38,382 nt of DNA from Robiginitomaculum sp. (GTDB lineage Bacteria > Pseudomonadota > Alphaproteobacteria > Caulobacterales > Maricaulaceae), in contig NVXK01000019.1 of assembly GCA_002733905.1 (NCBI GenBank), positions 37,702 through 76,083 of the forward strand, read 5' to 3'. The notes under the pieces are model-generated. The model did not search any database and had not been told where the DNA came from. It saw nothing but the letters and a program-made list of their open reading frames with translations. The position numbers and the translations under genes were made by a program. This document shows positions 1 to 38,382 of the stretch, piece by piece (within the stretch, counting starts at the first letter, position 1; each line of letters opens with the position of its first letter).

Positions 1-461
1 CCTAATTTTTTGCCACGCACGCGGTGGCCAAGCAAACCAGTGGGCGTCCAGCCTGTAAACGCACCAGACCGGGTAAACTTATCAGCTTCGACGAGGCGGC
101 GTGGTACAGCTAACAGCAAGGTCATAACAAAATCAGCCGTGTCTTCTGTAAGAACACCGGGTGTATTGGTAATGAGAATTTTCTTTGCGTGTGCGGCGCT
201 GCGGTCAATATGATCCGTGCCTGCGCCGAAATTGGCGATCATTTTTAACTGTGGCCCTGCTGCGGCAATAATATCGGCGTCAATAATATCGGTCACGGTC
301 GGCACAAGCACATCGGCGCACTGTACGGCTGCGATCAATTCGTCTTTACTGAAGGGGGCGTCATCGAGCCGAAGTTCTGCCGCAAATAATTCTGTCAATC
401 GTGTGTGAACCGCTTGGGGCAATTTACGGGTCACGATGATTTTAGGTTTTTGTGAATTCAT
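1..461 (-). CDS. D-isomer-specific 2-hydroxyacid dehydrogenase, glyoxylate reductase-like (5' part only)
   Basis: The first 153 residues read from the ATG at 461 down to the window edge, so the C-terminal half is missing. Visible are the N-terminal substrate-domain motifs of the family: NFGAGTDHID at about residues 81-90, TNTPGVLTEDTADF at about 104-117, and the start of the nucleotide-binding domain (LGHRVRGKKLG) at the edge. The family reduces glyoxylate, hydroxypyruvate or similar 2-oxoacids with NAD(P)H in the cytosol. The first motif and the TNTPGVLTEDTAD stretch fit the GyaR/glyoxylate-hydroxypyruvate reductase branch rather than D-lactate dehydrogenase, but the catalytic Arg/Glu/His lie outside the window, so the exact substrate is open. 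It is divergent from the SH3-domain gene, with a shared 151-bp promoter region. Confidence 0.88.
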   Translation of the reverse strand, partial: MNSQKPKIIVTRKLPQAVHTRLTELFAAELRLDDAPFSKDELIAAVQCADVLVPTVTDIIDADIIAAAGPQLKMIANFGAGTDHIDRSAAHAKKILITNTPGVLTEDTADFVMTLLLAVPRRLVEADKFTRSGAFTGWTPTGLLGHRVRGKKL

Positions 462-612
462 ATCCTTAAAATGACGGGTTATGCGTAATAGGCAAGCGAA
501 AAATGACCTCTTAAAAAAGTGGGGACAAGCCTATATATTTACCCCTCGTTTATTCTCTTATGTTATATGGTGACAATTGGGTTAAGGTAATTTTTACCAT
601 AATATTAAGGTT

Positions 613-1227
613 ATGAACGTGCGTATTTCTTCACTTCTTGTTTTCGGGTTTATGACCTGTGTATTTTGCGTGTCCGCATCTGCACAGACGAAGCCAGATC
701 CGCGGAGTGCAATGAAAACTCAAAAAACCGTGTCAACGGCGCGCATTGTCGAAGATGTACCAAGCCCTGCGCTGCATTTACATAAAAACCTCGTAAGGGT
801 GAGTGCGACCAAAACACCGTCGGGATATCGTGTTCCGCGTTATGTATCGTTGAAATACGGTGCCTCCAATGGCCGTACAGGGCCAAGCAGAGAACATCCC
901 GTAGCATGGCGATATAAACGGCGTGGATTACCGATGATTGTTGTCGCCGAGACAGAAATGTGGCGCAAAGTCCAAGATGTAAACGGAGACGAGAGTTGGA
1001 TGAGTAGGCGGCTTTTGGATGGCAAACGTATGGTTCTTGCCAGAAGCGAGATTATCTTGCGTGCCAAACCGCGTTCTGATTCAAAATTACGGGTGATCGC
1101 GGCAAAAGGGGCATTGTTGAAACTTGACGGTTGTGATGATCAGGGGTGGTGCCTTGTCCGCGAACGTGATGGCACGCGTTCGGGCTATGCTTTACAATCA
1201 TTGCTTTGGGGCGCTGCGCCTCTCTAA
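613..1227 (+). CDS. Exported SH3-like domain protein
   Basis: A 204-residue protein with a clear signal peptide (hydrophobic stretch about 6-22, ending SASAQ at 25). The mature part carries two bacterial SH3-like modules: one around residues 60-120, with GPSREHPVAWRYKRRGLPM as the usual start of the alphaproteobacterial SH3_4 (DUF1058-type) repeat and WRKVQDVNGDESW, and one around 138-204, with ILRAKPRSDSK and WCLVRERDGTRSGY. Such proteins sit in the periplasm and are thought to bind peptidoglycan or envelope components; no enzyme activity is implied. Its place next to a 2-hydroxyacid dehydrogenase gene is, as I recall, common in alphaproteobacteria. The start is the only ATG in front of the signal sequence; there is no strong Shine-Dalgarno, only AAGG at 607-610. 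Confidence 0.85.
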   Translation: MNVRISSLLVFGFMTCVFCVSASAQTKPDPRSAMKTQKTVSTARIVEDVPSPALHLHKNLVRVSATKTPSGYRVPRYVSLKYGASNGRTGPSREHPVAWRYKRRGLPMIVVAETEMWRKVQDVNGDESWMSRRLLDGKRMVLARSEIILRAKPRSDSKLRVIAAKGALLKLDGCDDQGWCLVRERDGTRSGYALQSLLWGAAPL

Positions 1228-1327
1228 ATTTTTTCATTCAAGGTCTGAACATCTGCTGCGTAAGCGTTGATTGCGCTTGCCTGAATATCTGTGCGCCTCT
1301 GAAATTTAGTATAGCCGCGTAGATTTG

Positions 1328-1576
1328 AATGTTGAAGCAAATGAATGCTTTAAGCTCTTTCATTCGCACAGAGCCTTTCATATTTGATTAACCATAAAAA
1401 ATGAAAGGAAAATTCCCTTTCATTTCCCAGTATTGTTTAACTTTAGATTAACCATAAATTTTGACAGCGAAAATCACTTTCAAACACCGGGGCGAAGTAA
1501 TCTTTAATTAACCATGTTCAAATAATGGCCAAATCTGCTTTCAAAACCCTATGCCTACTCATTATTCATTAACCAT
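1328..1576 (+). repeat. Degenerate ~60-bp tandem repeats with TTAACCAT and CTTTCA
   Basis: TTAACCAT occurs at 1388, 1448, 1508 and 1569, spacing 60, 60 and 61 bp. In each unit CTTTCA follows 29-30 bp after the start (1417, 1477, 1538); a further CTTTCA at 1357 marks a degenerate unit beginning near 1328 that has lost the TTAACCAT. The bases around CTTTCA are partly kept (AAAT shortly before it). Unit 1 also has a 10-bp inverted repeat, AAATGAAAGG (1399-1408) and CCTTTCATTT (1416-1425). The array ends 19 bp before the start codon of the ribbon-helix-helix-like gene, so it looks like a repeated operator. The rest of 1228-1594 shows no gene. Confidence 0.8.
1437..1455 (+). promoter_or_regulatory. 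Full CtrA-type box within the 60-bp repeats
   Basis: TTAA (1437-1440), seven bases, then TTAACCAT (1448-1455) matches the known CtrA consensus TTAA-N7-TTAAC joined to the CtrA half-site TTAACCAT described in Caulobacter. The other three copies of TTAACCAT have weaker upstream halves (TTCA at 1377, GTAA at 1497, CTCA at 1558). Assignment to CtrA is inference from motif match. Confidence 0.55.
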
Positions 1577-1594
1577 AATTGGGTATACAAACAT

Positions 1595-1936
1595 ATGACC
1601 ACACAAAAAGCCGTAGAAATGATGATTGAACCAGGGGCCGAGGCCTTGATCGTACAAATGGGCCGCAAAATGCACACCAAAGCACGATCGAAAGTGTTGG
1701 ACAGGGCCTTGACCCATATTCGCGCCACCCAACATAGCTCCGAAGTCGCCGCTTGGTTTAGTGAGGAGCGGTTTTTGGCCACGCGGCGAACAACCGTGCG
1801 CCTTTCACCTGAAAATGCAGACTATGTAGAAACAATTGCAGCAATGACAGGACGCGGGCGGCCTTCAATTTTGCTTGATATCGTATATTTGGCGGCAAGC
1901 CGTATGCAAAAGGAAGATTTCGAGGCTTTACGCTAG
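1595..1936 (+). CDS. Tandem ribbon-helix-helix-like DNA-binding protein (hypothetical)
   Basis: A 113-residue protein with no name I recognise. It appears to hold two similar halves, each with the strand-helix-helix pattern of ribbon-helix-helix (RHH) folds. Residues about 6-43 have strand AVEMMIEP, helix GAEALIVQMGRKM and helix KARSKVLDRALTHI; residues about 65-104 have strand TTVRLSPE, helix NADYVETIAAM and helix RPSILLDIVYLAASRM. The second half is the better match to CopG/DUF1778-type domains. RHH proteins usually dimerise to bind DNA through paired strands; a chain with two halves could do so alone. The four-copy TTAACCAT array directly upstream suggests autoregulation or CtrA control. 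A partner gene follows 20 bp later. No Shine-Dalgarno is evident before the ATG. Confidence 0.65.
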   Translation: MTTQKAVEMMIEPGAEALIVQMGRKMHTKARSKVLDRALTHIRATQHSSEVAAWFSEERFLATRRTTVRLSPENADYVETIAAMTGRGRPSILLDIVYLAASRMQKEDFEALR

Positions 1937-1956
1937 AAATAGGATTGAGGACGGAC

Positions 1957-2646
1957 ATGACTGAAGGTCAATGGATTTCGCTATTTGCAATGTTTGTCTC
2001 TTTGACTGCCATGCTGATTCAATTGGTGTTTGGCGTATTGGGCATGCGCCGCGCCCAAATGGAAACAGACCGTCAAATCGCGGAAACGAAAAAACAAGAA
2101 AAACTCCATATCCTGAGCGCCGAAGAAAACTATAAAACGGACGTACGTATGTGGGGGCGAAGTGTCGTACGCGAAATGGCGTTGGCACAACAATTATGCA
2201 AAATTGATCCGTCAAGTTTCGTAACATCTGACTATGATTTAAAACGTGCGGAAACAGTTGCAAAACTACGCGGGTATTTGGACAAAGCAAAATGGCTGTT
2301 TCCAAATTTGGCAACGCCGTCGGCGCCAACCGATACTTGGGAGCATGATCCAAAGAAACGGCTTTCTGCTTTGGAAGCAATTTTGCATGCCTATCATGTC
2401 TTGGATACTGTAAAGCCAAAAGATCAAAAAAACAGAGACCGCTCCGTGGTGAATTTACGAAATTTACGAAAGCAATTTGTTCGAGAAATGCGGCGCGCCG
2501 TTGATCCACATGTACGCGGTGAAGACATTGAACGCCTTATGGCCGAAGTGGACGAAGCACATGAAGCCGACAAACAAAAACAGATTGAAGAGAGCAAACC
2601 TGCCGAGGTCATGAGTGCAGCGCAGTCCAACGTGTACAGAAAATAG
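1957..2646 (+). CDS. Membrane-anchored coiled-coil protein of unknown function
   Basis: I do not recognise this 229-residue protein. It has one N-terminal membrane segment (about residues 6-29) followed by a charged helical stretch (about 30-55, RRAQMETDRQIAETKKQEK) that looks like a coiled coil, then a cytosolic, mainly helical domain rich in Lys, Arg and Glu. The tail (about 190-215) is again strongly charged and helical. The start chosen is the ATG at 1957, preceded by GAGG at 1947-1950; an upstream TTG at 1945 is possible but has no ribosome site. It lies 20 bp behind the RHH-like gene and is probably co-transcribed, so the two may work together, for example a membrane protein whose expression the regulator controls. 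Confidence 0.7.
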   Translation: MTEGQWISLFAMFVSLTAMLIQLVFGVLGMRRAQMETDRQIAETKKQEKLHILSAEENYKTDVRMWGRSVVREMALAQQLCKIDPSSFVTSDYDLKRAETVAKLRGYLDKAKWLFPNLATPSAPTDTWEHDPKKRLSALEAILHAYHVLDTVKPKDQKNRDRSVVNLRNLRKQFVREMRRAVDPHVRGEDIERLMAEVDEAHEADKQKQIEESKPAEVMSAAQSNVYRK

Positions 2647-2733
2647 ACCTTCAATTATGAGCACGGTAAAAATTGAGTGTGATTTTTATTCGCATCTGTT
2701 ATGTAGAATATTCACACTATAAATTGGCAGTCT

Positions 2734-2979
2734 ATGTACCACAAATTTAAAACCATGATGAAAACCAATTACAAAAAGGCCCTCCTTTTTGCGGTGATTT
2801 ATTTGGTTGTGAAATGGACAATTATTCTGACTATCGGAGGTTGGCTACACGCGAATGGATATACGAAATATTGGTATGTCCTTATCCCACCGCTTTTGCT
2901 TGGGTGTTATATTTACTATATCCGTAAGAAAAAATCGGTAAAAATAGACAAGTCCGCGCTAGATACGCTGAAGGAATAA
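2734..2979 (+). CDS. Small two-pass membrane protein (hypothetical)
   Basis: An 81-residue protein with two likely membrane helices (about 15-36 and 46-63), basic N-terminus and a basic motif IRKKK just after the second helix, suggesting both ends are in the cytosol. No family recognised. Neither the ATG at 2734 nor the ATGs at 2755 and 2758 has a convincing Shine-Dalgarno, so the start is uncertain and the message might be near-leaderless. The 200 bp that follow (2980-3179) hold nothing I can identify. Confidence 0.55.
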   Translation: MYHKFKTMMKTNYKKALLFAVIYLVVKWTIILTIGGWLHANGYTKYWYVLIPPLLLGCYIYYIRKKKSVKIDKSALDTLKE

Positions 2980-3179
2980 GCAGAGTCGCGCGCTAGATTT
3001 TAGGCGGAAGCAACTCCACGTTCAGAGTATGACTAACCCGTTAGCCCCTGATTGATCCCTTGTTTCGAACTCCGTCCAAAAAGGACATTCGAAGATTATT
3101 TATCTATAAATTCATCTAAATGACTCTCTGGCGGCGTCTTACTATGCGTAAGGTAAATTGACACAGAAAGTAAAGTAAG

Positions 3180-3890
3180 ATGAAAACACTTGTTAAACTA
3201 CAGTGGCAGACAGCCTGCGTAGAAATAATCGTGATGATTTTCGCAGTCATATTTTTAAAGAAAGCATTCGATCCATTTTTCTGGCGGTTTTCAGGCCCGG
3301 CAGCCCTGGCCGTTATCATGGTTGGCTTGACAATTTATCTGCGATTAAGCGGACAAACTTGGGAAGATTTAGGATTGCGGCGCTTGCAAAGCCGAAGAGA
3401 TAAACTCATGCTTATGCCACAAATTTTGCTCACATTTCTAGCAATGTCTGCCGCTCTTGCCCTTGCTCTTTATGGCGGATTAGCACTTGGCCTAACGTTT
3501 ATGGAAGAAATACCACAAGGGGTCGAGGAGAGATGGGGTGATATTAAAGGCAACCTACCACTGTATTTAATATGGGTTATGATATCTTGGGTGATTGCAG
3601 GTTTTTCAGAAGAAATTATTTTTCGTGGTTTCATGATCACGCGCCTAACGACCCTTTTGGGAGGGGCAAAATCTGCGACGTTTTTCGCAGTAATTTTTGC
3701 AGGTATTTTCTTTGGATATTTACATTTTTACAATCAAGGCTATCGCGGATTTATCACAGCGACCCTGATCGGGATCGCATTCGGGGCCATGTTTTTGCTA
3801 TTTAAACGTAATCTCTGGCCGCTTATCTTTGTTCACGGCTGTATTGATACATTAGGATTTACCGTGAGGATGTTGGACTTGGATGTCTAG
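3180..3890 (+). CDS. CPBP family intramembrane metalloprotease (CAAX/Abi type)
   Basis: A 236-residue polytopic membrane protein carrying the three conserved CPBP motifs: EExxxR as E144-E145-x3-R149 (FSEEIIFRGF), an FxxxH-type motif ending at H182 (FGYLH), and a C-terminal HxxxN/D-type motif as H219-x3-D223. These Glu and His residues form the metal site in the family (Rce1, bacterial Abi proteins). Here the last motif ends in Asp rather than the more usual Asn. Bacterial members process or shield against peptides, or act in membrane protein handling; the substrate cannot be told. It stands alone on the + strand, followed by a hairpin shared with convergent fabI. Confidence 0.85.
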   Translation: MKTLVKLQWQTACVEIIVMIFAVIFLKKAFDPFFWRFSGPAALAVIMVGLTIYLRLSGQTWEDLGLRRLQSRRDKLMLMPQILLTFLAMSAALALALYGGLALGLTFMEEIPQGVEERWGDIKGNLPLYLIWVMISWVIAGFSEEIIFRGFMITRLTTLLGGAKSATFFAVIFAGIFFGYLHFYNQGYRGFITATLIGIAFGAMFLLFKRNLWPLIFVHGCIDTLGFTVRMLDLDV

Positions 3891-3895
3891 ATATT

Positions 3896-3935
3896 TTCAA
3901 TTGCCCACTTTTATATTTCAAAGCGGGCAATTGAA
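3896..3935. terminator. Hairpin between convergent CPBP gene and fabI
   Basis: TTCAATTGCCC (3896-3906) pairs perfectly with GGGCAATTGAA (3925-3935), and CTTT/AAAG extends the stem after one mismatch. It lies between two convergent stop codons. There is no clear T-tract on either strand, so it may act as a bidirectional or RNA-stabilising hairpin. Confidence 0.6.
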
Positions 3936-3972
3936 GTATTCATGTGTTCATTACATCTCAAAGGCGTGACGA

Positions 3973-4806
3973 TTAATCAATACCAAGGCTTGCCTTTAAG
4001 GGGCCTTCTTGTGGCATGGCGATGGCATGGAAGCCGCCGTCAACATGGTGGGTTTCGCCCGTGCAACTTGTCCCCAATGAGGAGAGAAGATAAAGCGCGG
4101 CTCCTGCAACGCCTTCAAGTTCTGTATGTTCTTGCATGGCGGCTGCGGCTTTGTTGAATCTAAACATATGGCGACCAGAACCAATGCCAGCTGCGGCGAG
4201 GGTTTTCACAGGCCCAGCAGAGATTGCGTTGACGCGAATGCCGCGTGGGCCAAGATCAGCGGCCATATAGCGCGTACAGGCTTCGAGGGCTGCTTTGGCA
4301 ACACCCATAACATTATAATTTGGTATAACCCGTTCCGCGCCAAGATAGGTCATGGTAATCATAGAGCCACCTGCGCTCATCATTTCTGATGCGCGACGAC
4401 CTGCATCGACAAAGCTATAGGCTGAAATATCAAGCGCAGAAGCAAAACCTTCACGTGTGGTATTGTCGATGAAAGACCCCATAAGCTGTTCTTTGCCTGC
4501 GAAGGCAACAGAATGGACAAGAAAATCAATTTCGCCCCATGCATCTTTCAAAGCTGCAAAACACGCATCCATGCTGGCATCATCTGTCACGTCACAAGGT
4601 ACAATAATGGAAGAGCCAATGCTTTCGGCAAGTGGACGTACACGGCGTTCGAGCGCTTCACCTTGGTAAGTGAACGCAATTTCTGCGCCCTGTGCATGTA
4701 ATTGCTCTGCAATTGCCCACGCAATAGAGTTTTTATTTGCGACACCCATAATAAGTCCGCGTTTGCCTTTCATAAGGCTCCCTGTAGGAAATTCACGTTT
4801 GGCCAT
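3973..4806 (-). CDS. fabI: Enoyl-[acyl-carrier-protein] reductase (NADH), FabI
   Basis: A 277-residue short-chain dehydrogenase-type enzyme that catalyses the last reduction of each fatty-acid elongation cycle. The FabI signature is complete: cofactor loop GVANKNSIAWAIA at 21-33, LVHSVAFAGKEQL near 96-108, and catalytic Tyr154, Tyr164 and Lys171 in YLGAERVIPNYNVMGVAK (E. coli Tyr146, Tyr156, Lys163). The start is the ATG at 4806 with AAGGA 7-11 bases upstream; a longer open frame reaching 4905 adds 33 residues unlike FabI and is rejected. It is divergent from the TerC-family gene and convergent with the CPBP gene. The classical Tyr-x6-Lys spacing argues against FabV or FabL. Confidence 0.96.
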   Translation of the reverse strand: MAKREFPTGSLMKGKRGLIMGVANKNSIAWAIAEQLHAQGAEIAFTYQGEALERRVRPLAESIGSSIIVPCDVTDDASMDACFAALKDAWGEIDFLVHSVAFAGKEQLMGSFIDNTTREGFASALDISAYSFVDAGRRASEMMSAGGSMITMTYLGAERVIPNYNVMGVAKAALEACTRYMAADLGPRGIRVNAISAGPVKTLAAAGIGSGRHMFRFNKAAAAMQEHTELEGVAGAALYLLSSLGTSCTGETHHVDGGFHAIAMPQEGPLKASLGID

Positions 4807-4974
4807 ACTATCATCCTTTATGTTTCTTTTAATGTAATGGGGGGGCAGGGCAAACACCAGAGGCAAAGGCAAAAAAACGGGTAATTCTAAAATGCCTATG
4901 ACCAAAATACATGATCAGGGTTTACGAACACCTAGCGAATGCGCTAAACAAAAACATTCACACTCGGAGGATTT

Positions 4975-5826
4975 ATGGCTGAACTATTCACAATACCCAA
5001 TATGCTGACATTGCTAATGTTGATCATGTTACAGGCCGTATTGGGCTTTGATAATTTGCTCTATATCGCTATCGAATCCAATAAAGTCGGTGAGAAAGAT
5101 GCGGCGAAAGTCCGTAAATGGGGCATTGGCCTTGCGGTTGTTTTTCGTATCGTCCTCCTAATCATTATCGTCAAACTCTTTGATGTCATGGCAGGCGAGC
5201 TGTTCTCAATTCCATTTATAGGATTTGTGGAAGGCCATTTCACACTACAAGCCCTCGTAACCTTGATTGGTGGCGCGTTCATTATCTATACAGCGATTAA
5301 AGAGATTAGCCATATGCTGACCGTGGATCATATTGAACATACGGGCGGTAAAGGCCGTAGCTCGGTTGCCAAGGCGATAGCAATGATTGTTGCTATGAAC
5401 CTTGTTTTCTCGTTCGATTCTATTTTATCAGCCATGGCCATTGCTTCGGAGCAAGACGTCAATGGGGTGACGATTGGTTATAATGTGCCACTGATGGCGA
5501 TTGCGATTATTGTCTCAGGATTGGCCATGATGTTGATGGCGGACGCCGTTACAGATTTCCTCAAAAAGAACCGCATGTACGAGGTCATGGGCTTGTTCAT
5601 TCTTTTCCTCGTCGGCGTCTTACTTGTCACCGAGGGCGCGCATTTGGCACATTTGAAAATATTCAATTTCCCAATCGACGCCATGTCTAAATCAAGCTTC
5701 TATCTTGTTGTTGGTGTGTTGGTCATTACGGATATTATTTCATCCAAATACCAAAAACGCCTCTGGTCACAACGCGAAAAAGAAATTCACGGTACTTATA
5801 ATGCCGACGAAAATCTTGAACATTAG
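4975..5826 (+). CDS. TerC family integral membrane protein
   Basis: A 283-residue membrane protein of the TerC/Alx/YkoY family. The two acidic family motifs are present in membrane segments: LGFDNLLYIAI near residues 23-33 and VFSFDSILSAMAIA near 144-157. Members export manganese and help metal loading of secreted proteins, or confer tellurite tolerance; which applies here is unknown. Length and about seven to eight predicted helices suit the family. A good ribosome site (GGAGG) sits 6 bases before the ATG. No alx-type pH-responsive leader structure was recognised in the 168-bp gap to fabI. Confidence 0.88.
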   Translation: MAELFTIPNMLTLLMLIMLQAVLGFDNLLYIAIESNKVGEKDAAKVRKWGIGLAVVFRIVLLIIIVKLFDVMAGELFSIPFIGFVEGHFTLQALVTLIGGAFIIYTAIKEISHMLTVDHIEHTGGKGRSSVAKAIAMIVAMNLVFSFDSILSAMAIASEQDVNGVTIGYNVPLMAIAIIVSGLAMMLMADAVTDFLKKNRMYEVMGLFILFLVGVLLVTEGAHLAHLKIFNFPIDAMSKSSFYLVVGVLVITDIISSKYQKRLWSQREKEIHGTYNADENLEH

Positions 5827-5838
5827 AGATATATACGT

Positions 5839-6579
5839 TTAAGTTCGGATAAAATGGGCGAGCGCTTGTGAAAGGTGCTCGGCCATTTTAGAAATTTTCG
5901 CCGCCGTATCAACAAGGTCTTGACGAACTTCAAATGTAATATGGCGCAGGCCGCGCGGAATGACATGCCTATCCATCGTATAGTTTAGCTCTAGTGCGGA
6001 ATAAGGTTCGTTAAGCCCAACAAGATAAGGATGAATACGTTCAATTTCCGCCCGCAGCCGTATGGCCTCGTCTTCGTCAGTTTTCCATAAAATTCCGATA
6101 TCAATATCTCGTTTACTGCCTTGATGCGGTTTGGGCGTAAAACTATGAATTGAAATAATCAACGGATCAACAAAGCGCTCTTGCACCATGTCTAATTGCG
6201 TTTCAAGTGCGTGGTGATAGGGTTCATAAAAATGATGTATTCGCGCTTGGCGGTCTTGGGGAGTTAAGTTCTGATTGGCGGGAATAATTGTGCCGTCACT
6301 TGTTTTTGAAACCAGGGCCGCGCTTTCAAGGTCTCGGTTTGGATCGATAAGCAGTCGCGAAAAACCGGCCAAGAGCCCCGCAGAACCAAAAATCGAGCAA
6401 AATTGCCGTGTCAGGGCTTCCGCGCCAATATCCCATCCAATATGACGATTTAAATCTGCGTCACCCAAGCCAAGATTATCATATACGCTCGGCACATGAT
6501 TGGTCGCATGATCACAAAAACAAAATACGGGCGTGGTGGATGTTGGTGCTAATAGCGTAAAAAAGGCGTCATTATTCAT
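5839..6579 (-). CDS. N-formylglutamate amidohydrolase family protein
   Basis: A 246-residue protein of the N-formylglutamate deformylase family (final step of one histidine-degradation route, releasing glutamate and formate). Motifs visible: CDHATNHVP near 22-30, IGWDIGAEALT near 47-57, LIDPNRD near 77-83 and ISIHSFTP near 142-149, containing the presumed metal-binding His/Asp/Glu residues. No other hut genes are nearby; many alphaproteobacteria carry such a stand-alone paralogue whose real substrate may be a different acylated amino acid. It ends 12 bp from the convergent TerC gene. Confidence 0.86.
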   Translation of the reverse strand: MNNDAFFTLLAPTSTTPVFCFCDHATNHVPSVYDNLGLGDADLNRHIGWDIGAEALTRQFCSIFGSAGLLAGFSRLLIDPNRDLESAALVSKTSDGTIIPANQNLTPQDRQARIHHFYEPYHHALETQLDMVQERFVDPLIISIHSFTPKPHQGSKRDIDIGILWKTDEDEAIRLRAEIERIHPYLVGLNEPYSALELNYTMDRHVIPRGLRHITFEVRQDLVDTAAKISKMAEHLSQALAHFIRT

Positions 6580-6857
6580 AAGTATAATTTATGGCGACTT
6601 TGCGTGTGAGTAAACTCTTTAATTGGCGCCACTTATTCGCCCAAGGTTGTTAGACTTATAAGGGCTATTTTTCACGCCTAAAATTGACCACAAACCTCCA
6701 CATACATCTTCACATATGTGTATTTCCTATGAACAGGCCACAAAAGACCTCCCCGTAAAATCGCTCGCTGTTTTCACGTTTATTCGCTTGAGCATTACCG
6801 CAAAACGGTATATCCCCACATGCACTGTGAAACATTCTCGGTTTGCGAAATGGTTAT

Positions 6858-6948
6858 GGTGAGGTGGCCGAGTGGTTTAAGGCGCACGCTTGGAAAGCGT
6901 GTGTGCGTTAATAGCGTACCGTGGGTTCGAATCCCATCCTCACCTCCA
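6858..6948 (+). tRNA. tRNA-Ser (anticodon GGA)
   Basis: Acceptor stem GGTGAGG (6858-6864) pairs with CCTCACC (6938-6944); anticodon loop TTGGAAA gives GGA, reading UCC/UCU Ser codons; the long variable arm is of class II type; the T-arm contains GGGTTCGAATCCC; CCA is encoded at 6946-6948. Odd point: the discriminator base before CCA is T (6945), whereas bacterial tRNA-Ser usually has G73. The 280 bp upstream (6580-6857) contain only AT-rich promoter-like sequence. Confidence 0.95.
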
Positions 6949-6967
6949 TTTTCATAGATAAATTTAT

Positions 6968-8671
6968 TTAAGCGACATATTTCTTTTGGTGAGTATTGGG
7001 GGTGGATTTAAATTTACGTAGGAGTAAATTTAAGCTGTGTGTTTCATTGTTAATGTCATGGGTTGTTGCAGTTGATTCTTCCACCATCGCGGCATTTGTT
7101 TGTGTAAGTCTACCTACAGTTTGAACGGTTTCACTGATATCTGTTAGGGCGCTTGATTGTTTTTGTGAGGCGGTGGAAACTTCCTCGAAAAATTTATTGA
7201 AATTGCCAATTTGCTCAACGATTTCAGATATGGCTTCACCCGTGTTTTCCACTAATGCCGCGCCCCTCGAAACTTGGCTTGTACTTTTGGTAATCAAAGA
7301 TTTGATTTCTTTTGCGGCATTGGCAGAGCGTTGTGCGAGGTCGCGAACCTCTCTTGCGACAACAGCAAAACCACGGCCTTCTTCACCTGCTCTTGCGGCC
7401 TCTACGCCTGCATTTAAGGCAAGCAAGTTGGTTTGAAAGGCAATTTCATCGATAACACTAATGATGTTTGTAATTTCATCTGATGAGGATTGGATTTCTT
7501 GCATGGCTGTTGTGGCTTGGTTCATAAGTTGGTTGACAGATTTAACTTTTACACCTGCGCTGCGGATATCTACGCCTGCCAATTGCACTGATTTATCGGT
7601 TTCGTAGACGTTTTCTGTGATAAGGTTTAGGTTATCAGAAATGTTATCAATAGCCTGTGTTTGGTTTTCTGTACGTGTCGACAGATTATCCGAAGCGGTC
7701 GTTAAAGAGTGTATATTACTTTGAATGAAGTTGGACTTGTTTTGAATAGCGCTGATAAGTTGTGCTAGCATTTCAGTTGTTTTGTTGAAGTCATGACGTA
7801 AAACTTCATACTCGGTTGAATATGGGTTTTCTAATCGCATCGTTAAATCACCATTGGCAAGAGCGCCTAAACCGCCGCTGAGGTCTGCGACAACGCGGTC
7901 AAGCTCACGCGTATGCTCTTCACTTTTCCGTGCTGAAACTTTCATTTCTTCTTCAGCGAGGTGTGCGCGTTCTGCGTCGTTTTGTGCATTTTCCATTGCG
8001 ATAATAGAATCTTCTGTGGCGCGTTTTGCATTTGCAGCTTCAACCAATGCCTGCTCTTTTGAGAGATGGGCTTGGCGTTCTGCTTCCTTGGCAAGTTCTT
8101 GTGCACTTTCTGCTTTTCGCGCACCGTCGCTAGCTTCCTCACGGTCATTATCCGAACGCGCCAGTGTCTGTTGTAATTTGATACTTAGCCATACAAGGAC
8201 GGCTGTTTCGAGAATGAGGACAGCGGCATGTAACACAACGCGTATCAAATTTGTGCCCCCAGGGAAAATCCATGCAGGAATAATAAAATTGAGCGCGAGA
8301 TGATGAACCGCGACGACGGCCGCCCCCAGAAGAATTGTACGCCAGTCAAACATTCCTGCCACGATAGCTAGCGAAGCATAGAAATACATATGCATGTCAA
8401 TTTGCCAAGGATGCCCTTGGAATAGGAAAACCAATATACAGGCTTGAAGGACATATCCTGTCGCAACCAAATTTCGTGAGCTAGCAGATGTTTTCGCCAT
8501 TTTAACCGTTACGACACCTATAATGGCCGCCGCTAATGAGAGAGCGGTGGCAACATTGGTCTGGGTGGAACCGATAAGTAAGCCCATCATCAAAAACAGC
8601 GGCGCATGGATGAGTTGTCCGTAGGCAATGGGGACAATTGTTTGTTGCCGTAATTTATCGAGAGAGGTCAT
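6968..8671 (-). CDS. Methyl-accepting chemotaxis protein with polytopic membrane sensor
   Basis: A 567-residue chemoreceptor. Residues about 15-175 form some six membrane helices with almost no periplasmic loop; a conserved-looking His/Asp set sits here (HPWQIDMHMYFYASL at about 107-121 and HHLALNF at about 143-149), as in a group of alphaproteobacterial receptors that sense through the membrane. Residues 176-265 are a long Ala/Glu-rich coiled coil, followed by a HAMP-like piece (about 266-300, ANGDLTMRL) and the signalling domain, with the hairpin tip IDEIAFQTNLLALNAGVEAA and GEEGRGFAVVAREVRDLAQRS that binds CheA/CheW. The C-terminus lacks a CheR-binding pentapeptide. Its start overlaps the stop of the preceding small membrane-protein gene (ATGA), implying translational coupling. 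Ligand unknown. Confidence 0.93.
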   Translation of the reverse strand: MTSLDKLRQQTIVPIAYGQLIHAPLFLMMGLLIGSTQTNVATALSLAAAIIGVVTVKMAKTSASSRNLVATGYVLQACILVFLFQGHPWQIDMHMYFYASLAIVAGMFDWRTILLGAAVVAVHHLALNFIIPAWIFPGGTNLIRVVLHAAVLILETAVLVWLSIKLQQTLARSDNDREEASDGARKAESAQELAKEAERQAHLSKEQALVEAANAKRATEDSIIAMENAQNDAERAHLAEEEMKVSARKSEEHTRELDRVVADLSGGLGALANGDLTMRLENPYSTEYEVLRHDFNKTTEMLAQLISAIQNKSNFIQSNIHSLTTASDNLSTRTENQTQAIDNISDNLNLITENVYETDKSVQLAGVDIRSAGVKVKSVNQLMNQATTAMQEIQSSSDEITNIISVIDEIAFQTNLLALNAGVEAARAGEEGRGFAVVAREVRDLAQRSANAAKEIKSLITKSTSQVSRGAALVENTGEAISEIVEQIGNFNKFFEEVSTASQKQSSALTDISETVQTVGRLTQTNAAMVEESTATTHDINNETHSLNLLLRKFKSTPNTHQKKYVA

Positions 8672-9012
8672 GATATTTGCTCCGATTGTTTTTTAAAGGG
8701 TTGGTTAATGAGGGGACGTTTAGATGTGCATCCTGCTACGCCTTGGTAATTAATAACGAGAAGGGCACCTTGTTGTTTAAGGCGTGCGGGAAAACCAGGC
8801 GTGTCGCTCCAGAGAATATAGGCTCCGGGTAGACTGAGGGTATCCATCAAATACCCATCGGCATTGATGCTTGCCTGAACAATAGATTTTATCACAGTGT
8901 CGGGATTGAATATAACAATGACAGCCCCCTTTTCAGACGGCTTGAGTGTATAAAACACAATCGTACAGATGAAAACGAATATCATCAAAAATGATGGAAA
9001 AAATGAGCGCAC
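8668..9012 (-). CDS. Small membrane-anchored protein coupled to the chemoreceptor
   Basis: A protein of 114 residues, not recognised as any named family. It has one N-terminal membrane helix (about 4-22) and a short domain, probably periplasmic, with a strand-rich pattern (GAVIVIFNPDTV; ADGYLMDTLSLPGAYILWSDTPGF; GALLVINYQGVAGC). The start chosen is GTG at 9012, 7 bases behind GAAGGG; TTG at 9015 is an alternative. The stop TGA shares bases with the ATG of the chemoreceptor (8668-8671), so the two are almost certainly made together. As the receptor lacks a periplasmic domain, this protein could supply the sensing part; that is inference only. Confidence 0.7.
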   Translation of the reverse strand: MRSFFPSFLMIFVFICTIVFYTLKPSEKGAVIVIFNPDTVIKSIVQASINADGYLMDTLSLPGAYILWSDTPGFPARLKQQGALLVINYQGVAGCTSKRPLINQPFKKQSEQIS

Positions 9013-9353
9013 CAATCAACCCTTCAGTTGTACACTTCGTATTGCCTATACGTTATGGGGATATGGTAAATAAAATATTTATATGTACAAATATGCATAT
9101 AAAAAAACGCCAAATATGGCCTTTAAACACTTGTTAAATAATAATTTACAGGCATGCATTGAATGCTGTTTAGACAAATACACTAAGTAGAGTTATGCCT
9201 CAGCGTTACGGCGGGTGTGCTTGCGCCACGGTTCTTATAATGATTTTGCCAAGTTTCCAAATACTGGCTTCATACGAAGCTGACAATGGAAATCTACGTG
9301 TTAAATAAAATGATGTCAGGTTTCTGTAAGGTTGGTGTGCTATAAGAACATAT

Positions 9354-9373
9354 AAGCATTCTGGGAAATGCTT
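9354..9373. other. Small hairpin in the 553-bp leader before the adhesin
   Basis: AAGCATT (9354-9360) and AATGCTT (9367-9373) form a 7-bp perfect stem with a 6-base loop. The whole gap 9013-9568 is AT-rich, holds no credible gene and is unusually long for this window, so it may carry a long regulated leader of the adhesin. No named riboswitch recognised. Confidence 0.35.
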
Positions 9374-9568
9374 TGTATATTATAGTGTTAAATCAAGCGC
9401 TTATACTTAAAGTTGGGAGTAGTAGGGGGGAATTACAAGTCAAGATTATTGGGCGGGGGCTGCACGTTTAACGTCTGTATTACTGGCGTTGATATAGGTG
9501 CGCTCATGTCGTTTTGAATGTGTAGTGGACTTTACTATGCCTTGGGAACCACAACGGGATGACTAATA

Positions 9569-12214
9569 ATGACGAATTTTAACTTACAAAATCAATCTGT
9601 AAAAACAAAACAATATTTACTCACAACGACGCGGCTCGGCGCCATTGCACTGACCACTCTCTTTTCAATGAATATATATGGTGCCGCACAGGCGCAAACG
9701 GGCCCTAACACATCACCTGGATGTAATTCAACATTACCAACTGGTGCATCAGCAATGGGAACACAATATGCGACGCAATGTGGTGATGACGCCGATGCTT
9801 CTTCAGCATTATCAACAGCTATTGGCGCGAGTTCAGAGGCCTCTGGCATACAAGCCGTCGCGCTTGGTTTCAACGCTGTAGCTGGAGCCGATAATGGAAC
9901 GGCCATTGGCGCAAATACAAATGTTACTGCCCCTGGCGGTGTCGCAGTTGGGGCAAGCGCGTCGGCTGGGAATGTTTCAGTGAGTTTAGGGTTTTCTGCA
10001 GATGCTTCGGGGGCAAGAGCAATCGCGATTGGGTATGACGCGGCGGCAACCCACTATCGTTCAATTGCTATTGGTGAGCAGGTATCTACAACCCGCGACA
10101 ATCAAGTTGTCTTGGGATCGGCTTCACACACGCTAACAATAGCGGGTGTTACCTCCACAATCTCAACGGCTGCACAAATGGGTGCGACCCAAGTCCTTAC
10201 AACGGATGCAAGCGGTAATATCGCAGCAAGCAGCGTCGATTTATCAGGCATTGCTACGAATACGACAAATATCACGACGTTAAACGGGTTGATATCCGAA
10301 GGGCCGGGCGTAGCTTCAATTCGAGTTGGGAGTTCTGCAAGTGCGACTGGTGATAGATCCGTGGCGTTAGGTGATCAGGCAAATGCTATTGGTGAGAACT
10401 CAATCGCTCTTGGCCTCGCGGCATCAACGTCCGCAACCGCTTCAATTGCGCTTGGCCATGGTGCAGTATCTAGTAACACTGCTGCAGTCGCGTTGGGGAG
10501 ATCATCAAGCGCTTCCGGTGATAGTTCCGTTGCGCTTGGTAGTAATGCATCCGCAACGCATGGTGCATCTGTTGCGATTGGTTTTACTGCGAGTACAAGT
10601 CGTGACAATCAAATTGTTTTGGGTGGTTCATTTCATACCTTAACAGTTGCAGGTGTAACCTCTACGGCTTCAATAGCGGCGCAAACAGGATCGACTCAAG
10701 TACTCACGACCGATTCAAACGGTAATATCGCAACGAGTAGTGTCGATTTAGGTGGCATCGCAACGAATGCATCAGGTATTTATGCGAATATGCAAACCCT
10801 TAATACGCATACAACAGGCATTGCAGCAAATTTAGCAAGTATTGGTGTTCATCAAACAAACATTGGTACAAACACAACGGGCATTGCTGCTAATCTAATG
10901 AGTATTGGTGTTATTCAAACAGGGGTTACGAGTAACCAAGCGAGTATTGCGACGAATGTAATGGATATTGCGAGCAACACAAATGCAATTGCCGGAATTA
11001 GTACGAATACAAATAATGTGACTATAATCAACCAACTGATTTCTGCGGGTGCTAACGCAAATTCAATTCAGGTTGGTGAAAACGCTGAAGCCACGCAAGA
11101 AGGCGCAACGGCGGTAGGTGATAGTGCAAAAGCGACATCTGTAGGTGCAACAGCAATTGGATCGGGGGCGATTGCTTCTGGGTCAACGGCGGTAGGTGCA
11201 AATGCGATGGCAACAGGTGCAAATAGTGCTGCCTATGGGCGCGATAGTGCCGCAACAGGTGACGGCTCGAGTGCGCTGGGCGAGAATTCAATTGCAAGCG
11301 GTCTTAACGCCACTGCTGTTGGTGAAGCGGCCTATGCTGACGCAGAAAATGCAACGGCAATCGGTCGAGGATCACGGGCGACGCATCTGAATTCCATGGC
11401 AATTGGTGCAGGTGTTAACACTGGGTTTGCTAATCAAATCGTAATCGGTTTAGCGTCGCAAACTCTAACCGTATCTGGATTATCAAGCGCAGCTAGCCTT
11501 GCGGCACAAGGGAGTGTTACGGGTCTCGTGACAACAGATGCCAATGGTAATCTCGCGTCTGATGGTGGTGCTATGCAAACTCAGGTGTCTGCTAATGCAA
11601 CAAGCACAGCCGCTAATGCAACAGGTATTGCGACAAATGCTGCGGGTATCGCAAGTAATTCTACTGGCATTGCAACCAATGCCGCAGGCATTACAGCAAA
11701 TACCACTGATATAGGTACAAACACATCAGCAATCGCGACGAATACAAGCGGTATTGGGGCGAATGCAACGGCGATCACAACCAATACAACAACGATTGCA
11801 GGTATTACGACCAACGCGGCAGCGAACACAACGGCGATTGCACTCAATACGACCGGAGTATCTGATAATGCTACGGCAATCATGCTCAATACAGGTGGTA
11901 TTGATAGTAATCGGGCTGGCATAGCGAGTAATCTTGGGCTCATTCTTGGCAATACTGCAAAAATTAATGAGGTGAGAGAAGGTCTTGCTTCGGTCGCAGC
12001 TATTCCTGATTTGTATTTGCAACGCGGTGAAAAATGGACAGCAGCGGGCGGCATTTCAACTTATGATGACGGTTATGGCGGTGTTGAATTTGGCTTTGGC
12101 GGCGGTGTACAATACCGTGTCGGAGACAAGACAAGCCATACGGCCATAGGTATTGTTGCCGGCGTGTCGGGAAGTACATACACGACTCGCCTTCAAGTAA
12201 GGTTCGGCGGTTAA
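9569..12214 (+). CDS. Trimeric autotransporter adhesin (YadA-like)
   Basis: An 881-residue surface adhesin. A long signal sequence ends near residue 43 (AAQAQ). The head consists of YadA-type repeats (patterns like SxAxGxxAxAIG and VALGxxAxA) at about 70-175, 250-340 and 495-620. Each block closes with a near-identical unit of about 50 residues: DNQVVLG near 177, DNQIVLG near 345 and ANQIVIG near 621, each followed by a TLTxxGxxS stretch and then TTDxxGN. A stalk of 7-residue-like Asn/Thr/Ile repeats (INTTGIATN style) runs about 400-480 and 670-790, and the C-terminal anchor about 790-881 (INEVREGLASVAAIP, then alternating barrel strands). The chain ends RLQVRFGG, two residues beyond the usual terminal aromatic. 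Such proteins trimerise in the outer membrane and bind surfaces or hosts. A terminator hairpin follows, then a two-component pair on the same strand. Confidence 0.93.
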   Translation: MTNFNLQNQSVKTKQYLLTTTRLGAIALTTLFSMNIYGAAQAQTGPNTSPGCNSTLPTGASAMGTQYATQCGDDADASSALSTAIGASSEASGIQAVALGFNAVAGADNGTAIGANTNVTAPGGVAVGASASAGNVSVSLGFSADASGARAIAIGYDAAATHYRSIAIGEQVSTTRDNQVVLGSASHTLTIAGVTSTISTAAQMGATQVLTTDASGNIAASSVDLSGIATNTTNITTLNGLISEGPGVASIRVGSSASATGDRSVALGDQANAIGENSIALGLAASTSATASIALGHGAVSSNTAAVALGRSSSASGDSSVALGSNASATHGASVAIGFTASTSRDNQIVLGGSFHTLTVAGVTSTASIAAQTGSTQVLTTDSNGNIATSSVDLGGIATNASGIYANMQTLNTHTTGIAANLASIGVHQTNIGTNTTGIAANLMSIGVIQTGVTSNQASIATNVMDIASNTNAIAGISTNTNNVTIINQLISAGANANSIQVGENAEATQEGATAVGDSAKATSVGATAIGSGAIASGSTAVGANAMATGANSAAYGRDSAATGDGSSALGENSIASGLNATAVGEAAYADAENATAIGRGSRATHLNSMAIGAGVNTGFANQIVIGLASQTLTVSGLSSAASLAAQGSVTGLVTTDANGNLASDGGAMQTQVSANATSTAANATGIATNAAGIASNSTGIATNAAGITANTTDIGTNTSAIATNTSGIGANATAITTNTTTIAGITTNAAANTTAIALNTTGVSDNATAIMLNTGGIDSNRAGIASNLGLILGNTAKINEVREGLASVAAIPDLYLQRGEKWTAAGGISTYDDGYGGVEFGFGGGVQYRVGDKTSHTAIGIVAGVSGSTYTTRLQVRFGG

Positions 12215-12224
12215 GTCAAAATAT

Positions 12225-12254
12225 GATGCATACGGTTTTACAGCCGTATGCATC
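12225..12254 (+). terminator. Hairpin after the adhesin gene
   Basis: GATGCATACGG (12225-12235) and CCGTATGCATC (12244-12254) form a perfect 11-bp stem with an 8-base loop, 10 bases after the adhesin stop, followed within 12 bases by T-rich sequence. Likely terminator separating the adhesin from the two-component genes. Confidence 0.7.
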
Positions 12255-12414
12255 AATACGATATTTCTGTTTTCATTTTAACGTCTAAAGCTACTCACGT
12301 AATTGCGCTACATATCTTGGCGCAAATCAATGGATTATTAGCTTTGTGGAAGTCTGAAATAAGAGTGAGAACAGTCAATCTGTTTGCAATGTAAGAATTA
12401 TAGAAATAAATAAT

Positions 12415-13071
12415 ATGCGTATTCTCCTCGTTGAAGACGACCAACAATTCGGACATTCGATTCACAGGGCCATCAAGAGTGAAGGCTATGCGTCGGATTG
12501 GGTGCAAACGTGTGAGGACGCGACAATTGCGATTAACGACGGGCATTTTGATGTTATCATTTTAGATTGGGAACTACCGGATAATCAGGGTACGCAATGG
12601 CTTGAACAAAAAAGGGCGCAAGGCATGGATATCCCAACCTTAATGATGACAGCACGCAGAAGCAGTGCCGATAAAGTCATTGGACTAGATAAAGGTGCCG
12701 ATGATTATGTAACGAAACCATTCGATCTAGATGAATTTTTTGCACGAATACGCGCGTTGTTACGGCGGGGCACTGTCAAGTCATCGCGAATAATCAAAAC
12801 AAAGCATATGGAAATTAACCCAGACACATCAGTTGTTCAGATAAATGAAACAGATATTCTTTTGTCAAAAGCAGAGCTAGATCTACTTGTGATACTCGCA
12901 AATCGTTCGGGGGAATTTGTCTCGAAGCGACACTTAGAGAACGCCTTGTATGATTGGGATAGCGCTGTTACACCGAACGCGATTGAGGTGCAAATCTCCC
13001 GACTTCGTAAAAAAGTCGGGGCCAATTTGATAAAAACACAAAGAAATTTTGGCTATAAACTGGAAAAATAA
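12415..13071 (+). CDS. OmpR-family response regulator (QseB/TctD-like)
   Basis: A 218-residue two-domain regulator. The receiver (1-115) has the acidic pocket E7-D8-D9, phospho-acceptor Asp51 in VIILDWELPD, the conserved Thr in LMMTARR and Lys in YVTKPF. The winged-helix DNA-binding domain (about 125-218) contains LLSKAELDLLVILANRSG, AVTPNAIEVQISRLRKKVG and a C-terminal hairpin GYKLEK. It overlaps the kinase gene by one base (TAATG), so the two form a cognate pair. Targets are unknown; the neighbouring adhesin gene is an obvious candidate. No strong Shine-Dalgarno precedes the ATG. Confidence 0.94.
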   Translation: MRILLVEDDQQFGHSIHRAIKSEGYASDWVQTCEDATIAINDGHFDVIILDWELPDNQGTQWLEQKRAQGMDIPTLMMTARRSSADKVIGLDKGADDYVTKPFDLDEFFARIRALLRRGTVKSSRIIKTKHMEINPDTSVVQINETDILLSKAELDLLVILANRSGEFVSKRHLENALYDWDSAVTPNAIEVQISRLRKKVGANLIKTQRNFGYKLEK

Positions 13072-14429
13072 TGTTTAATTTACGTGTAAAACTTCTCGGC
13101 GTTCTTACACTTCTTTATGTATTGATCACGGCGTGTATTTATCATTACATAAATGCTGACAAAGTGAATAAGATGACGGAGTTTGAATATAATAATTTAG
13201 ACGCCCAAGCAAAAATTATGGGTCAGTGGATCAACAAGCAAGGTGGCTGTACGCAACCTAGTCCAGATTTACATTTCAATGAATTTACTGCTGAATCTTT
13301 TTTTGTCTCTGGTATAGCTTATCGTGTGATTTGTAAAAACAATGGCTTTTCTATAGAGACTTACGCATTCCCCAAATTAGATAATATTGACGGATTTCTT
13401 GATACTTACGAAGATGAAGAAGGGGATGGCTGGTTTGTTTTAGAGCGCAACCTCAATAATGGAAAATTCATAATCGCGCTAAAAGAACGTTCTACTGGTG
13501 TGTGGTTTATAGAGACAAGCACGCTTGTAATGGTGATTTTGATGCCGTTTTTTGTGATGGTCGTTTTGTATTTTTCCATTGCGTTTCTTTTACGCCCGCT
13601 CAACCAATTAACGAATGTAGTTGTTAGCAGCCCAGACACTTTAGAAAATTTAAACGTCGCACCAGAGTTAGCGCAAATAAAGGCAGCTTTTTTAAAACTC
13701 AGAAATGAGCAAACTCATACACTTTCGATAAAAAAAATCGCATTGAAAAACGAACGCAGTTTTACTGCTAACGCTGCCCATGAATTATTAACACCACTCG
13801 CCGCAATTAAAGCCGAAGTTCAATTACAACAACGTTTAACCGAAGACGAAACTTTATATGACGGTTTAAGTGAAATTTTATTACGGGCAAATCGGGCAAT
13901 CAAAACTGTCGACCAATTGATAACATTGGGAAGGTTAGAGCCTGGGCATAAACCAAAAAATATATCGCCAATCAATCTCAACATAATGATAAATGATATT
14001 CTCGACGATTTGCGCCTCGATATTAAAACGCAAAATTTTCAAATAACCACGTCCCTACCACAAGATCATATTATCATAGCTTCCGCGGTATTGATTGACA
14101 CCCTCTTACGTAACCTATTGCAAAATACTATCAATTATACACCGTATGGTAGGGGTATTGAGATAATATCTCGCGAAGAGAACAACGCCATTTACTTGGC
14201 AATTGCAAATGACTGCAATGAGCTTCCAGAATATTTAACAGATCATATTTTTGACCGCTTTGTTCGTGGCCCGCACGAAAGCGAAACGGGTAGCGGTCTT
14301 GGTTTATCGATTGCACAAAAAATTGCATTGGTACACGATACGCAACTCGTACACTCTGTAAGTAAAAATCGAAAATATATAACCTTCTCTATCAGACTGC
14401 CTGATGGCAATGCCGTTGAGGCAGGTTGA
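13071..14429 (+). CDS. Sensor histidine kinase (QseC-like)
   Basis: A 452-residue membrane kinase. Helix 1 is about residues 7-25, a periplasmic sensor of about 120 residues follows, then helix 2 at about 147-174, a short HAMP-like linker, the dimerisation/phosphorylation helix with His237 in FTANAAHELLTPLAAIKAE (the QseC/TctE style), and the ATPase domain with N-box LLRNLLQNTINYTPYG and G2 box GSGLGLSIAQKIA. The G1 box is degenerate: where DxGxG is expected the sequence reads IANDCNELPEYL, lacking both glycines. The F-box DRFVRG is kept. Ligand unknown. The gene starts on the last base of the regulator gene's stop codon. Confidence 0.93.
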   Translation: MFNLRVKLLGVLTLLYVLITACIYHYINADKVNKMTEFEYNNLDAQAKIMGQWINKQGGCTQPSPDLHFNEFTAESFFVSGIAYRVICKNNGFSIETYAFPKLDNIDGFLDTYEDEEGDGWFVLERNLNNGKFIIALKERSTGVWFIETSTLVMVILMPFFVMVVLYFSIAFLLRPLNQLTNVVVSSPDTLENLNVAPELAQIKAAFLKLRNEQTHTLSIKKIALKNERSFTANAAHELLTPLAAIKAEVQLQQRLTEDETLYDGLSEILLRANRAIKTVDQLITLGRLEPGHKPKNISPINLNIMINDILDDLRLDIKTQNFQITTSLPQDHIIIASAVLIDTLLRNLLQNTINYTPYGRGIEIISREENNAIYLAIANDCNELPEYLTDHIFDRFVRGPHESETGSGLGLSIAQKIALVHDTQLVHSVSKNRKYITFSIRLPDGNAVEAG

Positions 14430-14540
14430 AAGTTGAGCTTAAGAAAGCGCGCATTCATTCGTTCAATGTTGTGTAAGCGTACAAGCGATGTGACGGTGGC
14501 GTGTAGAGGGGGCCGTAAATATAATTTACTACCGTTTTGC

Positions 14541-14588
14541 CACTTCCCCCCTATCATGGATAAAATCCATTTTGATAGAGGGGAAGTG
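14541..14588. terminator. Long hairpin between the kinase and flagellin genes
   Basis: CACTTCCCC (14541-14549) pairs with GGGGAAGTG (14580-14588), with further inner pairing CTATC/GATAG and TGGAT/ATCCA around a short loop. It lies between convergent genes and probably ends transcription from both; there is no long T-tract. Confidence 0.65.
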
Positions 14589-14637
14589 CTTAGTCAGTGT
14601 CATTAGACAGTTGGTAAATGCTCAATGAGCACTAAAA

Positions 14638-15885
14638 CTATCTAAAGAGTGTGAGTAGTGATTGTGGTGCTTGGTTAGCGATTGAAAGTGCTTGAACACC
14701 TAATTGTTGCTGAACTTGAAGAGACTGCAAGCGAGCAGAAGCTTCTTCCATGTCCGCATCAACCATTGCGCCAATACCAACCTTCATTGAATCCATTAGT
14801 GAATTCACGAATTCGTCTTGAACTTCAATGCTTTTTTGTGCTGAACCGAATGATGACGCAGCATCAATTGCAGTCGCCAATAACGCATCAATAGCAGCAA
14901 GTGCATCAGTAGCACCTTGAGCCGTTGAAACATCTAAAGTATCAAGAGCGGCAAGACCACCAGCAGCTTTAGCTTCAACAGCGTCAGCAGCTTCAACAGC
15001 AGCAGCTGTAGATTCTGTGGTAATAGTTGTGCCATCACCAAGACTTGTATTACTAAATGTAAGAACTGTATCATTTGTAGATGGATCAGCTTGCGTTACA
15101 AAACTAGCACTTGCACCGGATATACCATCAAGACTAGATGTTAACGCGGCAGCAACCTCAGTGATTGTGTCACCTTCAACAGATGTATAGCTATAGTCAG
15201 TACCATCTACTGTAACTTTAAATTCGTCACCGACGTTAATATCACCAGCATCAAAAGTTACCGTAGCAGTTGCACCATTATTAACGGTACTCCCACTCGC
15301 AACAGCGAAACCAGCATCGCCACTTGACATTGCAGCAGCAGCAGCAGCAGTAACAGCCGCAGCAGCAGTAATCTCTCCGTTTGTTTCTAAGCTAGCTCTA
15401 CCAACATTGATATTTGTCGCGGTAACGCTACCAGAAGAATCACGATCAAGTGAAGCAAGAACATTGATAGAACCCTCACCTTTAATAAGGTTTTGGCCGT
15501 TAAACTGCGCAGCACCAACGATATTATCGATAGATGTTTTAAGAGCAGCAACGTCAGTTTGGATTTTTGAACGATCTACATTTTCTTCTTGAGCAGCAAC
15601 AATTAAACCTTTCATTTCTGTAAGAAGTTCAACAGTTTTTTCAGATGCAGCACGTGCAACACCAACGGTTGCTGAACCAAGGTTCAATGAGTCTGAGATT
15701 TTATCGAAAGAAGCAACGTCTGAAGTCATTACTGTTGAAATCGCATAGATAGCAGCATTGTCTTTCGCATTTGCTACTTTCTTACCAGTTGAGATTTCGT
15801 TTTGTACTTGGTTCATACCTTTGTTGATTCCCCGAAGAGTTTCAAGAGCTACCATAGCACTAGAGTTTGTTAGAATACTGGACAT
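14638..15885 (-). CDS. Flagellin
   Basis: A 415-residue filament protein. The conserved N-terminal D0/D1 helices (about 1-150, SSILTNSSAMVALETL, EISTGKKVANAKDNAAIYAIS) and C-terminal helices (about 345-415, ASARLQSLQVQQQLGVQALS, QSLLTLFR) closely match Rhodobacterales/Hyphomonadaceae-type flagellins. Between them lies a variable part of some 190 residues, rich in Ala, Thr and Ser, with a beta-rich module (about 205-290, FDAGDINVGDEFKVTVDGT). Caulobacter flagellins have about 270 residues and lack most of this, so the filament surface carries an extra domain. No Cys or Trp, as usual. The ribosome site is AAGGG about 11 bases before the ATG. No other flagellar genes are in the window, and no sigma-54 site was seen upstream; a CtrA-like box lies about 200 bp upstream. 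Confidence 0.94.
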   Translation of the reverse strand: MSSILTNSSAMVALETLRGINKGMNQVQNEISTGKKVANAKDNAAIYAISTVMTSDVASFDKISDSLNLGSATVGVARAASEKTVELLTEMKGLIVAAQEENVDRSKIQTDVAALKTSIDNIVGAAQFNGQNLIKGEGSINVLASLDRDSSGSVTATNINVGRASLETNGEITAAAAVTAAAAAAMSSGDAGFAVASGSTVNNGATATVTFDAGDINVGDEFKVTVDGTDYSYTSVEGDTITEVAAALTSSLDGISGASASFVTQADPSTNDTVLTFSNTSLGDGTTITTESTAAAVEAADAVEAKAAGGLAALDTLDVSTAQGATDALAAIDALLATAIDAASSFGSAQKSIEVQDEFVNSLMDSMKVGIGAMVDADMEEASARLQSLQVQQQLGVQALSIANQAPQSLLTLFR

Positions 15886-16024
15886 TATTTATCACCCTTT
15901 ATATGCTTCGTTATGAAACATATTCCAATTTATAGCTCCAATTAAGGAACTCCCCATCGCCTGATTATACCCACCATTGAATATATTCATTGTGCGAAGT
16001 TATTTAAATCATCCTGATGTGAAA

Positions 16025-16039
16025 ATCGTATTTTACGAT
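16025..16039. promoter_or_regulatory. Inverted repeat upstream of flagellin
   Basis: ATCGTA (16025-16030), TTT, TACGAT (16034-16039) is a perfect 6-3-6 inverted repeat about 140 bp upstream of the flagellin start; possibly an operator. The gap 15886-16364 shows no gene. Confidence 0.35.
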
Positions 16040-16082
16040 AAAGGTCTTTCCTAGACCAGAGCTGTAAACTACACGACCAAAG

Positions 16083-16097
16083 TTAAATAAAGTTTAA
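16083..16097 (+). promoter_or_regulatory. CtrA-like box upstream of flagellin
   Basis: TTAA (16083-16086), seven bases, TTAA (16094-16097). It matches the core CtrA consensus but is followed by G, not C, and lies in AT-rich sequence about 200 bp from the flagellin start, so a chance match is possible. Confidence 0.35.
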
Positions 16098-16364
16098 GTG
16101 ATAAAAAAATAGAATCTAGAGGAAAGAAACTGCCCGTATTTGTACGAATTTAGGTATTAAGTTTCTTCAGCCCGCAAATGTACAAAATTTTAAATTGTAA
16201 GAATTGCGTATTGAAAACAATTATAAGCAGAACGCTCGGAGCGGAAAGAGTTAAACTTCATCTCGAATATGGCCTTGTGTGAGAGTTGCAGATGTAATGT
16301 ACAATCACCTGACCATCAAAATAACAATTGTTCTTGTGGTGCTCAATAATACTATGGCGGATGA

Positions 16365-16868
16365 TTATTCTGGCGCACCGTTTAAAAATTTCTGCATGAA
16401 TACAGCGTCGAGCCAACGGTTAAATTTAAACCCAACTTGAGGAAAACGGGCAACTTCAGTAAAGCCATAACGTTCATGAAAGCGGAGTGAGCCAATATTA
16501 TCAGCATCGACGACGCCAAGCATAACGTGCTTGTTCAGCGTACGTGCAAAAGGGAAGAGAGCTTCAAGAAGTGCGCCGCCAATCCCATGACCGCGTTTCT
16601 CTCTGGCAATATGCACAGTGTGTTCGACCGTAAAGCGGTAGCCAGGCTTTGCGCGCCAATCCCCAAACGATGAAAACCCCACGACAGTGTTGTTAAGTAT
16701 GGCGACAAGGACGGGATAGTTTTTCGAAAGGCGTGTGTCGACCCAGTCTTGTAATTCTATTTGAGAAATAGGTTCGTCTAAATAAATGGCCGTTGATGTT
16801 GCAATCACGTCATTGTAAATGACGAGCAGTGTCGTGATGTCCTCAGGAGAAAAAGGGCGGATGTGCAT
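16365..16868 (-). CDS. GNAT N-acetyltransferase, MnaT/phosphinothricin acetyltransferase-like
   Basis: A 167-residue acetyl-CoA-dependent N-acetyltransferase. The acetyl-CoA loop is seen in REKRGHGIGGALLEAL (about 90-105), and the family-typical FGDWRAKPGYRFTVEHTVHI lies at about 68-87. The C-terminal GFTEVARFPQVGFKFNRWLD is also typical. Close relatives (YncA/MnaT, Pat/Bar) acetylate methionine derivatives or the herbicide phosphinothricin; the physiological substrate is likely an amino-acid analogue. It is a single gene with its own promoter and is not linked to flagellin function. Confidence 0.88.
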   Translation of the reverse strand: MHIRPFSPEDITTLLVIYNDVIATSTAIYLDEPISQIELQDWVDTRLSKNYPVLVAILNNTVVGFSSFGDWRAKPGYRFTVEHTVHIAREKRGHGIGGALLEALFPFARTLNKHVMLGVVDADNIGSLRFHERYGFTEVARFPQVGFKFNRWLDAVFMQKFLNGAPE

Positions 16869-16963
16869 TGTGCTGGCTCATAAAGTTTACGGTATGAGTA
16901 CAATAGGCATATGGTTGATAGACGCAAGCCTTTGGGCATCACATATGACTGAGAACTAGAAAC

Positions 16964-16986
16964 AAAAACGGAGGCCGAAGCCTCCG
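16964..16986 (-). terminator. Rho-independent terminator of sthA
   Basis: On the - strand CGGAGGC, TTCG tetraloop, GCCTCCG (16986-16969), followed by TTTTT (16968-16964): a textbook terminator 15 bp after the sthA stop codon. Confidence 0.92.
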
Positions 16987-17001
16987 AATATCTGTTAAAA
17001 T

Positions 17002-18474
17002 TTAAGCTGTTTTCATAAAACTAAGTGGATCGTCTGGATCCCCTGCAAATGGATTAAGCGTGTCACACTCTGACGCTTTCACAATGCTTTCCATACGGTT
17101 CCATGCATCAAACGCAGCGATTTTATACGCTTCTGCTAATGTTGGGTAATTGAAAATATTGTCCATGAAATAATCGAGTCCACCGCCAAGATTAAGTACG
17201 GCCTGACCAATATGAATAAGCTCTGTCGCGCCTTCGCCCAGTATATGCACACCGAGGAGTTGACGTGTTTCCAGAGAGAAAATCATTTTCAACATACCAT
17301 CTTGAATACCCATAATTTGTCCACGAGACGTTTCGCGCATGCGCGCAATACCGCATTGGTATGGAATTTTCTTTTTGCGCAAGTCTTGCTCTGTAAGACC
17401 GATTGATGAAATTTCTGGAACGGAGTAAACGCCGTAGGGAAAATAATCTGGTTGTGTCGTCATCTGTATATCAAAAGCATGACAGGCAGCAACACGGCCT
17501 TGTGCCATTGATGTGGAAGCGAGACTTGGGAAACCAATCACGTCACCTGCTGCATAGATATTTGGTGTTGCTGTTTGGTAAGTGCCACCGTCGACTTTGA
17601 TCCGTCCACGATGGTCGACGTCTAGGCCACATGTTGACAATCCAAGTTGATCTGTCGCGCCCATACGACCCGCGGCGAATAACACCATGTCGGCTTGGGT
17701 CACACGTCCGTCTTCAAGTTGGACATAGCAACGATTTGCATCGGCTTTTACGGCTTTGGCTTTGGCGCCAAAACAAAGCGTAATGCCCCGATTGCGAAGC
17801 TCTGCCAAGAAACCGTCAACAATTTCCTTATCAAGGAAATCCAGAACGCTATCACGTGGCTCGATGATAGTTACAGGAATATCTAGCGCGTTAAAAATTG
17901 TTGCATATTCCAAACCAATCACACCTGCGCCAATAACAATAAGTGTTTTTGGTAGCTCTGAAATTTCAAGAATTTCATCGCTGTCTAAGACGCGCTTGCC
18001 ATCAAACGGCATGTAATCTGGACGGAAAGGACGTGTGCCTACAGAAATAAGGGCTTTGTCAAACGCGATGCAAATAACTTCTCCGTCTGGGAATGTGATG
18101 CTCATCTCATTTTTAGAAAGGAATTTGGCGTGCCCATTTATGTGTTCAACCTTATTACGGTCGAATTGATTGTTGAGAACTTCTACTTCATGTTCAATCG
18201 TCAAATTCAAGCGTCGTTGTAAATCCTGAGCGGTAATGTCTGCCTTGACCTTGTATGATTTTCCGTAAAAACCACGTTCACGCCAGCCTGAAAGATTAAG
18301 AACAGTTTCGCGCAGGGTTTTACTTGGAATAGTACCTGTGTGCACACAAACACCACCAACACTTCTCAGTTTTTCGACTACGAGAACGGATTTACCGGCT
18401 TTAGCAGCTTGAATTGCACCGCGACGCCCTGCTGGGCCGCCACCGATAACGACTAAATCATATTTTTTTTGCAT
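17002..18474 (-). CDS. sthA: Soluble (Si-specific) NAD(P)+ transhydrogenase
   Basis: A 490-residue flavoprotein of the disulfide reductase superfamily, exchanging hydride between NADPH and NAD+ in the cytosol. FAD motif GGGPAGRRGA at 11-20; the redox-active site region GGVCVHTGTIPSKTL keeps Cys43 but has Thr48 where lipoamide dehydrogenases have the second Cys, which separates SthA from those enzymes. NAD-binding motif VIGAGVIGLEYATIF is near 193-207; FAD motif IYAAGDVIGFP near 307-317; dimer domain about 345-470, with the PEISSIGLTE motif. Lys-rich TEQDLRKKK and GVHILGEGATELIHIGQ are typical. Ribosome site AAAGG precedes the ATG. It probably balances NADPH together with the carbon-metabolism genes further along. 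Confidence 0.93.
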   Translation of the reverse strand: MQKKYDLVVIGGGPAGRRGAIQAAKAGKSVLVVEKLRSVGGVCVHTGTIPSKTLRETVLNLSGWRERGFYGKSYKVKADITAQDLQRRLNLTIEHEVEVLNNQFDRNKVEHINGHAKFLSKNEMSITFPDGEVICIAFDKALISVGTRPFRPDYMPFDGKRVLDSDEILEISELPKTLIVIGAGVIGLEYATIFNALDIPVTIIEPRDSVLDFLDKEIVDGFLAELRNRGITLCFGAKAKAVKADANRCYVQLEDGRVTQADMVLFAAGRMGATDQLGLSTCGLDVDHRGRIKVDGGTYQTATPNIYAAGDVIGFPSLASTSMAQGRVAACHAFDIQMTTQPDYFPYGVYSVPEISSIGLTEQDLRKKKIPYQCGIARMRETSRGQIMGIQDGMLKMIFSLETRQLLGVHILGEGATELIHIGQAVLNLGGGLDYFMDNIFNYPTLAEAYKIAAFDAWNRMESIVKASECDTLNPFAGDPDDPLSFMKTA

Positions 18475-18697
18475 AATATTACCTTTGTTGGTCTTTGTTT
18501 ATCACGCATTGCAATGTGGCTTTGCCGCGTTGATCATTCTTGATGTGATAAAAAAGGTCTAAAAGGAAATGGTTGATTTTCTATTTATTTTGCGGAAAAA
18601 AATATTGGAGAACTATTCTCAAGCAAATTTCGCCGTATAGCGATGTCATTTATATATTAAGGATATACAATATCGGGAAAGAGGTTAGCTTGAAAAT

Positions 18698-19171
18698 ATG
18701 ATAAAACCACAGACCAGTATAACAATTTATATAGACGCCGACGCATGCCCCGTGCGCGAAGAAATTTACAAAGTGGCCTTGCGTCATAATGTACCCGTAA
18801 TTGTTGTAAGCAATTCTTATCTCCGTATTTTAGAGCATCCGCTTGTTACACGCGCAATTGTCTCGGATGGGTTTGACGCCGCAGATGATTATATTGCTGA
18901 GCGTGTGAATGCCTCTACGGTTGCGATCACAGCTGATATTTTGCTTGCGGAAAGATGCTTGAAGTCGGACGCAATTGTGATTGCGCCAAACGGAAAACCT
19001 TTTACATCTGATAGTATTGGCGGTGCAATCGCAACACGTGCACTGATGGCTGATTTACGTTCAGGCCTGACGTCTGATAATATTGGTGGCCCACCTCCGT
19101 TTAAGCCCGCTGACAGATCTCGGTTTTTACAAAGCTTGCACGAGGCGATAGTGAAGCTCAAGCGCGGGTGA
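18698..19171 (+). CDS. UPF0178 (YaiI/DUF188) family protein
   Basis: A 157-residue cytosolic protein of the widespread YaiI/YqxD family, marked by IYIDADACPVREEI near 10-23, VITADILLAERCL near 74-88 (here with AITADIL), and the C-terminal GGPPPFKPADRSRFLQSL. The N-terminal Asp motif resembles PIN-like nucleases, but the role is unproven. It lies 74 bp before the acyl-CoA carboxylase gene on the same strand and might be co-transcribed. Confidence 0.9.
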   Translation: MIKPQTSITIYIDADACPVREEIYKVALRHNVPVIVVSNSYLRILEHPLVTRAIVSDGFDAADDYIAERVNASTVAITADILLAERCLKSDAIVIAPNGKPFTSDSIGGAIATRALMADLRSGLTSDNIGGPPPFKPADRSRFLQSLHEAIVKLKRG

Positions 19172-19245
19172 AATAAACCTTTGCATTTTTGTCTGTGCAT
19201 ATGAAATTTTTAGCATATAGTTTTGAAAATGCTTAAGGGACGATT

Positions 19246-22200
19246 ATGCAAAAAATACTCATCGCTAACCGCAGTGAAATTTCCATTCGTATTGCACAGG
19301 CTGCAAGTGCACTTGGTATAACAAGCGTCGCTATCTATTCTGAAGATGACGTCACCGCTTTGCATGTTCACAAAGCTGATATCGCGGTAGCTTTAAAAGG
19401 CAGTGGGGTAAGCGCGTATTTAGACGGGGCGCAAATCATCAAAATTGCCAGAACGCAAAAATGCGAGGCTATTCATCCCGGCTATGGTTTTCTAAGTGAG
19501 AACGCCGCATTTGCAAAACAAGTCGAGGCGGCAGGTTTGATATTCATTGGGCCTGATGTTCACACCCTTGAAACCTTTGGTGATAAATCGCGCGCGCGTG
19601 ACTTGGCCCAAACACTGGATGTACCTTTATTAAAAGGCACGCAAGGCTCTGCAAATTTACAAGACATAGAGGCATATTTTGCAGGCCTGAATAAAGGGGA
19701 AGCCCTGATTATCAAAGCTGTCTCTGGCGGCGGTGGTCGTGGAATGCAAATCGTCAGAAACGCAAATGAACTGGCTGAAAAATACAGGCAATGTTGCGCC
19801 GAAGCTTTAAGTGCCGTTGGATGCGCGGACGTATATGCCGAACGCTATATTGAAAATGCACGACATATTGAAGTGCAAATTTTAGGTGATGGTACGGGGG
19901 AAGTTTCTCATGTGTGGGAGCGTGATTGCTCGCTCCAGCGTCGCCATCAAAAAATTATCGAAATTGCCCCTGCACAAAACCTATCACCAAAAACGCGAGA
20001 GCAAATTTTAGCGGCGTCTGTAGCAATGGCATCGCATGTAAAATACCGCAATATTGGGACGTTTGAATTTCTTGTTGATGACGCGGACAATTATTTTTTC
20101 ATGGAAGCCAATCCGCGTGTGCAAGTCGAACATACAGTGACCGAAGCTGTCACAGGGCTTGACCTCGTACAAATTCAGCTTGCCCTCGCCCAAGGTAAAA
20201 GCTTGAAGCAATTGGGCCTGTTACAAGCGCAAATTCCTACGCCGAAAGGTATCGCGGTACAAGCACGCGTGAATATGGAAACCATGGAAAGCGACGGCAC
20301 GATAAAACCAACTGGCGGTGTGCTTTCACATTATGAAATGCCGACAGGCAATGGCGTACGTGTGGACGGCGCAGGCTATGTAGGTCTCGCCCCAAGTGTA
20401 CGGTTTGATAGCTTGCTTGCGAAAGTGATTGTGCACGGATCACAGAATGATTTCAGTCGTGCGCTGGATCAATTGTATCGGGCTTTGTGTGAATTTAACA
20501 TACAGGGCATAGAAACGAACCTTGGTTTCCTCAAAAACATATTACGAGACGAGAATGTACAACAAGGAAATTTTCATACTCATTATATAGATGCCCATGC
20601 AAAAATCTTAACGCAGGAAACACATGATCACCCCGTGCTATTTGCACAAGGACATGCTGAAGATATAAAAGATGATGTGCGTCAAAACCAAATTGTTCCA
20701 GAAGGTTGTATTGCGATTTTTGCGCCAATGGTCGGCACGATTATTTCTGTGAGCTGTCAAACAGGCGACATGCTCGGCACTACTCAGGATCTGTGCATTA
20801 TGGAAGCCATGAAAATGCACCATAGTCTTAAACCGCGCAAGGCTGGCAAGATTGTCGAACTCTGTGTGAGTGTTGGCGATACAGTGCTGGAAAATGATAT
20901 GCTTGCAATTATTGAATGCATGGATGTTACTGAAACGACAGAGGCGTCTTTGGAAATTGATCTGAGTGCTGTACGCCCAGACCTTGCTGAAATTCAAAAC
21001 CGTCAAGCTTTGACCCAAGACGCTGAGCGTCCTGACGCCGTGGCAAAACGCAGAAAAACCAATCAACGTACCGCACGCGAAAACATAACGGACTTATGTG
21101 ACGCCGATAGTTTTACTGAAATTGGTTCTCTGGTTGTCGCGGCGCAACGCACACGACGTAGCCTTGATGAGCTTATTCGCAAAACCCCTGCGGACGGAAT
21201 TGTCACAGGGTTTGGCACAGTCAACGGCACGCAATTTAACGCCAATACACATTGCGCGATTTTACATTATGATTACACAGTCATGGCGGGGACGCAGGGC
21301 ATGAAAAATCACGCCAAGACCGACCGCATGTTGGAAATTGTCGCCAAGACACAAAGACCCGTGATCTTTTTCACCGAGGGCGGCGGTGGTCGCCCAAGCG
21401 ATACCGATGTGCAAATGGTCGGTGGCCTACACATAAAAACATTCAGCCTGTTTGCAAAACTCAGTGGTCTCGTACCGCTTGTCGGGGTGTGTTCAGGATA
21501 TTGTTTCGCGGGTAATGCCGCCTTTCTTGGCTGTTGTGACGTTATCATCGCGACGGAGAACTCTTCTATCGGTATGGGCGGGCCAGCAATGATTGAGGGC
21601 GGCGGCCTTGGTCTCGTGCATCCGTCCGAAGTTGGCCCAATAGATGCGCAGTCAAAAAATGGTGTGGTTGATATTCGTGTCAAGGATGAGGAAGCAGCGG
21701 TGAAAGTCGCCAAACAATATTTGTCCTATTTTCAAGGGGAATTAACCGACTGGGCATGTGAAGACCAAAATATTTTACGTCATGTCATCCCTGAAAATCG
21801 TTTGCAAATTTATGATGTTCACACCGTCTTAAACACACTTGCGGATACGGGCAGTGTTCTTGAACTCCGCGCAGAATTTGCCCTTGGCATGGTGACCGCA
21901 TTCGCACGTATCCAAGGCAAGGCTGTGGGCATAATTGCCAATAATCCTAAATATCTAGCAGGAGCCATAGATAAAGACGGGGCTGATAAAGCGGCGCGGT
22001 TCATGCAATTATGCGATGGGTTTGATATTCCTTTGCTATTTTTGTGTGACACACCGGGCATAATGGTTGGGCCAGAATCCGAAAAACAAGGGCATGTACG
22101 TCATTGTACACGCCTGTTCGTCACGGGTGCTAATCTTGATGTGCCGTTCGTGACCATTGTTCTACGCAAAGCCTATGGTCTGGGCGCGATGGCAATGGCA

Positions 22201-22524
22201 GGCGGCGGTTTTCATGAAAACCTTGGCACAGTTGCGTGGCCAACAGGGGAATTTGGCGGCATGGGTCTTGAAGGCGCTGTGCAACTTGGTTTTCGAAAAG
22301 AATTACAAGCAATCAAAACCGACACCGAGCGTCAAATCGTCTTTAACGAAATGGTCGCGAAACTGTATGAAATCGGTAAAGCTCTCAATACGGCAAGCTT
22401 GTTCGAAATCGACGATGTCATTGATCCTGCCCAAAGTCGCAAATGGATAAGTGCGACCTTATTATCGGGAACACGCATGATAAAACGCACGCATAAAAAA
22501 CGGCCGAATATTGATACGTTTTAA
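19246..22524 (+). CDS. Single-chain biotin-dependent acyl-CoA carboxylase (LCC type)
   Basis: A 1092-residue fusion of all three carboxylase parts. Biotin carboxylase is about 1-450: IANRSEISIRIA, HPGYGFLSEN, the ATP loop KAVSGGGGRGM, and EANPRVQVEHTVTE with the catalytic Glu/Arg/His set. Biotin carrier domain about 485-560, biotinylated at Lys523 in MEAMKMHH. Carboxyltransferase about 585-1090, with both N- and C-halves fused (GMGGPAMIEGGGLG; GIIANNPKYLAGAID; DTPGIMVGPESEKQG). This domain order in one chain matches the long-chain acyl-CoA carboxylases described in Mycobacterium avium and some alphaproteobacteria, which carboxylate acyl-CoAs of varied length. Propionyl-CoA or shorter substrates cannot be excluded. 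It is convergent with rpe, the two stop codons being 2 bp apart. Confidence 0.9.
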   Translation: MQKILIANRSEISIRIAQAASALGITSVAIYSEDDVTALHVHKADIAVALKGSGVSAYLDGAQIIKIARTQKCEAIHPGYGFLSENAAFAKQVEAAGLIFIGPDVHTLETFGDKSRARDLAQTLDVPLLKGTQGSANLQDIEAYFAGLNKGEALIIKAVSGGGGRGMQIVRNANELAEKYRQCCAEALSAVGCADVYAERYIENARHIEVQILGDGTGEVSHVWERDCSLQRRHQKIIEIAPAQNLSPKTREQILAASVAMASHVKYRNIGTFEFLVDDADNYFFMEANPRVQVEHTVTEAVTGLDLVQIQLALAQGKSLKQLGLLQAQIPTPKGIAVQARVNMETMESDGTIKPTGGVLSHYEMPTGNGVRVDGAGYVGLAPSVRFDSLLAKVIVHGSQNDFSRALDQLYRALCEFNIQGIETNLGFLKNILRDENVQQGNFHTHYIDAHAKILTQETHDHPVLFAQGHAEDIKDDVRQNQIVPEGCIAIFAPMVGTIISVSCQTGDMLGTTQDLCIMEAMKMHHSLKPRKAGKIVELCVSVGDTVLENDMLAIIECMDVTETTEASLEIDLSAVRPDLAEIQNRQALTQDAERPDAVAKRRKTNQRTARENITDLCDADSFTEIGSLVVAAQRTRRSLDELIRKTPADGIVTGFGTVNGTQFNANTHCAILHYDYTVMAGTQGMKNHAKTDRMLEIVAKTQRPVIFFTEGGGGRPSDTDVQMVGGLHIKTFSLFAKLSGLVPLVGVCSGYCFAGNAAFLGCCDVIIATENSSIGMGGPAMIEGGGLGLVHPSEVGPIDAQSKNGVVDIRVKDEEAAVKVAKQYLSYFQGELTDWACEDQNILRHVIPENRLQIYDVHTVLNTLADTGSVLELRAEFALGMVTAFARIQGKAVGIIANNPKYLAGAIDKDGADKAARFMQLCDGFDIPLLFLCDTPGIMVGPESEKQGHVRHCTRLFVTGANLDVPFVTIVLRKAYGLGAMAMAGGGFHENLGTVAWPTGEFGGMGLEGAVQLGFRKELQAIKTDTERQIVFNEMVAKLYEIGKALNTASLFEIDDVIDPAQSRKWISATLLSGTRMIKRTHKKRPNIDTF

Positions 22525-22526
22525 AT

Positions 22527-23201
22527 TTACTCGCTACGCACTGAATCTCTGATGGCTTGCATATTCGCGGCGTAGACGCTTTCGTCTTGTCCGCCTTTAC
22601 CAAATACGGCAGAACCTGCGACCAACACATCTGCGCCCGCTGCGACGACAAGCGGTGCGGTGGTGGCATTAATGCCGCCGTCCACTTCGATCAGCGTATC
22701 ACGGTCACCAATCATAGATTTTAGGGTGCGGATTTTCTCAATCTGTGAAGGTAAGAAACTTTGCCCCCCAAATCCAGGGTTCACACTCATAACAATGATA
22801 AGATCAAGCCTATCCATAACATGGGTCAACACACTCGCAGGCGTCGCAGGGTTAAGCGCAACGCCAACCTTACAGCCTAAATCAGCAATCACCTGTAGCG
22901 TACGGTCAAGATGAGGACAGGCCTCGGGGTGCACGGAAATATGATCTGCACCCGCCTTGGCAAAGGCTTCGAGATAGAGATCCGCAGGCTCGATCATTAA
23001 ATGCACATCCATAACTGTTTTAATGTGCGGACGGATAGATTTACAGACGAGCGGCCCGATTGTGATATTGGGAACATAATGCCCATCCATCACATCGACA
23101 TGCACCCAATCACAGCCTGCGCTTTCAATGGCACGAACCTCATGTCCGAGATTGGCAAAGTCTGCGGAGAGGATAGACGGTGAAATTTTAATTTCAGGCA
23201 T
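22527..23201 (-). CDS. rpe: Ribulose-phosphate 3-epimerase
   Basis: A 224-residue TIM-barrel enzyme interconverting ribulose-5-phosphate and xylulose-5-phosphate. Motifs: ISPSILSADFANLG near 6-19, VHVDVMDGHYVPNITIGP near 34-51 with metal-binding His/Asp, DVHLMIEP near 67-74, MSVNPGFGGQSFLP near 142-155, EVDGGINATTAPLVVAAGAD near 177-196. It is the last gene of the fbp-tkt-fba-rpe operon, 19 bp after fba, with AGGAAG as ribosome site. Confidence 0.95.
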   Translation of the reverse strand: MPEIKISPSILSADFANLGHEVRAIESAGCDWVHVDVMDGHYVPNITIGPLVCKSIRPHIKTVMDVHLMIEPADLYLEAFAKAGADHISVHPEACPHLDRTLQVIADLGCKVGVALNPATPASVLTHVMDRLDLIIVMSVNPGFGGQSFLPSQIEKIRTLKSMIGDRDTLIEVDGGINATTAPLVVAAGADVLVAGSAVFGKGGQDESVYAANMQAIRDSVRSE

Positions 23202-23220
23202 GGTTGGTCTTCCTGTAAAA

Positions 23221-24276
23221 TTAATGTTTTAAGCTTCCGCTCTCGTAACGTATGGCCATATCAGCCAGAGAAATCGTCTTGATCTTGTACGCTTGCCCCG
23301 CAGAATTAAACTGTTCAAAGCGTTCTTTACAAAGCGCTTGCATGGCATCAATTGACGGTTTGAGGAATTTACGTGGATCAAATTCGAGTTTGTTTTCCAT
23401 CATGACGCGGCGGAATTGACCTGCAATGGCAAGGCGGCAATCTGTATCAATATTGACCTTGCGGACACCAAATTTAATACCGTGAATAATTTCTTCAATC
23501 GGGACGCCATATGTTTGTGGCATTTCGCCGCCGTATTGATTGAAAATATCTTGTAGCTCTTGTGGTACAGACGAGGAACCATGCATCACCATATGCAAAT
23601 CTGGCAAGCGGTCATGGATCGCTTCGACTACATTCATGGCAAGGACATCACCGTCTGGTTTACGCGTAAATTTATAGGCACCATGTGACGTGCCCATGGC
23701 AATGGCCAAGGCATCAACTTGTGTCTTTTTCACAAAATCCAAAGCTTCGTCAGGATCGGTGAGAAGCTGATCCATATCAAGCTTGCCTTCAAACCCGTGA
23801 CCATCTTCGGCTTCGCCCATGCCCGTTTCAAGTGAACCCAGACAGCCAAGCTCACCTTCGACAGAGACGCCGAGATTATGCGCGAGCGTTGTTACTTCTT
23901 TGGTAATGCCAACATTATATTCGTAACTTGCAGGTGTTTTACCATCGGCTTCAAGTGAACCATCCATCATGACGGATGTAAAACCAACACCGATAGCAGA
24001 ATAACATGTCGGGCCGCTATTGCCGTGATCTTGGTGCAGACAAATCGGAAGATGTGGGTACATTTCCTCAGCCGCTTCAACCAGTTTCTTGATCATAATA
24101 TCGCCAGCATAGCTACGTGCGCCACGGCTTGCTTGCAAAATGACGGGACTATCCACTTCGTTGGCGGCATACATGATCGCCAAAACCTGTTCCATATTGT
24201 TTATGTTAAATGCAGGAACGCCGTAGCTGTGTTCTGCGGCGTGATCGAGAAGTTGTCTTAAAGTAATACGAGCCAT
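23221..24276 (-). CDS. fba: Class II fructose-bisphosphate aldolase
   Basis: A 351-residue zinc-dependent aldolase that splits fructose-1,6-bisphosphate or, in the Calvin-cycle role, joins triose- or tetrose-phosphates. Motifs: [13 protein letters not shown] near 18-30, [12 protein letters not shown] near 80-91 with catalytic Asp and zinc His, [24 protein letters not shown] near 140-152, [11 protein letters not shown] near 193-203, HGSSSVP near 232-238, [10 protein letters not shown] near 272-281. The long [16 protein letters not shown] loop and length fit the type found in cbb operons and alphaproteobacterial central metabolism (about 350 residues) rather than E. coli FbaA. It is 27 bp behind tkt and 19 bp before rpe. 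Confidence 0.94.
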
Positions 24277-24303
24277 GTTGAATATATACCTATGTGTGTT
24301 TCG

Positions 24304-26283
24304 TTATTTTAATACGTTACGTGCTTTGTTGACAAGTGCATTTGTCGTGATGCCAAAATGTTCAAAGAGTTTATCCGCTGGTGCCGATGCACCAAAACCT
24401 GTCATGCCAACGAAATGATCGGAATTGCCTGTATAGCGTTCCCAGCCAAATCCAAGTGCCGCTTCGATAGCAATGCGTGGAGCCGTGCCAAGAACTTCTG
24501 CGCGGTAGCTTGCGTCTTGCTGGTCAAATAATTCCCAACACGGCATGGACACAACACACGCTTTAATGCCGTCTTTGGCAAGAATTTCTGCGGCCTCCAC
24601 TGCGAGGTGAACTTCGGATCCTGTTGCCAGCAATGTAATGTCACGGGCACCGTCAGTGTCTCTCAAAATATAGGCGCCTTTGGCAACCATGTTTTCGCCC
24701 GTGTGCGTTGTTCGTAATGTAGGCAAGCCTTGACGTGTAAGCGCCAGAGACGTTGGTGTTGTGTCTGCAAGCAAGGCACATTCCCATGCTTCCGCAGTTT
24801 CAACAACGTCGGCAGGACGCATCATTAACATATTTGGTAATGCACGCAGAGTGGCAAGGGTTTCAACCGCTTGATGGGTCGGGCCGTCTTCGCCAAGACC
24901 AATGGAATCATGGGTCAGCACGTAAATAGAACGCAGCCCCATAAGTGAGGATAGGCGCATTGCCCCAAGCATATAGCCAGCAAAAACAAAGAATGTACCG
25001 CCGTAGGGAATAAAGCCACCGTGCAATTCAATACCGTTCATAATGGCGGCCATTGCGTGCTCGCGCACACCGTAATACACATAACGTCCAGAGAAATTAT
25101 TGGCACTTATTTCGCCCATGCCATTCGTCAGGGTAAGGTTTGAGCCTGTAAGATCAGCCGAGCCACCAATTGTATTGGTGCAAATATCATTAACGACTTC
25201 AAGGGCCATTTGCGAAGCTTTACGTGTCGCAACTTTAGGCGCGTCATTGATAAGGCTTTCAATATAGGCATTCATTTTACCACGCAAATCAGCAGGAAGT
25301 TGGCCAGACATGCTCGCATTAAATTCTGCCGATTTTCCAGAAGCTTTCAAACGCGCTTCCCATGCGGTGCGTGTGCCGGAACTCCGCGCGCCCGCAGTGC
25401 GCCAAGCGTCAAGAATGTTTTCAGGGATTTCAAATGCCGGCGCGTCCCAACCAAGGCTCGCGCGTGCGGCTTCAATTTCTTCTGGGCCAAGTGGAGCGCC
25501 GTGAACTTTGTTCGTGCCAGCTTTGTTAGGTGCGCCGTAACCGATAATGGTTTTTACGGCGATGAATGAAGGCTTGGATGTTTCCGCTTTGGCGGCAATG
25601 ATTGCGGCGTCAATTGCGTCTGCGTCATGACCATCAACCGATTGTACATGCCAACCCGAAGCCGCAAGGCGTGCCACTTGATCCGTTGAACTTGAAATAT
25701 CAACTGTACCGTCAATGGTAATATTATTATCATCCCAAAGCACGATCAAACGATCAAGTTTTGTATTCCCTGCGAAATCGATAGCTTCGTGACTAATGCC
25801 TTCCATCAAACACCCATCACCACAAATTGCATAGGTGTAATGATTAACCAGATCGTCGCCGTAACGGGCATTTTGTAAACGCTCGGCCAACGCCATGCCT
25901 ACGGCCATTGAAATGCCTTGACCAAGAGGGCCCGTTGTCGCTTCAACGCCGTCAACATGTCCGTATTCTGGATGCCCTGCTGTGATCGCGCCAAATTGGC
26001 GGAAGTTTTTAATTTGGTCGATTGTCATGTCGTCATAGCCAACAAGATAATGCAGAGAATATTGTAACATGGACGCATGACCCGCAGACAGGACAAAGCG
26101 GTCACGGTCTGCCCATTTTGGTGCGCTCGGGTCAATCTTCAAATGCTTGGTAAATAATACAGTCGCTGCATCGGCTAGACCCATTGGCGCACCAGGGTGA
26201 CCAGAATTTGCGGCTTGGATCGCGTCCATAGAAAGGAAGCGAATGGCATTTGCCATATCATTATGTGCGGCAGTGTTGGTCAT
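24304..26283 (-). CDS. tkt: Transketolase
   Basis: A 659-residue thiamine-diphosphate enzyme transferring two-carbon units between sugar phosphates. Motifs: [15 protein letters not shown] near 23-37, [18 protein letters not shown] near 115-132, the ThDP/Mg motif [13 protein letters not shown] near 154-166 through DNNITIDG near 186-193, the catalytic Glu region [17 protein letters not shown] near 398-414, and [15 protein letters not shown] near 461-475. The start is taken at the ATG at 26283 ([10 protein letters not shown]); an upstream TTG at 26313 adds ten residues without family support. Second gene of the fbp-tkt-fba-rpe operon. Confidence 0.95.
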
Positions 26284-26337
26284 AATTAAATCTCTTATCT
26301 CGTATTTTCGCAAATAGGGGCGTTCAGTGCAAAGGTA

Positions 26338-27318
26338 TTAAGTCTTTATGTCATGATGGTGTTTGACGCGGTTGACCTGATTTTTCGAGCCAAATACAAA
26401 AGGAATGCGCTCGTGTAAAGTCTCTAGTTTTTTATCTAAAATACGGTTGGTGCCGTCTGTAGCCAGACCGCCAGCTTGTTCGATAATAAAGGCGACGGGC
26501 GCGGCTTCGTAGAGAAGGCGCAAACGACCAAGCTCATAGCCCTTACGGTCGTCTTGTGGATACAAGAATATACCGCCGCGCATCAGGATGCGGTTTGCAT
26601 CCGCAACGAGTGATCCAATCCAGCGCATATTTTGTTTTTCCCCAAGGGCGCCGTTTTTTCCCATTTGACATTCTTCGATATAGGCCCGTGTAGGCGACGT
26701 CCAATGTTGAAAATTGGAGGCGTTGATTGCGTATTCTTTTGCCTGTTCAACAATGTTCATTTTTGCAATGGCAAGTTTGAAACGATTGTCGGCACGGTCA
26801 AGCACATAAAGCTCCGTACCATTGCCTGTCGTAATGACCAGAGATGTCTGTGGCCCATATACAAAAAAACCGCCAACAAGCTGTTCAGTGCCTGGACGGA
26901 AAAAAGAAGCGTGTGCGCTTTCTTTCGCTTCAAAGATCGAAAAGATTGTCCCGATCGATACATTCGTATCAATGTTGGAGGAACCATCAAGGGGGTCGGA
27001 CGCAACCGCCAAGGGTTTGGACGTGTCGAGCGTAATAAGGTCGTCTTGTTCTTCGGACGCGTAATAGGCGACGGGAACAGTTTTTAGCGCCGCCGTGATG
27101 ATTTCATCTGTAAGGACATCAAGCGCTTTTTGCGAATCCCCATCCGCATTTTCGCTACCCGCGAGCGCGCCAAACGCGGTGTCCAGTGGGCCACGTGCAC
27201 ATAGAAGAGAAATTTCTACGGCTGAGTGTGCAAGTGCCGTGAGTGTGATTTTTACATTTTGACGGAGTTCAGCTGTCTTTAGATTTTGTGCAAAACCAGA
27301 AGAAAATTCTATGCTCAT
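26338..27318 (-). CDS. fbp: Class 1 fructose-1,6-bisphosphatase
   Basis: A 326-residue phosphatase making fructose-6-phosphate (gluconeogenesis or Calvin cycle). The metal-binding site SDPLDGSSNIDTNVSIGTIFSIF is at about 107-129, with the upstream acidic pair ASEEQDD near 87-93; substrate region GSLVADANRILMRGGIFLYP near 235-254, KGYELGRLRLLYEAAPVAFIIEQAGG near 259-284. The sequence is of class 1 (Fbp/CbbF), not GlpX. It leads an operon fbp-tkt-fba-rpe with gaps of 54, 27 and 19 bp. No CbbR-type regulator gene is adjacent. Confidence 0.94.
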   Translation of the reverse strand: MSIEFSSGFAQNLKTAELRQNVKITLTALAHSAVEISLLCARGPLDTAFGALAGSENADGDSQKALDVLTDEIITAALKTVPVAYYASEEQDDLITLDTSKPLAVASDPLDGSSNIDTNVSIGTIFSIFEAKESAHASFFRPGTEQLVGGFFVYGPQTSLVITTGNGTELYVLDRADNRFKLAIAKMNIVEQAKEYAINASNFQHWTSPTRAYIEECQMGKNGALGEKQNMRWIGSLVADANRILMRGGIFLYPQDDRKGYELGRLRLLYEAAPVAFIIEQAGGLATDGTNRILDKKLETLHERIPFVFGSKNQVNRVKHHHDIKT

Positions 27319-27414
27319 TGTGTGGGCCTATCATCACGAATTTATAGGCTCGCAATTATCACGTATTATTGCGCTTGTCGCCCTATAAGTGAGAGGAAAT
27401 GTAGACAAATTGAA

Positions 27415-27972
27415 TTATGGTTTACGACGAAGCGACGAGGGCGGCCTGCGGTAAGTTTCTTTAAACACACTATTGAAACGTCGTAATGAGCTGAATCCTG
27501 ATTTTTGTGCAATTTCCCGCAGAGACAAGTCCGTTTCATCAAGCAAGCGTTTCGCCTTTTGTACGCGCATTGTTTTGGCAAATTGGCTAACCGATGTGCC
27601 TGTATATTGCTGAAAAAGACGGTTGAGATGACGGGGGCCAATACCGAGTTTCCCCGCAAAGTCTGTTATGTTCATGCTGTCGAGCACTCCATTTTCGATC
27701 AATGTGATTGCGCGTGTAATTGTTGTTTTTGTACCGTTCCACGCAGGAGAGTTCGGGGTCGTTTCTGGGCGGCATCTTAGGCAAGGGCGATATCCTGCGC
27801 GCTCGCAAGCGGCGGCGCTAATATAGAAGCTTATATTTTTACGCAAAGGGGGATTGGCGGGGCAAATCGGGCGGCAATAAATTCGCGTTGTTTTAACGGC
27901 TGTAAAAAACACACCATCAAAGTCAGTATTGCGTGCAAGACGTGCTGTGTCACAAATATCAAAATCAAGCAT
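27415..27972 (-). CDS. Ada/AdaA-type methylphosphotriester methyltransferase and AraC-type regulator
   Basis: A 185-residue protein. Residues 1-80 match the zinc domain of Ada: Cys33, Cys37, Cys64 and Cys67 keep exactly the spacing of E. coli Ada Cys38/42/69/72, so Cys33 should accept methyl groups from DNA phosphotriesters and switch on DNA binding. Residues about 85-185 form two AraC-type helix-turn-helix motifs (MNITDFAGKLGIGPRHLNRLFQQYTG; SLREIAQKSGFSSLRRFNSVFKE). The O6-guanine methyltransferase and AlkA parts seen in larger fusions are missing; the former is encoded divergently next door. A strong ribosome site (AAAGGAGG) precedes the ATG. It probably activates its own and the divergent gene on alkylation damage. 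Confidence 0.9.
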   Translation of the reverse strand: MLDFDICDTARLARNTDFDGVFFTAVKTTRIYCRPICPANPPLRKNISFYISAAACERAGYRPCLRCRPETTPNSPAWNGTKTTITRAITLIENGVLDSMNITDFAGKLGIGPRHLNRLFQQYTGTSVSQFAKTMRVQKAKRLLDETDLSLREIAQKSGFSSLRRFNSVFKETYRRPPSSLRRKP

Positions 27973-28122
27973 GACGCCTCCTTTCGTGCCGCACCTTACA
28001 TCATGGCCGAGTTCTTTGCCTAGTGAATCACATCATACACGTCCGAATCTAGCGAGTTGGGGCATTGGTGAAATTGGTTAATGTGAGTAGTATGATATTA
28101 AACCTAATATATAAGGATATGT

Positions 28123-28680
28123 ATGGAAGACTTCGCAGCGATTGACAAACATACAGCAGATAAAAAACATGTCTCGAAACGCATCACGCAATATTGTTAT
28201 GTGGACAGTCCAATCGGAAAATTAATGTTGGCAGGATGTGTGCAAGGCCTCCGCATGATAAGTTTTCCTACAGGCCCCCAAATAAAAGACCCCTTAGACG
28301 GATGGACATTGACACCGTCTTGTTTCCCTCAAACTCAACATGAATTGTGTGCGTATTTTGACGGACATCTTCAAGAATTTAAAGCGCCGATATTCTTGGA
28401 GGGTACACACTTTCAAAAGCAAGTCTGGGCGGCGTTACTAAATGTCCCCTATGGTGAATGTGCATCATATGGAGATATCGCCAAAGCAATAGATAATCCG
28501 GGATCTGCCCGTGCTGTTGGCGGCGCGAATAATGCCAATCCTATTCCTATTATTGTGCCTTGCCACAGAATTATTGGCGCCAATAAATCCTTAACGGGAT
28601 TTGGTGGCGGCCTAAATACGAAGAAAGCGCTCCTAAGCCATGAGGCAAAATATGCGGTATTTCCAGATAGATTACTATGA
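28123..28680 (+). CDS. Methylated-DNA--[protein]-cysteine S-methyltransferase (Ogt/AdaB-like)
   Basis: A 185-residue DNA repair protein that removes alkyl groups from O6-guanine onto its own cysteine. Active site IIVPCHRIIGAN with Cys147, preceded by the helix-turn-helix VPYGECASYGDIAKAIDNPGSARAVGGANNANP with the Arg finger, and followed by LTGFGGGLNTKKALLSHE. The N-terminal part (about 1-75) is a divergent, less conserved domain as in Ogt. Ribosome site AAGGA before the ATG at 28123. It is divergent from the Ada-type regulator gene over a 150-bp gap (27973-28122), the presumed shared control region; I found no clear Ada box there. Confidence 0.93.
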   Translation: MEDFAAIDKHTADKKHVSKRITQYCYVDSPIGKLMLAGCVQGLRMISFPTGPQIKDPLDGWTLTPSCFPQTQHELCAYFDGHLQEFKAPIFLEGTHFQKQVWAALLNVPYGECASYGDIAKAIDNPGSARAVGGANNANPIPIIVPCHRIIGANKSLTGFGGGLNTKKALLSHEAKYAVFPDRLL

Positions 28681-28707
28681 ATATAAACTTAAAGGTGCAA
28701 AATATAA

Positions 28708-28722
28708 TTAACCATTGATTAA
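28708..28722 (+). promoter_or_regulatory. CtrA-type box upstream of luxI
   Basis: TTAA (28708-28711), CCATTGA, TTAA (28719-28722); the first half is also the 8-base half-site TTAACCAT. It ends 48 bp before the luxI start, at promoter distance. A third TTAA follows at 28729. Consistent with CtrA control; unproven. Confidence 0.5.
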
Positions 28723-28770
28723 GGCGAGTTAATATCTAAAATACTCCTGTAGGTAGAAAAAGGTGTTGAT

Positions 28771-29418
28771 ATGATACGCATAATTACAAATAAAAATAAA
28801 AATGAAAACATTCAAGCGTTAGAGGACATGTTCAAGCTTAGATATGATGTTGCCGTAACGCAGTGGGGGTGGAATATTCCAGGGGGCAAAAAAGGATATG
28901 ATAAAGACCAGTTTGACCGCGAAGATACGGTGTACTTTCTCGCCTATAATGACGCGGAAGAGATGGTGGGATGTGGACGTTTAAACCCAACACTTAAGCC
29001 TCATTTACTCAGCGAAATATTTGCGGATCAATGCGAAACACATGGTGTGCCGCGTCACAAAAATATATGGGAATTTTCACGTTTTATGGTGGATGGCCGT
29101 AACCAAACACATACCCAGCAAGTGCAAACAAATTTAGAACTTTGCTTGGCAGTGACAGAGTATAGCGTCGCGCATAAAATTGAAAAATTATCATGGCTCG
29201 CCTATGCTTCCATGTATACAAAATCAGTTGTCCTTTGGAAAACCGAAGCTCTAGGCGCGGTGAAATATTATGAAGATGATGACGCAAGCTATCGTGCCGC
29301 CCTCATCGAAACGACGCCAGAATCTGTAAAACGTATCCAAAGGTTTTTAAACCGCAAACGTCGCAAACCGATTGTAAGCATTCAACACGGAGAGGTTACA
29401 CATGACATCATTGCTTGA
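28771..29418 (+). CDS. Acyl-homoserine-lactone synthase (LuxI family)
   Basis: A 215-residue autoinducer synthase that joins an acyl group (from acyl-ACP or acyl-CoA) to S-adenosylmethionine. Nearly all invariant residues are at or near their classical positions: Arg24, Trp34, Asp46, Asp49, Arg70 (GCGRLNP), Phe84 (SEIF), Glu101 and Arg104 (WEFSRF). The classical Phe28 is Ala here (RYDVA for RYxVF), near the SAM/acyl site, so this is a divergent LuxI. The C-terminal half (GAVKYYEDDDASYRAALIE) is family-like; the acyl chain cannot be predicted. Ribosome site AAAGGTG before the ATG. It overlaps the next gene by 17 bp. No luxR-type receptor gene is within the window. Confidence 0.9.
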   Translation: MIRIITNKNKNENIQALEDMFKLRYDVAVTQWGWNIPGGKKGYDKDQFDREDTVYFLAYNDAEEMVGCGRLNPTLKPHLLSEIFADQCETHGVPRHKNIWEFSRFMVDGRNQTHTQQVQTNLELCLAVTEYSVAHKIEKLSWLAYASMYTKSVVLWKTEALGAVKYYEDDDASYRAALIETTPESVKRIQRFLNRKRRKPIVSIQHGEVTHDIIA

Positions 29419-30418
29419 GAATCTTACGCCAACTCTTAACGAAGACGTGGCGATGCAATATGAGAAAGACGGTTTCTTACATTTAAAAAACGTCTTAACA
29501 CCGGAACAAGTTGAGGGACTGCGACAAGTAGTAAGTGCCCAGATTAAAATGCTCCCCACTTCGGAAACGGCCTATGATTTTGAAAAGCTGGCAGAACAAA
29601 TGTGGGCGGGTGAAGATGATATAGGGGCGGGACATGCTGACCGTTTTGACCTCGAACTTTACAAAGCGATGATCGATCATGACGAAGCTGCACGCCCGAT
29701 GCTGGAACGCCCTAATCGTAAATGCGATAAAGAAGGCCAGTTCTTTTATGACGCGGCGGGCTGGCGGCTCTATGAATCTGTACGCAATGTTGCCTTTGAT
29801 TCTGCATTGCCTGAACTATGCGCGCAATTACTTAGCACCCAATATCTCAATTTTTGGGAAGACACTACATTTGTCAAAGCTCCGAACACCATGCAAAAAA
29901 CGGTGTTCCACCAAGACTATGCATATTTCCAAATCCGCGGGTCTAAATGCTGTATTGTTTGGATACCACTTGATCCTGCAACGAAAGAAAATGGGACAAT
30001 GCAGTATATTCGTGGTTCGCATTTGTGGAATGAAACTTATGCTCCTAACTTATTTATCACGCAAACCACTATGCTCGACGCAGAAGATCCAAAACTACCA
30101 GATATAGAAAACAACCTTGAAAAATACGATATAGTTACCGTAGAAGCCAATCCAGGGGATGTGATTATACACAATGTCATGACGGTGCATGGCTCTGGCG
30201 GTAATATGTCAAAAGATCAAAACCGACGTGCCATGTCATTTCGGTATTGCGGTGATGATATCACCTATTATGACCGCCCTGGGGCAATCCCACAGCCGTA
30301 TATTTCACAAAATTTGGATGATGGTGCGCCGCTCTATAGCAAGGATTATCCGCTCGTCTGGCCAAAGCCTTTTCCAGAGGCCAAGATTGCACCATTGTTT
30401 GCACAACAAAATATCTAA
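29402..30418 (+). CDS. Phytanoyl-CoA dioxygenase (PhyH) family protein
   Basis: A 338-residue Fe(II)/2-oxoglutarate-dependent oxygenase. The metal triad is visible: His170 and Asp172 in VFHQDYAYF, and His263 in VHGSGGN, with Arg275/Arg276 (QNRRAMSFRY) for 2-oxoglutarate. The core double-stranded helix spans about 150-285; the N-terminal EKDGFLHLKNVLTPEQV is the usual PhyH opening. Family members hydroxylate fatty acyl-CoAs and many other substrates. The gene starts within the end of luxI (17-bp overlap), with its own ribosome site GGAGAGG, so both are made from one message; the enzyme may therefore act on an acyl-homoserine lactone, its acyl precursor or another fatty substrate. A strong terminator follows. 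Confidence 0.88.
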   Translation: MTSLLENLTPTLNEDVAMQYEKDGFLHLKNVLTPEQVEGLRQVVSAQIKMLPTSETAYDFEKLAEQMWAGEDDIGAGHADRFDLELYKAMIDHDEAARPMLERPNRKCDKEGQFFYDAAGWRLYESVRNVAFDSALPELCAQLLSTQYLNFWEDTTFVKAPNTMQKTVFHQDYAYFQIRGSKCCIVWIPLDPATKENGTMQYIRGSHLWNETYAPNLFITQTTMLDAEDPKLPDIENNLEKYDIVTVEANPGDVIIHNVMTVHGSGGNMSKDQNRRAMSFRYCGDDITYYDRPGAIPQPYISQNLDDGAPLYSKDYPLVWPKPFPEAKIAPLFAQQNI

Positions 30419-30444
30419 TGCTTAAGCGCTAAATTCAAGACATA

Positions 30445-30479
30445 AAAAAACCCGCCACATTGTTTGTAGCGGGTTTTTT
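30445..30479. terminator. Bidirectional rho-independent terminator
   Basis: AAAAAACCCGC (30445-30455) pairs with GCGGGTTTTTT (30469-30479), giving a GC-rich stem with T-tract on the + strand and, by symmetry, on the - strand. It ends the luxI-phyH message and convergent hppA. Confidence 0.93.
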
Positions 30480-30498
30480 CTTATCTAATTTTCACAGC

Positions 30499-32532
30499 CT
30501 AGAATATGCCATTAATTGTTAAGAGTGGTGCAATCACCAAGCTAACGATTGCCATCACATTGATAAGGATATTCATAGCGGGGCCAGACGTATCTTTGAA
30601 CGGGTCGCCAACAGTATCGCCAACGACAACGGCCGTATGTACATCTGTACCTTTGCCGCCGAAATTACCTTTTTCAACATATTTTTTAGCATTGTCCCAA
30701 GCACCACCTGCATTCGCCATGAACAAAGCCATAAGCACACAGGCGAGAAGTGCACCTGCGAGGAAACCGCCAAGCGCTTCTGCACCGAGGAGGAAGCCTA
30801 CGAGTGGCGGCACACCAACGGCGATCACACCAGGTAGCAACATTTTCTTCAAAGCTGCTGTCGTTGCAATGTCGATACACTTTTCTGTATCTGGATCGGC
30901 TGTACCTTCAAGCAGGCCAGGGATTTCTTTAAATTGACGACGGATTTCGGTAATCATTTCCATCGCCGCATCTCCAACGGCTGTCATGGTAATGGCGGAG
31001 ATTAAGAACGGAATTGTACCGCCAATAAACATGCCGACAAGCACCATTGGGTTTGCAAGGTCGAGGTTAAACGTTGGGTTATGTGCTTTCACAGTTTCGC
31101 CAAACGCTGCGATAATCGCAAGAGCAGCAAGTGCAGCCGCACCAATGGCAAAACCTTTGCCGATAGCCGCTGTCGTATTGCCAAGCTCGTCTAGGCCGTC
31201 CGTGATTTCACGCACTTCTTTGCCCATACCACCCATTTCTGCAATGCCGCCTGCATTATCTGCAACGGGGCCATATGCATCAATGGCCATGGTAATACCA
31301 ACTGTGGCCAACATACCAACCGCCGCAATACCTACACCGTAAAGACCTGCGAGTTCTGTCGAAGCAAAGATAATGGCTGCAATGACCAAGATCGGCATAA
31401 CAACAGATTGCATGCCAACAGCAAGGCCTGTGATCATAACGGTCGCAGGGCCTGTCTCGCCAGACTTGGCAATTTTACGTACGGGAGAACCGCCCGTATA
31501 ATATTCAGTAATGAGGCCAATCGCAACACCACCAGCGGCACCGCAAACAACAGCCCACCAGTATTTCACATCAATGCCCATATATTGAACAAGGAAGTAG
31601 GCCGCCGCAAGAAAAATCACGGGTGCGCCAAGCGTGCCTGTACGAAGTGCCGCTGCTGGCGCTGCACCAGCGCGAAGCTTCACCACACCAATCATCAGGA
31701 TTGACGCCACAAGACCGATTGTCGCAAGCGCGAGAGGTAAGAACATAAGCTCTGGACTTTTCATCGTTGCCGCGATTGCAATTGACGCAATCATCGCCCC
31801 GCAATAGCTTTCAAAAATATCGGAACCCATGCCAGCAACGTCGCCAACATTATCACCGACATTATCCGCGATTACACCGGGGTTGCGCGGGTCGTCTTCT
31901 GGGATACCTGCTTCAAGCTTGCCCACAAGGTCAGCGCCAATATCAGCAGACTTGGTAAAGATGCCGCCACCAATACGCGAGAACAAAGCCACACATGACG
32001 CGCCCATGCCGAAGCCTTCAAGCGCGTGAACATTATGTGTAAGATGTGCTGCGCTGTCAGCTGTCCATGCACCGCCTAAACCAAAGAAGTAGAATAAACC
32101 GCCAAGACCGATAAGACCAAGCGCCGCAACACAAAGCCCCATGATAGAGCCGCCAAAAAAGGCAACCGTCAACGCACTTGCCGCGCCGTTTTGTTGCGCC
32201 GCAGTTGCGGTACGTACATTGGCTTTCGTCGCCGCGAACATGCCGAGCCAACCTGCAATCGAGGAGGACACCGCCCCAACAATAACCGCAAGCGCCGTAT
32301 CTTTACCAAGGGCAAAGAACACAATCACGATAAGAATGATAAGAAAAACCGCGAGCATTTTATACTCACGTTTCATAAAGACCATTGCGCCTAAATGAAT
32401 TTGGTCACCAATTTTTTTGATGGCGTCATCGCCCTCAGGATATTTTTTCACGATTAAATAAAGCACAAATGCGCAAATAAGACCCACTGCACCCACAATA
32501 AGTGGCAGTGTAGTTAGTTCGGATACGGACAT
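30499..32532 (-). CDS. hppA: Membrane-bound ion-translocating pyrophosphatase
   Basis: A 677-residue polytopic membrane protein that couples pyrophosphate hydrolysis to ion pumping. Substrate and metal motifs are intact: [21 protein letters not shown] and [18 protein letters not shown] near 196-234, [18 protein letters not shown] near 410-427, and the C-terminal [19 protein letters not shown] near 640-658. The key sequence [11 protein letters not shown] has Ala where potassium-independent enzymes have Lys, placing it in the K+-dependent class; whether it pumps H+ or Na+ cannot be read safely. Ribosome site GGGGGAA before the ATG. A full CtrA-type box lies 30 bp upstream. A soluble pyrophosphatase gene is 2.5 kb away. 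Confidence 0.95.
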
Positions 32533-32562
32533 ATAGTTCCCCCAATGTAATTATTTTTATTA

Positions 32563-32578
32563 TTAAGAATATGTTAAC
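32563..32578 (+). promoter_or_regulatory. CtrA-type box upstream of hppA
   Basis: TTAA (32563-32566), seven bases, TTAAC (32574-32578): an exact match to the CtrA consensus including the final C, 30 bp before the hppA start (gene on the opposite strand). If functional, its closeness to the start suggests repression or a very short leader. Confidence 0.42.
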
Positions 32579-32615
32579 GGCTACACAGAGCGTGTCTAGT
32601 ACTAATGTTAATGTG

Positions 32616-32651
32616 AAAAAACGGGGGTGCCGCGCGATAATATCGCGCGGC
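32616..32651 (-). terminator. Terminator of the Met/His-rich outer-membrane protein gene
   Basis: A perfect 10-bp stem GCCGCGCGAT (32629-32638) and ATCGCGCGGC (32642-32651) with a 3-base loop, then TTTTTT on the - strand (32621-32616). It lies just after the stop at 32663 and before hppA. Confidence 0.88.
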
Positions 32652-32662
32652 TATAGGAGGTG

Positions 32663-33757
32663 TTAAAATGCTTTCTGCCAACCAAGAGTGATGGTCGTGT
32701 CAGTCTCAAGTTGAACGCCATTCAGGTATCGGTAAATGGGTCGCCCAAATTCTAAAGCAAGGCGCTGGCCACGAAGCGTCCCCGTTTGCCCCACTAGGTT
32801 TATGCCAAGCAAGGCCGTAATGGTTTCACCGCCCTGAAAATTAGGGTTTGCCGTTTGTACAGGCGCAATGATTTTTATGTCTTGCCCATGGATTGCACCT
32901 TGTGTCGTCGCTTTTAGCCGCGCGGATACAGACATCCAGTGACGCGGTTCATAGGCAAGCCATGTCGTAACTTCACCCTTCTGACCATAACGGTAATCAT
33001 CACTGTTTTTATGCAAAGGTATGCGTGCACTTGCTTGTGCGCCCCATCCAAATTTTCCCTTGCGGTCAAAATATGTCAGTGCAGGTTTGAAATCAAATGT
33101 GCCGCTCCCAAGCTGCATAGGATAGGGAAGGCGCGGACTCGGTGTGCCGCCCATTGGTGTTAAAATTTGACCAGTCTTGTCTGTTGCACCCGTTGGTAAA
33201 GATATGCCGAGATTGATATTCAACTGGCGTTTAGGTTTCGAACCATCATCTAATGCAATAATGGCGCTTAATGTCGTGTCCCCGATAGCAGAGGTTTTGG
33301 TGTTAAAACCGCCACGCGCATTCCTGCCCATCCCTCCCATATAGGTGATATGGTTCATGCTTTTTGAAGTAATACTTCCCATTGCCATGAGGGTAATACG
33401 ATTTGAGAGCCCATACATAGCCCCGACCATATGCATATCCATTTTCATATCGGTAGGGACAACGCGCAAAGTTGGCGGCTGTTGAGGTGTACCAAAAAAA
33501 GTATTGGGAATAGTCGTCGCAATTACGTCAGGAGCAATCGCGTTCTTTCCTTGACGATTTCCTTTCATATTCATACCCATATAACGGTAAGAGAGCATCC
33601 ATTCGCCCTTCTTATGACGATGGTCAGCCATGACGCCAATTGGTGCGTGACCCATGGCTTGGGGTGCTGTTTTGTCATGGGCGAAAGTCGGCGTGCTAAA
33701 TGTAGAGAGTGCGCTACACGAAAGTGCAGCACTTAAAAATAAGTGTTTCATAGTCAT
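32663..33757 (-). CDS. Met/His-rich outer-membrane beta-barrel protein, probably metal-linked
   Basis: A protein of about 364 residues with signal peptide (cleavage after FSTPTFA) and a C-terminal pattern of alternating hydrophobic strands typical of outer-membrane barrels (ending TITLGWQKAF, with the terminal Phe). The mature N-terminus is rich in Met and His (HAPIGVMADHRHKKGEWML, YRYMGMNMKGN, MKMDMHMVGAM, MNHITYMGGMG), a feature of copper-handling proteins; relatives occur in copper-resistance clusters as far as I recall. Start taken at the ATG at 33757; ATGs at 33772 and 33751 and a TTG at 33808 are alternatives. The preceding gene encodes a CPDC-containing DUF2946-like protein, supporting a metal role. 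Exact function unknown; barrel may be a transporter or structural. Confidence 0.75.
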   Translation of the reverse strand: MTMKHLFLSAALSCSALSTFSTPTFAHDKTAPQAMGHAPIGVMADHRHKKGEWMLSYRYMGMNMKGNRQGKNAIAPDVIATTIPNTFFGTPQQPPTLRVVPTDMKMDMHMVGAMYGLSNRITLMAMGSITSKSMNHITYMGGMGRNARGGFNTKTSAIGDTTLSAIIALDDGSKPKRQLNINLGISLPTGATDKTGQILTPMGGTPSPRLPYPMQLGSGTFDFKPALTYFDRKGKFGWGAQASARIPLHKNSDDYRYGQKGEVTTWLAYEPRHWMSVSARLKATTQGAIHGQDIKIIAPVQTANPNFQGGETITALLGINLVGQTGTLRGQRLALEFGRPIYRYLNGVQLETDTTITLGWQKAF

Positions 33758-33821
33758 TATAATATCTTTCATTGTAATCAAAAAAGGGACGCAGCGTGTA
33801 CTGGTCAATGTTCGTTTTGGA

Positions 33822-34232
33822 TTAAATGAAAGAGGGAGGTGCGCGTCCGCCGAGCGGGGGGCCTTGGGAAAAATAGAAAAAACCTAAGGTCTCAAAATAT
33901 TGGACTCTATTCACGTTTGCCCAAGTCATGAGGGTAAATTGTATTTTCGGCGTGTCTAAGGCGAATGTAACGAGGACGCAGTCTGGACAATGGTCTTTGT
34001 TCGTACCTTCATCTACGGGGCGGGGAATGTCCTTACCTGCGGATTTAAGAAGCGAAACGATTGCCCGTTGCGTTTGATCTGAAACGCGTGTGCCAGATGG
34101 GTTACAGACGAATGCAGACACATCATAATTACCGTTGTTAAACAGAGAGAGCGTCGTCGGTAAAGTCGATTGCACGACGATAATCAAGGATAAAAATGTT
34201 GCAAAAAATATTTGAATTTTTAGTTTCAACAT
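33822..34232 (-). CDS. DUF2946-like membrane-anchored CPDC protein
   Basis: A 136-residue protein with one N-terminal hydrophobic helix (about 7-25), Cys43, a central HCPDC motif (His81, Cys82, Cys85) and a C-terminal GPPLGGRAPPSFI. The combination of one helix, a C-x-x-C pair and a final (R)APP sequence is the hallmark of DUF2946, small envelope proteins often found with copper genes. It ends 64 bp before the Met/His-rich outer-membrane gene, in the same direction, so the two are probably one operon for metal handling. No copper ATPase or oxidase gene is seen here. Confidence 0.68.
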   Translation of the reverse strand: MLKLKIQIFFATFLSLIIVVQSTLPTTLSLFNNGNYDVSAFVCNPSGTRVSDQTQRAIVSLLKSAGKDIPRPVDEGTNKDHCPDCVLVTFALDTPKIQFTLMTWANVNRVQYFETLGFFYFSQGPPLGGRAPPSFI

Positions 34233-34458
34233 TATGTGGCTTCGTTAGGTGTTGCGATTACAATTTCCGATTACGCTTCTGATATAAAACTGTCAAGCGG
34301 TGGTATCGTATTCGAAATGCAAAAAAGTAAAACCGTAATAAAATCATCAAATTTTTGTCACCTCTCAAGCCTATGAAGCGCGTGAATAGGAAAGATGGTT
34401 TTCGTATTCATTGAATTTTGCCAATTGAACGAACAATGTTCACATCAAGGAGAAAAAG

Positions 34459-34929
34459 ATGAAACGGCTAATGACTTTATTGGGTGCTGCAAGCCTCTGC
34501 ATAGGCAATACAGCCTCTGCATTTGATAATATTGAAATCCCCATTTCAGAAATTCCAAAACCTGTACTTGAAACTGCGCTCTATTATGCACCGGGGTTGG
34601 TTTTCAATCGCTATGCATATGAAGATGAAGACGGTGTACGTATATACGAATTTGAAGCAATAGACCCAGATGGTCGTCATGTAGAAGTTGACGTCCTTGC
34701 GAATGGTGAACTGCAAGAAATTGAGTGGGAAAAAACAATTTCTGAAGTACCGATAGATGTTCGCATGGAACTTTTCCGCAGATACCCAAATATTAAAATT
34801 GCTTTTATTGAGCTTTCCATTCGCGCCAATGGTACCACGTATTATGAGTTCGAAGGTATTGATACGAATAATAAATTCATCGATGTAGAAATCATTGATG
34901 ATGGGCGCAGTCTTAAACGCGCATTTTAA
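34459..34929 (+). CDS. Periplasmic protein with two PepSY-like domains
   Basis: A 156-residue protein with a signal peptide (cleavage after SASA near 21). Two similar halves follow: about 29-87 (IPKPVLETALYYAPGL, YEFEAIDPDGRHVEVDVLANGE) and about 90-155 (VPIDVRMELFRRYPNI, YYEFEGIDTNNKFIDVEIIDDG), each with the helix-then-strands layout and the YEFE-I-x-DxxGRxxEVDV type of PepSY domains. PepSY-like proteins may inhibit peptidases or sense envelope conditions; the target is not known. Strong ribosome site AAGGAG. It stands alone, upstream of and convergent with ppa. Confidence 0.75.
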   Translation: MKRLMTLLGAASLCIGNTASAFDNIEIPISEIPKPVLETALYYAPGLVFNRYAYEDEDGVRIYEFEAIDPDGRHVEVDVLANGELQEIEWEKTISEVPIDVRMELFRRYPNIKIAFIELSIRANGTTYYEFEGIDTNNKFIDVEIIDDGRSLKRAF

Positions 34930-34949
34930 TACGTGTCAAAACTGATAAT

Positions 34950-34982
34950 AAAAGGGCCGCTCACTTTGAAAGTAAGCGGCCC
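34950..34982 (-). terminator. Terminator of ppa (shared with the PepSY-like gene)
   Basis: GGGCCGCT (34954-34961) pairs with AGCGGCCC (34975-34982), with inner ACTT/AAGT pairing; on the - strand it is followed by TTTTATTA, so it mainly ends ppa transcription, perhaps also acting on the + strand gene. Confidence 0.85.
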
Positions 34983-34990
34983 GAATTCAT

Positions 34991-35518
34991 TTAGCCTTTA
35001 TAGGCTTTAACACCAGCGAGGATAAGCTCTTCAGCTTTTTCGCGGTCGGCCCAGCCAATAACTTTTACCCATTTATTCTTTTCGAGGTCTTTATAGTGCG
35101 CGAAAAAATGCGGGATACGGTCTTGTAGGACTTGTGGCAAATCCTTGTAAGATTTGATGTCGTCATAATAAGGCGTCAATTTTGTATGTGGTACAGCAAC
35201 GATTTTTTCGTCAAACCCTGCTTCGTCTTCCATCAAAAGAACACCGATAGGGCGGGCACGCACAACAACGCCAGGCATAAGCGCGCGCTGACCGACAACA
35301 AGAACATCTGTTGGATCGCCGTCATCTGAAAGTGTGTGCGGAATAAATCCGTAATTACAAGGGTAACGCATGGAGGTGTAAAGGAAACGATCAACAAACA
35401 TCGCGCCGCTTTCTTTATCCATTTCGTACTTAATAGGTTCGCCGCCAAGGGGTACTTCGATGATTACATTAATATCAGTTGGTGCATTTTCGCCAACTTT
35501 GATTTTATGAATATCCAT
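34991..35518 (-). CDS. ppa: Inorganic pyrophosphatase (soluble, family I)
   Basis: A 175-residue cytosolic enzyme hydrolysing pyrophosphate to drive biosynthetic reactions. Metal-binding signature DGDPTDVLV at about 66-74 with flanking YPCNYGFIPHTL (Tyr/Arg/Glu residues of family I), DEAGFDEKIVAVP near 98-110 and HYKDLEKNKWVKVIGW near 142-157. The start is the ATG at 35518 (MDIHKIKVG), preceded by AAAGAG; an open frame reaching 35593 adds 25 unsupported residues. Size matches E. coli Ppa. Upstream, 35519-35723 contains only promoter-like sequence. Confidence 0.96.
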   Translation of the reverse strand: MDIHKIKVGENAPTDINVIIEVPLGGEPIKYEMDKESGAMFVDRFLYTSMRYPCNYGFIPHTLSDDGDPTDVLVVGQRALMPGVVVRARPIGVLLMEDEAGFDEKIVAVPHTKLTPYYDDIKSYKDLPQVLQDRIPHFFAHYKDLEKNKWVKVIGWADREKAEELILAGVKAYKG

Positions 35519-35723
35519 GTTTGTCTCTTTATTGTCTTTGGCACCACATTTGCCGTTTAAAATGTGCGGCATATTTAGCGCACACCCACCCAAGCCTCAA
35601 GGCTTTATTGTACGTTTAGTTGCAATTTTACCCCAAAAGCGGCCTAATTCATGTCCAATTTCATGCCCAATGGCGAATAAACACTTCATATAGAATGACG
35701 CCGCCCAAAAAAACTGTAATAGT

Positions 35724-36347
35724 CTAATGCCCTTTGGCAAAAAAGATCGCCGCGCCACCAGCGCCAATCATGACCGTGCCGATAATAATATTAAAAATTC
35801 GCGCGGCCCGTGGAGAGCTAAGCTTGGCGCGGATCATCCGCCCAAATCCTGCGTAAATTGCCAAACCATTCAGCTCCAATACTGTCAATGTCGTAATCAT
35901 GATGAAAAATTGCGGCACAAGCGGTTGGCTCGTATTAAAAAATGTCGGTAATATACCCGCGAATGTCACAGCCGCCATTGGGTTTGATCCTTGTAGGCTG
36001 AGGCCTTTGATAAACAGTTTTCGGCGCGGTGGGGCTTCGGCTTCCACATTGGTCATATTATTAACAGGCCCAAAAATGGTTGAAAACCCAAGCCATAAAA
36101 TCACCAATAACCCTACGGCTTTTAAGACGGTAAACGCTTGCGGCAATGTTGCGGCCAATGTCGCCGCACCTGTCGCCGCCAGAATGAGCCAGAAAACATT
36201 GGCGCTAGCTATCCCACAGGCAGCCGTCATGGCAGGACGAAATCCGTATTTAAACGATGAGGCGAGCACCAGCATAACGGCAGGACCGGGGGTTAAACCT
36301 CCAACCAAAAATAAGGCCACAAGTGCGAGCCAAACTTCAAATGCCAT
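35724..36347 (-). CDS. LysE/RhtB family amino-acid exporter
   Basis: A 207-residue membrane protein with about six helices. The family signature is at the start: LTPGPAVMLVLASSFKYGFRPAMTAACGIASAN near 19-51; the middle carries the usual charged loop and KLFIKGLSLQGSNPMAAVTF near 109-128. Members export lysine, arginine, homoserine, threonine or similar. It lies 23 bp behind argG in the same direction, with AAGGTG as ribosome site, so the likely cargo is arginine or a related amino acid. Substrate not proven. Confidence 0.9.
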   Translation of the reverse strand: MAFEVWLALVALFLVGGLTPGPAVMLVLASSFKYGFRPAMTAACGIASANVFWLILAATGAATLAATLPQAFTVLKAVGLLVILWLGFSTIFGPVNNMTNVEAEAPPRRKLFIKGLSLQGSNPMAAVTFAGILPTFFNTSQPLVPQFFIMITTLTVLELNGLAIYAGFGRMIRAKLSSPRAARIFNIIIGTVMIGAGGAAIFFAKGH

Positions 36348-36370
36348 GCGTACACCTTGAGCTTGAGGGC

Positions 36371-37597
36371 CTAGCTATTACGTCCAGCCTTGAGATCACG
36401 TGCTTTGAGCAAACGTAAACGTAGCGCACTGATTTTGATAAACCCACCAGCGTCAGCTTGATCGTAAACATCATCTTCTTCAAATGTCACATGCTCTTGC
36501 GAGTACAGTGAATAAGGAGAAGTACGGCCAACAATATCGCAATTGCCTTTGTAAAGCTTGAGACGCACACTACCCGTGACAAGTTCTTGTGACTTATCAA
36601 TCGCGGCTTGTAGCATTTCACGCTCTGGTGAATACCAATAGCCATTATACACAAGCTCTGCATATTTCGGCATAAGCTCGTCTTTTAAATGTGCCGCGCC
36701 TTTATCAAGGGTGATTTGTTCAATGCCACGATGCGCCATCAATAAAATCGTACCGCCCGGTGTTTCGTAAATGCCGCGAGACTTCATACCAACAAAACGG
36801 TTTTCAAGCAGATCAAGGCGACCAATACCGTTCGCGCCACCAAGCTCGTTTAGACGTGTCAAAAGTGTCGCAGGGCTCATCGCCACACCATTGATTGACA
36901 TTGCGTCACCGCGTTCAAAACCAACTTCGATATATGTGGCTTTATCAGGCGCGTCTTCTGGAGACACTGTACGTTGATAGACAAATTCAGGAGCTTCTTG
37001 TGCAGGATCTTCAAGGGCTTTGCCCTCGCTAGACGTATGAAGTAAATTCGCATCAACAGAGAATGGCGCTTCGCCGCGTTTATCTGTGGCAATTTCAATG
37101 CCGTGTTTTTCCGCATATTCAATTAATTTTGTACGGGAGTTTAATTCCCACTCACGCCAAGGCGCGATGACTTTAATGTCTGGATCAAGAGCGTAATAGG
37201 CAAGTTCGAAACGTACTTGGTCATTACCTTTACCCGTTGCGCCGTGACAGACAGCGTCCGCGCCAACTTGGTGGGCAATTTCGATTTGACGTTTAGAGAT
37301 GAGCGGACGTGCAATAGATGTGCCGAGCAAATACAGCCCTTCATAAACCGCATTGGCGCGAAACATAGGAAAGACAAAATCGCGTACAAATTCTTCGCGT
37401 AAATCATCAATGAAAATTTCTTTGACGCCGCACGCTTCTGCCTTGCGTCGTACAGGCCCTAGCTCTTCACCTTGGCCAAGGTCGGCAGTGAACGTAACAA
37501 CTTCACAGCCTTTTTCTTCTTGTAGCCATTTTAAAATAATGGATGTGTCCAACCCACCTGAATAGGCCAAGACTACTTTTTTTGGATGCTGCGCCAT
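36371..37597 (-). CDS. argG: Argininosuccinate synthase
   Basis: A 408-residue enzyme of arginine synthesis that joins citrulline and aspartate using ATP. P-loop [15 protein letters not shown] near 10-24; TADLGQGEE near 37-45; [13 protein letters not shown] near 95-107; [15 protein letters not shown] near 116-130 for citrulline/aspartate binding; the Ser/Glu region [19 protein letters not shown] near 180-198. Length is standard. It is followed by a LysE-family exporter gene. The 302 bp upstream (37598-37899) show no convincing gene; a 98-codon open frame there has no family likeness. Confidence 0.97.
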
Positions 37598-37899
37598 AAT
37601 GACCTCTTTAACCGATGCAAACGCACAGAGCGCCGCACTCTCTCTAGAAAATTGTTTGGTTATTTAGCGTATTGTCGAGGGGTAAAGAAAGCATTTATTG
37701 TGACAAATATGAATGATTATGTCTTTTTTATAGTGATTAAATGGCTTCGCGCTGAAAAATCGACCCAGATACATCCTATCAGCAAGGCGAGAGTGCCGCT
37801 CAATCTCTTCGGAAATCAAAGCAATGCCAGAAGAGGTGTCGTTGATATTGCCTTCAATACATGTTTGGTAATACACTTATAAACAAAATAGGAGATGAT

Positions 37900-38382
37900 A
37901 TGAGACTTAAAACAATAAGTTTAGCCGCTATGCTCACAGTATTCACGAGTGTGAACGCGTTTGCAGGTATTGATAATTTCAAATCAGGAGCCGCAATTCC
38001 GCAATATGGCAAAATCGCACATATAGAGACCCATCATCCTTTAAGTACACGCACAAAATTTAAAATTGCCTATGATATGAATAAGCGCACAGATACAGGC
38101 AAGCTCAGTCGTAACTTGGAAACTGCGGCGCGATTTATTAATATGCACGAAGCCGTAGGTATTAAACGCAAGAACATCAAACTTGCTATCGTCATTCATG
38201 GCGGTGCTGTTCGTGATGTAACGCAAGCGGATTATTATACGCGTACATTAGGCAAAGGCGAAACCAAGTCAGAAAGTTTAAACTCAGAAAACCTTAACGC
38301 TGATCTCGTCAAAGCTCTCATTGATTACGGCGTAGACATTTATGTTTGTGGGCAATCCGCCGCATATTATGATGTTCAAAAT
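37900..38382 (+). CDS. Periplasmic DsrE-family protein (5' part, runs off the window)
   Basis: The first 161 residues, cut by the window end. A signal peptide ends near residue 22 (VNAFA). The rest matches exported DsrE/YchN-like proteins: FKIAYDMNKR near 55-64, LAIVIHGGAVRDV near 97-109 and YGVDIYVCGQSAAYYDV near 143-159 with the conserved, probably reactive, Cys150. Relatives handle sulfur or thiol groups, but for the exported subgroup the role is unclear. A strong ribosome site AGGAGAT precedes the ATG at 37900. Confidence 0.85.
   Translation, partial: MRLKTISLAAMLTVFTSVNAFAGIDNFKSGAAIPQYGKIAHIETHHPLSTRTKFKIAYDMNKRTDTGKLSRNLETAARFINMHEAVGIKRKNIKLAIVIHGGAVRDVTQADYYTRTLGKGETKSESLNSENLNADLVKALIDYGVDIYVCGQSAAYYDVQN

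Follow-up and report, generated by a model that had tools for sequence, protein, structure and literature searches.

Here, we describe a two-gene unit in an alphaproteobacterial draft genome in which luxI overlaps a downstream phyH gene and for which no cognate LuxR receptor domain was detected. The pair lies between ogt and hppA in the 38,382-nucleotide stretch of Robiginitomaculum sp. DNA that was analysed (the window). We tentatively propose, at a probability somewhat short of even, that PhyH oxidises the LuxI product or its acyl donor, and that the pair is the receptor-less core of a hyphomonad operon ('hyphomonad' being a label that we infer for the lineage of the window). The features on which the argument draws are as follows.

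27415..27972, minus strand: AdaA-like regulator (Ada_Zn_binding and AraC HTH), divergent from ogt.
28123..28680, plus strand: ogt, O6-methylguanine-DNA methyltransferase; borders the insertion on the left and could be a source of read-through.
28681..28770, plus strand: AT-rich leader of 90 bp from ogt to luxI, with no luxR match, lux-box-like dyad or listed terminator-like site.
28708..28722, plus strand: TTAACCATTGATTAA, a CtrA-type full site in the luxI leader, 48 bp 5' of the luxI ATG.
28715..28742, plus strand: weak sigma-70-like pair TTGATT-N16-TAAAAT (9/12 matches), its first hexamer overlapping the CtrA-type site.
28771..29418, plus strand: luxI, AHL-synthase-family protein of 215 aa (PF00765, E 1.7e-20).
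29402..30418, plus strand: phyH, PhyH-superfamily Fe(II)/2-oxoglutarate oxygenase of 338 aa (PF05721, E 2.2e-33).
30445..30479, plus strand: terminator-like hairpin before the hppA stop (folded, and compared with relatives by eye).
30499..32532, minus strand: hppA-like membrane pyrophosphatase (assigned by eye from the sequence), which borders the insertion on the right.

An earlier description made from the DNA alone, hereafter the sequence-only reading, had drawn attention to a 17-bp overlap of the two genes and to a ribosome site for each; the coordinates (28771-29418 and 29402-30418) bear out the overlap, and a purine-rich, ribosome-site-like stretch is visible by eye before each gene. The pair occurs as a single copy in its own draft genome, which comprises 3.48 Mb in 43 contigs at 96.9% completeness.

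Adjacency of luxI and phyH in relatives, named by the sequence-only reading as a check on its proposal, was preserved wherever it could be read. A scan of one genome per species (84,980 species), which used a two-row PhyH alignment and two exact peptides and reaches close relatives only, returned 17 loci from Hyphomonas, Hyphomonadaceae, Robiginitomaculum, Hellea, Caulobacterales and MAGs labelled Alphaproteobacteria or Rhodobacterales. luxR, luxI and phyH are consecutive on one strand in 16 of these loci; the 17th (L040) starts at a contig end 139 bp 5' of the phyH match, and its upstream region is unreadable. When 137 genomes from the family of the window were searched with a profile (E <=1e-60), six contained the PhyH subfamily, namely the window's own genome, those of L038, L039, L040 and L053, and that of a new locus, L092, which has the order luxR-luxI-phyH with a small gene, orfX, before phyH. 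luxI lies directly 5' of the PhyH gene on the same strand in all 18 readable loci (16 scanned loci, L092 and the window; orfX stands between in four), a count that includes two pairs that look like near-copies (L041/L042 and L050/L051) and that applies to this subfamily, distant PhyH relatives (<=38% identity) occurring in other genomes. The reverse search, with LuxI, gave a match in 11 of 61 genomes, its own included. No match to the window PhyH was found in ten more distant LuxI loci (L006-L015, flanks up to 1.5 kb), nor in the 18.6-kb and 19-kb stretches around the two closest LuxI loci (L032, L033), in which luxR is present. Judged from these sequences, dependence looks one-way: this PhyH goes with luxI, and luxI does not in turn go with PhyH.

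At the sequence level, both proteins look constrained and show no signs of decay. LuxI passes the curated cut-off of PF00765 (73.8 bits versus 24) and retains R24, W34, D46, D49, R70, E101 and R104 (14-row alignment and 34-row comparison). In 39 columns that are invariant among the other rows it has three changes, P160A, P164V and I175R, none of them catalytic, and the other rows have 0 to 4 private changes each (14 LuxI rows). The comparable count for PhyH is one private change in 102 otherwise invariant columns, with 0 to 7 in the other rows (16 PhyH rows). The LuxI, PhyH and LuxR alignments (A2-A5) were made without L042, L051 and L054; A2 also lacks L052, the LuxI alignments A4 and A5 lack L043, and L092, found later, is in none of them.

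Residue 28 of the window LuxI is Ala in place of the family's Phe28, a residue termed absolutely conserved in PMC3704786, and this counts against the proposed AHL chemistry. The substitution is shared within the lineage: in 34 rows, residue 28 is A, V or C in 18/18 hyphomonad LuxI proteins and F or Y in 13 of the 16 others. The LuxI proteins of L006/L032 and L007/L033 and the 18 hyphomonad rows form a subgroup with a small or aliphatic residue at this position. A tie between the missing Phe28 and the presence of PhyH was considered and rejected, because the LuxI of L006/L032 has Ala28 without a PhyH match nearby. The AlphaFold2 (AF2) model of LuxI (pLDDT 79) is closest to the CoA-dependent AHL synthases MesI and BjaI, followed by RpaI and TofI. 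BjaI, MesI and RpaI are the closest solved folds; they are 23-28% identical to the window LuxI and differ from it at Ala28. The predicted likeness to CoA-dependent synthases would suit an oxygenase partner acting on acyl-CoA.

The His170/Asp172/His263 triad of PhyH, which the sequence-only reading had called intact, is correctly placed and is invariant in 15/15 rows of the PhyH alignment, window included. The same applies to R275/R276, which we take to be the 2-oxoglutarate arginine. The AF2 model (mean pLDDT 80) most resembles MysH, followed by SnoK/SnoN; human phytanoyl-CoA 2-hydroxylase (2a1x) is only at Foldseek rank 26. MysH, the Fe/2-oxoglutarate oxygenase of mycosporine biosynthesis, is also the best phmmer match (E 6.8e-33) and hence the closest solved relative by both sequence and fold, although identity in the structural alignment is 25%. 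The substrates of MysH are mycosporine amino acids, not acyl chains, which argues against an acyl substrate for the window enzyme. The MysH substrate cannot be carried over to the window PhyH. A Nostoc relative adjoins D-Ala-ligase-like, O-methyltransferase and 3-dehydroquinate-synthase genes, without luxI.

The missing luxR, which had passed unremarked in the sequence-only reading, sets the window apart from its relatives. PF03472, the autoinducer-binding domain, has no match in the window's own draft genome, and a 12-row LuxR profile matched two stretches of that genome in the HTH part only. No relic of luxR was found in the window by tblastn with the LuxR of L053 (E 1e-3). The draft genome thus contains no detected cognate LuxR receptor domain and no recognisable LuxR/LuxI circuit; a LuxR gene could be missing from a 43-contig draft at 96.9% completeness, which weighs against a receptor-less reading. 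The presumed binding site is absent as well. By eye, a CCCC-N4..6-GGGG dyad precedes luxI in 16 relatives (clear in 13, degenerate in L041, L042 and L052), and its place and symmetry suggest a lux box; no lux-box-like dyad was seen by eye in the window leader.

Two further genes accompany the operon in the family. Upstream DNA is readable in five family-level loci, of which four (L038, L039, L053 and L092) have the arrangement luxR-luxI-orfX-phyH and the fifth is the window; in L039, L053 and L092 a P450-like gene follows phyH (one was checked against Pfam). A search for a P450 partner elsewhere in the window's own genome gave only a 28% partial match. The small protein encoded by orfX has a conserved S-I-(L/M)-(D/N)-D motif and gave no Pfam match (L038, L053) and no NCBIfam match (L053). 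orfX is absent from the window and from 9/9 Hyphomonas-type loci checked, and in those nine loci luxI and phyH overlap or abut (hand-entered coordinates). The four copies of orfX are located as follows.

L053, 5752-6000: orfX.
L038, 5727-6017: orfX.
L039, 5733-5999: orfX.
L092, about 3721-4032 (reverse complement): orfX.

The position of the pair in the genome points to an insertion. hppA is present in 13/13 same-genus relatives and ogt lies <=1.5 kb from its 3' end in nine of them, and luxI or phyH was found beside hppA in none of the 13, within flanks that were partly ended by contig ends. In L069, L074 and L082 the convergent ogt and hppA are separated by a gap of about 50-75 bp holding one hairpin, and several other relatives (e.g. 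L070, L072, L073 and L078) have another open frame between the two genes. In the window, luxI-phyH is placed between the ogt stop and the hairpin, at a site that is empty in close relatives. What the sequence-only reading had called a strong terminator after phyH is indeed a terminator-like hairpin (30436-30486 folds at -18.9 kcal/mol, z -6.2). It is, however, part of the older ogt/hppA locus rather than of the pair, because relatives that lack luxI-phyH show hairpins, judged by eye, at the corresponding position. A foreign base composition of the insert was not seen: GC3 is 0.39 for luxI and 0.41 for phyH, within the 0.37-0.45 of the neighbours. The pair may have arrived without luxR or may have lost luxR afterwards. 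A misjoin of luxI-phyH into the ogt-hppA gap during assembly is very improbable. The draft is fragmented (43 contigs), the pair is single-copy and none of the 13 relatives has it here within the flanks examined, all as a misjoin would predict, but the borders fall in the very gap that is about 50-75 bp long in three relatives, both genes and the hairpin are unharmed, and GC3 matches the surroundings. Next to the insertion, Ada functions appear to be divided between the divergent AdaA-like regulator and ogt (window 27415-28680).

A luxI gene beside phyH, as the sequence-only reading noted, is on record for sphingomonads (PMC3704786, PMC4288048, PMC5012321). Novosphingobium subterraneum carries three novI genes, all in the order novR-novI-phyH (PMC5012321), and we found luxR-luxI-phyH operons in plasmid loci of Novosphingobium, Sphingomonas, Sphingobium, Blastomonas and Variovorax. 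The Sphingomonadaceae operons resemble the hyphomonad ones in encoding a PhyH-superfamily oxygenase and in their one-strand luxR-luxI-phyH order (5/6 plasmid loci; the sixth lacks an intact luxR), with a luxI/phyH overlap of 4 bp in 4/6 annotations. They differ in that luxR is normally present, in contrast to the window, and in that Phe28 is kept in 6/6 LuxI proteins whereas the window has Ala28. The PhyH proteins of the six luxI-linked plasmid loci are 24-32% identical to that of the window and branch apart from it in the tree. We nevertheless do not claim that luxI recruited PhyH twice independently, once in sphingomonads and once in hyphomonads: the tree separates the groups, but one common clade of their luxI-linked PhyH was not rejected by an AU test (p 0.165; 40-row tree minus the long-branch rows L022, L023, L025, L027 and L028).

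Receptor-less arrangements have precedents. A luxI solo with phyH was described in Sphingobium sp. KK2 (PMC4288048), and plasmid pCHQ1 of Sphingobium indicum UT26S (L096 1603-2941) has luxI-phyH preceded, on the opposite strand, by a short sigma-70-region-4-like gene and not by an intact luxR; pCHQ1 is a parallel case of a stranded luxI-phyH pair. These Sphingobium loci share with the window a luxI-phyH without an adjacent intact luxR. The luxI-solo genomes in Table 3 of PMC4288048, however, all also list a canonical or double-luxR luxI unit, in contrast to the window's draft genome with no LuxR receptor domain. In Actinomycetota, luxI genomes without an autoinducer-binding LuxR are reported, which have a solitary luxI and HTH-only LuxR-family proteins like the window's genome (PMC13136126). 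They belong to another phylum, and the excerpted text of that paper mentions some luxI genes near monooxygenase genes but not PhyH. Several features are new compared with the excerpts of these papers: the hyphomonad subfamily, the occurrence of luxI-phyH in a LuxR-less genome, a CtrA-type site replacing the dyad, and the P450, orfX and lasso-peptide neighbours.

We propose that luxI-phyH in the window may be the surviving core of a hyphomonad luxR-luxI-phyH operon that came to lie between ogt and hppA with its receptor gone. LuxI and PhyH would be translated as an overlapping pair. LuxI would couple an acyl group to the homoserine-lactone moiety of S-adenosylmethionine, and PhyH would then oxidise the LuxI product, going further than the 3-hydroxyl group that LuxI can acquire with its substrate; alternatively, PhyH might oxidise the acyl-CoA/ACP that feeds LuxI. 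An action of PhyH on the LuxI product or acyl donor is favoured because of the one-way dependence across the 18 readable loci, the retention without luxR of exactly these two constrained genes, and the P450-like gene after phyH in three relatives, as expected of a tailoring pathway. Because no LuxR receptor domain was detected in the genome, no classical autoinduction is proposed for this cell; the product might leave the cell to serve others as a signal or metabolite, or a receptor outside the LuxR family might sense it. A local promoter, perhaps tuned by CtrA, or ogt read-through could drive expression.

That the oxygenase alters the signal or its precursor, as suggested by the sequence-only reading, is still the best reading, with the conserved adjacency in its favour, but plain 3-hydroxylation would not require PhyH. 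Two of the three plasmids listed as carrying each a novI of N. subterraneum gave OH-substituted AHLs in Agrobacterium, mainly C8-OH and C10-OH (PMC5012321), so a hydroxylated signal needs no PhyH there. If LuxI alone gives OH-AHLs, PhyH would contribute a further modification or use a different molecule as substrate. The reaction of the PhyH beside luxI is termed 'yet-to-be described' in the same source, and no product of the hyphomonad PhyH subfamily appeared in the open-licence PMC literature, covered mostly as listings. Because of the Novosphingobium result, we moved weight towards an alternative in which PhyH is a quorum-sensing output gene that shares the luxI promoter and has a substrate unrelated to the LuxI product, the window copy being a stranded remnant. 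Earlier authors suggested a quorum-regulated phyH operon gene (reported in PMC3704786 and PMC5012321), and lasso-peptide and other genes vary around the operon. We nevertheless regard this alternative as possible but unlikely: luxI and phyH were kept without luxR and without signs of decay, which is unexpected for an unrelated output, and a PhyH of this subfamily without luxI was never found where upstream DNA was readable.

Returning to the action of PhyH on the LuxI product or acyl donor, the window offers a naturally occurring minimal pair that lacks receptor, lux box, orfX and P450 and in which the role of PhyH beside luxI is directly testable. If this reading is true, such products could escape surveys that depend on LuxR biosensors or standard AHL masses, and the pair would be a natural case of a signal synthase retained after its receptor has gone.

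The TTAACCATTGATTAA box is located where the sequence-only reading placed it, at 28708-28722 and 48 bp ahead of the luxI ATG, and presumably fits the CtrA consensus. Links between CtrA and quorum sensing in roseobacters, likewise mentioned there, are known from the literature. TTAA-N7-TTAA occurs in 1.85% of shuffles of the 90-bp leader, which places the box weakly beyond chance. CtrA might bind it and drive or time luxI-phyH in place of LuxR, rewiring the pair to the cell cycle. The full site overlaps a possible -35, and the 13 relatives examined all lack TTAA-N7-TTAA, both in the luxR-luxI interval and over the 300 bp that precede luxR. The window holds five such sites (1437, 9123, 16083, 28708 and 32563), compared with a mean of 1.44 in whole-window shuffles (2/100 reach five), and all five are intergenic against 0.60 expected (P 0.0015), a result that depends on a gene list made by hand. 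The genome also encodes the N-terminus of CtrA (90% identical over 67 residues to a typed Caulobacter-type query). Against these points, the stricter motif TTAACC-N5-TTAA is not enriched genome-wide (10 versus 21 for the reversed control), the chance of a site in the leader is 1.85%, and no full site was found in 3.2 kb around ctrA itself, a stretch containing N bases. The claim of the sequence-only reading that output follows the cell cycle therefore holds only weakly: the CtrA gene and the overlap with a weak promoter-like -35 favour it, but the absence of the site from the 13 relatives and the lack of enrichment of the strict motif do not. For these two reasons CtrA control was demoted from main explanation to rival; on sequence grounds it is possible but unproven, and we consider rewiring of the pair to the cell cycle rather doubtful. 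Sigma-70-like pairs number 10 in the region, compared with 7.1 expected from shuffles. Elsewhere in the window, one TTAA-N7-TTAA site precedes a flagellin-like gene (14638-15885, minus strand, by eye) by about 200 bp, and another precedes hppA by about 30 bp.

Control from the other border, overlooked by the sequence-only reading, is conceivable too. Because a hairpin is found after phyH and none is listed between ogt and luxI, ogt could read into luxI, which would make the pair part of the alkylation-damage (Ada) response. ogt ends 90 bp before luxI on the same strand and the intervening leader has no listed terminator-like site, the hairpin that trails ogt in relatives stands after phyH in the window, and the AdaA-like regulator is divergent from ogt. 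The AT-rich leader, however, holds a promoter-like and a CtrA-like site, and the arrangement is seen in no relative that was read, and we judge read-through improbable. Similarly improbable, in our estimate, is a complete departure from quorum sensing, in which the pair would form a two-gene pathway for an oxidised acyl-homoserine-lactone metabolite and control would have moved from LuxR and the lux box to CtrA or the ogt/Ada promoter.

In Hyphomonas, a lasso-peptide cluster lies divergently beside luxR-luxI-phyH, upstream of luxR (L041, L042, L044-L052 and L054). ORF cluster c4, whose L047 member is a lasso B2 protein, occurs in 11/17 loci, and c3 (TPR/LicD-like) in 12/17. The cluster beside the operon in most Hyphomonas loci counts against an acyl substrate, as PhyH could act on something else. 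PhyH as a general lasso-peptide tailoring enzyme is unlikely, as the window and 4/16 readable loci (L038, L039, L043 and L053) are without those clusters; for Hyphomonas itself, PhyH might have such a role. On a Sphingomonas paeninsulae plasmid (L095 4657-6813), luxR-luxI-phyH-GntR is followed by a benenodin-family lasso peptide, a B2 protein and an asparagine-synthetase-like gene, and lasso peptides may repeatedly have come under quorum control. In the sister genome G006 (L031, about 12278-14678), ATPase-like and TraG/VirD4-like frames were seen by eye after the luxR-luxI-orfX-phyH-P450 operon, hinting at a mobile region around it.
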